A DNA stretch of 64,000 nucleotides from Petrimonas mucosa. GTDB lineage: Bacteria > Bacteroidota > Bacteroidia > Bacteroidales > Dysgonomonadaceae. Location of the stretch: positions 3,589,001 through 3,653,000 of the forward strand of contig NZ_LT608328.1 in assembly GCF_900095795.1 (NCBI RefSeq), read 5' to 3'. The position numbers and the translations under genes are program-made. The notes below the pieces were generated by a model that was not told the origin of the DNA, made no database searches, and was given only the letters and a program-made list of their open reading frames with translations. Below, piece by piece: positions 1-64,000 of the stretch (the stretch's first letter is position 1; each line of letters opens with the position of its first letter).

Positions 1-1936
1 GCGGCTCGATCTTCAGCGCCTTGGTATAACTGTCGATCGCCGCCCGGTAATCCTTTTCGAGGCTGTAGATCTCTGCCATGTTGTAGTAGGCAAAAATGAA
101 GTTGGGATCGAGTCGCAACACCGTCTCATAATCCTTGAGAATAGCATCGTACCGGAACGACTTGGTGGAGATTTCGGGCACTTTTGCACGGGGAACCTGT
201 GGCAGCTCGTTCAGCCTGTCTGCCGGGTTCACTCCGACCGAGGGCTCCGGTTTAGTCGTTTCGGACGGCAACATTGGCTCGATTTCGAGCTGTTTGGTCA
301 TGATCACCGCACGCACAAAATAGGATTGCATGAAGTCGGGCTGCAGTTCGATGGCCCGGTTGATATCTTTCAGGGCATTCTCGTAATCCTGGACCAGCAT
401 GAAGTCCATCCCCCTGCCGAAATAGAGTCGGGCATCGTTGGGCCGTTCCACCATCAACCTCGAATAGTTGTCGATGGAACGGAAATGCGACTGCACCTGC
501 AACTCGTTCAGCGCGGCCTCGTTGTTCACCGCCTTAAGCCTCCAGTTGAGGTTCAGCATCTCGTTGGCCCTCTCCAGCGATTCGGAGAAGTAGACCGGCC
601 GGCTCACCTCGAATCCCTTGTCGTAATAGGTCAGCACAAACTTTGGCTCGAGCGCGATCTTGGCATTGAGATCCTGTACCCGGCCCCGCGACTCGCGCTG
701 GTATCTGCTCCGGCTCTTCTCCGTTGCCTCCTTGTCGGCGACCACCAGCAGGTTGAACTTTTCAATATCCTTGTCGGTCTCCTCCCTGGTATCCTTCGCT
801 TCTGCCGCCAGCTTCCTTCCATCCACCGCATCTACCGTTGCCCGTTGTTTGGCCTTGGCCTCCTCGTTGCGTGCAGTGAGGAAGTCCCGCTCAGCGCCGC
901 GAAGATCATTCAGCTGCCGTTTCATCTCGGCACGCATGTAATAGCCCGAGAAGAAATCGGGATGCTCCTCGAGCACCACATCCATATCACGGATGGCGCT
1001 CAGATTGTCACCTATCTCGGCATAGAGCATCGCCCGGTTGATATAGGCCATCGTATTGTCGGGTTGAAGTTCGATAACCTTGTCGAAATCCTTGATCGCC
1101 CGGTTGTTGTCGGCCACCTGTGCACGCAGCAATCCGCGGTTGAAGCGGGCAATCAGGTTGTTTTCGTCCATCTCGATCACCCGGTCGTAATCGGCCATCG
1201 CTCCCCGCAGATCGTTCAGGTAATACTTCACCAGCCCCCGATTGATATAGTTCCCGGCAAAATAGGGATCGAGCCTGATCGCCTCATCCAGGTCGGCCAG
1301 CGCCTTGTTGTACTCCTTCAGCTGGAACTGCAACACACCGCGTGCTGCAAACGACTGAGCAGTATAGGGATCTATCTCGATCGCCTTATCGTAATCGGCC
1401 AGCGCCTTCAGCGTATCTTTCTGCTCGAGATACATCTGTCCGCGGGTCAGGTAGCCTGGAATATAGTCGGGAAAACGGCGCAGCAGCACCTCGAAAAATT
1501 TCTCCGCCACCTCATACTGCTTCAGCTCGACGTTCACGATGGCCATGTTCACCAACGTGAGCCGGTCTTCAGGAAAGAACTCCAGGCTTCGCTGATAGTC
1601 GGCAGCAGCCAGTTCGAATTTCTCCTGATTCTGCCTGGCTGCTCCGCGAAGCTGGTAGGCAGCCGTATAGTAGGGATTCCGTTCGATGCAGAGGTTGGCA
1701 TCCTCTTCTGCCCCCTTGAAGTCGTCGAGCATGAATTTCGACAAGGCACGGAAGTAGTAGGGATCGGCCAGGTAAGGCTTAGCGCCGATCACCTGGTTGA
1801 AATATTGTATGGCCAACACATAGTCCTCGAAGTAAAGGGCATTCTTGCCGATCATCATCACCCGGTCGGTATTCACCTGTGATGTGGCCAGCAGTGTGGA
1901 GAGAAACAAGCAAACGGATATGGCTATCTTTTTCAT
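1..1936 (-). CDS. Tetratricopeptide repeat (TPR) protein, 3' end cut by window edge
   Basis: Read on the minus strand from an ATG at 1936, the frame stays open to position 1, giving about 645 residues without the end. It starts with a cleavable signal peptide (MKKIAISVCLFLSTLLATS), so the protein is exported to the periplasm or outer membrane. The rest is a long run of about 34-residue helical repeats of the form A-x2-YF-N-x-A-I-x-x-x-P, typical of TPR scaffolds that mediate protein-protein contacts. It lies 54 bp downstream of tsaE and may be cotranscribed with porX and tsaE. The binding partner cannot be told from sequence. Confidence 0.85.
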   Translation of the reverse strand, partial: MKKIAISVCLFLSTLLATSQVNTDRVMMIGKNALYFEDYVLAIQYFNQVIGAKPYLADPYYFRALSKFMLDDFKGAEEDANLCIERNPYYTAAYQLRGAARQNQEKFELAAADYQRSLEFFPEDRLTLVNMAIVNVELKQYEVAEKFFEVLLRRFPDYIPGYLTRGQMYLEQKDTLKALADYDKAIEIDPYTAQSFAARGVLQFQLKEYNKALADLDEAIRLDPYFAGNYINRGLVKYYLNDLRGAMADYDRVIEMDENNLIARFNRGLLRAQVADNNRAIKDFDKVIELQPDNTMAYINRAMLYAEIGDNLSAIRDMDVVLEEHPDFFSGYYMRAEMKRQLNDLRGAERDFLTARNEEAKAKQRATVDAVDGRKLAAEAKDTREETDKDIEKFNLLVVADKEATEKSRSRYQRESRGRVQDLNAKIALEPKFVLTYYDKGFEVSRPVYFSESLERANEMLNLNWRLKAVNNEAALNELQVQSHFRSIDNYSRLMVERPNDARLYFGRGMDFMLVQDYENALKDINRAIELQPDFMQSYFVRAVIMTKQLEIEPMLPSETTKPEPSVGVNPADRLNELPQVPRAKVPEISTKSFRYDAILKDYETVLRLDPNFIFAYYNMAEIYSLEKDYRAAIDSYTKALKIEP

Positions 1937-1990
1937 CTATTCGGGTATTCTTTTTACTGAACTTGTTGGATTGCTTTCTGCCCGACGCGT

Positions 1991-2419
1991 TTAATTATCC
2001 CGCCGAGTTTCGATCGTCCGCACACCGTCGTCGGAACCGTCAATATAGACCTTCACGGTACCGGCAGGGAGCAGGGGCTCGATGCGCTCGGGCCATTCGA
2101 TGAAACAGAGGTTTCCACTGTAGAAATAGTCCTCATAACCGAAGTCGAAAGCCTCCTCCAGTTTATTGATACGATAGAAATCGAAATGGAAGATGGAGTT
2201 GCCCCCTCCATCCCGATACTCGTTGATGATGGCAAAAGTGGGACTGGTGATGGTCTCCTCCACTCCCAGCTCCTCGCACAGGGCCTTGATGAAAGTGGTC
2301 TTGCCCGCACCCATTGCGCCGTAAAAGGCAAACACCTTCTCATCACCCATGCCGGAAATAAATTGGCGGGCAGCTTCGCCGATTCCTGAAATATCCTCAA
2401 TTTTCAACTGCATACTCAT
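1991..2419 (-). CDS. tsaE: tRNA threonylcarbamoyladenosine biosynthesis ATPase TsaE
   Basis: This 142-residue protein has the size and P-loop of the TsaE/YjeE family. The Walker A motif GAMGAGKTT is at residues 34-42, and the conserved FHFDFYRI and IEWPERI segments follow. TsaE is the ATPase that works with TsaB, TsaC and TsaD to build t6A37 on ANN-decoding tRNAs in the cytoplasm. The gene starts 12 bp after the porX stop, so the two are probably cotranscribed. A second in-frame ATG two codons later is an alternative start. Confidence 0.95.
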
Positions 2420-2431
2420 TTGCTTTTTGCT

Positions 2432-3976
2432 CTATCTGGCCTGTAATGTCACCAATGGCACAATCATCTCCTCCATCGAGACACCTCCGTGCTGAAACGT
2501 ATTTTCGTAGTAAGAGACGTAGTGGTTGAACCGGTTGGGGTAGACGAAGAAATCGTCGCCGAGGGCGAAGATGTATCTCGTACTGATATTGGGTGATGGC
2601 AATCCCGCTTTTTCCGGGTGGGTGATGCTGAACACCCTCTTCGGATCGTAGGTGAGGTTTCGCCCCACCTTGTAGCGCAGATTGGCATTGACACTCTTCT
2701 CGCTCTCCACCTTTTGCGGATGGCGAACGCGGATGGTTCCGTGATCGGTTGTCAGGAGCACCCGCCCCCGCCTCTCCGCGATCTTTTTCAACAACCCGAT
2801 GAGAGGTGAGTGACGGAACCAGGAACGGGTAATTGACCGGTAAGCCGGCTCATCCGGAGCCAGTTCGCGGATCATTGGCGACTCGGTACGTGCATGCGAC
2901 AACATATCTATAAAATTGAAGACCACCACGTTCAGTTCGTTTCGTTCAAGCGAGGCAAAATTCTGGACAAGCTTCTCCCCTTCGGCATTCGTGCTGATCT
3001 TGTGGTAGGAATAGCGCTCTTTCCGGTTGAAACGCTCCAGCAGCGATCGCAGAAGCAGCTCTTCCGACAAGTTTTTTCCTTCAGCCTCTCCCTCGCCGAC
3101 CCACAATCCGGGAAACCTTTTCGACAACTGCAGCGGAGTCAATCCGGAAAAGATGGCATTACGCGCATATTGGGTGGCCGTTGGCAAAATGCTGAAGCAG
3201 GTATCCTCGGTATAGGTGAAAAGGTCCGATACCAGGCTTTTGATGGCCAACCACTGGTCGTACCGGAAATTATCGATCAGGATGAAGAAGATCTTTTCGC
3301 CCTTGTCGAGCTCCGGCAATAACCTTTGCTGAAGGAGCCCGTGACTCAGTAGCGGTGCCGACTCCGGATCCAGCAACCAGTTCTCGTAGTTTTGCGTCAC
3401 GAATTTTCCGAATCTGACGTTCGCTTCCGATTTTTGTGCCGCCAGCAGTTCCTGCAGCGGGTGTTGCGACCGGGAGAACTCGATTTCCCAGAATGTCAAT
3501 TTCTTATATATTGAGACCCATTCGTCTGCCCTCCGGCATTCATTCATCTCGCGGCTCAACCGGCCAAACTCCTCCCGATAGTGAATCGTATTGGACTCGC
3601 TGATGATCTCCTCCTTCTCCAACCTTTTCTTGATGGTCATCAGTATCTGGTTGGGATTGACAGGCTTGATCAGGTAATCGGCAATCTTCTTGCCGATAGC
3701 CTTTTCCATGATCCCCTCATCTTCGCTCTTGGTGATCATCACCACCGGCAGGTCGGGATGAGAGGAGGCAATCTCGGTGAGCGTCTCCAGCCCCGACAGT
3801 CCGGGCATGTGTTCATCCAGAAAGAGGATGTCGTAGACCGAAGTCCGGCACTTCTCAATGGCATCGCGTCCGCTATTCACGGTATCCACCCCATACCCCT
3901 TCTCCTCCAGAAAAAGGATATAAGGCTTGAGCAGGTCAATCTCGTCGTCCGCCCATAAGATGTGCGCTTTGTTCAT
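2432..3976 (-). CDS. porX: PorX-type response regulator with PglZ/alkaline-phosphatase-like effector domain
   Basis: A 514-residue protein with an N-terminal receiver domain (acidic pair D10-D11, phospho-acceptor D54 in LFLDEHMPG) and a long C-terminal PglZ domain of the alkaline-phosphatase superfamily. That domain includes FFILIDNFRYDQW, a probable metal site at LLTTDHGT, and a C-terminal HGGVS. In Porphyromonas and Flavobacterium, PorX (with the kinase PorY) controls type IX secretion genes; the PglZ part acts as an oligonucleotide phosphodiesterase. I chose the ATG at 3976 because the domain begins there; an upstream in-frame ATG at 4012 would add 12 residues and overlap the predicted promoter. 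No PorY gene is in view. Confidence 0.93.
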   Translation of the reverse strand: MNKAHILWADDEIDLLKPYILFLEEKGYGVDTVNSGRDAIEKCRTSVYDILFLDEHMPGLSGLETLTEIASSHPDLPVVMITKSEDEGIMEKAIGKKIADYLIKPVNPNQILMTIKKRLEKEEIISESNTIHYREEFGRLSREMNECRRADEWVSIYKKLTFWEIEFSRSQHPLQELLAAQKSEANVRFGKFVTQNYENWLLDPESAPLLSHGLLQQRLLPELDKGEKIFFILIDNFRYDQWLAIKSLVSDLFTYTEDTCFSILPTATQYARNAIFSGLTPLQLSKRFPGLWVGEGEAEGKNLSEELLLRSLLERFNRKERYSYHKISTNAEGEKLVQNFASLERNELNVVVFNFIDMLSHARTESPMIRELAPDEPAYRSITRSWFRHSPLIGLLKKIAERRGRVLLTTDHGTIRVRHPQKVESEKSVNANLRYKVGRNLTYDPKRVFSITHPEKAGLPSPNISTRYIFALGDDFFVYPNRFNHYVSYYENTFQHGGVSMEEMIVPLVTLQAR

Positions 3977-4009
3977 TCCTCTCGTACGGTTTTGCTGAAC
4001 TAGATTGAG

Positions 4010-4040
4010 CAAAAATATGCATTTATTGGCTATCTCACAA
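4010..4040 (-). promoter_or_regulatory. Probable porX promoter (Bacteroidetes type)
   Basis: On the minus strand a TATTTTTG (-7 box, 4010-4017, matching TAnnTTTG) lies 20 bp downstream of a TTG (-33, 4038-4040). It is about 35 bp upstream of the chosen porX start. Confidence 0.55.
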
Positions 4041-4101
4041 TCATTTTTTGCTTTTTTAGGACTATATCGGTTGTCGTAGCGCTTTTATGGTTTCAAGCTG
4101 A

Positions 4102-4131
4102 CTTGTTTCTCATCATTTTTACTTAACTTTG
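4102..4131 (+). promoter_or_regulatory. Probable promoter of the DUF1080-rocD-ctlX run
   Basis: TTG at 4103-4105 and TAACTTTG at 4124-4131, separated by 18 bp, match the Bacteroidetes -33/-7 consensus. The first coding ATG is at 4168. Confidence 0.55.
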
Positions 4132-4167
4132 TTAACGAGATCTATTCACCAACAACATATTAATCAG

Positions 4168-4809
4168 ATGAAAAAGACAAACGTAACGCTCTTCGCCGCA
4201 CTGCTTCTGCTTGCTCCGGCGTGCATGCAACAGGAAAAGGAGACAATTTTCAACGGAAAGGATTTATCGAACTGGAACTTCGTTGTAGAGAACGATGCCG
4301 TACCCGCAGATCAGGTTTTCACTGTGGATGAAGGCCAGATATCCATCAAGGGGGAACCGATTGGCTACATGTATACGAAGGAGAAGTATGCCAACTACAC
4401 CCTGGAACTGGAGTATCGCTGGGCAGACGAGGCGAGCAACAGCGGAATCTTCGTGCTGATTGAAGATCCAAAAAATCCCTTCCCCACATGCGTGGAGGTA
4501 CAGCTTGCAGCGGGCAAGGCGGGCGACTTCGTATTGCTTGGCGGATCGGACGTGAAAGAGTACCAACTTCCTGAAGGGGTGACGGAACGTCCGAAATTCC
4601 CGGTTGTAGAGAAGGAGCAACCTTCAAGTGAAAATCCGGCCGGTGAGTGGAACCGGGTAAAGATCACCGTTCAGGACGGGGTTATCGACGTATATGTGAA
4701 CGATGTGCACCAGAACCGGGGAACCGGCAGGGTCAAGGAGGGACACATCGGACTGCAGAGCGAGGGGAAAAGGATTCTCTTCCGGAACCTGGTGCTGACA
4801 CCGATGTAA
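4168..4809 (+). CDS. DUF1080 (3-keto-disaccharide hydrolase-like) lipoprotein
   Basis: A 213-residue lipoprotein: a short hydrophobic leader ends in the lipobox LAPAC (Cys19), followed by one DUF1080 jelly-roll domain. Family hallmarks are IFNGKDLSNWNF near the start, the central NSGIFVLIEDP, WNRVKITVQDG, and the closing GHIGLQSEGKRILFRNL. DUF1080 folds like a concanavalin-type lectin, and some members are 3-keto-glycoside hydrolases. The substrate here is unknown. I chose the ATG at 4168 because the signal peptide starts there; an upstream ATG at 4129 overlaps the predicted promoter. It lies 18 bp before rocD. Confidence 0.9.
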   Translation: MKKTNVTLFAALLLLAPACMQQEKETIFNGKDLSNWNFVVENDAVPADQVFTVDEGQISIKGEPIGYMYTKEKYANYTLELEYRWADEASNSGIFVLIEDPKNPFPTCVEVQLAAGKAGDFVLLGGSDVKEYQLPEGVTERPKFPVVEKEQPSSENPAGEWNRVKITVQDGVIDVYVNDVHQNRGTGRVKEGHIGLQSEGKRILFRNLVLTPM

Positions 4810-4827
4810 AAAACAATACCCCTGGCC

Positions 4828-6057
4828 ATGTTGATCTCGGAAAAATCACAACACTATATCGATCTGGAAGAGCGGTACGGCGCACACAACTACCATCCGC
4901 TTCCCGTTGTCCTCGCAAGGGGAAGAGGTCTCTATCTCTGGGATGTTGACGGTAAGAGGTATTTCGACTTCCTCTCCGCCTATTCAGCAGTGAACCAGGG
5001 ACATTGCCACCCGAAGATCGTCGAGGCGCTCACCAGGCAGGCGGAGACCCTCTGTCTCACCTCGCGTGCATTTTACAACGACTGCCTCGGTCCGTACGAA
5101 GCGTTCATGCACAGCTATTTCGGGTACGACAAGATGCTGCCGATGAACTCCGGAGCGGAAGCGGTAGAGACGGGACTGAAACTTGCCCGGAAATGGGGAT
5201 ACCTGAACAAGGGGATTCCCGAAAATGAAGCGATTATCGTTGCCTGTGAAGGGAATTTCCACGGCCGCACCATCACGATCGTGTCGATGTCGACCGATGG
5301 TGAGGCGCGGGCCGAATATGGCCCCTACACTCCCGGCATCGAGGTGATCCCCTACAACGACCTGGAGGCACTCCAGCAGGTATTTGAAGAGAAGGGGGAG
5401 CGAATTGCCGGATTTCTGGTTGAACCGATACAGGGCGAAGCGGGTGTTGTTGTGCCCGATGAGGGATACCTGAAAGCGTGCAAACAACTCTGCGAAGCAC
5501 ATGATATCCTCTTTATCGCCGATGAGGTACAGACCGGTATCGCCCGTACGGGGAGGCTGCTGTGCTGTGATCACGAGGGGGTCAGGCCCGACATCCTTAT
5601 CCTGGGGAAGGCCCTCTCCGGAGGTGTTTTGCCTGTCTCTGCCGTGCTTGCCGACGACCAGGTGATGCTGACTGTTAAGCCGGGACAGCACGGGTCGACC
5701 TTCGGTGGTTTCCCTATCGCCTGTAAAGTGGCGGTTGCCGCATTGGAGGTGGTCAAGGAGGAGAGACTGGCAGAAAGGGCAGCTACCCTGGGAGAACTCT
5801 TCCGCCAAGAACTGAACGGCTTCAGCAGCCCGTTTGTGAAGCAGGTCAGGGGAAAAGGGCTGCTCAACGCAATCGTCGTCGAGCCCCACAACGGCAAGGA
5901 GGCTTGGGATATCTGTCTTGCGATGGCAGAGAAGGGGCTGCTGGCAAAACCGACACACCGCCATATCATCCGCTTCGCACCTCCGTTGATGATTACCGAA
6001 GAGGAGATCAGGGAGGCAATCGGAATTATCAAGGATTCGATAAGATCACTGGAGTAG
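4828..6057 (+). CDS. rocD: Ornithine aminotransferase
   Basis: A 409-residue class III PLP aminotransferase that converts ornithine plus 2-oxoglutarate to glutamate-5-semialdehyde plus glutamate. The N-terminal [15 protein letters not shown] and the [20 protein letters not shown] segment are typical of RocD. The cofactor lysine is K261 in ILGKALSGG, after the IADEVQTG aspartate motif. The stop codon directly abuts the start of the CtlX-type gene at 6058, so the two are translationally coupled. Together they would take citrulline to ornithine and on to the glutamate/proline branch. Confidence 0.95.
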
Positions 6058-6960
6058 ATGCAAACCTCATCAAGGATATTGATGGTCAGGCCTGCCCGGT
6101 TCGCATTCAACGAAGCGACGGCAACCAACAACTTCTTTCAGCGGAAGAGGGGGCAGGAGAGGGTGGAGGAAGGAGCCCTGGAGGAGTTTGACGCATATGT
6201 CAGCCTCCTCAGGAGCAACGACGTGGAGGTGTTTGTAATGCAGGACACTCCGGAACCCTCCACTCCCGATGCAATTTTTCCCAATAACTGGTTCTCCTCC
6301 CATCTTACGGGGGAGTTGGTCCTTTATCCCATGTTTGCCGAAAACCGCCGTCTGGAGAGGAAGCCCCATCTGCTCGATTTTTTACGCCGGAGGCTGAATC
6401 ACACCAAACTGATCGATCTTACACCCTGGGAAGAGAAGGGCGAGTTCCTGGAGGGCACGGGAAGCATGGTTTTCGACCGTGTCAAGCGGGTTGCCTACTG
6501 TTGCCGCTCATCCCGCACATCGGAAAAGGTACTGGCAGAGTTCTCCGCCCGGATGAACTTCGATCCGGTGGTTTTCGACGCGGTCGACCGGAACGGAAAT
6601 CCGGTCTACCACACCAACGTGATGATGGGGATCGGGACACAGGTGGCCGTTGTCTGCCTCGAGGCAATCGGGTCGGAGGGCGACCGCAATAAGGTAACGA
6701 CACGGTTGCATGCTGCCGGAAAAGTGATCGTGGAGATCTCAGTCGACCAGATGGAGCAGTTTGCCGGGAATATGTTGGAGCTGAAAAGCCGTAACGGCAC
6801 TCCCCTGATGGTGATGTCGGCCACTGCCCGAAAGTCGCTCTCATCGGAGCAGGAGAAGATTATCTCCACCTACAACAAGATCCTGTCGCCCGAGCTGACC
6901 ACCATTGAAACCAACGGGGGAGGTTCTGCCCGCTGCATGATCGCAGAGCTGTTTCATTGA
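6058..6960 (+). CDS. ctlX: Citrulline hydrolase of the amidinotransferase/arginine deiminase superfamily (CtlX type)
   Basis: A 300-residue guanidino-modifying enzyme fold. It has DAIFPNNWFSSH near residue 70, the EGTGSMVFDR segment, His185 in YHTNVMM and the nucleophile Cys293 in GGGSARCMIAELF. Arginine deiminases are longer, while this length and motif set match the CtlX group, which releases ornithine from citrulline. The zero-base junction with rocD supports that substrate. Dimethylarginine or another ureido compound cannot be excluded from sequence alone. Confidence 0.85.
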   Translation: MQTSSRILMVRPARFAFNEATATNNFFQRKRGQERVEEGALEEFDAYVSLLRSNDVEVFVMQDTPEPSTPDAIFPNNWFSSHLTGELVLYPMFAENRRLERKPHLLDFLRRRLNHTKLIDLTPWEEKGEFLEGTGSMVFDRVKRVAYCCRSSRTSEKVLAEFSARMNFDPVVFDAVDRNGNPVYHTNVMMGIGTQVAVVCLEAIGSEGDRNKVTTRLHAAGKVIVEISVDQMEQFAGNMLELKSRNGTPLMVMSATARKSLSSEQEKIISTYNKILSPELTTIETNGGGSARCMIAELFH

Positions 6961-7057
6961 TTCACTGCAAATTTTACCGTAAAAAACAGTATGTTGACAT
7001 TTTTTTTCTTTTCTTTGTGATGTAATGCTCTTTTAACCCCTTAATAAATTAATCGTC

Positions 7058-7474
7058 ATGTCATTCAGAACAGAACTTAAGGAATTTTTAATGCGCGGTA
7101 ACGTGGTCGATATGGCCGTGGGTATTGTTATCGGCGCTGCCTTTGGCAAGATCGTCACCTCATTTGTTAATGACATTCTGATGCCGCCCATCGCCATTCT
7201 GGTTGGCGACAGCAGGTTTGCAGAGCTTAAGCTGGTATTGAAAAAGGCGGTAATGGAAGGATCGGATGTTGCGGTACCGGCCATCACATGGAACTACGGT
7301 GCATTCATCCAGTCGGTTGTCGACTTCGTAATCATCGGTACGGCCATTTTCATTGTGATCAAGGCGATGAACACCATGAAACGCAAGAAGGAAGAGGCAC
7401 CGGCACCGCCCCCGGAACCTAGCAAGGAAGAGGTTCTGCTGACCGAGATCCGCGACCTGTTGAAAAACAAGTAA
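7058..7474 (+). CDS. mscL: Large-conductance mechanosensitive channel MscL
   Basis: A 138-residue inner-membrane protein with the MscL pattern: an amphipathic N-terminus, TM1 ([20 protein letters not shown]) with its pore-lining glycines, a periplasmic loop, TM2 ([18 protein letters not shown]) and a charged cytoplasmic helix ending ILTEIRDLL-like. It forms the homopentameric emergency valve that opens on hypo-osmotic shock. It converges with the next gene, leaving only 5 bp between the two stops. A TTGAC (6994) with TTTCTTTG (7010-7017) upstream may be its promoter. Confidence 0.97.
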
Positions 7475-7479
7475 CCCCC

Positions 7480-8247
7480 TTACTGCATCTCGGTAAGGTA
7501 TTTCCAGTATCGGCGCGGCATCTGCTGGCGCTGTAGCTTGAGGTTGATCCGCTCTTTGATGGTGATGCTTTTGAAATAGGCTTTCCATAACTGCTGAAAA
7601 AAGGCTTCATCGTCCGAGAGGCGGTCCTCGTCTACAATTCCCGACTTCAGGCGGGAGAACTCTTCCTGCGGAAAGGTGACCTCGGCAACGGTACGGGTAT
7701 CGTAATAGAGACCGCAATTCCGGTTTGTATCGTAAATGATCCAGGGTTGACCGGCATAACGCGACCTGAAATGCGGTACGATCAATGAAAGTACATTGTA
7801 ACGTGGAGAAACAGGAGCGAACCAGATACCGTCGGCCGTCTCCTGAAAACGGATGAACTGGATCAGTTTCCGGGCATCGGCACCCACCTTCTGTGCGATA
7901 TCCTTGATACGAAGTACATCATCATCTCCGAAATTCATTTCAATCCCCTGAGGATGATCGATATTTTTACGGATATACCGGAACAGCAACATCGCTGTCT
8001 CCGGCAATTCCGACAACCAGACGCTCAGCAACATATTTTGTGCGAATTTCGATATTTTTTTCTCCAATCCTTTCCATACACGTTTCGATTTCTCTTTTTC
8101 AGTATCCACATAGTACTGCTCATCTATAAACAGAGGTTTTTGATCGAATTCAGAAAGGATCAGATCGGGAAATTTTCTCTGCTCATACGCAAAGAAAACA
8201 CATGAAAGTAATCCGTCGAAAGTATTATCGTATGTAAAAACAATCAT
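7480..8247 (-). CDS. TIGR03915-family putative DNA repair protein
   Basis: A 255-residue protein that starts MIVFTYDNTFDGLLSCVF and carries a C-terminal DUF4130-type region (WFAPVSPRYNVLSLIVPHF and YFKSITIKERINLKLQRQQMP). Family members usually sit beside the radical SAM protein TIGR03916; both are suspected DNA repair or DNA modification factors, but the reaction is unknown. Here the partner is 16.7 kb away at 24958-26220, with a whole PUL between. The start overlaps the GH2 stop by one base (taATG), so the gene is now coupled to the PUL transcript. Confidence 0.88.
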   Translation of the reverse strand: MIVFTYDNTFDGLLSCVFFAYEQRKFPDLILSEFDQKPLFIDEQYYVDTEKEKSKRVWKGLEKKISKFAQNMLLSVWLSELPETAMLLFRYIRKNIDHPQGIEMNFGDDDVLRIKDIAQKVGADARKLIQFIRFQETADGIWFAPVSPRYNVLSLIVPHFRSRYAGQPWIIYDTNRNCGLYYDTRTVAEVTFPQEEFSRLKSGIVDEDRLSDDEAFFQQLWKAYFKSITIKERINLKLQRQQMPRRYWKYLTEMQ

Positions 8248-10691
8248 TATTCCACCCTTATAGAGATTTTTGACGACTGAACTCCTTTTGCCTTTGCTTC
8301 AAGGGTAAGCGTTCCGGCAATTTCTCCTGCCTGTACAATAGTTGTGAGTTGTCCGTTGAAAAGCGGCATCTGTGGAAGATGGAACATATCCAGACAGGTG
8401 GGGTCTCCATTGGCGGAAGCACGGTATTTCCCCGCTCCGGTTACCGTGAAACGGATCATACGGTCGTCCAGCGGACACAGGTTGCCCTCTTTATCCACCA
8501 CCCGGACATTTACGTAAGCCAGGTCTTTCCCGTCGGCCGACAGTGCATCCCGGTCGGGAATCAGTTCGATCCTATGGGGCTTACCGGCCGTACGAACGAC
8601 TTTTTCTTCGGCTTTATTACCGTTTTCATCGTAAGCAACGACCTTCACTTCTCCTGGTTCATAACGCACATCCATCCACATCAGACGATATCTTTCCGTT
8701 AAGGAATTATTATTTTTTGTACGCTTTCCCTGACTTTTCCCATTGATAAAAAGTTCGGCGGAGGGATAACTCGTATAAACAAACACCGGGGTTACTTCAC
8801 CTTCGCGTCCTTTCCAGTTCCAGTGCGGGAGAATATGGAGCGTAGCTTCGTCCCTGTTCCAGATACTTTTGTACAGGTAATAACGGTCTTTAGGAATACT
8901 TGCAAGGTCTATAATTCCAAACATGGAGCTGTGATTAGGCCATGCATCGGTGTCATAGGGCGAAGGCTCGCCCAGGTAATCGAAACCGGTCCAGACGAAT
9001 TGTCCCAGTGTCCAATCGTAATCATCGGCCAAAACAAAATCCTCATCGGGAATATTCGACCATGAGCAGTATTCGAGATCGTAAGAAGAGGACTGGTGAT
9101 CGTCGTAAAGCGCGTCGGCTTTTTTCTCCACGGGGAACTTGTATACACCACGGGAACTTACGGTGGAAGAAGTTTCGGAACCCAACACCAGATTCTGCGG
9201 GAGTTTTTCGTATGCCTCCACATAACGGTGGGTTCGATAATTGAATCCCGGGACCTCAACCACCGCCGCAAACCCATTGTCCAGCACACAACTAATCTGA
9301 TCCATTCCGGAAGTGACGGGACGCGTAGGATCTTCCCGGTGGCAAATGTCCTGCAGGAAACGGGCAACCTTATAACCTTCGTTACTGCACTGGGTAGGCA
9401 CTTCGTTGCCGATACTCCACATGACTACCGAAGGATTGTTCCGGAAATGACGCAACATATTCACCATATCTTTTTCGGCCCATTCGTCGAAAAACCGGTG
9501 ATACCCATTTTTGCATTTGGCGACCTCCCATTCGTCGAAGTTCTCCACGATCATCATGAAACCCATTTCATCACAAAGTTTTACTAATTCGGGAGCAGGC
9601 ATATTGTGGGACGTGCGGATACCGTCGCATCCCATTTCTTTCAGGAGGGTCAACTGGCGGCGTAAAGCAGCTTCATTGATAGCCGCACCCAAAGGGCCGA
9701 GATCATGATGATTGCAAACCCCTTGAAATTTACGTCGCTGACCGTTCAGGAAGAAACCCTTGTCTGCTATAAATTGAATATCCCGGATACCGAAACGGGT
9801 CGTGTATTCATCAGTCTGTTTACCGTCGACAAATAGGGTAGATGTAGCCGTATAGAGGTAAGGCGTTTCGGGTGACCAAAGTTTGGGATCCTCAATGATA
9901 AAATTCTGTTCAAACGGGCGCCCGTGGTTGAGTTGCTGTCTGTTATCCTTGGATGCCACCACCTTATTATCCGCATCCCTGATCTCCGTGATAATGCGTA
10001 TATCCTTATGATTACCCGCTATTTCCGTCCGCAGATGTACGGAAGCATATTCCGTTGAGACAAAAGGCGTTGTAATATACGTTCCCCAAACCGGAACATG
10101 GATCTTATTAGTTTGTATCACATGCACATTCCTGTAAAGTCCGGCTCCCGGATACCAGCGGGATGACTCCGGCTTGTTCTCGAGCCGCACGGCAAGCAGG
10201 TTATTCTTACCGTCAGCATTTAATACTTCGGTGATATCGCAATGGAAAGTATTGTATCCGTAAGGCCAGAAGCATACTTCTTTCCCGTTCACATATACCC
10301 TTGCTTCGCTCATAGCGCCGTCGAACTTCAGGGTAACGATTTGTTTTTCGGATTGGAAGTTTTCCACATCAAAAAAAGTACGGTACCAACCGATTCCCAT
10401 ATACGGAAGGCCGCCTGTGCGCCCTGTTTTTACTGTCGGCACCCTCTCCCCGTTCTGTATAATAGCTACTTCCTGAAGGTCATGTTTACGATCGAACGGG
10501 CCATATATAGCCCAATCGTGGGGAACGACAACAGACTCCCAGTTTTTATCATCGAAGTTTTTATTCACGGCTTCCGGATAGTCACCTTTTGCAAACTTCC
10601 ATCCTTTCTCTAACAGGAACTCCGTACGCTGTGCCAACAAATTATAGAAAAGACCAAGAAAGAATAGCGTAAATACCAGTTTTATCCTCAT
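8247..10691 (-). CDS. GH2 beta-galactosidase, exported
   Basis: An 814-residue glycoside hydrolase family 2 enzyme. After a signal peptide (MRIKLVFTLFFLGLFYNLLAQ) come the sugar-binding domain, the immunoglobulin-like domain, and the TIM barrel with acid/base E430 in WSIGNEVP and nucleophile E506 in VLGSETSS. A C-terminal DUF4982-type stretch and an Ig-like domain follow. It would remove terminal galactose from galacto-oligosaccharides released by the neighbouring GH53, most likely in the periplasm. I chose the ATG at 10691 because the signal peptide starts there; the ATG at 10721 is less likely. Confidence 0.92.
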   Translation of the reverse strand: MRIKLVFTLFFLGLFYNLLAQRTEFLLEKGWKFAKGDYPEAVNKNFDDKNWESVVVPHDWAIYGPFDRKHDLQEVAIIQNGERVPTVKTGRTGGLPYMGIGWYRTFFDVENFQSEKQIVTLKFDGAMSEARVYVNGKEVCFWPYGYNTFHCDITEVLNADGKNNLLAVRLENKPESSRWYPGAGLYRNVHVIQTNKIHVPVWGTYITTPFVSTEYASVHLRTEIAGNHKDIRIITEIRDADNKVVASKDNRQQLNHGRPFEQNFIIEDPKLWSPETPYLYTATSTLFVDGKQTDEYTTRFGIRDIQFIADKGFFLNGQRRKFQGVCNHHDLGPLGAAINEAALRRQLTLLKEMGCDGIRTSHNMPAPELVKLCDEMGFMMIVENFDEWEVAKCKNGYHRFFDEWAEKDMVNMLRHFRNNPSVVMWSIGNEVPTQCSNEGYKVARFLQDICHREDPTRPVTSGMDQISCVLDNGFAAVVEVPGFNYRTHRYVEAYEKLPQNLVLGSETSSTVSSRGVYKFPVEKKADALYDDHQSSSYDLEYCSWSNIPDEDFVLADDYDWTLGQFVWTGFDYLGEPSPYDTDAWPNHSSMFGIIDLASIPKDRYYLYKSIWNRDEATLHILPHWNWKGREGEVTPVFVYTSYPSAELFINGKSQGKRTKNNNSLTERYRLMWMDVRYEPGEVKVVAYDENGNKAEEKVVRTAGKPHRIELIPDRDALSADGKDLAYVNVRVVDKEGNLCPLDDRMIRFTVTGAGKYRASANGDPTCLDMFHLPQMPLFNGQLTTIVQAGEIAGTLTLEAKAKGVQSSKISIRVE

Positions 10692-10766
10692 ATTTTTTGT
10701 TATTGAATACCGGACTACCACAAAGCACCACTAAGCAATATTTTTGCATTCCAGTATGCGATTATT

Positions 10767-11846
10767 TTATTGAAAAGCATCCATTATCACGGTGGGATAT
10801 CCCTCTTCGGTGAATGCCCCTAGCCGATACTTGCTTGGCTTACACTGCGGTTCCCAGTAGAAGACCCCTTTACAGCGGCCGTTTGTATTCTCCTGACTCT
10901 CCTTCAGGATGCGGGACAGCAATGCCTTCCCTTCGGCCAATACCGAAGTGTCAGCCAAACGTCCATCATCATCCGCACACTCCATACCCGTTTCAACGAT
11001 CATCACGTCCGAGTCGTATTTGGCACTAACTTTCTTGATGTTTTCGATACAGTCTGTGATCACCTTATCCGCGGATGTCTCTTCCCCATAGAGCATAGCC
11101 CAATAAGGGTAGAGCGACATACCTATCATATCCCATTTGGCACCGTTATTTTTCAGGATATCTAAATTCCAATTGTAAAGGTCGTTATCGTATCCACTAT
11201 CCAAATGGACGATCACCTTGGTATCGGGGAAGACCGACTTAGCGGCTTCGTATCCGGCAGCAAACAATGCGGCATATTGTGCAGGATTCTTATCGGCCTG
11301 CCCCATTTCCCACAAGAAGCCATTACTGGTTTCGTTGCCCACTTGTACCCATTCGGGAGTAATACCTTTCTCTTTCAAAGCATTCAGCACCTCTTTAGTA
11401 TGGTCGGCCACCGCTGTTTTCAGTTCCTCCAACGAAAGTCCTTCCCATGCGGCAGGCATATACTGTTTGCCCGGATCAGCCCACGTATCACTGTAATGAA
11501 AGTTAATCATCACTCTCATTCCCAGATTTTTTGCGCGCCATGCCTTTACCAGTACATCGCCTTTATTACACCAACCATCAACAGGATTTACCCATACACG
11601 CAAGCGAATAGAGTTCATCCCTAAATCACGCAACAATGTCATGCATTCGGTTTCGCGACCCAAAGAGTTATAGAATTTATTTCCGGCTTTCTCCATTTCT
11701 GTAAGCCAGCTTACATCGGCTCCCTTGGCGAACCCGCTCATATCGTACACGGGTGGCTCCGGATATACCGGTTTATCGTCGCTACTGCAAGCGGTAAGGG
11801 CGATCAACGCCCATACCGCATTCAGGAATATGTTTTTTATGTTCAT
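10767..11846 (-). CDS. GH53 endo-beta-1,4-galactanase lipoprotein
   Basis: A 359-residue lipoprotein (lipobox LTAC at about residue 20) with a GH53 TIM barrel. The acid/base is E172 in WVQVGNETS and the nucleophile E285 in MIVETGM; FAKGADVSWL and GMNSIRLRVWVNP are family signatures. GH53 enzymes cut internal beta-1,4 links of galactan, the side chain of pectic rhamnogalacturonan I and type I arabinogalactan. As a lipoprotein encoded next to SusC/D it probably works on the cell surface. It is the best indicator of the PUL substrate. Confidence 0.95.
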   Translation of the reverse strand: MNIKNIFLNAVWALIALTACSSDDKPVYPEPPVYDMSGFAKGADVSWLTEMEKAGNKFYNSLGRETECMTLLRDLGMNSIRLRVWVNPVDGWCNKGDVLVKAWRAKNLGMRVMINFHYSDTWADPGKQYMPAAWEGLSLEELKTAVADHTKEVLNALKEKGITPEWVQVGNETSNGFLWEMGQADKNPAQYAALFAAGYEAAKSVFPDTKVIVHLDSGYDNDLYNWNLDILKNNGAKWDMIGMSLYPYWAMLYGEETSADKVITDCIENIKKVSAKYDSDVMIVETGMECADDDGRLADTSVLAEGKALLSRILKESQENTNGRCKGVFYWEPQCKPSKYRLGAFTEEGYPTVIMDAFQ

Positions 11847-11866
11847 TTTTATCTATTTTGATACGT

Positions 11867-13570
11867 TTATTGAATAGTATATGTACGGTTGATAAGGTCT
11901 ACCGTAATGGTATAGGTACCTGCCGACCAACTGTTACTATCGGGAATATCGCTGCCACCGTACGTTAACTTCCCGTTGCTGCCGCCAAACAGAATATCCC
12001 AGTTATCCCGGACAAGGTAAATTTTAAATCCGTAGCTTGAAGCCCCGTTCACGGTGATGCTTCCGGAATAGACTCCCGGAACGGATGTGGACGCTAACGT
12101 TTGATTGAACTCCCATTTATCGTCCAATCCGTTCACATACACGTGGTCGCCTACCTCAGTCAGTGCATAAGAGAGGTTTTTCAACGACAGGTCGAAGAAA
12201 TAAACACCCGGTACAGGAGCGGCAATATTGTTCTGGCCCTGGAATTCCAGCGTTCCGGAATAGGCATCGCCTCCGGCTTGCGTGTACACGTCACCCCAAT
12301 TGTCTTTCTCTATTCCAACCTGGTATCCCCATAGTGAATGTACATTCAGCACGCCGGCATAAGCCAGATTGTCCTCATCATAAAGATACAACTTATTATC
12401 GAAATTCCAGCTTCCTCCTGTGATACCGTCATCGATACCGATCATATAGACCTCCTGGCTGACGTGATCTGGCTCTTCCGATCCGCTCGTCACTTCACAC
12501 GTCCAGTTTTTCGGATCGCTCAGGTCGAGGATCAACGTACATTCTCCCGCGGCAGGGATTTGCACTGTGATATCACCCGGCGTACCTGCCAGGACAAGCG
12601 ATCCGTTTTCCTGCGCAAAAGCGATGGTCACTTTATCGACAGCGGGAGCGCTATCACCTGTCTCATAATTATACTCATCTCCCTGTCCGCTCAACCGGAT
12701 CGTTGCCGTACCAGCAGAAGCGGCATTGAAAACATAGTACCATTTCGTATTCGGCCGGTCGAAAGTCATCTCTCCCCCGATATCGCCGGTAATGTTGAGA
12801 ACCGGAAGATAAACGGCCGACCACCGTTTGAGCTCGGTATTGACCTCTGTATAATAACAGCCGCCCGGCTCGGGATACCAGAAGTTCCAGCTATTCTCTT
12901 CGGAAGAAGCCAGAAAAGCCGATCCGTCTGCCGCAAGATTTCCCCATATCTTTCCGTCACCCTCTTCCATAAAGAAGTTGTACCACGAAGTAGCGCCAAT
13001 AAATCCGGCATATACCCCATTCGCATCTGGAGAAACCAGCGTAAGACCTGTTTGTTTTTTGTCCTTATCCAATATAAACCCGATAGTCATATCGATCAGA
13101 TAGGGCGTGATATTGACTTTCTTTATTTCGCTATATACCGATTCGATGTTGGGGGCTATGCTTCCACGCAGACGGAAGTAGACAGGAGTCGCCACATCGG
13201 GTACAAGTCCAAGGTTCCTGGCGATGGCATTCAACTCTGCACCGGTATAAGCTTTCGATTCGCCGATGCCTTCGTTCTCAATTACGTTCGATGAAAAATC
13301 TTCCTGCGTGGATATCTGCAGGTACGCCGTAAAGACATCGGGTGCTCCCATATCCGGGTTGCTCACTACCAATGTACTGTTTTTCCATGCGGCGGAGAGT
13401 ACGATCTTCGAAGCATTTTCCTTGCTTAACATGATATCTGTTTCGGTAAGGATAAATTCACTCCCTTCCAGCCCCGAAAGATATATTTTGTCTCCGTCTT
13501 CTTCGCAGGCGGTCAAGAGTATTAGCAAGATGACGACGGAGTATTTTTTCAATAAATGCAATGCCTTCAT
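11867..13570 (-). CDS. SusE/SusF-like surface glycan-binding lipoprotein
   Basis: A 567-residue lipoprotein (LLTAC lipobox at residue 21) in the SusE/F position, directly after susD. The N-terminal SusE domain shows the usual ILTETDIMLSKENAS pattern. C-terminal repeats such as YMIGIDDGITGGSWNFDN and VYVNGLDDKWEFNQT look like tandem starch-binding-type SusF/SusE modules. It would hold the polysaccharide at the cell surface; the fit to galactan is inferred from the adjacent GH53 and GH2. Confidence 0.88.
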   Translation of the reverse strand: MKALHLLKKYSVVILLILLTACEEDGDKIYLSGLEGSEFILTETDIMLSKENASKIVLSAAWKNSTLVVSNPDMGAPDVFTAYLQISTQEDFSSNVIENEGIGESKAYTGAELNAIARNLGLVPDVATPVYFRLRGSIAPNIESVYSEIKKVNITPYLIDMTIGFILDKDKKQTGLTLVSPDANGVYAGFIGATSWYNFFMEEGDGKIWGNLAADGSAFLASSEENSWNFWYPEPGGCYYTEVNTELKRWSAVYLPVLNITGDIGGEMTFDRPNTKWYYVFNAASAGTATIRLSGQGDEYNYETGDSAPAVDKVTIAFAQENGSLVLAGTPGDITVQIPAAGECTLILDLSDPKNWTCEVTSGSEEPDHVSQEVYMIGIDDGITGGSWNFDNKLYLYDEDNLAYAGVLNVHSLWGYQVGIEKDNWGDVYTQAGGDAYSGTLEFQGQNNIAAPVPGVYFFDLSLKNLSYALTEVGDHVYVNGLDDKWEFNQTLASTSVPGVYSGSITVNGASSYGFKIYLVRDNWDILFGGSNGKLTYGGSDIPDSNSWSAGTYTITVDLINRTYTIQ

Positions 13571-13591
13571 AATCTGATAATTGATTTTTGA

Positions 13592-15166
13592 TTAATAATT
13601 TTCGTTCCACAGGTTCGGGTTGGCCGTCAGGTCCGTGGAGGGGATCGGATAGATATTGTATTTACTATCCACCGCTTTTCCCTCCTTCACGCCCCCTTTC
13701 CACTCCCACAGGTAATCGGCCGTGGTAAATTTGCCATACCGTACCAAGTCCGTACGGCGGGTACACTCCCAATACAGCTCGCGGGCACGTTCGTCAAGGA
13801 TAAAGTCGGCGGTCATCTGCCCATCAGTAATATTGCCCGAGTTATCGCCAAAAGCACGTTCACGCAGTTGGTTGACATACCCCAAGGCGATGCCACGGCT
13901 ACTTCCTTCTCCCCCTTTCACCACGGCCTCCGCCAACATCAGGTAAACATCCGACAAACGAAACACAGGAAAGTCGGTATTCACGCTAAAGTCGCTGAAA
14001 TTGGAAGGTCTCTCTCCCGCGTCGGTGAGATTAGTCCATTTCTCTGAAAGGTACCCGTATCCTTGGTCATCCACCACTTCAACCTCCTTGGTTTGCCCTT
14101 CGGTATAAAAGAGGGCACGCCCATCCCCGCTACTGAACAGATCGGGGAAGCTGCCCCGCAAGCGGAAACTTCCCCATCCCGACTCCACACCATAATCAGC
14201 CGGTAACTGACTATCAGAGGTATTGCTTATGGCACCGCAAATGATATACGTGGTAGCCCCCCATGATGCGGTATAGGTTGCATCTACTGGGAAAGCATAA
14301 ATAATTTCGTTTGTACGCTTATCGTTTTCGGCATTAAACAGTTTGGTATAATCGTCCTCCAACGTGTAACCGGCAGCTATAATCTTGTTGCAATAATCAA
14401 TGCAGTCGGTCCATCGAGCAGCACCCGTGTAGACTTCCGCGTTCAGGTAGAGCCGCGCCATCAATGCCCACGCGGCCTCCTTGGAAGCACGGCCGTATTC
14501 AACGGTTGTACGATCTAGTAACTCTGTCTCCACTTCCTTCAGTTCCGACTCGATATATTCAAACACCTGGTCAGCGGTATAGCGCGGCGGCAAGTAACTA
14601 CCCACCGGGTCGTTCTCGGTAACGAATGGAATATCGCGAAACAGGTCTAGCGCATGGTAGTAAGAAAGGGCACGGAGAAAGCGGGCTTCCGCACGATAAC
14701 GACGTATCTCTTCCCGATCGGACTCGCTGAATTTCTCGATATGCTCCTCTTCAGCGTTTCGCAAGAACTCATTACAGAGCGCAATCGTGTAATAGATGCG
14801 GTAATAAGTATCGGACACCCACACGTCGTTTGCGTCCCAGCTAAGATAAGTAAGCCCGTTCATTTTGTCCCCTTCCTGCCACGTGTAGATCGCCTCGTCG
14901 GTACCTAATACCTGCATGTTAAAATAACAGCGCATGTAGTCATACCCGGAGTTACTATTGAGGTCGCTATTCCCGCCCCCTTTCTCTTGTCCGGTTATGA
15001 CATAAGAGACATAGATCTTGCCGAGCACCGCCTTGTAGTTATCCACCGATGTATAGACATCCGCGGACGTAGTTTCGATGTTCGGATATTGATCCAGATC
15101 ATTCACGCAGGAGACCGTGAAAAATATACTGCCAAGCAGTAGCAATGTGTAATATATCTTGTTCAT
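13592..15166 (-). CDS. SusD/RagB-family glycan-binding lipoprotein
   Basis: A 524-residue SusD-type protein: lipobox TVSC after a short signal peptide, then the helical SusD fold with TPR-like elements (YRAEARFLRALSYYHALDLF, EAAWALMARLYLNAE). The C-terminal RagB part ends in NIYPIPSTDLTANPNLWNENY. SusD forms the lid of the SusC transporter and delivers oligosaccharides to it. The start is 30 bp after the susC stop, so the pair is cotranscribed. Confidence 0.95.
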   Translation of the reverse strand: MNKIYYTLLLLGSIFFTVSCVNDLDQYPNIETTSADVYTSVDNYKAVLGKIYVSYVITGQEKGGGNSDLNSNSGYDYMRCYFNMQVLGTDEAIYTWQEGDKMNGLTYLSWDANDVWVSDTYYRIYYTIALCNEFLRNAEEEHIEKFSESDREEIRRYRAEARFLRALSYYHALDLFRDIPFVTENDPVGSYLPPRYTADQVFEYIESELKEVETELLDRTTVEYGRASKEAAWALMARLYLNAEVYTGAARWTDCIDYCNKIIAAGYTLEDDYTKLFNAENDKRTNEIIYAFPVDATYTASWGATTYIICGAISNTSDSQLPADYGVESGWGSFRLRGSFPDLFSSGDGRALFYTEGQTKEVEVVDDQGYGYLSEKWTNLTDAGERPSNFSDFSVNTDFPVFRLSDVYLMLAEAVVKGGEGSSRGIALGYVNQLRERAFGDNSGNITDGQMTADFILDERARELYWECTRRTDLVRYGKFTTADYLWEWKGGVKEGKAVDSKYNIYPIPSTDLTANPNLWNENY

Positions 15167-15196
15167 AGGATAATATCTTGTTATTAACGGTTAAAA

Positions 15197-18178
15197 TTAA
15201 AATTCAAATCCCACGTTGAGCGAGTAAATACGCGGACGTGGATAAAAAGAAGCGTCCATACCGCTCGGTATTTCCGGATCAACTCCCGAATACTTTGTAA
15301 TACAGAACACATTTTGCATCATGATACCCGCGTTCATGCTCAGCCAAGGAGCCACACGGCCAAAGTTATAAGAGAGCGACAAATTGTCCATCTTCAGGAA
15401 CGAACCGTTCTTCACATAGTAATCAGACAGGTGCTGACGACTCTGGAAGCCGGTTTCCAGGTAACTGCTATGCAGGTTGTTAAGTTGATATGAGTTATAA
15501 CTCATGGTCCCCATAGCTCCGGTATTCATCGCCATACCGTCGTACACGTAATTGCCCACGTTTGCCCTGAGGCTCGTGCTCAATGTCCATTTCTTATAGT
15601 TCACCGACGTGCTGAACCCGAAGATGAAATCGGGTGCGGGCGACTTGTATCGATAGAGGTCTCCAGAATTTATCTCCCCGTCGTCATTCAGGTCGGCATA
15701 CGCCCCCTCAATGGGCTTCCCTGTTTCTTCGTCATACAACTGACGATACACGTAGAACATATAGGGTTCATAACCTTCGGTCAATACCTGCACATTCTGC
15801 CCATCAATCCAAGCACCGGCAGCTATGTTGGTAACCGCACCGCCTTCCACCAACGAGAGGTTCTTCACCTTCATCTTCTGCCAAGTCATATTAAAGCTCA
15901 CATCCCAGTACCAATCGTTGGTTTGTATGGGGATGGCGTTCAGGGTAAGCTCCAGCCCCTCGCTATCCACGTTCCCCACGTTTGTTAGGATATTCTTGTC
16001 GAAGTTGGTACCGGCCGGCGACGCCACGCTCGCCAGCAGATCCTTCGTTTTTCGAGTATAGAAATCGACGCTACCGGTGAAGCGCTCCCTGAGAAATCCA
16101 AAGTCGACACCGAAGTTCCAAGATGCGGTCGTTTCCCACTTCAGGTCGGCCACATACGCTTCAGGCCGGTAGGTATAATACCACTGGTTACCAAACTGCG
16201 CCTGTGCCCCATCCTGGCTATAGGTGTATACCGGAAGGTAGTTGTAGTTCCCAATTCCCTCTTGTTGCCCGGTAATACCGAAACTGGCTCTCAACATGAG
16301 GTTACTCAACATCCCGCTCTCTTTCAGGAAAGTCTCCTCCGACAATCTCCAAGCCAGAGCCACGGAAGGGAATGTACCCCATCGGTTGTCCTTGCTAAAA
16401 CGGGAGGTGCCGTCGCGACGAAGGGTTCCTGTTAACATGTAGCGAGTGTCAAAAGCATAATTTAGTCGAGCATAATATGAAAGAAGCACGTGTCGCTGAT
16501 CGGAGGCCGCGATGGTACTCTGCGCCTCTCCCAGGGCATTTAGCTCGTTATAAGAAGGCGATGTACTCTTCCAGTGTTGATAATCATATCCCACGGTAGC
16601 ATCCACACTGCTCTTCCAAGTATCCACGTACTTATTGTAATTGAAGTAAGTAGTCAGCAATCGGTTCGAGTTTTTTTGCGGTCCATAATGGTAATCACGC
16701 CCTCCCGACGTCTCGTATTGAGCCGCTTCAGCAGGTACGTATATATCTCCCTCTCCCTTGGCATAATCGTAGCCCAAGGTGGAATGAAACCTCAGTTCCG
16801 GCAGAAAGTGCATCTTGTAATCCACATCGAAGTTACCGACCACTCGAGACACCGTACTAGTGGAATGATACTGCTCCAGCCCTCCCAACGGGTTGATCGT
16901 GCCCCCGGTCACCAACTGTCCTGCATTATCCAGGGCTTCGGTATACCCACCGAAGGTATTGTTGCCCGAATAGACGGGGATAGTCGGATTCCAAGTTGCG
17001 GCATTCCATATGACACTGGAATTGGCAAAACGGTTGTTATTACGAGAGCCTCTCGCGTTGAGGTTGAATCTTAAGTGATCGTTGAAGAAATTGGGAGATA
17101 AAGAGACGCTACCGGTAATGCGTTCCGCGTTATCCGTGATTAATATGCCGTCTTGATTGTAGTAGCCTACGGATACGCGGGCCGGGAAATTCTTTGCTAG
17201 AAGACCCGATAAACTGAGGTTGTTGTCCGTACCGAGAGCGCTCTGGTACACTTGATCATTCCAATTGGTATTATCATTGCCCAGCAAAGCTTTTTGAGCC
17301 GCCGATCCTTGCGTGTTGACCACATCAATAAACTGGTCACGCGTGAGCATATCTATCATATTGGTGCTAGTCTGCACCGAGTTAGTGGTTGTAAGTGTCA
17401 CCTTTAATCGGTCGCTACTCCCTTTTTTAGTCGTGATGATGATCACCCCGTTGGATGCACGTGAACCGTAGATTGCAGTGGAAGAGGCATCTTTCAGTAT
17501 GGTCATGCTTTCGACATCCGAAGGGTTGATCAGGCTCAGGAAATTCTCGGAGTTACCGCTGATCCCCCCGTTCTCCAGGGGTACCCCGTCGAGTACGATC
17601 AACGGATCGTTACTGGCGTTGAGTGATGCACCTCCGCGGATACGGATGGTGCTTCCGGCCGTAGGCGATCCGCTGTTGGACATGATCTGCACGCCGGAGA
17701 CCTTACCATTGATCAGTTGTTCGGGCGATCCGATCAATCCCATGTTAAAATCTTTGCTGCTTACGTTGCTGACCGATCCGGTAAGGTCGCTTTTACGCTG
17801 CGTTCCGTAGCCGATGACTACAAGGTTGTCGAGGGTAAAAGATTCGGGTTGCAATTGGATATTAATCTGTTCACGACCATCTGTCGAAATGACCTGGGTC
17901 TCATAACCGATAAAGGAGACCTGTATCCCTGTGCTTCCGGCAGGAAGCGTCAGGCTATACTCTCCGTTTATACCGGCGGTTGTTCCGATGGTAGTGCCGG
18001 GCACCAGGATCGTTGCTCCGACTAAAGGTTCATTGTTTTCATCGGTCACAATCCCCGTGATCCGTCTTCCTCCTTCCTGCTGTGCGAACAGGGAGGAAAT
18101 TCCTCCGGGAAGGATCATGTACAGTACCGCTATAGTGAATACGGCAACAATAGGGTGAAATAATTTTCTCTCATTCAT
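15197..18178 (-). CDS. SusC/RagA-family TonB-dependent outer-membrane transporter
   Basis: A 993-residue transporter: signal peptide, an N-terminal carboxypeptidase-like domain (ITGIVTDENNEPLVGATI), a TonB-box/plug region (NLVVIGYGTQRKSDLTGSVS and IRGGASLNASNDPLIVLDG), then the 22-strand barrel ending in an aromatic residue (SLNVGFEF). It imports galacto-oligosaccharides with its SusD lid. The 155 bp before its start is the largest gap within the PUL, so the main inducible promoter is probably there, although I see no clear -7 box. Confidence 0.96.
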   Translation of the reverse strand: MNERKLFHPIVAVFTIAVLYMILPGGISSLFAQQEGGRRITGIVTDENNEPLVGATILVPGTTIGTTAGINGEYSLTLPAGSTGIQVSFIGYETQVISTDGREQINIQLQPESFTLDNLVVIGYGTQRKSDLTGSVSNVSSKDFNMGLIGSPEQLINGKVSGVQIMSNSGSPTAGSTIRIRGGASLNASNDPLIVLDGVPLENGGISGNSENFLSLINPSDVESMTILKDASSTAIYGSRASNGVIIITTKKGSSDRLKVTLTTTNSVQTSTNMIDMLTRDQFIDVVNTQGSAAQKALLGNDNTNWNDQVYQSALGTDNNLSLSGLLAKNFPARVSVGYYNQDGILITDNAERITGSVSLSPNFFNDHLRFNLNARGSRNNNRFANSSVIWNAATWNPTIPVYSGNNTFGGYTEALDNAGQLVTGGTINPLGGLEQYHSTSTVSRVVGNFDVDYKMHFLPELRFHSTLGYDYAKGEGDIYVPAEAAQYETSGGRDYHYGPQKNSNRLLTTYFNYNKYVDTWKSSVDATVGYDYQHWKSTSPSYNELNALGEAQSTIAASDQRHVLLSYYARLNYAFDTRYMLTGTLRRDGTSRFSKDNRWGTFPSVALAWRLSEETFLKESGMLSNLMLRASFGITGQQEGIGNYNYLPVYTYSQDGAQAQFGNQWYYTYRPEAYVADLKWETTASWNFGVDFGFLRERFTGSVDFYTRKTKDLLASVASPAGTNFDKNILTNVGNVDSEGLELTLNAIPIQTNDWYWDVSFNMTWQKMKVKNLSLVEGGAVTNIAAGAWIDGQNVQVLTEGYEPYMFYVYRQLYDEETGKPIEGAYADLNDDGEINSGDLYRYKSPAPDFIFGFSTSVNYKKWTLSTSLRANVGNYVYDGMAMNTGAMGTMSYNSYQLNNLHSSYLETGFQSRQHLSDYYVKNGSFLKMDNLSLSYNFGRVAPWLSMNAGIMMQNVFCITKYSGVDPEIPSGMDASFYPRPRIYSLNVGFEF

Positions 18179-18333
18179 AATTCAGTTTACATTATATGGT
18201 ATAGTAATATCTTTCATTTGATTAAAAATTAGACTCAAGAGCCAAGACACAAGACACAAGACATTTTAATCATTGGCATATTCATATTTTTCATCGAATG
18301 CTTCATAGTATAAAATATAATATGCATGTTGAA

Positions 18334-20889
18334 CTATTCAAGCCATACATCGCCGATCTCAATAATAGCTTTCTCATTCTTCCGGCCATCGAATGAGATC
18401 TCCAGTAGTTCAATATCCTCAGGCCGGAAAGGGATAGGCACGACGGGGTCAAAATATTTTTTCAGAAACACCGGATAAGGGTGCGGTAACAACGCCGTGG
18501 CTGTCTGCTGCAATTCCGACAGGGGAATACGGTATACGGATTTTTCATTTACGGCTATTTTAGCGGCATACGTATAACCGGTATTCGTAACAAAACCGAT
18601 GTTAAGGCTGTCAGGGGCATTCTGTAGTGACACGCAAAGGGTGTTACTTTTACCCAGGCGTTTTGTACGTAAAGCAATTTCCTCCTTTACATAGCTGCGT
18701 AGGAAGAAACGGGGATTCTCATCATCCGATTCGCATATAAAACGTTGCACAGGTCTCGTTTCCGGGCAGGTATCGATCAGTTCGCGGTGTACACGGCTCC
18801 ATTCAGGCATGGTATATGTTTCTATCCGGCTGTTCTCACGAGTCGCACTATAAAGGGATATCGCACTTGTTTCATTAACAACCCTGGTTTCCCAATACAT
18901 AGGCGAGGCATAATCCCAATCGAGCGGAGTCCCGGATATTCCGGCCGGGAAAGTGGTTGGGTTACCGTCCCGTGAAACAATGATAGTATACCTGAATTTA
19001 CCTTGTGTGACAACTTCTCCGGGTATGATGGCCCGGTAAGTGTAGCCGTGTATCCTTTCCATGGGATAACGGGGATTGTTATCGCTCCAGAATGAGATAC
19101 GGTCGGTGTATATCCATACCGAGTCGGGAAATGCCGACCCGGCGATCTGTGCTTCGATCACCAGGGGTTTGCCGCTTTCGGTAACAGCCGCGGCCTGATG
19201 GAATACAGTGTAGGTCTGTGCGCGGGGTTGTGGCGCGACATATTCCCCTAACCTGATGTTGTTCCATGGGGTATCGGCATCCCACTGTAGCAAGGAGACA
19301 TACCCTTGGCGTTGAAGGATATATACACCCGGACCGAGAGCGGGAATAACACCGCCCACAGCCTGGGTACTGTACCGGTTCCCTTCGTTGATCCCCCTGA
19401 TTTCAAAATCATCCTGCAACGCAGGCAGGCGGAGCGTCATATCCCAATTGTTCCATGCAATGGTCACCACTTCTTTGTGAAGCGACGGTTTGGCAAACGG
19501 ATCGCTTACCGGCACGGCGTCGGGCATTACTTCAAGCCGCCACACACCCTCTTCCAACCGGTCGATAAAATAAGCGCCTGTCCCTTCGTATTGTACGATG
19601 GGCGAGTTTCCGTATCCGGCTATCGATTTCAACGTTACGGCGTCAACAGGCGGGGTGGAGGTATGGTTGGAATAAAAGTATTTCTCTTTCGTATTCATCA
19701 TACTCATATCCTGAGAATAGCTTACTGTAAAACCTGCGAAAAGCGTATCGGCAGGGTACGTGCCGTAGGATTGACCGCGTGGAACGGAATAAGCCACTTC
19801 AGCGGCAATTTTCATACTGATAGCTTTCTGTGGGGTATACGCCAGATTAAGGAAATGCGTTTGATACTCGGTATTGGCCCATGCCATATCCATTGGGTCA
19901 TAGGCGAACTGCGTGATCCACTGGAAGCCGGCAGTACGGAATGTCCGGGCCATGGCAGGATGCATATAGGAATACATGATATCGGCCGGATCATATTCAT
20001 ACACCAGCCGGGCCTTGTTCTCAAAGCCTTTTACATGGCTGAAGGGAATATGGTAATCATCTACATACGGCAGAAAATTACCCTTCCGGGCATATCCCGA
20101 CACCAATCCGACAGGATACCACTGATAGGTGGTTCCCTGTATGCCGGTGGCATAGTATGCTTCAATCTGCTGCATGTTATGACTCACGTTGTAAAACAGG
20201 GGTTTACGGTTCCCGGTTTTGCGCAACGCGGCGAGCATACGGTTGATGTAATCACGGGTTTGTTGTTGTGTTCCTGTATGGCAGGGCTCATTATTGATCT
20301 CAAACCCGACCACCGACGGGTCGTCCTTGTATGCTTTCCCGGTGTACGGATTGACATGCATGGCCAGCGAAGCGATATAGCGTTCCTGTGCCCGGATGGC
20401 TTCGGGATTAGTATGGATCTCGCACTTATCATACGCATACGAAAAACCACCGGTCGGTTGGTTCCTTTCCGGGTATCCGTTGCCGAAATTGGTCATGGCC
20501 GTGAGTATAATATGGATATCCCGTTCCTTGAGTTTATAGATAAGCCAATCCAACAGGTCGAGATGATCGTTCTCTATCAGGTTCCCATTGATATCGGATA
20601 TCTCCACATCCCAGATATGAATGCGATAAGCATTGAATCCCAGCCGGGCGAAATGATAGACATCCCTGTCGATCGCCGCTTTACGATCCACGTTCAGGTA
20701 TCCCATTGCCCGGTAAGCATGGGCAAACGGAAGCGTATAATTAACTCCAAAGAAAGAGGCTTCCTCCCGGGTATCTTCCCAGCGCATGACACCTTTTTTG
20801 TCAACATATATGGAGGGGACTTCTTTTGCTGGCGTTGCAGGAAAAAAGATTACGAAACAGAAAATAAGGGTCAAAATTCGTCTTTGCAT
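18334..20889 (-). CDS. Clan GH-A glycoside hydrolase of the PUL, possibly GH147-like
   Basis: An 851-residue exported enzyme (signal peptide ending PATPAK). The N-terminal TIM barrel has FFGVNYTLPF, YRIHIWD, and the acid/base E201 in FEINNEPCH, which is the clan GH-A strand-4 motif. C-terminal beta domains follow, the last resembling a carbohydrate-binding fold. It lies between the regulator and susC in a galactan-type PUL, so a beta-galactosidase or accessory galactan hydrolase is likely. Assignment to GH147, known from galactan PULs, is from memory of similar loci and is not proven here. Confidence 0.7.
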   Translation of the reverse strand: MQRRILTLIFCFVIFFPATPAKEVPSIYVDKKGVMRWEDTREEASFFGVNYTLPFAHAYRAMGYLNVDRKAAIDRDVYHFARLGFNAYRIHIWDVEISDINGNLIENDHLDLLDWLIYKLKERDIHIILTAMTNFGNGYPERNQPTGGFSYAYDKCEIHTNPEAIRAQERYIASLAMHVNPYTGKAYKDDPSVVGFEINNEPCHTGTQQQTRDYINRMLAALRKTGNRKPLFYNVSHNMQQIEAYYATGIQGTTYQWYPVGLVSGYARKGNFLPYVDDYHIPFSHVKGFENKARLVYEYDPADIMYSYMHPAMARTFRTAGFQWITQFAYDPMDMAWANTEYQTHFLNLAYTPQKAISMKIAAEVAYSVPRGQSYGTYPADTLFAGFTVSYSQDMSMMNTKEKYFYSNHTSTPPVDAVTLKSIAGYGNSPIVQYEGTGAYFIDRLEEGVWRLEVMPDAVPVSDPFAKPSLHKEVVTIAWNNWDMTLRLPALQDDFEIRGINEGNRYSTQAVGGVIPALGPGVYILQRQGYVSLLQWDADTPWNNIRLGEYVAPQPRAQTYTVFHQAAAVTESGKPLVIEAQIAGSAFPDSVWIYTDRISFWSDNNPRYPMERIHGYTYRAIIPGEVVTQGKFRYTIIVSRDGNPTTFPAGISGTPLDWDYASPMYWETRVVNETSAISLYSATRENSRIETYTMPEWSRVHRELIDTCPETRPVQRFICESDDENPRFFLRSYVKEEIALRTKRLGKSNTLCVSLQNAPDSLNIGFVTNTGYTYAAKIAVNEKSVYRIPLSELQQTATALLPHPYPVFLKKYFDPVVPIPFRPEDIELLEISFDGRKNEKAIIEIGDVWLE

Positions 20890-21006
20890 ATGTATTGCCT
20901 TTTAGTAACAATGATGAAGGCAAAAATAGGTATGTATAAAGAAGGTTAAAAGCACATCCCGGACATAAATGGATAGATTTCGGACATGGCCCGGCATCCT
21001 GTCCGA

Positions 21007-24000
21007 TCAGTTACCAGCGTGTTCTTCCATAAACTGCCGCGGCGTCTTCCCAAACTCCGCCTGGAAGCATTTAGAGAAATAAGAGTGATTGGAATATCCC
21101 ACCATATACATCACTTCGGCCACCGTGAATTTTTTCTGACGGAGCAGCATGGCTGCTTTTTTCATCCTGATGGATTTGATATATTCCACAGGCGACATAC
21201 CGGTGAGTTGCTTTGTTTTGCGATAGATCTGCTTACTGTTTATTCCTGATAGTTCACTGAGCCTGTTTACATTCAGCTCTGAATCGGAAACATGGTCCTC
21301 GATAATCCGTATGAGTTTCGACAGGAATTTCTCGTCATACGATACCGCCTCGATGGCCCTGGGCTCCGAAATAATCTCCATACGTGCTTTGGCTTCCATC
21401 TGCTGTTTACGGAGAAGTAGTTGCTCCACCCGCGAAAGTAGTATCTCCGGCTCGAAAGGCTTTCCTATAAAAGCATCGATATGGAGGTGAATACTTTCGA
21501 GTTCCGTTTCTTTATCGTTTTTGGCGGTGAGCAGAATGATCGGAATGGTCGATGTGGGAATATGTCTCTTAATCCGCTGACACATTTCCAGGCCGTTCAT
21601 TACAGGCATCATCACATCCGCAATAATGAGATCAGGTTGGAGTTCGAAACAAAGTTCTACCCCTGCCTTACCATTTTCGGCCACTTTACAACGGTACCGG
21701 GGTTGTAATGTTTCACAGATAAATCCGGTAATATCGGCATTATCGTCCACTACAAGGATCAATGGTTTATCTCCCGAACCAATCCGGGTCTCCTCCTGAG
21801 GAAGAGCTTCTGGCAATGTCTGGCGGGACGGTAATGGAAGTATCAACGTGATTGATGTACCCCGGCCTTCTTCCGAAACCACACGGATTTTCCCCCCGTG
21901 CAACTCGGTATAACTCTTTACCAGATAAAGTCCGATACCGGTACCTTCCCTCTTTCCCAATGTACCGGATGACTGGAAAAAGCGTTGGAATATGTATGGA
22001 AGATCTTTTTCGGGAATCCCTATTCCGTTATCGGATACTGTAATCTCCAATTCTCCGGTAGTATCGGAAGCATGTATAGAGAGGCTTATTTCACCCCCTT
22101 CGGAAGTATATTTGAAAGCGTTTGACAACAGATTCCCAAGGATCGACTCGAATTTAAGCACATCAATATCCAGATAAAGTTCCGGCAGATTACTTTCGAA
22201 AAGAAGAGCGACTTGTTTCTCTTTGGTTATCTCCTCCTCATACACGGCCAAAAGACTCCTGGCAAAAGAGATAAACTCTACTTTCGAGAGGATCAGGACA
22301 GATCCGGCGTTATCATCTATCCTGTTAAAATCCAGCACCTGATGTATCAGCGAATTCAATTTCCGGGCATTGCGTTGCACTATCTCCAGTTGCTTCTTCT
22401 CCGACGGGTTTTTCACCTCGAGGAGTAGTTTACTGACCGGAGCGACAATTAGGCTCAAAGGCGTTTTAAAATCGTGGGATATGTGCGTGAAGAAATCTAT
22501 TTTCGACTGTGATTGTTCCAGTATTTTCTCTTTTTCAAGACGCTCGAATTTCAGGCGGTTTCTTACTCTGAAAAAATTGATTATCCAGAAAATAAAGGTT
22601 AGCGTCAAAAGTATATAAACCGCTTTAGCCCATGCGGTATAGTACCAGGGAGGATTGATACGGATATCGATTGTATAAGGTTGATCCGACGGTTTTCCAT
22701 ACGGGTCAGGTCCACTGATCAAAAGCTGATAGCTCCCATATTTCAGGTTATGATAGGTGATCCTGTTGGTATTTTGTTTCAGCAGATTCCAATCCTGGTC
22801 TACCGACGTCAATTTATACATAAATTTGGGTTTCTCTTCCAGCGAATAGGACAAGTCGGATATTTCGAATGAAAGGTTATTCTGTGTATGTCCGAATATA
22901 AATTTTCGTGCATAACGGATGCCGTTTTCACTGATTCCGTCTTCGGGTGTTACCAGACGGTTATTGACATACAGGGCTGTAATCGTTATCGGACGTTCCA
23001 CCTTGTGCATTCTGGCAATTTCGGGAGAGGTAATCACCAAACCGTCAACACCGCCCATATAGACCAACCGGTCCCCGGGGTCATAATACAGACTTGTAAA
23101 AGCCTTATCCATCACATGGAAGTGACGTGCATCCATCGTCTCTTTGTGGACAGTCCACAAACCATCAGTAGTAGATACCCATATATCCTGTTCCACTTCG
23201 ATCATTGATAATATTTCGCTTTGTCCTAAATTTTCCAGTAAAACGATATCCGGTTTCACACTTCCCGGCATAAAACGCATCACTCCACGACGAAATCCGG
23301 CCCAGATAACTCCCGAACCATCACATAGAATATAGTTAAGGCTGTTACTGCCTGGAATATCGTCAACCGGGATCCGGGTAATCCTGCGGGTACGGGTATT
23401 GATTTTTGTCACTCCGTTATTGTACAGTAACATCCAGATATTCCCTTCATGATCGGGAATCAGTTGATTGACAAACATGCCCGGCAATCCGTTGTCTACA
23501 GAGTAATGGTAGTCGGCTACGTAACTTTTTCCTCCATAGGCTTTCATCAATTTTTGTTTGTCGACGACAAATATACCGCCCAGGAAACTGGCGATCCACA
23601 GATAACCGTCGTTGTCTTCAAACAGGTAATAGGCCCAGTTACAATTATATGTTCCGGTACTGTCTACTATATTGTAATGGACAAATTGTTCCGTCGCATA
23701 GTCGTATCGATTGATACTGCCGTCCGTGGCGATCCATAGGTTCCGGTCCTTATCCTCATAAATATTCCGTACACGGTTATGCGACAGCGGAGCGCGTCTG
23801 TTTCCCATTTTATACCAGATTGCCCGGGCATCCTGTCCGGAAACAGACCGGGAACGGATCAACCCGTTAGTACCTCCAAACCAGTAATATCCGTGGGAAT
23901 CTTTAAAAAGAGAATAAAAGTGATTGCCCTCTCCCGTACCGGTGATCTGTGAAATCGGCACATACTGGAAACCATTATTGAAACGGGAGAGCGAAATACC

Positions 24001-24942
24001 GTAATCTGTTCCTAACCAAATGTTTTTTTCCTTGTCTGTAAAAATGGTCCATACGATATTATTTGATAACGAAGAACTGTTACGGGAATCGTGGACCACA
24101 TGCTGAAACTCTCCTTCCGCCTGATAGATATAAAGTCCGTTATCCGTTCCCGCCAACAAATTTTGTTGTTGATCCAACGCCAATGTTTTGACCGAATTTT
24201 CATGGAAGAAGGTTAATTGCCCCACTTTCTTCGATGAAGGGTCATACCTGAACAGATTCCCTTCCGTACCGATCCAGATACAATTCCTCACGGTATCTTC
24301 CAACAATGAGTTTACGAACAGATTACTTTTATTGACGGCACCGGGAAGGGAAATGGTTTCGAAAGTATTCTTTTCCGGCAGATAACATGACAGTCCGTCG
24401 TAGGTTCCGATATATATGCGATCATCCGTCGAATGGATAAGAGAGTAGATCGTTTCATGTGTCAGGCCTTTGTGTGTAGTTCTATTGATCCTCTCCAAAC
24501 GCTCCGATTCGAAATCATAGGTATACAATCCGTTAAGCGTACCGATCCATAACACCTTATCACGGCATACCATTGCACGGATATCCGTAGGGAAGGTGAT
24601 GCCAGGGTTCTCATATCTGTCCGTACGATAGTTATAGATCAGTAATCCGTTATCCGATCCAAGGTACAGGTAGTTTTCCCCAACGGTCATTCCACAATAG
24701 ATCCAGCTATTACTCCGTTCCCCGTAGGAAAAATGAGGTTGCACTGAATACCCGTCGTAACTAAACAACCCCTTATCCGTACCTATCCATATCATTCCCT
24801 GCCGGTCCTGAATAAAACTGTTCACGACAGACGCCTCGGACCCTAAATGGATATTCTCGAAAATCTGATAATTGATGTTCTGACCGAAAGCCGGCACATA
24901 GGAACATATCGTAAGAAAAAGATATATAGATCGTCGTAACAT
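21007..24942 (-). CDS. Hybrid two-component system regulator (HTCS) of the PUL
   Basis: A 1,311-residue one-protein signalling system. From the N-terminus it has a signal peptide, two seven-bladed propellers built of Reg_prop repeats (for example IWIGTDKGLFSYD), a Y_Y_Y domain (about 690-760), one membrane helix (about 770-790), a histidine kinase with H823 in ISHDFKTP, an ATPase domain (DNGIGIPEKDLPYIFQRFF), a receiver with D1109 in IADVMMPVMNG, and an AraC DNA-binding domain at the end. The periplasmic part senses an oligosaccharide and the AraC part activates the PUL. Only 15 bp separate it from the upstream radical SAM gene, leaving little room for its own promoter. Confidence 0.96.
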   Translation of the reverse strand: MLRRSIYLFLTICSYVPAFGQNINYQIFENIHLGSEASVVNSFIQDRQGMIWIGTDKGLFSYDGYSVQPHFSYGERSNSWIYCGMTVGENYLYLGSDNGLLIYNYRTDRYENPGITFPTDIRAMVCRDKVLWIGTLNGLYTYDFESERLERINRTTHKGLTHETIYSLIHSTDDRIYIGTYDGLSCYLPEKNTFETISLPGAVNKSNLFVNSLLEDTVRNCIWIGTEGNLFRYDPSSKKVGQLTFFHENSVKTLALDQQQNLLAGTDNGLYIYQAEGEFQHVVHDSRNSSSLSNNIVWTIFTDKEKNIWLGTDYGISLSRFNNGFQYVPISQITGTGEGNHFYSLFKDSHGYYWFGGTNGLIRSRSVSGQDARAIWYKMGNRRAPLSHNRVRNIYEDKDRNLWIATDGSINRYDYATEQFVHYNIVDSTGTYNCNWAYYLFEDNDGYLWIASFLGGIFVVDKQKLMKAYGGKSYVADYHYSVDNGLPGMFVNQLIPDHEGNIWMLLYNNGVTKINTRTRRITRIPVDDIPGSNSLNYILCDGSGVIWAGFRRGVMRFMPGSVKPDIVLLENLGQSEILSMIEVEQDIWVSTTDGLWTVHKETMDARHFHVMDKAFTSLYYDPGDRLVYMGGVDGLVITSPEIARMHKVERPITITALYVNNRLVTPEDGISENGIRYARKFIFGHTQNNLSFEISDLSYSLEEKPKFMYKLTSVDQDWNLLKQNTNRITYHNLKYGSYQLLISGPDPYGKPSDQPYTIDIRINPPWYYTAWAKAVYILLTLTFIFWIINFFRVRNRLKFERLEKEKILEQSQSKIDFFTHISHDFKTPLSLIVAPVSKLLLEVKNPSEKKQLEIVQRNARKLNSLIHQVLDFNRIDDNAGSVLILSKVEFISFARSLLAVYEEEITKEKQVALLFESNLPELYLDIDVLKFESILGNLLSNAFKYTSEGGEISLSIHASDTTGELEITVSDNGIGIPEKDLPYIFQRFFQSSGTLGKREGTGIGLYLVKSYTELHGGKIRVVSEEGRGTSITLILPLPSRQTLPEALPQEETRIGSGDKPLILVVDDNADITGFICETLQPRYRCKVAENGKAGVELCFELQPDLIIADVMMPVMNGLEMCQRIKRHIPTSTIPIILLTAKNDKETELESIHLHIDAFIGKPFEPEILLSRVEQLLLRKQQMEAKARMEIISEPRAIEAVSYDEKFLSKLIRIIEDHVSDSELNVNRLSELSGINSKQIYRKTKQLTGMSPVEYIKSIRMKKAAMLLRQKKFTVAEVMYMVGYSNHSYFSKCFQAEFGKTPRQFMEEHAGN

Positions 24943-24957
24943 ATGCTTTGACCCCTG

Positions 24958-26220
24958 CTATTCCCCCCAATCGATTGAATATTGCAACAGTTCTGCCGCT
25001 GCTTTCTTCTGCTTTTGTGAAATCTGACGACGTACATACTGGGGCGTGAGTTCATTGACGGTCTGCATGGGTAGTTCACGACACACAATAAAATACCGGG
25101 CACGCTTCATCACTACACCTATCTTCTTAAGTTGTTCGGAACTTAGCCTGCCATATCGTCGCGAAGTGACGATCAGTTTAGCCGACTTCACACCGATACC
25201 CGGCACACGAAGGATCATCTCGTAAGGTGCCGTGTTCACATCAATCGGGAAAAATTCGGGATGGCGTAGTGCCCATCCCATCTTCGGATCGACATCCAGA
25301 TCCAGATCGGGATGGGAGTCATCCACCAATTCGTTTGCCTTGAACTCATAGAACCGCATCAGCCAATCTGCCTGGTACAGCCGGTTCTCCCGTACCAATG
25401 GTGGTTTGGCCAGTGCGGGCAAGCGGATGTCCCCGGAATTTACCGGAATATAGCCCGAATAATAGACCCGCTTAAAAGAGGGACGTTTGTATAATGCCGA
25501 AGCTAACGAAAGTATCTGCTTATCGTTGTCGGGGGTAGCACCGATGATCACTTGGGTACTCTGCCCCGCCGGTACAAATTTGGGGGCCGAACGGAATTTT
25601 TTGCGGTCTTCCACGCTTTCCAACATCCCCTGCTGGATAAAACGCATGGGAGCAAAAACCGATTCGTAATCTTTGTCTGGGGCAAGCAGTTTCAGGTTCT
25701 GTTCTGACGGAATCTCGAGATTGACGCTCATCCTGTCGGCATAGACTCCCGCCTGGGCTACAAGTTCACGGCTCGCGCCGGGAATGCTTTTCATATGGAT
25801 ATAGCCGTTGAACCGGTGGGTTTCGCGCAACAGTTTCACCACACGCACCATCCGCTCCATCGTATAATCGGGGTTACGCATTACACCGGAACTGAGGAAA
25901 AGCCCTTCGATATAATTCCTCCGGTAGAACTCGATGGTCAGGTTGGCCAACTCATCGGCCGTGAAAGCAGTACGCACCACATCGTTGCTCCGCCGGTTGG
26001 AACAGTAGGCACAGTCGTAAATACAGTGGTTGGTGAGCAGTATCTTGAAGAGCGAGATACATCGACCGTCGGGCGTGAAACTGTGACAGATACCCCAGCC
26101 TGCAGCTGTACCTATGCCGCCCTTCACTCCTCCCCGCGATGTACCGCTCGATGCGCACGAGACGTCGTATTTGGCCGCGTCGGCAAGAATTTTCAGTTTT
26201 TCGAACGTCTTTTCATTCAT
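24958..26220 (-). CDS. TIGR03916-family radical SAM protein (putative DNA modification/repair)
   Basis: A 420-residue radical SAM enzyme. The iron-sulfur ligands are C66, C70 and C73 in NHCIYDCAYC, in the family's C-x3-C-x2-C spacing. A helix-hairpin-helix (EMILRVPGIGVKSAKLIV) near residue 345 suggests nucleic-acid binding. Members are normally encoded beside TIGR03915; a DNA lesion or base-modification role is suspected but undefined. In this window the partner is on the other side of the PUL. Confidence 0.92.
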   Translation of the reverse strand: MNEKTFEKLKILADAAKYDVSCASSGTSRGGVKGGIGTAAGWGICHSFTPDGRCISLFKILLTNHCIYDCAYCSNRRSNDVVRTAFTADELANLTIEFYRRNYIEGLFLSSGVMRNPDYTMERMVRVVKLLRETHRFNGYIHMKSIPGASRELVAQAGVYADRMSVNLEIPSEQNLKLLAPDKDYESVFAPMRFIQQGMLESVEDRKKFRSAPKFVPAGQSTQVIIGATPDNDKQILSLASALYKRPSFKRVYYSGYIPVNSGDIRLPALAKPPLVRENRLYQADWLMRFYEFKANELVDDSHPDLDLDVDPKMGWALRHPEFFPIDVNTAPYEMILRVPGIGVKSAKLIVTSRRYGRLSSEQLKKIGVVMKRARYFIVCRELPMQTVNELTPQYVRRQISQKQKKAAAELLQYSIDWGE

Positions 26221-26301
26221 ATCCGCTCAAGGATTATCCGTTACAAAGAAAGTAAATTGAATCGAATCGGACGAATCTGGAATCTTAAAAAATCGACTCC
26301 C

Positions 26302-26310
26302 GTTAATAAC
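26302..26310. repeat. Target-site duplication left of IS982 element
   Basis: The 9-mer gttaataac lies immediately left of the IS and again at 27341-27349 immediately right of it. The exact length is uncertain by one base, because the IS terminus and the repeat share bases. Confidence 0.8.
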
Positions 26311-27340
26311 GTGAGTTCGGGATAACATATTATCCCCAAATGGTTAATTGACTTGACTTTTCCACTTCAAATTTGATTGAAGGCTTTTTGGGAAAGAAAC
26401 AATATGCCACCAATGCAGCAATTATGTTCATGATGAAATTATGTGTGGAACGATGCCTTGAATGTTCTATCTGGCAGATATTCTTCAGTTCATCATTGAT
26501 GGACTCAATTACAGATCTTTTGCGTAAGAGAATCTTGTCGCGGAATGACATCAGGGAATTTTTCATATTTGAGCGTATACCGGTCACTAAATGAACTCCC
26601 TGGTCAAACAGCATCTCGAAGAGCTTTGTGCTGATGTAACCCTTGTCTGCATATAGTTTACCGAAAAGATCTTTGGTAAGAACATTGATTACGTCAGGGT
26701 TTCTATCGTCGACATTGCCTTTTGTGAGAGAGAAATTCAGCAATTCACCCTTTTCATTACAGACCAGATGAAGCTTGAATCCAAAAAACCAGCCCATCGT
26801 ACTTTTCCCTCTTTGTGCCAGATCCCTGAATACTTTATTCGAGTGGATACGCTTGTTATGACATACTTTGATTGGAGTGCTATCCACATATGTAATGCCT
26901 GTGCATTCACCAAATCCAAAGAGTTTGAGCAACAGCATGAAAGGTACAATCACCCTGGGTTGCAACTCGACAAAACGGTTGTAGGAAACGGCATTTGGAA
27001 AATAGCTCTTCATGTGCTTGCAAATATAAAACAGGTAATAATTCTTGAAATTATGAAAGGTTCCACAGTGGAAGCAGACCATCACGGCAATAATCTCGCT
27101 CTGGGACATTTGCGTTTTCCTGTTTCTCCTTTTCGTTATGTCACCTGCTTGAAGTTGGTGATTCCGGATTTCATTCTCATATTCTGCACAAAAATCGTCG
27201 GCAATACAAAATATTTCAATAACTTTGTCTGTTGTGATCATAGGGTTGATGTTTGTTATTTGTTTGATTATCAGCTATAAATATACAAATAATCTCCCTA
27301 TATCACAACTTTTTTTATGATTTTCTTATCCCGAACTCAC
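26311..27340 (-). mobile_element. Insertion sequence of the IS982 family, apparently intact
   Basis: A 1,030-bp element with a perfect 15-bp terminal inverted repeat (gtgagttcgggataa, inverted at 27326-27340), one full-length transposase and flanking 9-bp direct repeats. It sits in the gap upstream of the radical SAM gene, about 90 bp before that gene's start, and may have moved its promoter. Confidence 0.9.
26330..27241 (-). CDS. IS982-family transposase
   Basis: 303 residues with a DDE catalytic core: first Asp in TYVDSTPIKVC, second Asp in KLYADKGYIS, and Glu in KRSVIESINDELKN. KRIHSNKVF, FFGFKLHLV and SLTKGNVDDR are typical of IS982 transposases. The frame is uninterrupted and fills the element, so the copy is probably functional. 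Confidence 0.95.
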   Translation of the reverse strand: MITTDKVIEIFCIADDFCAEYENEIRNHQLQAGDITKRRNRKTQMSQSEIIAVMVCFHCGTFHNFKNYYLFYICKHMKSYFPNAVSYNRFVELQPRVIVPFMLLLKLFGFGECTGITYVDSTPIKVCHNKRIHSNKVFRDLAQRGKSTMGWFFGFKLHLVCNEKGELLNFSLTKGNVDDRNPDVINVLTKDLFGKLYADKGYISTKLFEMLFDQGVHLVTGIRSNMKNSLMSFRDKILLRKRSVIESINDELKNICQIEHSRHRSTHNFIMNIIAALVAYCFFPKKPSIKFEVEKSSQLTIWG

Positions 27341-27349
27341 GTTAATAAC
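27341..27349. repeat. Target-site duplication right of IS982 element
   Basis: Second copy of gttaataac; pairs with 26302-26310. Confidence 0.8.
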
Positions 27350-27401
27350 TTGTCAATATTCTGATTTACAATCAAAAGATTATTCATATTAAAAAAATAT
27401 A

Positions 27402-27409
27402 TATTTTTG
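27402..27409 (+). promoter_or_regulatory. Possible -7 box for the DUF6249/sigma operon
   Basis: TATTTTTG matches TAnnTTTG and lies 67 bp before the DUF6249 start. I see no convincing -33 element, and the region is AT-rich, so chance is possible. Confidence 0.35.
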
Positions 27410-27476
27410 TAACCAAATCTTGTTTCCCGCTGTCTTATGGAGGTAAACCAATTATTCATTTTTTAAATTTGCAATT

Positions 27477-27866
27477 ATGGAAGATTTAATCGGCGTTATC
27501 GCAATTCTTTGCACCATCGGCTTACCCATAGGTTTCGGAATGTATCTGGGGTTAACCTCCATCCGGGCGGAACACAAGGAGAGGATGGATCTTATCCGGC
27601 AGGGGATAATTCCTCCGGAACGGATGAAAAAGAAAGCCAATCCCAACCGGATGGTCTCACTCAGGAACGGAATCGTGCTTATTTCACTGGGAATTGGAGT
27701 GATCGTAGGTTTTCTCAGTTCTGAAAACCTAGCTATAGGACAGGATAACGGGTTCTGGATTATCGGCGCAAGCATCGTTTTCTTTCTTGGATTGGGATAC
27801 CTCTGCTATTTCCTCGTAACGCAAAAGATCGGGGATACCCAGCAGAAAGATACAGACCAGGAATAA
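27477..27866 (+). CDS. DUF6249 membrane protein
   Basis: 129 residues with an N-terminal membrane helix (IGVIAILCTIGLPIGFGMYL), a positively charged cytoplasmic segment (EHKERMDLIRQGIIPPERMKKK), then two closely spaced membrane helices (VLISLGIGVIVGFL and FWIIGASIVFFLGLGYLCYF). The charged motif with Gly-Ile-Pro is typical of DUF6249, a family of unknown function often found beside an ECF sigma factor, as here. Only 9 bp separate it from the sigma gene. Confidence 0.8.
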   Translation: MEDLIGVIAILCTIGLPIGFGMYLGLTSIRAEHKERMDLIRQGIIPPERMKKKANPNRMVSLRNGIVLISLGIGVIVGFLSSENLAIGQDNGFWIIGASIVFFLGLGYLCYFLVTQKIGDTQQKDTDQE

Positions 27867-27875
27867 TTCACTGCG

Positions 27876-28430
27876 ATGAACGAAAATCAGCGCGTACAAC
27901 AGGTGCTTTCGGGCAATACTTCTGCGTTCGCGTACTTTGTCGAAACCTACCAGGACATGGCATTCACCATTGCCCACCGGATCTGCGGCAATGTACACGA
28001 CGCGGAGGATGTTGTGCAGGAGAGTTTCGTAAAGGTTTACCGCAACCTGCACACGTTCCGGAGCGAGAGCAAATTCTCGTCGTGGCTTTACCGCATCGTG
28101 TACAATACGGCCATCACACATTCAAAATCGAAGCTGTGGCTCTCGTCCGATCAGGAGAGATCGCTGATGAATGTCCAGGAATTCTCGGATCTCGATACTG
28201 AAACGCAGATACTTGATTCCGAAAGAACCGAAACGGTATCCAATGTGTTGAACTGTATGCCGAAGGGCGAGGCACTGCTGCTAACCCTATACTACCTGGA
28301 GGATAATCCGGTAAAGGAGATTGCCCGGATCACCGGATTGAACGAATCGAATGTAAAGGTGAAGCTGTTCAGGGCGAGACAGTCATTCAAGGAGTTGTAT
28401 ACAAAGTACGAAAGGGTCACAACCTTCTGA
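27876..28430 (+). CDS. ECF-type RNA polymerase sigma-70 factor
   Basis: 184 residues with sigma region 2 (residues about 15-85: HRICGNVHDAEDVVQESFVKVY, then FSSWLYRIVYNTA) and region 4 (about 125-178: KGEALLLTLYYLEDNPVKEI and NVKVKLFRARQSFKEL). No region 1.1 or 3 is present, as usual for ECF factors. Regulation is probably through the membrane protein encoded immediately downstream. Confidence 0.93.
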   Translation: MNENQRVQQVLSGNTSAFAYFVETYQDMAFTIAHRICGNVHDAEDVVQESFVKVYRNLHTFRSESKFSSWLYRIVYNTAITHSKSKLWLSSDQERSLMNVQEFSDLDTETQILDSERTETVSNVLNCMPKGEALLLTLYYLEDNPVKEIARITGLNESNVKVKLFRARQSFKELYTKYERVTTF

Positions 28431-28438
28431 CAATAAAA

Positions 28439-28843
28439 ATGAAACCGATAATGAACGAAAACAATAACATGCCGTACGACGACGACGCCTTCATCCGGGA
28501 GATGATACAAGGGGCAAAGATGCAGGCACCACAAAACCTGAGGTACAGGATCATGCATCAGATTGAGTCTGAAAACGCCCTCAAGCCCAAGCAGACTCCG
28601 ACACCGGTGCATGAACGGAAAGTGCTGAAGGATTTCATCGGCATATTCGGCGTGATGTATGCCGTCCTGGCTGCCCTTATCGGCGGAGCCTACTTCCTTA
28701 AGGGGAAAGAGTTTGCACTCTCTTCCGGCTTTCTCTGGATGGTTATCGCCGTTGCCTTTGTGTTCAGCTTCTTCTGGCTGATGACACGGATCGATGAACG
28801 GCTGAACGACAAGAAGAGGGCGCACCACATCTCGTCGAAATAG
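28439..28843 (+). CDS. Small membrane protein, candidate anti-sigma factor
   Basis: 134 residues: an acidic N-terminal half (YDDDAFIREMIQGAKMQAPQNL), two membrane helices (DFIGIFGVMYAVLAALIGGAYF and SGFLWMVIAVAFVFSFFWLM) and a basic tail. The layout (soluble N-terminal domain, membrane helices, gene 8 bp downstream of an ECF sigma) fits an anti-sigma factor, but there is no zinc-finger anti-sigma motif. Function is by context only. A second ATG at 28451 is possible. Confidence 0.65.
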   Translation: MKPIMNENNNMPYDDDAFIREMIQGAKMQAPQNLRYRIMHQIESENALKPKQTPTPVHERKVLKDFIGIFGVMYAVLAALIGGAYFLKGKEFALSSGFLWMVIAVAFVFSFFWLMTRIDERLNDKKRAHHISSK

Positions 28844-28853
28844 CCCGCTCCGG

Positions 28854-29726
28854 TTATTCGCTCATCAGCTGCTCCCGCGCCCTGGCAAGAATTTCTGGTG
28901 ATTCCGCGGAAGGATAGCGCAGATCGAGCGACTTGAAAAGTTCCAGGATGATATCGCCCACAGCCACTCGGGTGAAAAATTTCTTGTCGGCCGGAATCAC
29001 ATACCAGGGTGAATGTGGCTTCGATGTCTTTTCGAGCATCTCCTCATAGGCCTGGTCATAGGCATCCCACTGCATACGGGCCTGCAGATCAGACGAACTG
29101 AATTTCCAGTTCTTCTCCGGTTCATCGAGCCGCGACAGGAAACGTCGCTTCTGCTCCTCTTTCGAAACGTGGAGAAAAAATTTCAGGATACGCATCCCAT
29201 TATCGTACCAATGTTTCTCGATGGCGTTGATCGCTGCGTAGCGCTCTTCCCAGAACTGCCCTCCAATAGCATCCACCGAACCATAACCCGGTATCCGTTC
29301 ATTCAGGATCCACTGCGGATTGACCCGGGTAGCCAACACATTCTCATAGTGCGACCGGTTGAAGATCTCGATCATTCCCCGCTCCGGCAAGGCCAGATAG
29401 TGACGCCACATGTAGTCGTGCTCCAGCTCGCTCTTAGCCGGGGTCTTGAAGCTGTGCACCCGACACCCCTGGGGATTGATGCCCGACATCACGTGACGGA
29501 TCACCCCATCCTTCCCTGCAGCATCGCGCGCCTGCAGAATGATCAGCAACGAGTAGCGATCGTCGGCGTAAAACTTCTCCTGCAGATCTTTCAACTGCCG
29601 GATATTCTGCTTGATCTCATCTTTGGCCGACCTCTTGTCATACCCTCCATCTTCCGATGTGGCATACTCTCGCAGGTTCACTTTCGAGCCGGGCTTCACC
29701 CTGAATTTACCGTAATCGATATTCAT
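28854..29726 (-). CDS. ppk2: PPK2-family polyphosphate kinase
   Basis: 290 residues with the PPK2 P-loop kinase fold: Walker A in QARDAAGKDG (65-74), the lid region with IFNRSHYENVLATRV, and Walker B region IEKHWYDNGMRILKFFLHVS. PPK2 uses polyphosphate to make nucleoside di- or triphosphates. I chose the ATG at 29726 because the conserved N-terminus MNIDYGKFRV starts there; the longer frame to 30005 runs into IS66 sequence and is an artefact. The composite transposon ends 82 bp upstream and may have replaced part of its promoter. Confidence 0.92.
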   Translation of the reverse strand: MNIDYGKFRVKPGSKVNLREYATSEDGGYDKRSAKDEIKQNIRQLKDLQEKFYADDRYSLLIILQARDAAGKDGVIRHVMSGINPQGCRVHSFKTPAKSELEHDYMWRHYLALPERGMIEIFNRSHYENVLATRVNPQWILNERIPGYGSVDAIGGQFWEERYAAINAIEKHWYDNGMRILKFFLHVSKEEQKRRFLSRLDEPEKNWKFSSSDLQARMQWDAYDQAYEEMLEKTSKPHSPWYVIPADKKFFTRVAVGDIILELFKSLDLRYPSAESPEILARAREQLMSE

Positions 29727-29800
29727 ATGATCAGCTTTTTTTGGGATCTGCCGGACCATCCGGCAAAACCGGTTGTTTGGCAAAGTAAATGAAAAAAATG

Positions 29801-29808
29801 GGTGTAAC
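29801..29808. repeat. Left 8-bp target-site duplication of the composite transposon
   Basis: ggtgtaac directly before the IS66 terminus at 29809; the same 8 bases follow the other outer terminus at 42561-42568. IS66 elements make 8-bp duplications. Confidence 0.88.
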
Positions 29809-29980
29809 GTATCCCGTCGGCTATGAGCGTGTTGCAGGAATGGGTAAAAATTAGCATATCCCTCTCCGGTCCACCTCCTATGGTTTATTCTCTGCTTCAA
29901 CCGGCACATTGAATCAATGGCGGTATGACAATATTGTATTCGATCGTTGATCGGGGGTATCGTGCATGTAAGGATCCGTC

Positions 29981-31498
29981 TTATCCAAGGATATTCTCTT
30001 TCCAATTGTGTGGGAGCAGCTCTTCCAGTTTATTCGCGTGATGATCGGGTATTCTGTTGAGGACATCAGTCATCCATCGCGTTGGATTCACGCCGGCTTC
30101 GCGACAACAGGCGAAGAAAGAATACATCATCGCGTTACGCTCGGCTCCCTCGTGGCTCCCGCAGAATAAATAGTTACGGCGTCCCAGGGCAAGTTTCCGG
30201 ATTTTATTTTCAATCTCGTTATTGTCTATCTCGAATTTGCCGTCCGTCATCGTCCTTTCCAACCTGTCCCAAATTTTCAGAGTGTAGGCAACCGCGATTC
30301 CTATGGGAGATTTAGGCAGGACTTGCCCCCGCTGGTCTTCCAGCCATCGTTTCAGCTCTTCCATCACCGGTATTGATTGTTGTTCGCGCAGCCGGTGCCG
30401 TTCCTCGAATGGCATCTTTTCTTCGCGTGCCCGTTTCTCTACCCGGTAGAGTTTCGCGAACAAGTCAAGGGCTTGACGCGATCTCGATGGCGAGTTCTCC
30501 TTGGCGTGTTCAAATTTTCGCCGGCTATGGGCCATGCATGCCAAAAGTGTGATGTGCTCCGCGTCCTTATACTGGTCATACCCCGCGTACGCGTCAGTTT
30601 GGAGCGCGCCGCGGTACCCGTCAAGAAATCCGGCGGCGACATCCCCCGAGCGGGATTTTCCGTACCTGAAGCACGCCATGCCTTCCACGGGGGCATGAAA
30701 CACCCACATGTACCCCTTGTGCGTGGCACCGGGCTTATCCGAGGTAAGAACAGGTATCGGGGACTCGTCCACCTGAAGGTAGTCGCGTTTCATTATTTCA
30801 TGGATCAGTGTATCGTCTAACGGCTCAAGCAAGCGGCAGACGGCGGCGTACCAGCCCTTGAGCGTCGACTCGGCAACCGGTATCTTTTGCCGCTTGAATA
30901 TCTCGGCCTGGCGATAGAACGGGAGGTGGTCGATGAATTTGCTCGCGCAGATATGGGAGAGAATGCCCGCCCCGGCATTTCCTTTCACGATGGGCAACGA
31001 GGGCATGGGGGCTACAGTAACGCAGCCTTCACCTTCCGTGCCCGGCACCACGTACTTGGGACGGATAATAACCCGCACGTAAACGTCGGCGGGCTTGTAC
31101 TCCAGCAGCTCGGTGACAGACTCCCCTATCTTGACGGCTCCATCGGGGATAAGGTCAGGTTCAATCACCTCCTCTTCCCGTCGCAGGTGCTCGGGAAGAC
31201 GGCTCCGGACAGGCTTTTCGCGTGTCTTTTCGCATTCGTAAGTGATGGTTTCCTTGTTCGCTTCCGCTTTTGGCTGAATATCGCGAAGTGAATCCCGCGT
31301 GCCGGCAAAGAGGTCCAATTGCCCGTCATCGGTTTTTTCCGACCTGAAGCGTTCACTTCTCACACCGTAAAGCATCCGTTTTAGCTCGGAGAGTTGAAAC
31401 CTCAGGTATTCGCAATCGGACTTGATGGACAGCAATTCGTTATATTCCCCGCGGGAAATAACAACCTGGTCATTCAATTCCGTATTGCTTGTTTTCAT
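29981..31498 (-). CDS. tnpC: IS66 transposase TnpC (copy 1)
   Basis: 505 residues from the ATG at 31498 (upstream ATG at 31537 possible). It has an N-terminal coiled-coil/leucine-rich part, a zinc-binding-like central region, the DDE domain with DESPIPVL, LQTDAYAGYD and the Glu in DNNEIENKIRKLALGRRNYLF, and the IS66 C-terminal segment. The frame is intact. One residue in the central region is Asp here and His in copy 2. Confidence 0.93.
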   Translation of the reverse strand: MKTSNTELNDQVVISRGEYNELLSIKSDCEYLRFQLSELKRMLYGVRSERFRSEKTDDGQLDLFAGTRDSLRDIQPKAEANKETITYECEKTREKPVRSRLPEHLRREEEVIEPDLIPDGAVKIGESVTELLEYKPADVYVRVIIRPKYVVPGTEGEGCVTVAPMPSLPIVKGNAGAGILSHICASKFIDHLPFYRQAEIFKRQKIPVAESTLKGWYAAVCRLLEPLDDTLIHEIMKRDYLQVDESPIPVLTSDKPGATHKGYMWVFHAPVEGMACFRYGKSRSGDVAAGFLDGYRGALQTDAYAGYDQYKDAEHITLLACMAHSRRKFEHAKENSPSRSRQALDLFAKLYRVEKRAREEKMPFEERHRLREQQSIPVMEELKRWLEDQRGQVLPKSPIGIAVAYTLKIWDRLERTMTDGKFEIDNNEIENKIRKLALGRRNYLFCGSHEGAERNAMMYSFFACCREAGVNPTRWMTDVLNRIPDHHANKLEELLPHNWKENILG

Positions 31499-31549
31499 GG
31501 TGTAAAGATACAACTTATCAATGAGATGAACAAGCACGAAAGTCTTTAT

Positions 31550-31912
31550 TCACGCGGTTTTTGGAGCAATATTGAATCTTTTCCGGCGGGTGGTTTTTTC
31601 CATGGAAATACCCTCGACCATCATGACCAAATCGCGCCAAAGAATACTGCATCCCTTGCCGGAAGAATGGACGCGGGGAAGGGAAAAGCGGCCGCTTTCC
31701 AGGCGCTTGTGGTACAGCACGAGCCCGCCCCGTTCCCAATGGAGCAGCTTGATGGTCGTCCTGGACCTGTTGACAAAGATGAACACTTCCCCGCCTAACG
31801 GGTCGCGTCCCAATTCCGATGAGACAAGCCCGCATAAACTGTCAAATCCTTTACGCAGGTCGGTGGGTGAGAGGCAGAGGTAAAAACGCTGGGATTCGTT
31901 AAGTGAGAACAT
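31550..31912 (-). CDS. tnpB: IS66 accessory protein TnpB (copy 1)
   Basis: 120 residues with the IS66 Orf2 pattern: YLCLSPTDLRKGFDSLCGLV, then the VFIFVNRSRTTIKLLHWERGG core. TnpB is needed together with TnpA and TnpC for IS66 transposition; its biochemical role is unclear. Confidence 0.93.
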   Translation of the reverse strand: MFSLNESQRFYLCLSPTDLRKGFDSLCGLVSSELGRDPLGGEVFIFVNRSRTTIKLLHWERGGLVLYHKRLESGRFSLPRVHSSGKGCSILWRDLVMMVEGISMEKTTRRKRFNIAPKTA

Positions 31913-31923
31913 CGTCCGGGAAA

Positions 31924-32274
31924 TTAAAAAGTGAGCAGTTCCCCGAGTAGCGTGATGTCGGTTACCCCCTCGTCCACGCGAAGAGTTACCCCGCCGGGAT
32001 AGGCGGTCTCGAACCGGGGCATCCGCCGGGAGGACGGCTTGCCGACAACAGTTACCGGCTGCAAGAGGGATGGCTCCTTTGCAGGGGGTGTTTTTGAGGC
32101 TTCATGTTCCGGATGGACTTCAAGATACAATTTTCTCCATTTGTAAAACTGCCATTCACTCATGTTTTTGGACCGGTAAAAATCCGTGGCCCGCTGACCA
32201 CTTTGAAAGTACTCTTCGATCAGGGAAAACGCTTCGTGTTGAGTAAAACGACGATTCATTTTGTTAGTGTTCAT
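31924..32274 (-). CDS. tnpA: IS66 accessory protein TnpA (copy 1)
   Basis: 116 residues from the ATG at 32274 (another ATG at 32310). An N-terminal helix-turn-helix-like region (EYFQSGQRATDFYRSKNMS, WQFYKWRKLY) suggests DNA binding. A C-terminal ITLLGELLTF and the position before tnpB fit IS66 Orf1. Confidence 0.85.
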   Translation of the reverse strand: MNTNKMNRRFTQHEAFSLIEEYFQSGQRATDFYRSKNMSEWQFYKWRKLYLEVHPEHEASKTPPAKEPSLLQPVTVVGKPSSRRMPRFETAYPGGVTLRVDEGVTDITLLGELLTF

Positions 32275-32334
32275 CTTTTTTTGACAAAGATCACGGTTTA
32301 ATCGAAGCAATCCAATACGCCTATGACCGACGGC

Positions 32335-33327
32335 TTACCGTACATCTGTGCCCGCAAAGCGAACGTCAGCGGTAATATACTGACAACCAAGCTTGCGGCT
32401 CCTTCTGGCTTCACCCCTGGCTTCAAGCAGATTGATCAGTGCCCGGGCGGTGAGTTCCTTCCCTTCAAAACCGTACCTGGTAACTCCCTTCTTCCCGATC
32501 TTGATCATACCCAGGTAATGGCACTTGATGTGCCGGGCACGTATGAATCGAATCACCTCCGAGCAGGTGAACCAGCTGTCGGCAAGCAGGTAGTCAAAGC
32601 GGATGCCCTTTCTAATGGCTCGCTTTATCATGGTTATCATCAACTGGATCTTGCTCTCCCCGTACTCTTTTGCCCGCGTTATAACGGGGGAGGCTTCATC
32701 TCTATCTTTGGTAAACCGCGATTCGAGCTCCTTGTCGCTCATGCTGAAGTTGTTCTTCCTGCCCTTCTCCCCGAGGATGGCGAAGTCGAGGATGAACTGG
32801 CTCTTGCCATCCGTGATGCCCAGAAAGAGAGATTTGAAACCAAGGATCGCCTTGTGTCCCAGGTGGGAATAGACCCTACCGATGTTTTCAATACGCCTTC
32901 CCGTTTTGGGAAAGTCGGTATCGTCCACCATCAGGCAAACAGTTTGATGCTTGTGGTCACTTCTCACGCGAACCTTGTTCCATATTTGAATGGTGAAGTG
33001 GTAGAGTATCTTGCGCCAATCATAAATTTCGTTGTTCACAAAACGGTAGAAAACATCCTTTTCGCAGCCAAAGAAGCCGCTTAGGGATGATCGACAATAA
33101 TTGTAAGGATTCTTGATCATGAAACAGGGGAACATAATCAGCAACTCGAGCACCTGCAGCAGGGAATACTTGCTGTTGCATTTGCTCCTGCTCCCGAAGA
33201 GGACCTTCTCCGACATGTTGAAACCTTTTAGCATATCCGTCAGGGTAAAAAGGGCACTGTTTGAATCATCTTTCTTGAAAAAAACGCTGATTTCTGATAA
33301 AATGGAGTTACTTTTGTATATCGGCAT
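32335..33327 (-). pseudogene. IS4-superfamily transposase truncated by IS66 copy 1
   Basis: A DDE transposase with the first Asp in VDDTDFPKTGRR and the second in LLADSWFTCSEV. It stops after about 330 residues because the IS66 terminus supplies the stop codon (32335-32337). The C-terminal part, which should carry the catalytic Glu, is missing and not found elsewhere in the window, so this copy is inactive. It is the left scar of the cargo and shows that IS66 inserted into an older IS. Confidence 0.85.
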
Positions 33328-33560
33328 AGGGCTGTTAGTATTTTTGGTTTTGACGCTTAAATATACTAATAATCTGTGAATTACAGAAGCCTCTGTGCCG
33401 TTTTTTTATGCGATTATTTTTACTGAATTTTTACTTGCGAAACTTGAATAATCCTGTAACACGTTCACAATAATCATCCCCATAATACCAAACAATTTTC
33501 CCGAAAAGAGATTGTCAGCTCAAAATAATTTACTAAATTGCAGCAGGATAATAACAAAAA

Positions 33561-33698
33561 ATGAATGTCATGGAACATGATCAAAACAGTGAAGTCATCT
33601 CCTATACGGCCCCTGACTTTGAAGTCGTTGAAATTGAAATTGAACAAAATATCCTGGCAGGTAGTACACCAGATTTTGACGGCGAGGATTGGGGTTAG
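33561..33698 (+). CDS. 45-residue peptide, candidate RiPP-type precursor
   Basis: A short ORF with ATG at 33561 and TAG at 33696-33698. The peptide has an acidic, non-secretory N-terminal half (residues 1-20), an alternating EVVEIEIEQ strand at 21-29, the NILAGS segment at 30-35 and a Gly/Asp-rich tail TPDFDGEDWG at 36-45. There is no signal peptide. It lies 23 bp before the LamG lipoprotein and upstream of a PqqD-like protein, kinase, peptidase and ABC exporter in the same direction. A leader-plus-tail layout fits a precursor recognised by PqqD. The alternative is a non-modified small protein. Confidence 0.65.
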   Translation: MNVMEHDQNSEVISYTAPDFEVVEIEIEQNILAGSTPDFDGEDWG

Positions 33699-33721
33699 TT
33701 TTTACTTTAAAAAAAACAGGT

Positions 33722-35338
33722 ATGAAGAAGTGCATCTTTTGGACGGTAGCTTCTGCCATCCTTCTTTTAGGCAGTTGCAACAAAGAAGAGACTCAGGATC
33801 CGACACCGCAGGAAACAGTAACGGTGCCGACACTGACCATAAGGGCTGCGATGCCCGATGAGAATCCTTCACCGCAAACACGTGTGGCACTCACGGAAAC
33901 TGTGGGTGGAAACATATCCGTACAATGGAAAGAGGGTGATAAAATTCACCTCTGTTTTGTCAGCGAGGATGGAAATACAGTAAGAACCGTTGCTGACGTG
34001 GCTGTGACCAATATCAGCGCAAATGGAAAGAGTGGCGAATTTGCCGTAGAAATCCCCACAGAGATCACCGGACGGTTTAACCTGTATGGCATCTATGGTG
34101 CTACATTCAAGGAGGCAAACAGTAAAACAGTGGTTTTCCCTGCAACACCCACGGGTGGCACCGATCTGTCCAATGCCGAAGAAATATGCGTTATGAAATT
34201 TGCACAGACAGGTCTGGAGGCAGGCTCCACCGTAAATGTCTCATTCCAACATCTGGGGTCAATAATAGGGATATGGTTGTTCAATGCCACCACCGATAGC
34301 TATAACGTGACTTCACTTTCCATGGGAAATGAGAGCTACCAGTGGTTGGGAAATGATGAGGGCGCTGCAGAATATGATATCGCAGCGGGTGAATTCACAA
34401 ACCGGAAACCCGGCAATATCCTCTCTTTCATCTCCGGAAGCACATTGTCTATTACCGGGGGAGAAACCAAAAAGCTATACCGGTGGGTTGTACCGGCTGC
34501 TGATTACGATAACACAAAACAACTGGTGGTAACCATCAATGATAATACCGGCAACAAGAGTGTTGAGATTCCTGTAATCACCATGGCACAAGGGAAATAC
34601 TACCGGTTGAAGCTCCTGAGAAACTATGTAGGATGGGGAAGAGTAACCTCACCTTCGGCAAGCGATCTGGTAGGGCACTGGCCTTTTGATGGGAACACCC
34701 AGGATGCCAAGGGCACCAATCATGTCACCGAATCCAACGGAGTATCCCTTGCCACCGACCGGTACGGCAATGAAAACAGTGCCTATTCCTTCAGCGGCAG
34801 CAGTTCTTACATGAAATGCACCACTGCCGGTATTACGGGAAGCTTCAACCCCCGCACCATTACTTTCTGGGCCAAAGCAGACAACCTCACTACTACATCA
34901 CAAACCATCCTTGTTTGGGGTGGAAGCACTGCTACAGATGGAAGCAGATTTGAGGTTAACCTGGTAAACAATCAGATTATCTGTGATATTTCCACCTCCA
35001 ATTACGGTAAAACAACCAGTGCGATTGTCGACGATGTATGGAATTTCTATGCCGTAGTGTATACGCCAAAATCCACTACCTATGTGAAAGAAAACACCCT
35101 GTCCAGTACAATAAGGTTCTATGTCAATGGGATTGTTCCAACTACTCCAGGGGTGTCACTCGAAACCACAATCGCAGTCAATACCCACAACACCAACCCC
35201 ATCTATTTTGGATCGCTATACAATACAGAGCGTAGATTCCAGGGGACACTGGATGACATAAGAATCTATAACAAAGCCCTTTCACAGGCAGAGATCATCG
35301 GGTTATATCTCAGCCAGGAACAACCGGCCAATCCATAG
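33722..35338 (+). CDS. Fimbrillin-like lipoprotein with C-terminal LamG domain
   Basis: 538 residues. The signal peptide ends in the lipobox LLGSC (Cys19). The N-terminal part resembles Bacteroidales fimbrillins (TRVALTETVGGNISVQWKEGDKIHL, and repeated beta strands up to about residue 300). A concanavalin-like LamG domain follows at about 315-530 (LVGHWPFDGNTQDAKG, ITFWAKADN, FQGTLDDIRIYNKALSQAEI). This is a surface-exposed binding protein of unknown ligand. I used the ATG at 33722 because the lipobox then fits; an earlier in-frame ATG at 33689 overlaps the peptide gene. The role in the cassette is unknown. Confidence 0.8.
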   Translation: MKKCIFWTVASAILLLGSCNKEETQDPTPQETVTVPTLTIRAAMPDENPSPQTRVALTETVGGNISVQWKEGDKIHLCFVSEDGNTVRTVADVAVTNISANGKSGEFAVEIPTEITGRFNLYGIYGATFKEANSKTVVFPATPTGGTDLSNAEEICVMKFAQTGLEAGSTVNVSFQHLGSIIGIWLFNATTDSYNVTSLSMGNESYQWLGNDEGAAEYDIAAGEFTNRKPGNILSFISGSTLSITGGETKKLYRWVVPAADYDNTKQLVVTINDNTGNKSVEIPVITMAQGKYYRLKLLRNYVGWGRVTSPSASDLVGHWPFDGNTQDAKGTNHVTESNGVSLATDRYGNENSAYSFSGSSSYMKCTTAGITGSFNPRTITFWAKADNLTTTSQTILVWGGSTATDGSRFEVNLVNNQIICDISTSNYGKTTSAIVDDVWNFYAVVYTPKSTTYVKENTLSSTIRFYVNGIVPTTPGVSLETTIAVNTHNTNPIYFGSLYNTERRFQGTLDDIRIYNKALSQAEIIGLYLSQEQPANP

Positions 35339-35350
35339 AGCAAAACATGT

Positions 35351-36253
35351 GTGGTGGGGTCCGTTAACAGATATAGGATTGCCGGTCACCTGATAGAAGT
35401 CAAAGATACTCCTCTGACTGAAATTATGGACCTCCTTCCCTCTTTTTCCCCCTTTTCAATAATACAGGAAAAAGAGGGGGAAGTACCGTTGGTCACCCTC
35501 TCTTGCACCCGGGGAAAAATCACACCTGAGGGGAGTGTTCTGGAAGAGTTCTCCCGAAACTCCTATCGGTATAAGATATTCAGCCATCATGAGACCATCA
35601 TTTGCCAAATTCGCCGCAATCAAATCACACACCACATGAAACTAGTGATGGGCCACTCTGATGTCCAATGCGATTTGGATACCACTCAGGATTCTCCCAC
35701 TAACATCACTCAGAAAGAGAAAGCCCCCTTTCTCAGCAACTTCCTCTCCATAGCCCTCGCCCTGGCATCAGTCAAACACAACACCATCAAAGTGCATGCC
35801 TCTGTCATTGAAAAAGAGGGAAAGGCATTGCTCTTCCTCGGAAAAAGCGGTACCGGGAAAAGCACCCACGCAAGTTTATGGCTTAAGCATATTACCGGAT
35901 CGACACTTATCAACGATGATGAGCCGTTGGTTAGGCTCCATGAAGATGGAACCGTCAGGGTGTACGGATCGCCATGGAGCGGGAAAACGCCCTGTTATCA
36001 AAATATCTCTGCCCAGGTGGAGGCTTTTGTACTGCTCTCTCAAAACAAGCAAAACAGACTTATAAAGCTTTCGGGGGTGAAGGCTTTTGGGGCACTATTC
36101 TCTTCTGTGGCCATCTTACGATCGAAACGGGAACACCACGATGCCTTGTTCGAACAGGTTGCCACCTTATCTGTGATGAAACCGGTTTACCTGTTGGAGT
36201 GCCGCCCCGACCGGGAAGCAGTGCTATTATCTCATTCATTGCTCCAACCATGA
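35351..36253 (+). CDS. HprK-like kinase of the peptide cassette
   Basis: 300 residues: an N-terminal half without clear homology, then an HPr-kinase/phosphorylase-like P-loop domain. VHASVIEKEGKAL leads to the Walker A GKSGTGKS (164-171), and the paired D189-D190 of INDDEPLVR match the HprK base. Such kinases in lasso-peptide clusters phosphorylate the precursor. The only suitable start is GTG at 35351, in the same frame as the preceding gene after its stop. The stop overlaps the next start (ATGA). Confidence 0.82.
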   Translation: MVGSVNRYRIAGHLIEVKDTPLTEIMDLLPSFSPFSIIQEKEGEVPLVTLSCTRGKITPEGSVLEEFSRNSYRYKIFSHHETIICQIRRNQITHHMKLVMGHSDVQCDLDTTQDSPTNITQKEKAPFLSNFLSIALALASVKHNTIKVHASVIEKEGKALLFLGKSGTGKSTHASLWLKHITGSTLINDDEPLVRLHEDGTVRVYGSPWSGKTPCYQNISAQVEAFVLLSQNKQNRLIKLSGVKAFGALFSSVAILRSKREHHDALFEQVATLSVMKPVYLLECRPDREAVLLSHSLLQP

Positions 36254-36702
36254 ATAAGAAGTTAATGTTAAATAACGCGCAGCTCCTTGATTTGGTAAGG
36301 AATGAGCTCTCCGAGGGTGGCTCTGTCAAGATCAAAGCCCGTGGAAATAGCATGAGGCCCTTGATTCAAGGAAACCGGGACGAGCTGGTTTTATGCAAAC
36401 CCAATGAGGACTCTTTCAAAAAAGGCTCCATCGTGTTGGCCCGGTTACAGGAAGAACATATGGTGGCACACCGGATTGCTGTTACAGACGGCAACACCCT
36501 GGTACTTCGGGGTGATGGCAATATTGCCGCAAGAGAGACCGTTAAACCGAAAGATGTTGTTGCCGAAGTGATTGCTGTTGTCCGAGGCAGAAAAATGATC
36601 AGGAAAGGATCCTTATGCTGGAACAAATACCGTTACCTTTGGCCTTCTAACCCACTCTTGAGAAGGGTTTTGCTTAAACTGTTTGCGGGCAAACAGGATT
36701 AA
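36250..36702 (+). CDS. S24/S26-type peptidase-like protein without membrane anchor
   Basis: 150 residues with signal-peptidase boxes: Ser34 in GNSMRPL, His74 in VAHRI where the ER/SipW-type enzymes have their catalytic His instead of Lys, and Asp89 in LRGDGN. A conserved VAEVIAVVRGR strand follows. There is no hydrophobic membrane segment, unlike true signal peptidases, so the protein is probably cytosolic. It might cut a leader from the precursor before export. A regulatory S24-like role is the alternative. Confidence 0.78.
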   Translation: MNKKLMLNNAQLLDLVRNELSEGGSVKIKARGNSMRPLIQGNRDELVLCKPNEDSFKKGSIVLARLQEEHMVAHRIAVTDGNTLVLRGDGNIAARETVKPKDVVAEVIAVVRGRKMIRKGSLCWNKYRYLWPSNPLLRRVLLKLFAGKQD

Positions 36703-36737
36703 GCCAAACTTAACCATCACATATTAACACACATAAA

Positions 36738-37004
36738 ATGAAAATAAAGGAAAAGTATAAGATCAGAAAAATCGGAACAGACGAAGTGCTTGTCTGCAGT
36801 GATGCTACGGGATTGGATTATTCTAGAATCATGGTCTTGAACCCATCTGCAGCTTTCCTGCTGCGGGAAACAGAGCACAACTCATTTACTCCCGGCCAAT
36901 GGGCAAATCTATTGGTTAGCCGTTACGCAATAGATCCGGAACAAGCCCTGCGGGATGCCGAAAAAATGATCGATAAACTCAAAAATGAAATGGTTTTGGA
37001 ATGA
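36738..37004 (+). CDS. PqqD-like RiPP recognition element protein
   Basis: 88 residues with the PqqD fold pattern: YKIRKIGTDEVLVCSDATGLDY, the MVLNPSAAFLL strand-helix, then a C-terminal helical part ending EKMIDKLKNEMVLE. PqqD domains bind the leader of ribosomal peptides and present it to modifying enzymes. Being a stand-alone protein between a peptidase and a nucleotidyltransferase supports a peptide-processing operon. The stop overlaps the next start. Confidence 0.85.
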   Translation: MKIKEKYKIRKIGTDEVLVCSDATGLDYSRIMVLNPSAAFLLRETEHNSFTPGQWANLLVSRYAIDPEQALRDAEKMIDKLKNEMVLE

Positions 37005-38116
37005 CATTAGTCCAATCGCTATATATATTGTTATTAAAGAGTTCACTGTGGAAGTCGGCGGTGGACCCAACCCTCTTTGAGGGGGTGGGCCCAAACGAAT
37101 GGCAAAATATCTTGAAACTCTCTACCCGGCAAAGGACCACCGCATTCATTGCACACAGCATTCAATCCCTGCCCCAAACCTTTCTGCCTTCCAAGTCGCA
37201 ACAATGGAAACTCATCCTCGAAACAGAAAAGATAGAAGAGGCCAATCGCAGATTGAACGGAATGATAGCCTTTCTAAGCAAGGAATACCTTTCTATCGGG
37301 ATCCCCTTTGTACTTTTAAAAGGCCAGGGTGTTGCGCTGAGCTATCCTGATCCCACCAAACGAACCCCCGGCGACATCGATCTTTTTTTCTACAAAGAAC
37401 AAGACTACCCCAAAGCCAATGAATGGGTACACCAGAAAGGGTATGAACAGGAGCCCGAAAGCATAAAACATTTGGGATTCAACATAGAGGGGATTCATGT
37501 TGAAAACCACAGACTCATGGCTACCTTTGACAGGCCAAAATACAACCGCATATTTATAAAGGAGTGCGAGAAGATTATAGACGGGGACGAATGGGCAGAG
37601 GCCAATATAGATGGGTGTAACCTGAGACTACTACCACACACCTTCAATGCCTGTTTTTTGTTTATCCACCTGTTTCACCATTTCATGCACCTGGGTATAA
37701 GTATGAGGCAACTATGCGACTGGATGCTCCACTTATCTGCCCATAAAAACCATATAAACAAGCAAGAAGCAGCCCGTCTGTTAAAGCTGCTGGCATTAGA
37801 CAGGCCGGCATCACTGTTTGCAGGCGTTGCAGTAAACTACCTTGGGGCACAACCAGGAATATTTCCCATTGAACCGCTATTCCATCCTGTGCATACAAAA
37901 AGAATCGTAAGAGACCTTTTAGAAGGGGGGCATTTTGGATTTTATCATCCCGGTAAAAAGAGGCCTCAAGGACAATGGGCTGGCAGGGCACACTCATACC
38001 TGACAACGGTAAAAAGATCACTGAAAATGGTTAGACTGGCACCTGAGCATATCGCATGCCTTCCTTATTATAAACTTATTAACAGGATTAAGATCACCCT
38101 CTTCCCAAAACCATGA
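37001..38116 (+). CDS. NTP_transf_5-family nucleotidyltransferase
   Basis: 371 residues. The core motif is VLLKGQGVALSY (104-115) followed by TPGDIDLFF (122-130) with the metal-binding D125-x-D127, as in the NTP_transf_5 (PF14907) family. A helical C-terminal half with several His-rich turns follows. In paeninodin-like lasso clusters such proteins accompany the HprK-like kinase. It may transfer a nucleotide or sugar-phosphate to the peptide, which is not known here. Confidence 0.85.
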   Translation: MTLVQSLYILLLKSSLWKSAVDPTLFEGVGPNEWQNILKLSTRQRTTAFIAHSIQSLPQTFLPSKSQQWKLILETEKIEEANRRLNGMIAFLSKEYLSIGIPFVLLKGQGVALSYPDPTKRTPGDIDLFFYKEQDYPKANEWVHQKGYEQEPESIKHLGFNIEGIHVENHRLMATFDRPKYNRIFIKECEKIIDGDEWAEANIDGCNLRLLPHTFNACFLFIHLFHHFMHLGISMRQLCDWMLHLSAHKNHINKQEAARLLKLLALDRPASLFAGVAVNYLGAQPGIFPIEPLFHPVHTKRIVRDLLEGGHFGFYHPGKKRPQGQWAGRAHSYLTTVKRSLKMVRLAPEHIACLPYYKLINRIKITLFPKP

Positions 38117-39765
38117 TCCGATTTCTACTCCAAATATCGCAGGGCGCACGTCGCTATATTTTTGCCATCATTGCAGTAGGGATAACAGATGTCGCGCTGA
38201 CACTGCTATTTGTATGGTCTTCGAAAGAGTTGGTCGATATTGCCACAGGAGAAAGTCAAAGAGATTTTCTGTTTATGGCATCTTTATTTGCCATCCAGGT
38301 TCTGTTTCAAATATTGCTACGCTCCATTGAGGTGCGCATAACCAGCCTTGCCGAAGTGAAGGTGGCCAATTCGCTTCGCAACATCCTCTTTGAACATCTG
38401 CTTCATGCTGAATGGCATCCGGTGTCGGCACTCAACAGGGGTGATACCCTTACCCGAATGATCAAGGACACCGATGATCTGGTAAGACTACTCACCAAAA
38501 TATTACCTCTTTCATTTACAGCCATACTCCAGCTTTGCGGAGCTGTCGTTTTTTTCTTCATTCTTGACTGGCGCCTGGCTCTGATCCTGACCATTGCTAT
38601 GCCCCTCTTGTTGCTTATAAGCCGTATCTACTACTTTCCAATGAAGCGGTATACCAAAGAGGTGAAAGAGAGTGAAAGCTCAATCACCTCGCATGTAGAG
38701 GAGAGTATGGCAAATCAGCTGGTCATAAAAACCTTTGAGCTACAAGATCAGGAACTGGAGAAATTGAACGAACTCCAGATCGATCTACATGGGAAAGTTG
38801 ACCGAAAGAGCCGAATCTCGTTCTTTGCCCGTGCCATTGCAGGGATGGCCTTTCAAGGGGGGTACTTACTAGCCTTTGTACGTGGAGCATATGGCCTTGC
38901 AACCCAAACCATCACTTTTGGCACCCTGACAGCTTTCCTGCAGCTTGTAGGGCGCATTCAGCGTCCGCTGTTCGAACTGACCCGATTGATTCCGGGAATT
39001 ATCTCTGCAAAAACAGCTACGGAAAGGCTCAGGGACATCATTGGATTAAAACGGGAAACCGTGCCGGTAAAGAACCTGCTTCAAGGCCCCTTGTCGCTGG
39101 TGATAAAAGAGTTAAGCTATTCATACAGACCCGGGAGTCGCCCCGTCATTAACAATCTCTCATTTACCCTTAACCCGGGAGAAATGGTTGCGATTATGGG
39201 CGAAACGGGAGTAGGCAAAACAACCCTTGCCCGACTTCTGCTTGGTTTGGTCAAACCCGACAAAGGGAGCATGGAATTTATTCACAATCAAAAACGTATA
39301 ACAATCGATGCAACCACAAGATCGAACTTTGTCTATGTACCTCAGGAGAAACTGCTCTTTAAAGGAACCATCAGAGACAACCTGCTGATGGGCAACGCAG
39401 AGGCAAGTGAGGTTCAACTCCGGCAGGCTCTTGAGACGGCATCTGCCACCTTCGCATTCATGCTTCCCAACGGCTTGGATACCATCATTGGAGAGGGAGG
39501 TTTTGGTTTATCAGAGGGTGAGGCCCAACGGATATCCATTGCGCGGTCACTGCTCCGTCCGGGCCGGATTCTCCTGCTTGACGAATCAAGCTCTTCCCTG
39601 GATTATGTAACCGAACAAGCATTTTTGTCTCATCTAAAAAAGAATCTCAACGGAAGGTCGGTAATTTTCATCACACACCACAAGGAAGTTGCAGCGCAGT
39701 GTGATATGACGATCCGCTTCTCCGAAAACAACAGGGTACGTGGAGGGCATATATCCTCCCCATAG
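38113..39765 (+). CDS. ABC exporter (membrane plus ATPase half-transporter)
   Basis: 550 residues: a type I ABC membrane domain with six helices (1-310, for example YIFAIIAVGITDVALTLLFV) and an ATPase domain. It has Walker A GETGVGKT (363-370), signature LSEGEAQ (466-472), and Walker B LLLDES with catalytic E491. There is no N-terminal C39 peptidase, so any leader removal must be done by another protein. It is the last gene of the cassette and would export the peptide product. Confidence 0.9.
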   Translation: MIRFLLQISQGARRYIFAIIAVGITDVALTLLFVWSSKELVDIATGESQRDFLFMASLFAIQVLFQILLRSIEVRITSLAEVKVANSLRNILFEHLLHAEWHPVSALNRGDTLTRMIKDTDDLVRLLTKILPLSFTAILQLCGAVVFFFILDWRLALILTIAMPLLLLISRIYYFPMKRYTKEVKESESSITSHVEESMANQLVIKTFELQDQELEKLNELQIDLHGKVDRKSRISFFARAIAGMAFQGGYLLAFVRGAYGLATQTITFGTLTAFLQLVGRIQRPLFELTRLIPGIISAKTATERLRDIIGLKRETVPVKNLLQGPLSLVIKELSYSYRPGSRPVINNLSFTLNPGEMVAIMGETGVGKTTLARLLLGLVKPDKGSMEFIHNQKRITIDATTRSNFVYVPQEKLLFKGTIRDNLLMGNAEASEVQLRQALETASATFAFMLPNGLDTIIGEGGFGLSEGEAQRISIARSLLRPGRILLLDESSSSLDYVTEQAFLSHLKKNLNGRSVIFITHHKEVAAQCDMTIRFSENNRVRGGHISSP

Positions 39766-39804
39766 TGATTGAATCATTTACAAATAACCGGCTTTTACTC
39801 CTTT

Positions 39805-39826
39805 GAAGCCGGCAGTCTCCGGCTTC
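39805..39826. terminator. Hairpin terminator at the end of the cassette operon
   Basis: gaagccgg-6 nt-ccggcttc, a perfect 8-bp stem between the ABC gene and the convergent acyltransferase remnant. There is no strong T-run, so it may act in both directions or as a weak terminator. Confidence 0.6.
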
Positions 39827-39840
39827 AACTACACCGTGGA

Positions 39841-40030
39841 CTATTTGATTGTGGGAGAAAAGCGCTTCGAGAGAACCTTGCGCAGCGGCTCATCGTAGAG
39901 CTTCAGCACGAGCCATGCCAGCAGGATGTTACCGAAGAGTAACGCCAGCGCCACGGGCCATGTCTGTGCGAAGGTGAGTTCATTCTTCCATATCCAGGCA
40001 TAGAAGAGGTACATGAAAGGGTAGTGTACC
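39841..40030 (-). pseudogene. C-terminal remnant of an OafA-type acyltransferase
   Basis: About 60 codons on the minus strand, running from the IS66 copy 2 border to a stop at 39841. The remnant reads HYPFMYLFYAW, then a membrane helix (WPVALALLFGNILLAWLVL) and KLYDEPLRKVLSKRF, which is the usual end of acyltransferase-3 membrane enzymes. The N-terminal 300 residues are missing, and the sequence on the far side of copy 2 is unrelated. This is the right scar of the cargo. Confidence 0.8.
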
Positions 40031-40202
40031 GTATCCCGTCGGCTATGAGCGTGTTGCAGGAATGGGTAAAAATTAGCATATCCCTCTCCGGTCCACCTCC
40101 TATGGTTTATTCTCTGCTTCAACCGGCACATTGAATCAATGGCGGTATGACAATATTGTATTCGATCGTTGATCGGGGGTATCGTGCATGTAAGGATCCG
40201 TC

Positions 40203-41720
40203 TTATCCAAGGATATTCTCTTTCCAATTGTGTGGGAGCAGCTCTTCCAGTTTATTCGCGTGATGATCGGGTATTCTGTTGAGGACATCAGTCATCCATC
40301 GCGTTGGATTCACGCCGGCTTCGCGACAACAGGCGAAGAAAGAATACATCATCGCGTTACGCTCGGCTCCCTCGTGGCTCCCGCAGAATAAATAGTTACG
40401 GCGTCCCAGGGCAAGTTTCCGGATTTTATTTTCAATCTCGTTATTGTCTATCTCGAATTTGCCGTCCGTCATCGTCCTTTCCAACCTGTCCCAAATTTTC
40501 AGAGTGTAGGCAACCGCGATTCCTATGGGAGATTTAGGCAGGACTTGCCCCCGCTGGTCTTCCAGCCATCGTTTCAGCTCTTCCATCACCGGTATTGATT
40601 GTTGTTCGCGCAGCCGGTGCCGTTCCTCGAATGGCATCTTTTCTTCGCGTGCCCGTTTCTCTACCCGGTAGAGTTTCGCGAACAAGTCAAGGGCTTGACG
40701 CGATCTCGATGGCGAGTTCTCCTTGGCGTGTTCAAATTTTCGCCGGCTATGGGCCATGCATGCCAAAAGTGTGATGTGCTCCGCGTCCTTATACTGGTCA
40801 TACCCCGCGTACGCGTCAGTTTGGAGCGCGCCGCGGTACCCGTCAAGAAATCCGGCGGCGACATCCCCCGAGCGGGATTTTCCGTACCTGAAGCACGCCA
40901 TGCCTTCCACGGGGGCATGAAACACCCACATGTACCCCTTGTGCGTGGCACCGGGCTTATCCGAGGTAAGAACAGGTATCGGGGACTCGTCCACCTGAAG
41001 GTAGTCGCGTTTCATTATTTCATGGATCAGTGTATCGTGTAACGGCTCAAGCAAGCGGCAGACGGCGGCGTACCAGCCCTTGAGCGTCGACTCGGCAACC
41101 GGTATCTTTTGCCGCTTGAATATCTCAGCCTGGCGATAGAACGGGAGGTGGTCGATGAATTTGCTCGCGCAGATATGGGAGAGAATGCCCGCCCCGGCAT
41201 TTCCTTTCACGATGGGCAACGAGGGCATGGGGGCTACAGTAACGCAGCCTTCACCTTCCGTGCCCGGCACCACGTACTTGGGACGGATAATAACCCGCAC
41301 GTAAACGTCGGCGGGCTTGTACTCCAGCAGCTCGGTGACAGACTCCCCTATCTTGACGGCTCCATCGGGGATAAGGTCAGGTTCAATCACCTCCTCTTCC
41401 CGTCGCAGGTGCTCGGGAAGACGGCTCCGGACAGGCTTTTCGCGTGTCTTTTCGCATTCGTAAGTGATGGTTTCCTTGTTCGCTTCCGCTTTTGGCTGAA
41501 TATCGCGAAGTGAATCCCGCGTGCCGGCAAAGAGGTCCAATTGCCCGTCATCGGTTTTTTCCGACCTGAAGCGTTCACTTCTCACACCGTAAAGCATCCG
41601 TTTTAGCTCGGAGAGTTGAAACCTCAGGTATTCGCAATCGGACTTGATGGACAGCAATTCGTTATATTCCCCGCGGGAAATAACAACCTGGTCATTCAAT
41701 TCCGTATTGCTTGTTTTCAT
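40203..41720 (-). CDS. tnpC: IS66 transposase TnpC (copy 2)
   Basis: Identical to the copy 1 protein except for His in place of Asp in LEPL(H)DTLIHEIM, due to the base at 41039. The DDE residues are retained, so both copies could supply transposase for the composite. Confidence 0.93.
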   Translation of the reverse strand: MKTSNTELNDQVVISRGEYNELLSIKSDCEYLRFQLSELKRMLYGVRSERFRSEKTDDGQLDLFAGTRDSLRDIQPKAEANKETITYECEKTREKPVRSRLPEHLRREEEVIEPDLIPDGAVKIGESVTELLEYKPADVYVRVIIRPKYVVPGTEGEGCVTVAPMPSLPIVKGNAGAGILSHICASKFIDHLPFYRQAEIFKRQKIPVAESTLKGWYAAVCRLLEPLHDTLIHEIMKRDYLQVDESPIPVLTSDKPGATHKGYMWVFHAPVEGMACFRYGKSRSGDVAAGFLDGYRGALQTDAYAGYDQYKDAEHITLLACMAHSRRKFEHAKENSPSRSRQALDLFAKLYRVEKRAREEKMPFEERHRLREQQSIPVMEELKRWLEDQRGQVLPKSPIGIAVAYTLKIWDRLERTMTDGKFEIDNNEIENKIRKLALGRRNYLFCGSHEGAERNAMMYSFFACCREAGVNPTRWMTDVLNRIPDHHANKLEELLPHNWKENILG

Positions 41721-41771
41721 GGTGTAAAGATACAACTTATCAATGAGATGAACAAGCACGAAAGTCTTTAT

Positions 41772-42134
41772 TCACGCGGTTTTTGGAGCAATATTGAATC
41801 TTTTCCGGCGGGTGGTTTTTTCCATGGAAATACCCTCGACCATCATGACCAAATCGCGCCAAAGAATACTGCATCCCTTGCCGGAAGAATGGACGCGGGG
41901 AAGGGAAAAGCGGCCGCTTTCCAGGCGCTTGTGGTACAGCACGAGCCCGCCCCGTTCCCAATGGAGCAGCTTGATGGTCGTCCTGGACCTGTTGACAAAG
42001 ATGAACACTTCCCCGCCTAACGGGTCGCGTCCCAATTCCGATGAGACAAGCCCGCATAAACTGTCAAATCCCTTACGCAGGTCGGTGGGTGAGAGGCAGA
42101 GGTAAAAACGCTGGGATTCGTTAAGTGAGAACAT
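41772..42134 (-). CDS. tnpB: IS66 accessory protein TnpB (copy 2)
   Basis: 120 residues, same protein as copy 1; one silent base change is visible in the codon before YLCLSPTDLRK-distal LRKGF region. Confidence 0.93.
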   Translation of the reverse strand: MFSLNESQRFYLCLSPTDLRKGFDSLCGLVSSELGRDPLGGEVFIFVNRSRTTIKLLHWERGGLVLYHKRLESGRFSLPRVHSSGKGCSILWRDLVMMVEGISMEKTTRRKRFNIAPKTA

Positions 42135-42145
42135 CGTCCGGGAAA

Positions 42146-42496
42146 TTAAAAAGTGAGCAGTTCCCCGAGTAGCGTGATGTCGGTTACCCCCTCGTCCACG
42201 CGAAGAGTTACCCCGCCGGGATAGGCGATCTCGAACCGGGGCATCCGCCGGGAGGACGGCTTGCCGATAACAGTTACCGGCTGCAAGAGGGATGGCTCCT
42301 TTGCAGGGGGTGTTTTTGAGGCTTCATGTTCCGGATGGACTTCAAGATACAATTTTCTCCATTTGTAAAACTGCCATTCACTCATGTTTTTGGACCGGTA
42401 AAAATCCGTGGCCCGCTGACCACTTTGAAAGTACTCTTCGATCAGGGAAAACGCTTCGTGTTGAGTAAAACGACGATTCATTTTGTTAGTGTTCAT
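42146..42496 (-). CDS. tnpA: IS66 accessory protein TnpA (copy 2)
   Basis: Same as copy 1 apart from Ile for Val in PVTVIGKPSS and Ile for Thr in RFEIAYPGG. The start at 42496 was chosen as in copy 1. Confidence 0.85.
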   Translation of the reverse strand: MNTNKMNRRFTQHEAFSLIEEYFQSGQRATDFYRSKNMSEWQFYKWRKLYLEVHPEHEASKTPPAKEPSLLQPVTVIGKPSSRRMPRFEIAYPGGVTLRVDEGVTDITLLGELLTF

Positions 42497-42560
42497 CTTT
42501 TTTTGACAAAGATCACGGTTTAATCGAAGCAATCCAATACGCCTATGACCGACGGCTTAC

Positions 42561-42568
42561 GGTGTAAC
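42561..42568. repeat. Right 8-bp target-site duplication of the composite transposon
   Basis: ggtgtaac; pairs with 29801-29808. Confidence 0.88.
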
Positions 42569-42619
42569 GGCAAAAAAGCGGAGAAAACCGTCGACAACTG
42601 TGGGAAGAGAGAGAATAAA

Positions 42620-42656
42620 AAATGCTAACATATTGATAAATCAATTATTAGCATTT
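42620..42656 (-). terminator. Intrinsic terminator of the tRNA transcript
   Basis: Stem aaatgctaa/ttagcattt with a second inner stem (attga/tcaat). On the minus strand it is followed by a T-rich run (TTTTTATTC). It lies 5 bp beyond the tRNA-Leu 3' end. Confidence 0.75.
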
Positions 42657-42660
42657 CACG

Positions 42661-42744
42661 TACTCGGAGCGGGACTTGAACCCGCACAACCGTAATGGTC
42701 ACAAGATTTTAAGTCTTGCGTGTCTACCATTCCACCATCCGAGC
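42661..42744 (-). tRNA. tRNA-Leu (anticodon TAA)
   Basis: An 84-nt gene: acceptor GCTCGGA/TCCGAGT, a D-arm with GGTAGACA, an anticodon loop CTTAAAA giving UAA, a long variable arm and the T-loop GGTTCAAGTCC. CCA is not encoded. It is followed by a terminator, and tRNA-Gly precedes it by 5 bp, so they are cotranscribed. Confidence 0.93.
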
Positions 42745-42749
42745 GCACC

Positions 42750-42825
42750 TGGAGCGGAAAACGAGACTCGAACTCGCGACCCTAACCTTGGCAAGGTTAT
42801 GCTCTACCAACTGAGCTATTTCCGC
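42750..42825 (-). tRNA. tRNA-Gly (anticodon GCC)
   Basis: A 76-nt gene including an encoded CCA (42750-42752). Acceptor GCGGAAA/TTTCCGC, D-arm AGCTCAGTTGGTAGAGC, anticodon loop TTGCCAA and T-arm GAGTTCGAGTCTC. Its 5' 35 nt are repeated twice upstream. Confidence 0.95.
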
Positions 42826-42912
42826 AATATATACTATCTCACTTTCGGTAAAGCTTTCCGGAATATCTACTCCTTATCCTTGCCAAGGTTAGAAGTCTCT
42901 ATACCTTACGCG

Positions 42913-42947
42913 GCAAGGTTATGCTCTACCAACTGAGCTATTTCCGC
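42913..42947 (-). pseudogene. tRNA-Gly 5' half, middle copy
   Basis: Identical to nucleotides 1-35 of tRNA-Gly(GCC), ending within the anticodon. The sequence that follows in transcription order (gcgtaaggtatag) is unrelated to a tRNA. It cannot form a mature tRNA. Confidence 0.85.
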
Positions 42948-43034
42948 AATATATACTATCTCACTTTCGGTAAAGCTTTCCGGAATATCTACTCCTTATC
43001 CTTGCCAAGGTTAGAAGTCTCTATACCTTACGCG

Positions 43035-43069
43035 GCAAGGTTATGCTCTACCAACTGAGCTATTTCCGC
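43035..43069 (-). pseudogene. tRNA-Gly 5' half, outer copy
   Basis: Second truncated 35-nt copy, first in transcription order. Beyond it the repeat ends, so the original 5' flank of the tRNA gene (aaacgga) is here. Confidence 0.85.
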
Positions 43070-43152
43070 AAACGGACTTTTAAAGCGACTGCAAATGTAG
43101 AAATGTTTCTCGATTAATACAAGAGATTACGGCAAAAAAATATGGCAGCTCA

Positions 43153-43605
43153 TCAATTTGTAATCAGAAAAACAGCGTCAAGGTTGGACTCTTTCCGTAC
43201 CTGATAAAGTTGCAACGGTTCGGTAGAGGGGCCAGATTCAACCGAGCCCAACCCGTGAATCGTGACAAAGACCGATCCACACTTGGGACAGACCGCCTTG
43301 CCGTCGGAGGTGGGGCTGACCTTGACCGTGCGGTCATCCTCGTGGGGACAACAAAGGTCGTAAGCAAAAAGTAGATCTTCGGCTCTCCTGAACAGCAGGA
43401 GTCCCCCATATCCGGTCGCCTCGCCGGCCCTCCTCCCCTGCAGATAGATCTTGTAGCTGAATGGAGTCAGGTCGTAATCCAACCCGTTGAGGTCGACCCG
43501 GAAAAATACCCGTGCATAGGGAACCGTAAAACGGGGCGCCTCCTCCACACAGGAGACCATCCAGAGCAGGAGTGTGAATAACAGGAGAGCCTTCGTTCTT
43601 CTCAT
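43153..43605 (-). CDS. Lipoprotein with Rieske-like domain and altered ligand set
   Basis: 150 residues from the ATG at 43605; the lipobox is MVSC (Cys19). The C-terminal half resembles a Rieske [2Fe-2S] domain: C86-P-H88, then C106-x2-C109-GS-x-F, then GLGSVESGPSTEPLQLYQV. In standard Rieske proteins the position of C109 is His, so this protein would have three Cys and one His. It may bind iron-sulfur or another metal, or may have lost metal. Partners are unknown. An ATG at 43617 is less likely as start. Confidence 0.78.
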   Translation of the reverse strand: MRRTKALLLFTLLLWMVSCVEEAPRFTVPYARVFFRVDLNGLDYDLTPFSYKIYLQGRRAGEATGYGGLLLFRRAEDLLFAYDLCCPHEDDRTVKVSPTSDGKAVCPKCGSVFVTIHGLGSVESGPSTEPLQLYQVRKESNLDAVFLITN

Positions 43606-43626
43606 CTCAATCAGCAAGCGCCTGGC

Positions 43627-44592
43627 TTATAACGTAGCTCCGTCCAGAATGGAGTCGATCAACTCCAGCTCATCAGTGGTGAAGTGGAGATGGTTTAACG
43701 ACTGCAGGTTGTCCTGTAACTGTTTGACATTACGCGTTCCAACGATCACCGAGGTTACCCGGCTGTCGCGCAACGACCATGCAATGGCCATCTCCGCCAT
43801 CGACTGTCCCCGTTTCCGGGCAAGTTCATTCAATCGTCTCACCTTCCCTACAAGTGCATCCGTCACCTGTTCCTTTCTCAGGAAGCCGGCAGGATCGGCA
43901 GCACGGCTCTGCTCGGGTATGCCATTCAGATACTTGTCGGTCAACACCCCTTGTGCCAGCGGAGAGAAGGCGATAAAACCCGAACCGAACTCATCGGTAA
44001 CCGGCAGTATCTCCTGCTCGGGCTGACGGTTGAACATGCTGTATTTTCCCTGATAGATCAGGCACGGCACATGCTGCTCCTGCAGGTAGACCATCGCCTC
44101 TCGGGACTTGTCGGCCGGATAGTTCGACAGGCCGACATACAGTGCTTTTCCCTGTCTGACAATGTCTACCAGGGCCTGCATCGTCTCCTCGACGGGAGTT
44201 GCAGAATCGTAGCGGTGCGAGTAGAAGATGTCGAAATAGTCCAGCCCGGTCCGTTTCAGACTCTGGTTGATGCTTGCCATCAGGTATTTCCTCGACGATC
44301 CGTTGCCATATGGCCCGTCCCACATCAGGTAACCGGCTTTGGACGAGATGATCATCTCGTCGCGATGTGCAGCCAGTTCCGACTTCAGTATCTCCCCAAA
44401 ATTGGATTCTGCCGAACCGGGAGGGGGACCATAATTGTTGGCAATATCGAAATGGGTCACTCCCTGCTCGAAAGCATGGACAATCATGTTTCTCGCTTCC
44501 CGCTTATCGCTGGCAGAGCCGAAGTTGTGCCATAACCCCAGCGAAATCAGCGGCAATTGCAGGCCGCTTTTTCCACAAAATGCATATTTCAT
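43627..44592 (-). CDS. Aldo/keto reductase, YghZ/L-glyceraldehyde-3-phosphate reductase type
   Basis: 321 residues of an NADPH-dependent TIM barrel: SGLQLPLISLGLWHNFG at the start, catalytic tetrad pieces D49 and Y54 (FDIANNYG), Lys in ISSKAGY and His in FYSHRYD. The end VIVGTRNVKQLQDNL is the NADP-binding motif. It is close to E. coli YghZ, which reduces toxic aldehydes. The natural substrate is not known. Confidence 0.92.
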   Translation of the reverse strand: MKYAFCGKSGLQLPLISLGLWHNFGSASDKREARNMIVHAFEQGVTHFDIANNYGPPPGSAESNFGEILKSELAAHRDEMIISSKAGYLMWDGPYGNGSSRKYLMASINQSLKRTGLDYFDIFYSHRYDSATPVEETMQALVDIVRQGKALYVGLSNYPADKSREAMVYLQEQHVPCLIYQGKYSMFNRQPEQEILPVTDEFGSGFIAFSPLAQGVLTDKYLNGIPEQSRAADPAGFLRKEQVTDALVGKVRRLNELARKRGQSMAEMAIAWSLRDSRVTSVIVGTRNVKQLQDNLQSLNHLHFTTDELELIDSILDGATL

Positions 44593-44612
44593 AAGCCGAC
44601 AAAAATAAAAGA

Positions 44613-46442
44613 TTACTTCAATTTACTCTCGATCTCCTCTTCGGAGATAACGGTTATTATCGCTTTTCCGTCGGGGGTGCTGTTGGGTGACTGACAGGCA
44701 AACAGCTGGTTAACCATCTGCGACATCTCCTCTTCCGAAAGAGGTTTTCCGGCAGGGATTGCAGTAAAGTTCGCCATCGTGAGTGCCAGCCTCTCCTGTA
44801 GCTGCTCCATTGCATTGCCTCCTCCATCCATATTCTCTTCAATCATGGATCGGACCAACGCTACGGCATCGACATGATGCAATTCCGACGGGATACCCTG
44901 GATGGCAAACGAATTGTTGCCCAAGTCGCTCAGCTCAAAACCCAGCGCCTCCATCTCCTCCTTGATCTCGCTCAGCGAGGAGGCTTCCGACGGGGTCAGT
45001 TCGATCCTTTCGGGAAACAACATCCGTTGCGAAACACCTTTTCTACCCCTTATCAGGGAAAGAAACCTTTCAAAGAGGATGCGGAGGTGGGAACGGTGTT
45101 GATCGATAATCATCAATCCCGATTTAACCGATGTAAGGATATATTTCTGCTTGTACTGGTAATGTTTGGGTGATACCAGCTGGGAGTCTGGCTCCTGTAG
45201 GCTATTCTCGGGAAAGAGAGGTGTCTCGCTGTCCGGAGATACCGGCGACTCCCTGCCCTCCTTTTCAAATCCCCTGTACAACTCTTCCCAGTCGAGTAGC
45301 GGCTTTGCCACTCTGCCCCCTGATCCGTACGATGATTGAAAAGGATTGTAATTGGGGTTGATGTTCACTTTGGGCATCGCGGGAGATTTTGAGGGATCAA
45401 AGATCGGGATCTCGGGGGCGTCTGCCGTATCGAAATCGATGCTGGGAATGGCGTTGTGCTTACCGAGCGACTCTTTTACCGTCACCATCAGGATCTGCCA
45501 CAAGGCCCGTTCGTTCTCGAACTTCACCTCGGTTTTGGTGGGATGGATATTTACATCAATTGTGTCGGGTTCTACCTCGAAATAGATAAAGTAATTGGGA
45601 CTCTCGCTGGCCGAGATCAACGGCTCGTAGGCCGTCATGACCGCCTTATGGAAGAAGGGATGGCGGATGTACCGGTTGTTGACAAAGAAGAACTGGTTGG
45701 CTCTTCCCTTCCTTGCGTACTGAGGGGTTGATATATATCCGTGTATCTTTGCCAGGGTGGTATCTTCATTGATCTCGATCAGTTGCTGGTTGATATTTTT
45801 TCCCTGCATCTGTACAATTCGCTGCCGCAGGTTGGCCGGTGGCAGGTGCAGTGTCTGGAGGTCGTTTTCGATAACGATAAACTCGATATCGGGATTCACC
45901 AGGGCAATCCGCTCAATCTCGGTAAAGATATTTCGCCGCTCGGTCTCGTTAGATTTCAGAAACTTGCGGCGGGCCGGCACATTGAAGAAGATGTTTTTCA
46001 CCGAAATGGTGGTCCCGACACCGCAGGCAATCGGCTCCTGGCTCTCTACCTTCGTCGCGGCAATCTTCAACCATGTTCCCATCTCATCTTCCGGGCGCCG
46101 GGTCTTGAGTTCCACTTGGGCGATAGCCGCAATGGAGGCGAGCGCTTCTCCACGGAAACCTCGCGTGTGAAGGGCAAAAAGGTCGTCTACCGATTTGATT
46201 TTTGATGTGGCATGACGTTCGAAAGCCATCTGGGCGTCGGCAGGACTCATTCCCTTGCCATCGTCGATAACCTGTATGAGCGTTCTCCCGGCATCTTTCA
46301 GGACGATGCGGATCTGCCGGGCACCGGCATCGAGCGAGTTCTCCACCAACTCCTTAACTACCGACGCAGGCCGCTGTATAACCTCTCCCGCTGCAATCTG
46401 GTTGGCTATGGAGTCGGGCAACAGGTGAATTATATCTGTCAT
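44613..46442 (-). CDS. mutL: DNA mismatch repair protein MutL
   Basis: 609 residues with the N-terminal GHKL ATPase (VVKELVENSLDAGA, IDDGKGM, RGFRGEAL) and the TKTEVKFENERALWQ segment, a variable linker at about 330-420, and the C-terminal dimerisation domain with GIPSEL. The site that in endonuclease-type MutL reads DQHA-x2-E-x4-E is DQHRSHLRILFE here, with the Ala and the first Glu replaced. It acts with MutS in repair of replication errors. Confidence 0.96.
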   Translation of the reverse strand: MTDIIHLLPDSIANQIAAGEVIQRPASVVKELVENSLDAGARQIRIVLKDAGRTLIQVIDDGKGMSPADAQMAFERHATSKIKSVDDLFALHTRGFRGEALASIAAIAQVELKTRRPEDEMGTWLKIAATKVESQEPIACGVGTTISVKNIFFNVPARRKFLKSNETERRNIFTEIERIALVNPDIEFIVIENDLQTLHLPPANLRQRIVQMQGKNINQQLIEINEDTTLAKIHGYISTPQYARKGRANQFFFVNNRYIRHPFFHKAVMTAYEPLISASESPNYFIYFEVEPDTIDVNIHPTKTEVKFENERALWQILMVTVKESLGKHNAIPSIDFDTADAPEIPIFDPSKSPAMPKVNINPNYNPFQSSYGSGGRVAKPLLDWEELYRGFEKEGRESPVSPDSETPLFPENSLQEPDSQLVSPKHYQYKQKYILTSVKSGLMIIDQHRSHLRILFERFLSLIRGRKGVSQRMLFPERIELTPSEASSLSEIKEEMEALGFELSDLGNNSFAIQGIPSELHHVDAVALVRSMIEENMDGGGNAMEQLQERLALTMANFTAIPAGKPLSEEEMSQMVNQLFACQSPNSTPDGKAIITVISEEEIESKLK

Positions 46443-46460
46443 TTTCCTGGGATATGGCGT

Positions 46461-46799
46461 TTAACGCAGAAAGACAAAGTAGAAGATGACCATCAGGATT
46501 ATGATCAACAGAAGGATTGTGAAATTACTTGAATAGAAAGGCTTCTTTCCCTCCTTCTCCTTCTCTTTCCTCTTTTTCAGGAAGCGGGTCTGCGACAGAA
46601 AAGCCTCGCCGAAGTCGGTATTGCCGGGTTGTGGTGGTGTTTCAATTGTCTTCCCTTCTTCCCGGGCCAGCTCCTCGCGGATTCTTCTGATCCTTTTCTC
46701 CATCTGCTCTTTCCGCTCCTCCTTCTCGGGATCGAAAAAGACTGGAGTATAATTGAATTTCCGCGGTTTTCTATTGTTATAAAAAAAGAACATTCCCAT
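46461..46799 (-). CDS. Small tail-anchored membrane protein, unknown function
   Basis: 112 residues: an aromatic/basic N-terminus (FFFYNNRKPRKFNYTPVFFDP), a highly charged helix that may form a coiled coil (EKEERKEQMEKRIRRIREEL), and a single C-terminal membrane helix (FTILLLIIILMVIFYFVFL). It lies between the OstA-like gene and mutL. I do not recognise a domain beyond a Bacteroidetes-conserved pattern. The longer frame to 46850 adds a hydrophobic, atypical start. Confidence 0.75.
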   Translation of the reverse strand: MGMFFFYNNRKPRKFNYTPVFFDPEKEERKEQMEKRIRRIREELAREEGKTIETPPQPGNTDFGEAFLSQTRFLKKRKEKEKEGKKPFYSSNFTILLLIIILMVIFYFVFLR

Positions 46800-46856
46800 A
46801 GCCGTAGTTTTATTGTACACAAAAATAGAAAAAAGAATGGCAAAAAACAAAGGTGG

Positions 46857-48479
46857 TTACTGCGCAGCATCATCACGCGAAAATCTCCTCGGAGCCTGCA
46901 CTTCGCTGTCGGCTCCCTGGCGTTCGTTACGCCGGAAGATATCCATCTTGTGGAGCGGACGCAGGTAATCGAGCCACATAAAGCCTTTCAGTTTCGACTC
47001 CTCCGGCTTCAATTGGCTGAGCGGAGTGGTCACAGCCTGGGTGGACGACCAGAGTTTAAGTTTCTCTAACTCGTCATTCATGAAATCCATGGAGAGGTAG
47101 GCACTCTCCGTCTTGTTCAACCCGATCACGGTGCGGGCGCTGTCCTCCTCCACGAGATAATAGAGCGATTCGGCGTTTCCCTCCACCAGGACGTGCCTGA
47201 GTTCACCTTCAGTAAAGAAGGCTTTCAGGTCTCTCCCGCTGATCTGGTTATACTGGCCTGTCACCTGCCTGTCTTGGATGGCAAGGGCATAATCTCTTAC
47301 ATGAGCCTTTTCAATCGTACTGTCGTTCAGATAAATATCGATGCGATTCCCCAGGATCTGGTTCCCTTCGTTCCAGATAACCGGATTTCCATGCAGCGAT
47401 AGCAGTGAATCGCGTTGAACGAAACTCATTGAATCACAAACACCCTGGATATCGTTCCGGTAAAACCGGACGTTATAGTAGGCATAAATGTTCTTGTAGG
47501 TGGAATCGGCAATCATCTTCAACGTATCGCCGTGCAAGAAGAGACTGTCTTTCTGGGAGTAATCAATGGCGTAGGCCGAATCCGTGGCCATCCCATATTC
47601 GGTCTTCTCGTTGTAGGTACCGTAATTCCCCCGCAAAATGGCCTTCTGTTTCAGATCCTCCAGGTACATCCTGCCAAAGACCTCCCCCTGGCCAGTTGCC
47701 CTGTTGTAGTGTATGGTATCGCCGATAAGTACCTTAGTGCTGTCGTTGCTGTAGATTTCAGAACGGTCGAACAGCCTGGCGTCGTCCGTATCGGTATTGT
47801 ACCAGCCACGCGATGTTTTGATGAAACCGCTGTCTGAAAGGATGGTCGACGGGCCCAGGATATCGGCCACCTTGCTTTCGGTATTGTATTTCAACGAATC
47901 TGCAAAGAGGGTAAAATCTTCATTGATCAGTTTTACGCTGTCGATAAAGAGGGCATCCTTGCTTACCGGATCGTACTGCCCCCAGAATGAGGTCAGTTCG
48001 TTCTTCTCGTCGACCAGCATTCCGCCATCGAAGTAGTAACCCAGGTTCGCCGCCCTGTCGTAATTGAGACTGTCGGTAAAGAGTGTAACCTGCCTGTCCT
48101 CCATGCGGATATTGTTCCGGAGACGAGCCAGGCGGGTATTGCCGTCGTAATGGAGGTAATCGCCGTATACAAAGATGGTATCCCCCTGCTCCATCCTGAC
48201 GTTGCTGAAAGCCTCAAACGAGTTGGTCCGCTCAAACAGGTAGGCGCTGTCGCAATACATATAGGCCCCTTCGTGGTAGAAGACAACGCTATCTTTCAGG
48301 ATCTGCGCCTCGAAGTCTGCCCGCTTATAGAGCAGATTGGCCTGCTTCAATTCCACAATCTTCACGGCGGGGTCCACAGGAGGCGGTTGTTGCGGCCGGG
48401 CCGACAACATAAGCACAAAAAGCATACCCGAGAGGAGTATGCCTATTGATTTCAGATGTGCCCCAATCGCATTGTTCAT
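46857..48479 (-). CDS. OstA/LptA-like periplasmic protein
   Basis: 540 residues with a signal peptide (MLFVLMLSARP) and repeated beta-jellyroll units such as DSVVFYHEGAYMYCDSAYLFE and GDTIFVYGDYLHYDG. These are characteristic of the OstA/LptA family that carries lipopolysaccharide through the periplasm; this is the longer Bacteroidetes version. It ends directly beside the SurA-like gene (2 bp gap), which fits a joint role in outer-membrane biogenesis. Confidence 0.88.
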   Translation of the reverse strand: MNNAIGAHLKSIGILLSGMLFVLMLSARPQQPPPVDPAVKIVELKQANLLYKRADFEAQILKDSVVFYHEGAYMYCDSAYLFERTNSFEAFSNVRMEQGDTIFVYGDYLHYDGNTRLARLRNNIRMEDRQVTLFTDSLNYDRAANLGYYFDGGMLVDEKNELTSFWGQYDPVSKDALFIDSVKLINEDFTLFADSLKYNTESKVADILGPSTILSDSGFIKTSRGWYNTDTDDARLFDRSEIYSNDSTKVLIGDTIHYNRATGQGEVFGRMYLEDLKQKAILRGNYGTYNEKTEYGMATDSAYAIDYSQKDSLFLHGDTLKMIADSTYKNIYAYYNVRFYRNDIQGVCDSMSFVQRDSLLSLHGNPVIWNEGNQILGNRIDIYLNDSTIEKAHVRDYALAIQDRQVTGQYNQISGRDLKAFFTEGELRHVLVEGNAESLYYLVEEDSARTVIGLNKTESAYLSMDFMNDELEKLKLWSSTQAVTTPLSQLKPEESKLKGFMWLDYLRPLHKMDIFRRNERQGADSEVQAPRRFSRDDAAQ

Positions 48480-48481
48480 CC

Positions 48482-49852
48482 TTACTTCAGCCAGCCTTTA
48501 TACTTGAAATCACACCCTTTCCAATTGGGGTCGATTCTGACGTAGATGGTCTCGATCTTTTTCTGCAGCCATTCGTCCATCAACTCCTGGCGCCGGGCAT
48601 TTTCGGCCATCTGCTTGATGATCTGGTAATCGTTGTTGATATTGGCCTTATGTCCCTCATTCCGGTTGGTGATCTTCACCATGGCAGCAACCTGCCTCCC
48701 TTTATCGTTGATCATGATAAAGGGTTCGGAGATCTCGCCTACTTTCATCTCACCCACCACACGGGCAATATCCTGATTGAGTTCACTCAGCTGAAAGCGG
48801 GGTGTCCCCATATTTTGCGAGTTGGGGCGGTTGTTCACCATGATTCCCTTGTTGTTCCGGGTATCCTTGTCGGCCGAAAGGAAAGTGGCAGCCTCCTCGA
48901 AGGTGATCTTTTTGTTGAGGATGCCGCTGCGGATCGAATCGAGCCGGATAAGTGCCGTATCGAGCTGCTCCTGCGGAATTTTCGGTTTCAGCAGAATATG
49001 GCGGAACTTGCCCATATCTCCCCTTCGTTCTACAAGTTGAATGATGTGGAATCCATATTCCGTCTCGACGATGTTCGACACTTTTGTCGGGTCGTTAAGT
49101 GCAAAAGCCACATTGGCAAACTCCGGAACAAGTTGCGACCGGGTCTGGAAATCCATCTCGCCTCCCTTGAGGGCCGAACCGGGATCCTCCGAGTGGAGCA
49201 GGGCCAGTGTTGAGAAGGATTTCTCACCCGAGTTGATCTGTTCCGTGAATTCACGCAGCCGGTTCTTCACTGCATCGATCTCTTTCAGTGGCACTTCGGG
49301 CTCTACCGTAATGATCTGTATCTCGAGGGTTGTGGGTATAAAGGGCAGACTGTCCTGCGGTATCTTGTTGTAGAACTTCCGGATCTCGGAAGGGGCTAGG
49401 GAGACATTGTCAAAATGTTTTTGCTGCACACCCTGTATCAGCTGCTGCTCGCGCAACTGGGTACGGAGGTCTTCGCGAATCTTCTTCAGGCTTTTTCCGA
49501 AATACTCCTCCAACTTTTCCACCGATCCCGTCGATGAGATATATTCGTTCATGTAATATTCGAGCATCCGGTTTACGTTGGCTTCGTTCACCTCGATACT
49601 GTCTACTTTTGCCTGGTCGAGAAAGAGCTTGTTTATAGCCAGCTGCTCGGGAATGAAACAGTAGGGATCGCCCTCGATGCGCTGGTTCTGCATCTGAATG
49701 TCTTTGCGGTATTCCTCCACCTCGGACTTGAGAATGGCCTCATCGCCCACCACCCAAACGATCTCGTCGATTATGTTGTTTTGAGCGGCGGCTCCACCCG
49801 CAATCCACGTAAAGAGGAAAAGCGATATTGCAATTTTTGCAGACAATTTCAT
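48482..49852 (-). CDS. SurA-like periplasmic peptidyl-prolyl isomerase
   Basis: 456 residues: signal peptide (ending GGAAAQ), SurA N-terminal helical domain (NNIIDEIVWVVGDEAILKSEVEEY), then two parvulin (PpiC) modules. The first has LALLHSEDPGSALKGGEMDF and VETEYGFHIIQLVERRG; the second is less well conserved. It acts as a chaperone for outer-membrane beta-barrel proteins. It is cotranscribed with the OstA-like gene. Confidence 0.9.
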   Translation of the reverse strand: MKLSAKIAISLFLFTWIAGGAAAQNNIIDEIVWVVGDEAILKSEVEEYRKDIQMQNQRIEGDPYCFIPEQLAINKLFLDQAKVDSIEVNEANVNRMLEYYMNEYISSTGSVEKLEEYFGKSLKKIREDLRTQLREQQLIQGVQQKHFDNVSLAPSEIRKFYNKIPQDSLPFIPTTLEIQIITVEPEVPLKEIDAVKNRLREFTEQINSGEKSFSTLALLHSEDPGSALKGGEMDFQTRSQLVPEFANVAFALNDPTKVSNIVETEYGFHIIQLVERRGDMGKFRHILLKPKIPQEQLDTALIRLDSIRSGILNKKITFEEAATFLSADKDTRNNKGIMVNNRPNSQNMGTPRFQLSELNQDIARVVGEMKVGEISEPFIMINDKGRQVAAMVKITNRNEGHKANINNDYQIIKQMAENARRQELMDEWLQKKIETIYVRIDPNWKGCDFKYKGWLK

Positions 49853-49943
49853 TGTTGATAAGGATTATTGAAAAGTTGAGTGTAAAAGTAATTATAATAA
49901 TATTATCGGGCAACAAATCATTTATTAAAAGTTACAAAAAGCG

Positions 49944-49973
49944 TTGGGGGCTGGAACCGTAGATGTATATTTG
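49944..49973 (+). promoter_or_regulatory. Probable SMR transporter promoter
   Basis: TTG at 49944-49946, 19 bp, then TATATTTG (49966-49973), a full match to the Bacteroidetes consensus. The SMR start is 21 bp further on. Confidence 0.65.
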
Positions 49974-49994
49974 CAAATTATCATCATTACAACT

Positions 49995-50336
49995 ATGACA
50001 AACTGGATATTTCTTATTGTTGGCGGATTGTTCGAGGCCCTTTTTGCCCTTAGTCTGGAAAAGATATCGACAACAACGGGCAAGACGGCTCTTCTGTGGT
50101 TCTTCTCCTTTCTCGCCAGTGTTGCCATCAGCATGTTTATGCTCTTCAAGGCGATCAGCGGTGAAAATGGTATTGCAGTAGGTACGGGTTATGCCGTATG
50201 GGGTGGAATAGGTGCCGTATGCACGGTGCTGGCCGGTATCCTCTTTCTGGGAGAGTCGACTGCATTCTGGCGGATTTTCTTTCTCTGCACGCTGGTGGTG
50301 TCGATCATCGGCCTTAACCTGGTAGGGGAGCATTAA
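49995..50336 (+). CDS. Small multidrug resistance (SMR) family efflux protein
   Basis: 113 residues with four membrane helices. The signature acidic residue is Glu14 in TM1 (FLIVGGLFEALFALSLEK), essential for proton-coupled export. Then come FLASVAISMFMLFKAI, GTGYAVWGGIGAVCTVLAGILF and the dimerising TM4. Members export cationic compounds or guanidinium. I chose the ATG at 49995 because TM1 then begins at the usual distance; the ATG at 49944 overlaps the promoter. Confidence 0.93.
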   Translation: MTNWIFLIVGGLFEALFALSLEKISTTTGKTALLWFFSFLASVAISMFMLFKAISGENGIAVGTGYAVWGGIGAVCTVLAGILFLGESTAFWRIFFLCTLVVSIIGLNLVGEH

Positions 50337-50341
50337 TAGCG

Positions 50342-51421
50342 ATGAAAACTATCTTTCCTGCGATATTGCTGTCGATTGTGACGGCACTGGCTCCCTGCCC
50401 GCAACCAGGAGTATCCGACGGGGAGCTGCTTCAGTTAATCGGTGAGCATCTGAAGGATTTTCCCGATCAGACAGAGCTTGCAATTGCGATGGTTGATGTT
50501 GGGCAGACCCGGTTTCAAGGGGTTGTCAAGGAGAACGGGACACTCAAATCTACCGATAACGAGGAGATGGTATTTGAAATCGGCTCAATCACGAAACTCT
50601 TCACTTCGGTTATCCTGGCATCGCTGGTGAACGAGGGAAAAGTGAGGCTGGAGGAGCCAGTTCACCGCTATCTTCCCATGCCTCCGAGAGAGGGGAGCAA
50701 GATCACCCTCCTGTCGCTGGCCAACCATACGTCGGGCTTGCCACGAATGCCCGACAACATGTCGCCCGTTGACCCGGACAATCCTTATAAGAATTATCGC
50801 CCGGAGAATCTGGAGGCATTCCTGAAGGGTTACGGGATTGAACGGGACAGCATGATGGGAAGATATCTCTACTCCAACCTGGGCACAGGGCTGCTGGGAT
50901 ATGTGCTGGGACTCTCCCAGGGAGTATCGTATGAGGATCTGTTGCGGGAGAGGGTATTCGACAGATACGGGATGAAACAGAGCTATACCCGGGCCTCTGA
51001 TGCCGGCAACAGGCTGGTAAGGGGATTGAATGCCAGGGGTGAGGTCACCTCTAACTGGGATTTCGACGTGTTGATGGGTGCAGGGGGTGTGCTCTCCACC
51101 GCCAGGGATCTGGCTGCTTTTGCACGGGCACAGTTTAACGAGAAGGATAGCGATCTCATGCTGACCCAGATACCTACCCATAAGGTGAATGAGCGGCTGA
51201 AGCTGGGACTGGGATGGCATATCGTGCAAGGGGAGTCGGGCAAGGAGTATCACTGCCATAACGGGGGGACAGGAGGGTACTCCTCCTCGTTAACGGTAAA
51301 CATGACCGATAAGGTGGCAGTCATAATCCTCTCCAACATCTCCGCCTTCCATCCGGCTGCCAGTCAGGTGGAGCGGCTCTGCTTCCGGCTGATCGGCCGA
51401 ATGGAGCAGAACAGAAACTGA
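50342..51421 (+). CDS. Serine hydrolase of the class C beta-lactamase/penicillin-binding family
   Basis: 359 residues with a short signal peptide (MKTIFPAILLSIVTALA). The catalytic motifs are S82-x2-K85 (SITK), Y177-x-N179 (YSN) and a His-x-Gly variant near the end (CHNGGTGGYSS). Family members range from AmpC beta-lactamase to esterases and D-aminopeptidases; the substrate cannot be deduced. It follows the SMR gene by 5 bp and shares its promoter. Confidence 0.88.
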   Translation: MKTIFPAILLSIVTALAPCPQPGVSDGELLQLIGEHLKDFPDQTELAIAMVDVGQTRFQGVVKENGTLKSTDNEEMVFEIGSITKLFTSVILASLVNEGKVRLEEPVHRYLPMPPREGSKITLLSLANHTSGLPRMPDNMSPVDPDNPYKNYRPENLEAFLKGYGIERDSMMGRYLYSNLGTGLLGYVLGLSQGVSYEDLLRERVFDRYGMKQSYTRASDAGNRLVRGLNARGEVTSNWDFDVLMGAGGVLSTARDLAAFARAQFNEKDSDLMLTQIPTHKVNERLKLGLGWHIVQGESGKEYHCHNGGTGGYSSSLTVNMTDKVAVIILSNISAFHPAASQVERLCFRLIGRMEQNRN

Positions 51422-51456
51422 GAGGCCATCTCATGAGATGACATGAGACGGCCTCT
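51421..51456. terminator. Bidirectional hairpin between hydrolase and ppdK
   Basis: A long stem: agaggcc/ggcctct, one mismatch, then tctcat/atgaga with an 8-nt loop. It serves the convergent genes on both sides. Confidence 0.75.
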
Positions 51457-51481
51457 TAAAGTATCATATATCGCAGTGATA

Positions 51482-54199
51482 TTACTCGATCGCTGCCTGG
51501 GCTGCCGCCAAACGTGCGATGGGCACACGGAACGGCGAGCAGGAGACATAGTTCAATCCCACGTGGTGGCAGAACTTCACCGATGAGGGTTCACCGCCAT
51601 GTTCGCCGCAGATACCGCACTTGAGAATCGGTTTCACGGCGCGTCCACTCTGTACGGCCATATTCACCAGCTGACCCACACCATTCTGGTCGAGCACGGC
51701 AAACGGATCCTGCTTCAGGATACCCTTGTCGATATAGAGCGGCAGGAACTTGGCCACGTCATCACGGCTGTAACCGAAGGTCATCTGTGTAAGGTCGTTC
51801 GTTCCGAACGAGAAGAAATCGGCCTCCTTGGCAATCTTGTGGGCTGTAAGTGCAGCACGCGGAATCTCGATCATCGTACCGATCTTGTATTCGATGGAGT
51901 CGCTGTGTTCGCTGAATACCTGTTGAATGGTCTTTTCGATGATCTCCTTCTGGGCCTTGAACTCATACACGATACCGGTAAGCGGCACCATGATCTCGGG
52001 AATGGCGGTAATGCCTTCCTTCTTCAGCTCGAGTGCGGCCTCGATGATGGCACGGGTCTGCATCTCGGTGATTTCGGGATAGAGGTTACCCAGGCGACAA
52101 CCACGCAGACCGAGCATCGGGTTTGCCTCCATCAGGCTCTCCACCCTTTCGTGGATATCGTTGTAGGAGATATTCATCACCTTGGCCATCTCCATCTGTC
52201 CCTTTTCATCGTGGGGCACAAATTCGTGCAATGGGGGATCGAGCAGACGTACAGTAACGGGAAATCCGTCCATGGCAGCAAAGATACCCTTGAAGTCCTT
52301 CTTCTGCAAGGGCAACAGTTTCTCCAACGCTTTCCGGCGCCCCTCCTCGTCTTTTGCCAGAATCATCTCACGCATGGGGATGATCTTGTCCTCTTCGAAG
52401 AACATATGCTCTGTACGGCAGAGACCGATGCCTGTAGCACCGAAATTGCGGGCCACCTGTGCATCGTGCGGCGTGTCGGCATTGGTTCTTACGCTCATGC
52501 GGGTATACTTGTCGGCAATCTTCATCAGTTCGAGGAAGTCGGGACCCAACTCAGCATCCTGGGTCGGGATATTGCCTTCGTAGACATTACCGGTGGTACC
52601 GTTCAGCGAGATCCAGTCGCCTTCGTTGAACACCTTGCCGTTGATGGTCATCTTCCGCTCCTTGTAGTTGATAACAACACCGTTTGCAGCCGAAACGCAA
52701 CATTTGCCCATACCGCGGGCCACAACGGCCGCATGTGAAGTCATACCGCCGCGCGCGGTGAGAATACCCTGGGCCGTAGCCATACCGCGCAGGTCTTCGG
52801 GCGAGGTTTCGATACGGCAAAGAATCACCTTCTTCCCATCCTTCGCCCATGCTTCGGCTTCGTCGGCGTGGAATACCACCTGTCCCGTAGCAGCTCCCGG
52901 TGATGCGGGCAGACCGTTGGTTATCGGTTTGGATGCAGCCAGTATCTTCTTGTCGAAAACAGGGTGAAGCAACTCATCCAGCTTTTCGGGATCGCAACGT
53001 TTCAGCACTGTTTTTTCGTCGATATATCCCTGGTGAAGCATGTCGATGGCAATCTTGATCATCGCGGCACCGGTACGCTTCCCGCTACGGGTCTGCAGCA
53101 GCCACAGCTTGCCATCCTGGATGGTAAACTCCAGATCCTGCATATCCTTGAAGTAATCTTCCAGTTTTTGTTGTGTCTTGATCAGCTCTTGGGCACATTC
53201 GGGCATCGACTCTTCGAGCGATGGGTATTTGGCAGCACGTTCCTCTTCCGAAATACCCTGCAGTTTAGCCCAGCGACGGGATCCCTCGAGGGTGATCTGC
53301 TGCGGTGTACGAACACCGGCCACCACATCTTCTCCCTGTGCATTGATCAGATACTCTCCGTTGAAGATATCCTCACCGGTAGCTGCATCGCGGGTGAAAG
53401 CCACACCAGTTGCCGAGGTTACACCCATGTTTCCGTAGACCATTGCCTGTACGTTAACGGCAGTACCCCACTCTTCCGGGAAATTGTTCATCTTCCTGTA
53501 AAGGATCGCACGCTCGTTCATCCAGCTGTCGAAAACGGCACAAACTGCACCCCAAAGCTGGTCCCATGCACTTTCAGGGAAATCTTTGCCGGTACGCTCC
53601 TTCACGGCCATCTTGAAACGTTTCACCAGTTCTTTCAGGTCGGCAACATCCAGGTCGGTGTCGAGTTCTACACCCTTGGCATGTTTCACCTCCTCCATGA
53701 TCTCCTCAAACGGATCGATATCCTCCTTGCTCTGCGGTTTCATGCCCAGCACCACATCGCCATACATCTGAATAAAGCGACGGTATGAGTCCCAGGCGAA
53801 CCTTTCGTTCCCCGATTTGCGTGCTATTCCCTCCACCGCATCGTCATTCAGTCCAAGATTCAGGACAGTATCCATCATACCGGGCATGGAAACACGTGCA
53901 CCGGAGCGAACGGAAACAAGGCAAGGATTTTCCCTGTCACCAAATTTTGCTCCCATCAGCTTTTCGATGTTCTCCATCGCCTTTTCAACTTCAGGCTTTA
54001 ACACTTCCACCACATAGTCCCGACCAAGCAGGTTGTATTCGGTACACACTTCGGTGGTAATGGTAAATCCCGGGGGAACAGGTACGCCGATCAGGTTCAT
54101 TTCGGCGAGATTAGCTCCTTTTCCTCCGAGCAGATTCTTCATATCTGCACGACCCTCAGCCATTCCGTTGCCAAAGGTGTAAACTCTCTTCTTTTCCAT
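51482..54199 (-). CDS. ppdK: Pyruvate, phosphate dikinase
   Basis: 905 residues of PPDK: ATP-grasp N-terminal domain (GGKGANLAEMNLIGVPVPPGF), the phosphohistidine domain (GGMTSHAAVVARGMGK, with the carrier His), and the PEP/pyruvate TIM barrel (FGTNDLTQMTFGYSRDD, CGICGEHGG). It interconverts PEP, AMP and PPi with pyruvate, ATP and Pi in the cytoplasm. Length is close to the usual 870-900. A -7 box is seen 61 bp upstream. Confidence 0.97.
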   Translation of the reverse strand: MEKKRVYTFGNGMAEGRADMKNLLGGKGANLAEMNLIGVPVPPGFTITTEVCTEYNLLGRDYVVEVLKPEVEKAMENIEKLMGAKFGDRENPCLVSVRSGARVSMPGMMDTVLNLGLNDDAVEGIARKSGNERFAWDSYRRFIQMYGDVVLGMKPQSKEDIDPFEEIMEEVKHAKGVELDTDLDVADLKELVKRFKMAVKERTGKDFPESAWDQLWGAVCAVFDSWMNERAILYRKMNNFPEEWGTAVNVQAMVYGNMGVTSATGVAFTRDAATGEDIFNGEYLINAQGEDVVAGVRTPQQITLEGSRRWAKLQGISEEERAAKYPSLEESMPECAQELIKTQQKLEDYFKDMQDLEFTIQDGKLWLLQTRSGKRTGAAMIKIAIDMLHQGYIDEKTVLKRCDPEKLDELLHPVFDKKILAASKPITNGLPASPGAATGQVVFHADEAEAWAKDGKKVILCRIETSPEDLRGMATAQGILTARGGMTSHAAVVARGMGKCCVSAANGVVINYKERKMTINGKVFNEGDWISLNGTTGNVYEGNIPTQDAELGPDFLELMKIADKYTRMSVRTNADTPHDAQVARNFGATGIGLCRTEHMFFEEDKIIPMREMILAKDEEGRRKALEKLLPLQKKDFKGIFAAMDGFPVTVRLLDPPLHEFVPHDEKGQMEMAKVMNISYNDIHERVESLMEANPMLGLRGCRLGNLYPEITEMQTRAIIEAALELKKEGITAIPEIMVPLTGIVYEFKAQKEIIEKTIQQVFSEHSDSIEYKIGTMIEIPRAALTAHKIAKEADFFSFGTNDLTQMTFGYSRDDVAKFLPLYIDKGILKQDPFAVLDQNGVGQLVNMAVQSGRAVKPILKCGICGEHGGEPSSVKFCHHVGLNYVSCSPFRVPIARLAAAQAAIE

Positions 54200-54260
54200 C
54201 TTTTCGAAAAAATTAATTATTTGATTAGTAATTGGGGATGCTGTGCTTATTTTATTTTTA

Positions 54261-54268
54261 CAAAAGTA
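54261..54268 (-). promoter_or_regulatory. Probable -7 box of ppdK
   Basis: TACTTTTG on the minus strand matches TAnnTTTG. No TTG is seen at the usual -33 spacing. Confidence 0.45.
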
Positions 54269-54306
54269 GTAAAAAATTTAAAATTCCATCATGAGCCAAT
54301 CCACGA

Positions 54307-55152
54307 TTAGTCGGGATCGAGCCCCTTAATCTCTCTTGGATGCACAGGCGGTATCTGCTTGAAGCGATCTGCCTGCTGCAACGAATCGTCGGGATTGCCC
54401 AGGAAGATGTTCAGCAACCGTATCCTTCTGAAGAGACCTGTGGTGTCCTGCAATCTCACAAATCCTGTTATGTTCCGGATGGTATCGTCGGGTAAATATT
54501 TTTCACCCTGCAACAGGTACTCCCTGTTCTCGGCAACAACTTCGTAGCGATAGACAACCGTATCGTTGTACTCGAGCATCAGTACCGCCCGCAGATCGGG
54601 TTTCGGGCTGGCCGGAATACCGATAACCTCGAAGCCGAAACTGAATTCGTTCTCGTTGATCCGTTGTGAAATCTCGGCTGTATCCAGCCTGAAACGAAAT
54701 CCGTTCTTCGGATGCGTTTCATCAAATGCATAGCAGTTGGGAATATGGGAAGGTGGATAGTAGCGTGCCGTAAGCGACTGTTCCTGTTGAAGCTGCCGTC
54801 TCATCAGCTCATCACTTGCCATGTAGCTTCGTTGCAGCCTGGCCTTTACCGAATCGTTCATCTTCATGTAGAGATCGATCCGGTCTGAATACCAAGAGAG
54901 GGATGTATCCCATTGGGCCTGTGTTATGCCGTGTTTTCGAAAGACCCCCCGAATGAGCGCCTCTTTTTTCTCAGGTGAGCCAAATTCGTTATAATCGTTC
55001 TCGATCATCGCCTCGGCAATGTAGATGTCGTACATCAGCTTCTCCATATCTTTCCGGCCCAGGACCTCCTTCGGCCGGCTGCAGGAGGAGATCAGAACAC
55101 CCAACATTACCGAAGTCAGTACCAGAAGATATGCAGTAATCCTATGATTCAC
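54307..55152 (-). CDS. DUF4296 lipoprotein
   Basis: 281 residues if translation starts at GTG 55152. The signal peptide then has a hydrophobic core (ITAYLLVLTSVMLGVLI) and the lipobox ISSC. The DUF4296 domain follows: MEKLMYDIYIAEAMIEND, then KKEALIRGVFRKHGITQAQWDTSL. The first ATG (55194) would put 14 basic residues in front and overlap lspA by 53 bp, so I prefer GTG with an 11-bp overlap. Function unknown; the family is common in Bacteroidetes next to lspA. Confidence 0.82.
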   Translation of the reverse strand: MNHRITAYLLVLTSVMLGVLISSCSRPKEVLGRKDMEKLMYDIYIAEAMIENDYNEFGSPEKKEALIRGVFRKHGITQAQWDTSLSWYSDRIDLYMKMNDSVKARLQRSYMASDELMRRQLQQEQSLTARYYPPSHIPNCYAFDETHPKNGFRFRLDTAEISQRINENEFSFGFEVIGIPASPKPDLRAVLMLEYNDTVVYRYEVVAENREYLLQGEKYLPDDTIRNITGFVRLQDTTGLFRRIRLLNIFLGNPDDSLQQADRFKQIPPVHPREIKGLDPD

Positions 55153-55840
55153 GAATGATCTTTTTTTCAGGTTGTTCCTGCTTTTCGCGGTCATACCTCT
55201 CTTTGTCCTCTTTAGACAGAAGTGAATAGGAAAGGGTTTTTCGATAAAAAATCAACAACAGTACCACCCCTACGGATATGGCGGAGTCGGCCACATTAAA
55301 GATGAAACGGAAGAAGAGGAAATCTTTTCCGCCCAAAATGGGAATCCAGTCGGGATAGGTACCTTCGATCAACGGAAAATAAAACATGTCCACCACCTTG
55401 CCATGGAGAAGCGAGGCATACCCTTCGCCGAAAGGGACCAGTGAGGCAACATGCCCCGGATAGCTTGCCTGGAAGATGGAACCATAAAATAGACTGTCGA
55501 TGATGTTTCCCGAGGCACCGGCCAACACCAGTGCAATGCAGGCAATAAACCCGAGTTTGTAGTCTCCCCGGATAATCCGGATCAGGTAGACGATGATGGC
55601 TCCCACGGCAACTATCCTGAAAAGGGAGAGGAACAACTTGCCGATGGCCTCGATGCCGAATGCCATACCATTATTTTCCACGAAATAGATCTTGAACCAG
55701 TCGGTTATGTGGATCATATCGTAAAGCGCCATATGGGTCTTCACCCAGATTTTTGTTACCTGGTCGACGAGCAAAACCAGGATAACGACTGTAACTGCAA
55801 TTAATCCTTTTTTTGTGGTATCGTTCATTCGGGGAGCCAT
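55142..55840 (-). CDS. lspA: Lipoprotein signal peptidase LspA
   Basis: 232 residues with four membrane helices and the catalytic aspartate pair: GNIIDSLFYGS and FNVADSAISVGV. The N-terminus has KIWVKTHMAL. It cleaves the signal peptide of prolipoproteins after diacylglyceryl transfer, the kind of substrate made by many genes in this window. It is longer than typical LspA (about 160) by extra loops and a charged tail, as usual in Bacteroidetes. Confidence 0.95.
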   Translation of the reverse strand: MAPRMNDTTKKGLIAVTVVILVLLVDQVTKIWVKTHMALYDMIHITDWFKIYFVENNGMAFGIEAIGKLFLSLFRIVAVGAIIVYLIRIIRGDYKLGFIACIALVLAGASGNIIDSLFYGSIFQASYPGHVASLVPFGEGYASLLHGKVVDMFYFPLIEGTYPDWIPILGGKDFLFFRFIFNVADSAISVGVVLLLIFYRKTLSYSLLSKEDKERYDREKQEQPEKKIIRES

Positions 55841-55924
55841 TTACACACAATCGGCCCGTGGACCGGAAAAAAAGTTTCCGCTCCGCTATCCGCCTGTGTT
55901 GTCGTTGAAATCATCGGTTGACGG

Positions 55925-56305
55925 TTATTTTCTTTTCCCTTGTTTGGCTTCGATGCTCAATGTCGCATGTGGAACGGCACGAAGTCGTTCTTTGGGAATA
56001 AGCTTACCGGTCTCGCGACAAACACCGTAAGTTTTGTTTTCGATCCGCACCAGTGCGGCCTGCAGGTTCTGAATGAATTTCATCTGACGTTGGGCCAGCC
56101 GTCCGGCCTCCTCCTTCGACAAGGTTGAGGCTCCCTCTTCCAGCACCTTATAGGTGGGGGAAGTATCCACCGTATCGTTACCATCTGCATTGGTTACCGC
56201 GGCACGATAGTTTTCGTATTCTTGCTTGGCTATCTCCAGCTTTTCGTTGATGATGGCCCGGAATTCTTCCAATTCCTCATCAGAGTATCTCGTCTTCTCA
56301 CTCAT
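55925..56305 (-). CDS. TraR/DksA-family protein with degenerate zinc finger
   Basis: 126 residues: an N-terminal coiled coil (ELEEFRAIINEKLEIAKQEYENY), SPTYKVLEEGASTLSKEEAGRLAQRQMKF, and the C-terminal YGVCRETGKLIPKERLRAVPHATLSIEAK. Only one of the four cysteines of the DksA zinc finger remains. It probably binds RNA polymerase secondary channel like DksA. The position between lspA and ileS is typical for the phylum. Confidence 0.88.
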   Translation of the reverse strand: MSEKTRYSDEELEEFRAIINEKLEIAKQEYENYRAAVTNADGNDTVDTSPTYKVLEEGASTLSKEEAGRLAQRQMKFIQNLQAALVRIENKTYGVCRETGKLIPKERLRAVPHATLSIEAKQGKRK

Positions 56306-56495
56306 AGCAGTAATTATTAAAAGTTTATACTATTCGTTGTCCTTCCAAACATCCCAAACCAACGAAAAAATTATCACGCGTAATGTTCCAAAAATCAATA
56401 TGAAATTCTATAATCTCGTTTGTAGTTGTTTTCGCAAAGATAACAAAAAATAGTTACCGATTTACGAATTATCAAACAGAACGCAAATAGGGCGA

Positions 56496-59400
56496 CTATT
56501 GTTTACGGACCTCGATGGTTAATTTTTCATCATCAATCTCGATCTCGTCTTCGAGAGGCTGGGCTACAATCTCGATTGAGTCGGCAAGCACCTGAGCCCG
56601 GATATAATCACCAAAATCTGTGATAGCCCTGTCGAACGACGGGTTGGAGGAGACCCTGACAGCAATGCGGTCGGTAATATCAAAATCTTTAGATTTGCGC
56701 AGATTCTGGATACGGTTTACCAACTCGCGGGCAATGCCCTCCTTGCGGAGTTCATCGGTTACGGTGATGTCGAGCGCAACGGTAAGCCTTCCTTCGTTGG
56801 CCACCAGCCAGCCGGGAATATCCTCCGATATGATCTCCACGTCGGCCAGTTCGATCACGGCCTCCTGATCCTCGATGCGGAATGCAAATCTTCCTCTCTT
56901 CTCTAGTTCGTTGATCTCTTCCTGCGACATCCCCTGGATGGATGCCGCGAGCGGTTTCATGATCTTTCCATATTTGGGGCCAAGTTTCTTGAAATCGGGC
57001 TTTACCCGCTTCACCAGCATACCGTTTGCAGAATCTACAAACTCCAGCTCCTTCACATTCACTTCGCTGAGGATAAGCGCCTTCACCGCCTCGATATTTT
57101 TCCGCTGCTCGTCGTCGGCAACGGGAATCATGATCTTCATCAATGGCTGACGCACCTTCAGGTTCACCTTGCGCCGCAATGCCAGTACGATGGATGATGC
57201 CGTCTGAGCCAGATACATCTGCTCCTCGAGGGTAGTATCGATGGCTGCCTCATCAACCACGGGGAAATCTGCCAGGTGCACCGAGCCGGCATCTTCACTA
57301 CCGGTTGCAGTCACCAGATCGAGATAGAGCCTGTCGGCATAGAAGGGAGCTATGGGTGCCATCAGCTTCGCCACTGTAACCAGACAGTGGTAGAGGGTCT
57401 GGTAGGCCGACATCTTCTCCTCGGTCATCTCACCTCCCCAGAACCGTTTACGGTTCAGGCGGACATACCAGTTACTGAGGTTGTCGTTTACAAAATCGTT
57501 GATTGCCCTTCCAGCCTTGGTCGGCTCGTAGTTGGCATAGTTCTCGTCAACCTCCTTGACCAGGGAGTTGAGGAGCGACAGGATCCACCGGTCGATCTCG
57601 GGACGCCTGGCCAGTTCGACCTGGGGATATTGGTTGTGGAAGTTGTCCACATTTGCATAGAGGGCAAAGAAAGAGTAGGTGTTGAAGAGGGTTCCGAAAA
57701 ACTTGCGGCGGGCCTCCTCCACACCATCTATATCAAACTTCAGGTTATCCCAGGGAGCGGCATTGGTAACCATATACCAGCGCAACGGGTCGGAACCGAA
57801 CTTTTCGATGGTCTCGAACGGATCAACCGCATTCCCCAGCCGCTTCGACATCTTGTTGCCATTCTTGTCGAGAACCAGACCGTTCGAAATCACGTTTTTG
57901 AAGGCGACGCTTCCCTTCACCATCGTACTGATGGCATGCAGGGTAAAGAACCAGCCACGAGTCTGGTCGACCCCCTCGGCGATGAAGTCGGCCGGATATA
58001 CCTTCGCGAACTCCTCTTCCGGAATGTGCGGATAGAAGAACTGCGCAAAGGGCATCGCACCGCTATCGAACCAGACATCGATCAGGTCGGTCTCGCGATA
58101 CATCGGCCTGCCGCTTTCGGAAACCAGCACGATCTTGTCCACATAGGGACGGTGAAGGTCGATCTTGTCGTATTCCAGATCGCGGTACTCCTTCAGGTCA
58201 AACCCTTTCCAGGGCAATTCGGTCATCACCCCGGCATCGAGCGCCTTTTGCATTTCGTTGCAGAGCTCCTTCACCGAACCGATGCACTTCTCCTCCTTCC
58301 CATCTTCGGTGCGCCAGATCGGAAGGGGTGTTCCCCAGTAACGGCTGCGGCTCAGGTTCCAGTCCTGCAGGTTTTCCAGCCACTTTCCGAAACGGCCAGT
58401 GCCGGTGGATTGAGGTTTCCAGTTGATGGTTTCGTTCAGTTCGATCATCTTCTCACGGCAGGCGGTCGAGCGGATGAACCAGCTGTCGAGCGGATAGTAG
58501 AGCACCGGCTTGTCGGTCCGCCAGCAGTGCGGGTAGCTGTGGACCATCTTCTCGATGCGGAAGGCCCGGTTACGGAGCTTCAGGGCAACGGAGAGATCGA
58601 CATCGAGTGTGGTGTCGTCGGCCGTGAGCGACGCATCATATTCATTTTTCACATACCTGCCGGCATACTCCCGGTAAAGCTCCACGTTGAGATGATTCTT
58701 CACGAAATCGGCGTCCAGCTCCTCCAGGAGGAAGTACTTTCCGGTGAGGTCTACCATCGGCCGGATGTTGCCCTCCTTGTCTACCATGGTGAGGCCGGGG
58801 ACATCGTTCTCCTTCCCCACCCTGGCGTCGTCGGCACCAAACGTGGGTGCGATATGGACGATGCCGGTTCCATCATCGGTGGTGACGAAATCGCCGCAAA
58901 CCACCCGGAATGCCTTGTCGGTCACCTTCACCCAGGGGAAAAGCTGTTCGTAACCGATGCCGGCCAGTTCAGATCCCCTCCAGCTCTTTTCGAGCACCCT
59001 GAACGGGATATTCTTATCCCCCTCCTTATACTCTTCGAGCTTCAGCTCCGCGTTCTTCGCGGGGAAATAGGAGCCGAGCAGATTTTTGGCCAGCACCACG
59101 GTAAGGGGCTTGCCGGTATATTGGTTGTAGGTTTGGACGGCAACATACTCGATATTGGGACCTACGGCCAGCAGCATGTTCGAGGGCAGTGTCCACGGCG
59201 TGGTGGTCCATGCCAGGAAGAAGGGTTCACCGAACTGGGTCCACTCGGGAAGCGGATTGGTTATCTTGAACTGTGCCGTACAGGTGGTATCCTTAACGTC
59301 GCGGTAGCAACCGGGCTGGTTCAGTTCGTGCGTGCTCAGTCCCGTTCCGGCCGCCGGCGAGTATGGCTGAATGGTATAGCCCTTGTAGAGATACCCCTTG

Positions 59401-59909
59401 TTGTAGATCTCTTTCAGCAGATACCATAACGTCTCGATATAGCGGTTATCGTAGGTAATGTAGGGGTCATTCATATCCACCCAATACCCCATTTTCCGGG
59501 TAAGCTCCTCCCACTCACGGGTATATTTCATCACTTCAGTGCGGCAGGCGTTGTTGTACTCCTCTACCGAAATGGTTTTCCCGATATCCTCCTTGGTGAT
59601 GCCCAGACTCTTCTCCACGCCCAGTTCCACGGGGAGACCGTGCGTATCCCAGCCGGCCTTCCGGTTTACCAGAAATCCTTTCATCGTCTTGTAACGGCAG
59701 AAGATATCCTTTATTGAACGTGCAATGACATGGTGAATACCCGGCATGCCGTTTGCCGAAGGAGGACCTTCATAGAATACAAACGCGGGATGCCCCTTGC
59801 GAATTTCCAGGCTTTTGTGAAACAGATCCTGTTCATCCCATTGCCGCAACATCTCCTTATTGATCTCCGATAAATTTAACTGAGAGTATTCGGTGAATTT
59901 CTTGCTCAT
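56496..59909 (-). CDS. ileS: Isoleucyl-tRNA synthetase
   Basis: 1,137 residues from the ATG at 59909. Class I motifs: GIHH (57-60, the HIGH box, in YEGPPSANGMPGIHH) and KMSKR (686-690). The editing domain lies between, and the anticodon-binding domain follows (about 780-1,100). The length is that of the longer IleS type of Bacteroidetes. The frame to 59948 would add 13 non-conserved residues. Confidence 0.97.
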   Translation of the reverse strand: MSKKFTEYSQLNLSEINKEMLRQWDEQDLFHKSLEIRKGHPAFVFYEGPPSANGMPGIHHVIARSIKDIFCRYKTMKGFLVNRKAGWDTHGLPVELGVEKSLGITKEDIGKTISVEEYNNACRTEVMKYTREWEELTRKMGYWVDMNDPYITYDNRYIETLWYLLKEIYNKGYLYKGYTIQPYSPAAGTGLSTHELNQPGCYRDVKDTTCTAQFKITNPLPEWTQFGEPFFLAWTTTPWTLPSNMLLAVGPNIEYVAVQTYNQYTGKPLTVVLAKNLLGSYFPAKNAELKLEEYKEGDKNIPFRVLEKSWRGSELAGIGYEQLFPWVKVTDKAFRVVCGDFVTTDDGTGIVHIAPTFGADDARVGKENDVPGLTMVDKEGNIRPMVDLTGKYFLLEELDADFVKNHLNVELYREYAGRYVKNEYDASLTADDTTLDVDLSVALKLRNRAFRIEKMVHSYPHCWRTDKPVLYYPLDSWFIRSTACREKMIELNETINWKPQSTGTGRFGKWLENLQDWNLSRSRYWGTPLPIWRTEDGKEEKCIGSVKELCNEMQKALDAGVMTELPWKGFDLKEYRDLEYDKIDLHRPYVDKIVLVSESGRPMYRETDLIDVWFDSGAMPFAQFFYPHIPEEEFAKVYPADFIAEGVDQTRGWFFTLHAISTMVKGSVAFKNVISNGLVLDKNGNKMSKRLGNAVDPFETIEKFGSDPLRWYMVTNAAPWDNLKFDIDGVEEARRKFFGTLFNTYSFFALYANVDNFHNQYPQVELARRPEIDRWILSLLNSLVKEVDENYANYEPTKAGRAINDFVNDNLSNWYVRLNRKRFWGGEMTEEKMSAYQTLYHCLVTVAKLMAPIAPFYADRLYLDLVTATGSEDAGSVHLADFPVVDEAAIDTTLEEQMYLAQTASSIVLALRRKVNLKVRQPLMKIMIPVADDEQRKNIEAVKALILSEVNVKELEFVDSANGMLVKRVKPDFKKLGPKYGKIMKPLAASIQGMSQEEINELEKRGRFAFRIEDQEAVIELADVEIISEDIPGWLVANEGRLTVALDITVTDELRKEGIARELVNRIQNLRKSKDFDITDRIAVRVSSNPSFDRAITDFGDYIRAQVLADSIEIVAQPLEDEIEIDDEKLTIEVRKQ

Positions 59910-59945
59910 TGTCAACGTTTTTATACCACTTAAAAAAATTGTCTG

Positions 59946-59953
59946 CAAAGGTA
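59946..59953 (-). promoter_or_regulatory. Probable -7 box of ileS
   Basis: TACCTTTG on the minus strand, 36 bp before the ileS start, matches TAnnTTTG. No clear -33 element. Confidence 0.5.
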
Positions 59954-60003
59954 GTGATTTTTTACAGAAATCGGAAGTTGGTCATTAGAAAATAGAGGTA
60001 ACG

Positions 60004-60042
60004 TTCACACCCCCGTGCGAATAGACCGTACGGGGGTGTGAA
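60004..60042 (-). terminator. Strong hairpin downstream of guaB
   Basis: A perfect 13-bp stem, ttcacacccccgt/acgggggtgtgaa, with a 13-nt loop, 25 bp after the guaB stop. The T-run after it on the minus strand is weak. Confidence 0.7.
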
Positions 60043-60067
60043 TCTGAACTGTATTGCCTGAAAGGAT

Positions 60068-61564
<1,497 letters not shown>

Positions 61565-61574
61565 TTATTGCATG

Positions 61575-61603
61575 CAAAAGTAACTCTTTTTGTTGAATTG
61601 CAA
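61575..61603 (-). promoter_or_regulatory. Probable guaB promoter
   Basis: On the minus strand TTG (61601-61603), 18 bp, then TACTTTTG (61575-61582), 28 bp before the guaB start. Confidence 0.55.
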
Positions 61604-61725
61604 CGATTGAGAGATGTTAATTTTATCGACAGATCTCCTTTTTTACACCTCCCTAACCCGCTGTTATAGAAATATTCAATGAATCATAAGCGGGTAAAAA
61701 ATAGGGTTCGGCCATCAAAATTGCA

Positions 61726-61733
61726 TATCTTTG
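61726..61733 (+). promoter_or_regulatory. Probable -7 box of the peroxiredoxin gene
   Basis: TATCTTTG fully matches TAnnTTTG and lies 40 bp before the start. No OxyR-like site could be picked out by eye. Confidence 0.55.
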
Positions 61734-61772
61734 ACCCAACATTTACAATTAACAGATAAATAATTTACAGCT

Positions 61773-62408
61773 ATGTCAGTATTAGTAGGAAAAAAGGCGC
61801 CGGTTTTCAAGGCACCTGCAGTGATTGACGGGAACACCATCGTGGAGAACTTCTCGTTGGAAGAGTATCTGGGTAAGAAATATGTGGTATTTTTCTTCTA
61901 CCCCGCAGACTTCACCTTTGTCTGCCCCACGGAATTGCACGCTTTCCAGGAAAAACTGGGTGAGTTTGAAAGCCGCAACACGGTTGTGGTTGCCTGTTCA
62001 ACCGATTCGGCAGTTTCGCATTGGAAATGGCTGCAAACACCCAAAAAGGAGGGTGGAATCAATGGAGTAACCTACCCGGTTGTTGCCGATCACGCACTGA
62101 CCATCTCGATGGCGTATGATGTACTGGCTGGAGAGTTCGACAGTGACGAGACAACCGGCGACCCGCTGTTTGTGGGATCTCCCGAAGCGTATCGCGGACT
62201 GTTCCTGATCGACAAGTCTGGTATCGTCCGTCACCAGGTGGTGAACGACATGCCGCTGGGCAGAAGCGTAGACGAGATATTGAGAGTCATCGACGCCCTC
62301 CAGTTTACAGAAGAGTATGGCGAGGTATGTCCCGCCAACTGGCACAAAGGTGAAAAGGGACTCAGCGCAACCCAGGAGGGTATCGCCTCCTATCTTTCCG
62401 AAAAGTAA
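61773..62408 (+). CDS. 2-Cys peroxiredoxin (AhpC/TSA family)
   Basis: 211 residues. The peroxidatic Cys51 lies in the canonical FYPADFTFVCPTE and the resolving Cys186 in GEVCPANW. It reduces H2O2, alkyl peroxides or peroxynitrite in the cytoplasm. The length and the GGINGVTYPVVAD segment fit the typical AhpC-like group with an extended C-terminus. No ahpF or thioredoxin reductase gene is in view. Confidence 0.95.
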   Translation: MSVLVGKKAPVFKAPAVIDGNTIVENFSLEEYLGKKYVVFFFYPADFTFVCPTELHAFQEKLGEFESRNTVVVACSTDSAVSHWKWLQTPKKEGGINGVTYPVVADHALTISMAYDVLAGEFDSDETTGDPLFVGSPEAYRGLFLIDKSGIVRHQVVNDMPLGRSVDEILRVIDALQFTEEYGEVCPANWHKGEKGLSATQEGIASYLSEK

Positions 62409-62432
62409 TTCCCGCTACGGATATCTCTATCG

Positions 62433-62471
62433 ACAGCACCGGTTGGTCTACCCAGCGGTGCTGTTCCTTTT
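62433..62471 (+). terminator. Intrinsic terminator after the peroxiredoxin
   Basis: acagcaccg, 14-nt loop, cggtgctgt, then tccttttta: a 9-bp stem with a T-rich tail. Confidence 0.85.
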
Positions 62472-62626
62472 TATCTATAGCCATCTATACCGATCAGACA
62501 GAGAGATGCTGCCAGGGTAGTGAGAAAATAACAGCAGCGAGGCGGTCCGAGCTGCAGACAAGTGTATTTTTGAACCATTTTAGCATTGTTTTTGAGAAAA
62601 TAGACAACAATATCCGGTTTTTTGAT

Positions 62627-62634
62627 TACTTTTG
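62627..62634 (+). promoter_or_regulatory. Probable -7 box of the aminotransferase gene
   Basis: TACTTTTG, 69 bp before the chosen start. Confidence 0.45.
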
Positions 62635-62702
62635 CAATCAAATCACGATGGATCTCCGGCAACGGAGATCTTACCTCAATCAACAAACAACTTCTCATAC
62701 GT

Positions 62703-63896
62703 ATGCATCCGTTATCAGCACGATTACAGTCGCTCTCTCCGTCCGAAACTTTTGCGATGGCACAAAAGAGCAACGAGCTCAAGGCTCAAGGAATTGATGT
62801 AATTAACATGAGTGTGGGCGAACCCGACTTCTCTACCCCCTACCATATCAAGGAGGCGGCAAAGGAGGCGATCGACCGGAATTTCTCGTTCTATTCACCC
62901 GTTGCAGGTTTTCCAGAACTGAGAAGGGCCATTTGCACGAAGCTGAAAAACGAAAATGGCCTCGATTTCGATCCGGCCCGGATAGTGGTTTCGAACGGTG
63001 CCAAGCAGTCGCTCTGCAATGTCATTCTGACCATTGTAAACAAGGGGGAGGAGGTGATTATCCCCGCACCCTACTGGGTAAGTTATCCCGAGATGGTGAA
63101 AATCGCCGAAGGGAAACCGGTATATCTCTATGCGGGCATTGAACAGGAGTACAAGATCACGGCCAAACAGCTGGAGGCAGCCATCACCCCCAATACACGT
63201 GCATTGATCCTCTGCTCTCCCTCCAACCCCACAGGGAGTGTCTATACGCGGGAGGAGCTGCAGTCACTTGCCGAAGTGCTGGAAAGGTATCCTGACATCT
63301 ATATCATCTCCGACGAGATCTATGAGAAGATTAATTATGTAGGGAAACATGAGAGTATCGCCCAGTTTGAACCGATTCGCGAACGGGTGATCGTGGTCAA
63401 CGGCGTCTCCAAGGGGTATGCTATGACAGGGTGGCGCATCGGGTGGATCGCGGCGGCAAAATGGATTGCCACAGCATGTGGTTTGCTGCAGGGACAGTAC
63501 ACTTCGGGCCCGTCGTCAATCTCGCAGAAAGCGGCCGAAGCAGCCTACACCGGCAGTCAGGATTGCGTGGAAGAGATGCGTCTAGCTTTTGAAAGGAGAA
63601 AAAACCTGATCACCAGGCTACTGAAGGAGATTCCCGATCTGAAGGTAAATGACCCCAAGGGTGCCTTCTATACCTTTGTGGAATGCAGCCGCTACCTGGG
63701 TAAGGTGTTCGGGGAAAAACGGATCGATACGGCAACCGACCTGGCCATGTTCCTTCTGGAGGAGGGACACGTTGCCTGTGTGGGCGGCGACGCGTTCGGT
63801 GCTCCCGGACACTTGCGATTCTCTTATGCCACCTCCGACGAGAAGATCGAAGCAGCCATCTCCCGGGTGAAAGAGGCACTGAAGAAACTGAGATAA
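62703..63896 (+). CDS. aspC: Class I PLP aminotransferase, aspartate aminotransferase type
   Basis: 397 residues. SARLQSLSPSETFAMAQKSNEL at the start and INMSVGEPDFSTP are typical of the Ib aspartate aminotransferases. The PLP lysine is K237 in VNGVSKGYAMTGWRIGW, with SNPTGSVYT and the Arg in FGAPGHLRFSYA. I chose ATG 62703 because homology starts there and the longer frame from 62622 covers the -7 box. Prephenate or other amino acids are possible additional substrates. Confidence 0.92.
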   Translation: MHPLSARLQSLSPSETFAMAQKSNELKAQGIDVINMSVGEPDFSTPYHIKEAAKEAIDRNFSFYSPVAGFPELRRAICTKLKNENGLDFDPARIVVSNGAKQSLCNVILTIVNKGEEVIIPAPYWVSYPEMVKIAEGKPVYLYAGIEQEYKITAKQLEAAITPNTRALILCSPSNPTGSVYTREELQSLAEVLERYPDIYIISDEIYEKINYVGKHESIAQFEPIRERVIVVNGVSKGYAMTGWRIGWIAAAKWIATACGLLQGQYTSGPSSISQKAAEAAYTGSQDCVEEMRLAFERRKNLITRLLKEIPDLKVNDPKGAFYTFVECSRYLGKVFGEKRIDTATDLAMFLLEEGHVACVGGDAFGAPGHLRFSYATSDEKIEAAISRVKEALKKLR

Positions 63897-63920
63897 TGAG
63901 ACAGTGAGACAACAAAAAAA

Positions 63921-63950
63921 AGAAGCGGTCGAAAGCCGCTTCTTTTTTTT
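63921..63950. terminator. Bidirectional intrinsic terminator
   Basis: agaagcgg-7 nt-ccgcttct with an A-run before and a T-run after, between the convergent aminotransferase gene and the next minus-strand gene. Confidence 0.9.
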
Positions 63951-63960
63951 GTTTGCCACT

Positions 63961-64000
63961 TTAGAAGGTGACATTGACCAAAACCGGGAAATGGTCGGAC
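63961..64000 (-). CDS. C-terminal end of a probable endonuclease/exonuclease/phosphatase-family protein
   Basis: The minus-strand frame ends SDHFPVLVNVTF with the stop at 63961-63963. SDHFPV is the usual closing motif of the EEP fold. Only 12 codons are in the window, so the call rests on that motif and on convergence at the terminator. Confidence 0.5.
   Translation of the reverse strand, partial: SDHFPVLVNVTF

Follow-up and report, generated by a model that had tools for sequence, protein, structure and literature searches.

The operon at positions 33561-39765 of the window (the whole 64,000-nucleotide stretch of Petrimonas mucosa DNA that we analysed) is likely an LPP-like RiPP pathway as it occurs in Bacteroidota, joined there to a surface lipoprotein that resembles a pilin; gene set, residues and the published description all point this way. 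Judging by the sequences, its product is very probably a short, phosphorylated, secreted peptide. We conclude that the operon does not represent a new RiPP class. It would operate in the manner of LPP, although the phylum and the partner are both new.

LPP (Linear Polyphosphorylated Peptide) RiPPs were described by Popov et al. in May 2026 (PMC13381572), with lppAKBSDN of Paenibacillus alginolyticus as the reference cluster. According to that article they are restricted to Bacillota, are of unknown function, and combine an RRE, an HprK-like kinase, a SipW-like peptidase, an NTP transferase and an MsbA-like exporter without a cyclase, a set that the window operon shares down to the S26 type of the peptidase and the missing cyclase. 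A previous sequence-only reading had called the system undescribed and a possible distinct RiPP class. Both labels have been overtaken by that article: the same enzymes, Ser phosphorylation past a YxxP leader and S26-type leader removal are published there as LPP, and the gene set matches that of the Bacillota systems. The main texts of a Bacteroidales RiPP mining study (PMC10352776), of RRE-Finder and of papers on structure-based RRE detection do not mention the gene set. Since it is found in Bacteroidota of the gut and sludge type, Bacteroides fragilis among them, the kind would seem to reach beyond Bacillota, into hosts with good genetics for studying LPP-like peptides.

Seven plus-strand genes, preceded by a putative promoter, were found:

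33512..33540, + strand: Bacteroidetes-type promoter-like sequence (TTG, 19 nt, TAAATTG), putative, read from the sequence, just 5' of the peptide gene
33561..33698, + strand: precursor peptide, 45 aa, MNVMEHDQNSEVISYTAPDFEVVEIEIEQNILAGSTPDFDGEDWG; 74-member family, best profile matches among same-family genomes
33722..35338, + strand: surface lipoprotein, 538 aa, with lipobox, fimbrillin-fold domain and C-terminal LamG (concanavalin A-like) domain; LamG match and AlphaFold2 model
35351..36253, + strand: HprK-like peptide kinase, 300 aa; HprK_rel_A 1.3e-7, ScmC 1.6e-7, invariant BsfK catalytic set
36250..36702, + strand: S26-type (SipW/archaeal-like) leader peptidase, 150 aa, Ser34/His74; Pfam S24 1.5e-6, SipW model 0.01
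36738..37004, + strand: discrete RiPP recognition element (RRE; PqqD/B1 type), 88 aa; PF05402 4.5e-9
37001..38116, + strand: NTP_transf_5 nucleotidyltransferase-fold enzyme, 371 aa; PF14907 6.9e-40
38113..39765, + strand: ABC exporter (MsbA/type I-like), 550 aa; ABC_membrane 8.3e-36, ABC_tran 9.2e-28

The Bacteroidetes promoter consensus is TTTG-N19-21-TAnnTTTG. The sequence-only reading had recognised the peptide, kinase, S26-type peptidase, PqqD protein, NTP_transf_5 enzyme and ABC exporter, all of which are present, and its order from kinase to exporter stands; its list was incomplete, having left out the 538-aa lipoprotein between peptide and kinase. It had also placed ATGA overlaps at most junctions. 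We found three (kinase/S26, PqqD/NTP_transf_5 and NTP_transf_5/ABC), the other genes being separated by gaps of 23 nt (peptide-lipoprotein), 12 nt (lipoprotein-kinase) and 35 nt (S26-PqqD). Pfam detected membrane and ATPase domains in the exporter and no peptidase domain.

The operon is flanked by two direct, gapless 2540-bp copies (29802-32341 and 40024-42563) that are 99.7% identical, a layout like that of a composite transposon. The element has an IS66-like arrangement of minus-strand ORFs (518, 120 and 128 aa), the family being assigned by eye. Between the left copy and the peptide promoter lies a 330-aa minus-strand ORF (32335-33327) that reads like a DDE transposase. A plasmid search returned three distant matches, and the only PADLOC matches to defence models were ABC-type ATPases, which leaves a defence role without support.

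Since 194 ORFs of at least 30 aa overlap the surrounding 18 kb, a 45-aa ORF taken alone might be due to chance; its homologues across dozens of genomes establish that it is genuine. We collected PqqD relatives in the bacterial family, widened the loci around them and gathered short ORFs of the same pattern into a nine-sequence profile. Of the 101 genomes of the family, 34 gave a match to this profile, patchily distributed and in at most seven copies per genome. A contig scan with the single PqqD protein gave no matches, and relatives were recovered in that scan when the NTP_transf_5 alignment served as query. Comparison of homologous operons for a conserved short ORF, as the sequence-only reading had proposed, thus yielded one: a precursor-like peptide whose family (n=74) co-occurs with the machinery.

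At the sequence level the family is well defined. Tyr and Pro are invariant, YxxP being present in 74/74 members, and most members carry a gapless 18-residue block anchored on the Tyr, YxxPxIEVxEIExxQNIL, over which a pN/pS of 0.34 indicates purifying constraint. All 74 have a hydrophobic residue at +5 and a later Ser. The block is followed by small residues including Ser and then by an acidic tail, with a Trp among the last three residues in 53 of the 74 peptides. Against PDB chains the peptide gave chance-level matches only. Two more peptide-lipoprotein pairs are present in the same genome (L094 and L095; G000:C1:1129451 and 903300), distant from both machinery copies.

Peptide and machinery occur in the same genomes. 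Among the 101 same-family genomes, PqqD and peptide were found together in 28, PqqD only in 3, peptide only in 6 and neither in 64 (Fisher p=6.8e-16); with NTP_transf_5 in place of PqqD the counts were 30/7/4/60. As related genomes are not independent, the link was rechecked inside the largest genus (p=4e-4; genus size inferred from genome order) and, leaving the own family aside, over the rest of the order (8/19/4/355, p=8e-8). The association is more than adjacency, since the peptide genes lie apart from the machinery in roughly half of the genomes. Four genomes had the peptide without detected machinery (MAGs, 85-93% complete), and some relatives (L041, L047) lack adjacent S26 and NTP_transf_5 genes. 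Named NTP_transf_5 relatives were found in Petrimonas, Proteiniphilum, Fermentimonas, Seramator, Dysgonomonas, Phocaeicola, Mediterranea, Prevotella and Bacteroides (B. fragilis Q1F2, B. cellulosilyticus, B. stercorirosoris and B. caecigallinarum), not all of which carry the whole gene set. B. fragilis Q1F2 has the complete machinery, with two peptide-lipoprotein pairs 3' of the ABC gene. A single set of machinery for as many as seven precursor genes, dispersed over the genome, is an uncommon arrangement for a RiPP.

Phosphorylation and/or nucleotidylation had been proposed for the peptide, should it be the substrate, and the sequences make phosphorylation the likely modification. In the window peptide the leader extends from Y15xxP18 to L32 and the predicted acceptor is Ser35 (codon 33663-33665). 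When the cut is assumed after Y+17, 72/74 peptides have a Ser at core positions 2-4; when the tails were shuffled 2000 times, the mean was 21.6 and the highest count 35. The variable tail frequently has no second hydroxyl residue, so the case for phosphorylation hangs on this one Ser. In the kinase, H149, G164, G167, G169, K170, S171, D189 and D190 are invariant (54/54), an intact His-Lys-Asp-Asp set. Its domain scores were under the cut-offs of Pfam (Hpr_kinase_C, 0.0035) and NCBIfam (HprK_rel_A, 1.3e-7). In the lasso peptide system of BsfA, the kinase BsfK phosphorylates Ser3, aided by its RRE (PMC10368454).

Pfam support was strong for PqqD (4.5e-9), NTP_transf_5 (6.9e-40) and the ABC exporter (8e-36) and modest for the peptidase (S24, 1.5e-6). 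In the peptidase, S34, H74, D89 and E96 are invariant (51/51); the Ser-His spacing is 40 compared with 39 in LppS, and D89 or E96 would be the counterpart of LppS D93. Among RREs of known structure the window RRE comes nearest to lasso B1 proteins, with the lasso RRE TfuB1 as its best relative (5.8e-5). Its D73 (63/63) and N35 (61/63) are the proposed equivalents of LppB D70 and N33, as suggested by spacing and the TfuB1 alignment. In the NTP_transf_5 enzyme, KG, GDxD and ExH are nearly invariant (n=89 sequences); its structural model (pLDDT 93) had weak matches to ANT(2'')-Ia, the CCA-adding enzyme and FKRP.

These residues can be set beside experiments on LPP. As given in PMC13381572, the RRE binds YxxP via D70 and N33, the kinase adds several phosphates to Ser3, the Ser/His/Asp peptidase removes the leader with the assistance of the RRE, and deletion of lppN, the NTP transferase gene, had no detectable effect. 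The residues assayed in BsfK, LppB and LppS have conserved counterparts in the Bacteroidota enzymes. Both kinds of precursor have a YxxP leader and a Ser ~18-20 residues past the Tyr (Y+18 in LPP, Y+19 in BsfA, with a peak at Y+20 in the Bacteroidota peptides), and some loci of both adjoin polysaccharide genes. Apart from the host phylum, there are three differences. The LPP consensus YxxPxVLxHQxIxFETxxS is not matched by the Bacteroidota peptides, whose middle reads EVxEIExxQNIL; the LppA core has 45 residues, whereas the Bacteroidota tail is short, acidic and often Trp-ended; and the fimbrillin-paired, genome-scattered precursors of Bacteroidota have no LPP counterpart in the accessible part of the article.

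By analogy with the LPP and lasso experiments, we propose the following pathway. The PqqD-like RRE would bind the peptide by its leader, through YxxP and beta-strand pairing, and present it to the HprK-like kinase for phosphorylation, perhaps repeated, of the conserved Ser right behind the QNIL block. Removal of the leader, possibly after Leu32, a point guessed from the Ser3 numbering, would then fall to the S26-type Ser/His peptidase and leave a core such as AGSTPDFDGEDWG. NTP_transf_5 may add a further group, most likely onto the phosphate; PsmN, a nucleotidyltransferase of a lasso cluster, has been tied to hexose addition on phosphate (PMC9266682). Finally, the ABC exporter would carry the product outside, where it would meet the co-encoded fimbrillin-fold lipoprotein.

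No gene accompanies the peptide more consistently than that of this lipoprotein. In the window it has a lipobox, as read from the sequence, and a LamG domain (Pfam, 3.7e-19). Its AlphaFold2 model (pLDDT 85) resolves the N-terminal half well, and the solved structures closest to it belong to fimbrial and cell-adhesion proteins of Bacteroidales (3ufi at 2.2e-11, 4k4k, 3sy6, Mfa2, Mfa4 and FimA); in the model this half is a two-domain beta structure with the type V pilus (FimA/Mfa) fold. Directly 3' of the peptide genes we found 65 non-redundant proteins, nearly all of them lipobox-bearing lipoproteins, with one locus (L061) where the protein listed is the kinase. A fimbrillin profile alone paired 57 of the 74 peptides with a partner; of the others, three are at the end of a contig, and the remainder mostly precede lipoproteins too divergent for the profile. 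Some partners match Mfa_like_1. The pairs are mostly far from the machinery. The partners share the N-terminal fold and the lipobox with type V pilus fimbrillins (FimA/Mfa/BACOVA_04980). Unlike these, they are often fused to a further domain (LamG in the window, Fib_succ_major or Mac-1 in others) and have a RiPP-like peptide gene 5'. In B. fragilis Q1F2 one peptide-paired lipoprotein (L210:11724-13280) consists of a fimbrillin domain and a Mac-1 (IdeS-type) domain.

To our knowledge, the constant pairing with a fimbrillin lipoprotein is the first strong hint at the purpose of such peptides. The gene pairing suggests that peptide and lipoprotein may be in contact. Speculatively, and with more doubt than belief, we consider that the exported phosphorylated peptide, possibly capped with a sugar or nucleotide, might bind or join the fimbrillin lipoprotein, acting for instance as a donor strand or ligand, one RiPP machine thereby decorating or assembling the adhesin set of each genome. 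Compatible with the LPP-like chemistry is another function, which we regard as unlikely: the lipoprotein could confer immunity to, or act as receptor for, a mature peptide that serves as bacteriocin or signal. The one-to-one pairing, the patchy distribution and the flanking IS copies would suit this proposal; however, large lipoproteins with varied C-terminal domains (LamG, Fib_succ_major, Mac-1) resemble surface adhesins or effectors more than immunity proteins.

A further explanation concerns the substrate itself. The enzymes could act on something other than the peptide, such as a capsule sugar or the fimbrillin lipoprotein, and the peptide could be a small partner of that lipoprotein with a structural or regulatory role. 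It would account for the persistence of the peptide-fimbrillin pairing far from the machinery and for the machinery of L055, L056 and L058, whose surroundings are of the capsule type and encode polysaccharide export proteins or glycosyltransferases. It also agrees with the NTP_transf_5 homologues of L207, L217 and L218, where other genes are present and PqqD or kinase were not recognised; the family thus probably has other jobs too. However, the peptide bears the motif that PqqD-type RREs recognise (YxxP), both binding residues are retained in the RRE, and peptide and machinery coincide by genome even though the genes are often unlinked. We therefore consider another target improbable and prefer an LPP-like pathway acting on the peptide. 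In four loci (L055, L057, L060 and L062) of the polysaccharide export or capsule type, a variant of the system is present, in which a different peptide, YxSPLxEVIEVDVEEGFAMS..., is encoded 5' of a lipoprotein.

Phosphorylated lasso peptides are known (paeninodin, pseudomycoidin and Bsf; PMC8498205, PMC9266682, PMC10368454), and their systems share with the operon the HprK-like kinase with His-Lys-Asp-Asp, the PqqD-like B1 protein and an NTP transferase. In contrast to them, the operon has an S26 peptidase and lacks the lasso cyclase and the B2 transglutaminase-type protease. The sequence-only reading had described RiPP-like machinery without its own cyclase or B2, and this was borne out: Pfam detected no lasso macrolactam cyclase in the operon, and PF13471 (B2) had no match in the whole genome. 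That a lasso system is completed by a cyclase and B2 encoded elsewhere in the genome is hardly credible: RRE, kinase, NTP transferase, transporter and YxxP leader motif are of the lasso type, but besides the missing B2 and the S26 peptidase in its place, the sole strong Asn_synthase match is a distant protein of 585 aa, the size of asparagine synthetase, a 511-aa match is marginal, and in the core tails no single ring position carries a conserved acid.

The HPr-rel-A and SynChlorMet cassettes have PqqD-like partners. Their HprK-related kinases (NCBIfam TIGR04352, HprK_rel_A, and TIGR04249, ScmC) are a further point in common with the LPP-like operon. The respective cut-offs are 200 and 125 bits; with 31 bits the window kinase falls outside both families.

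The same genome has another copy of the machinery, which is conserved in the genus (L032, G000:C1:2234000-2249000). It has no adjacent peptide, and a 134-aa lipoprotein is encoded between its S26 and PqqD genes.
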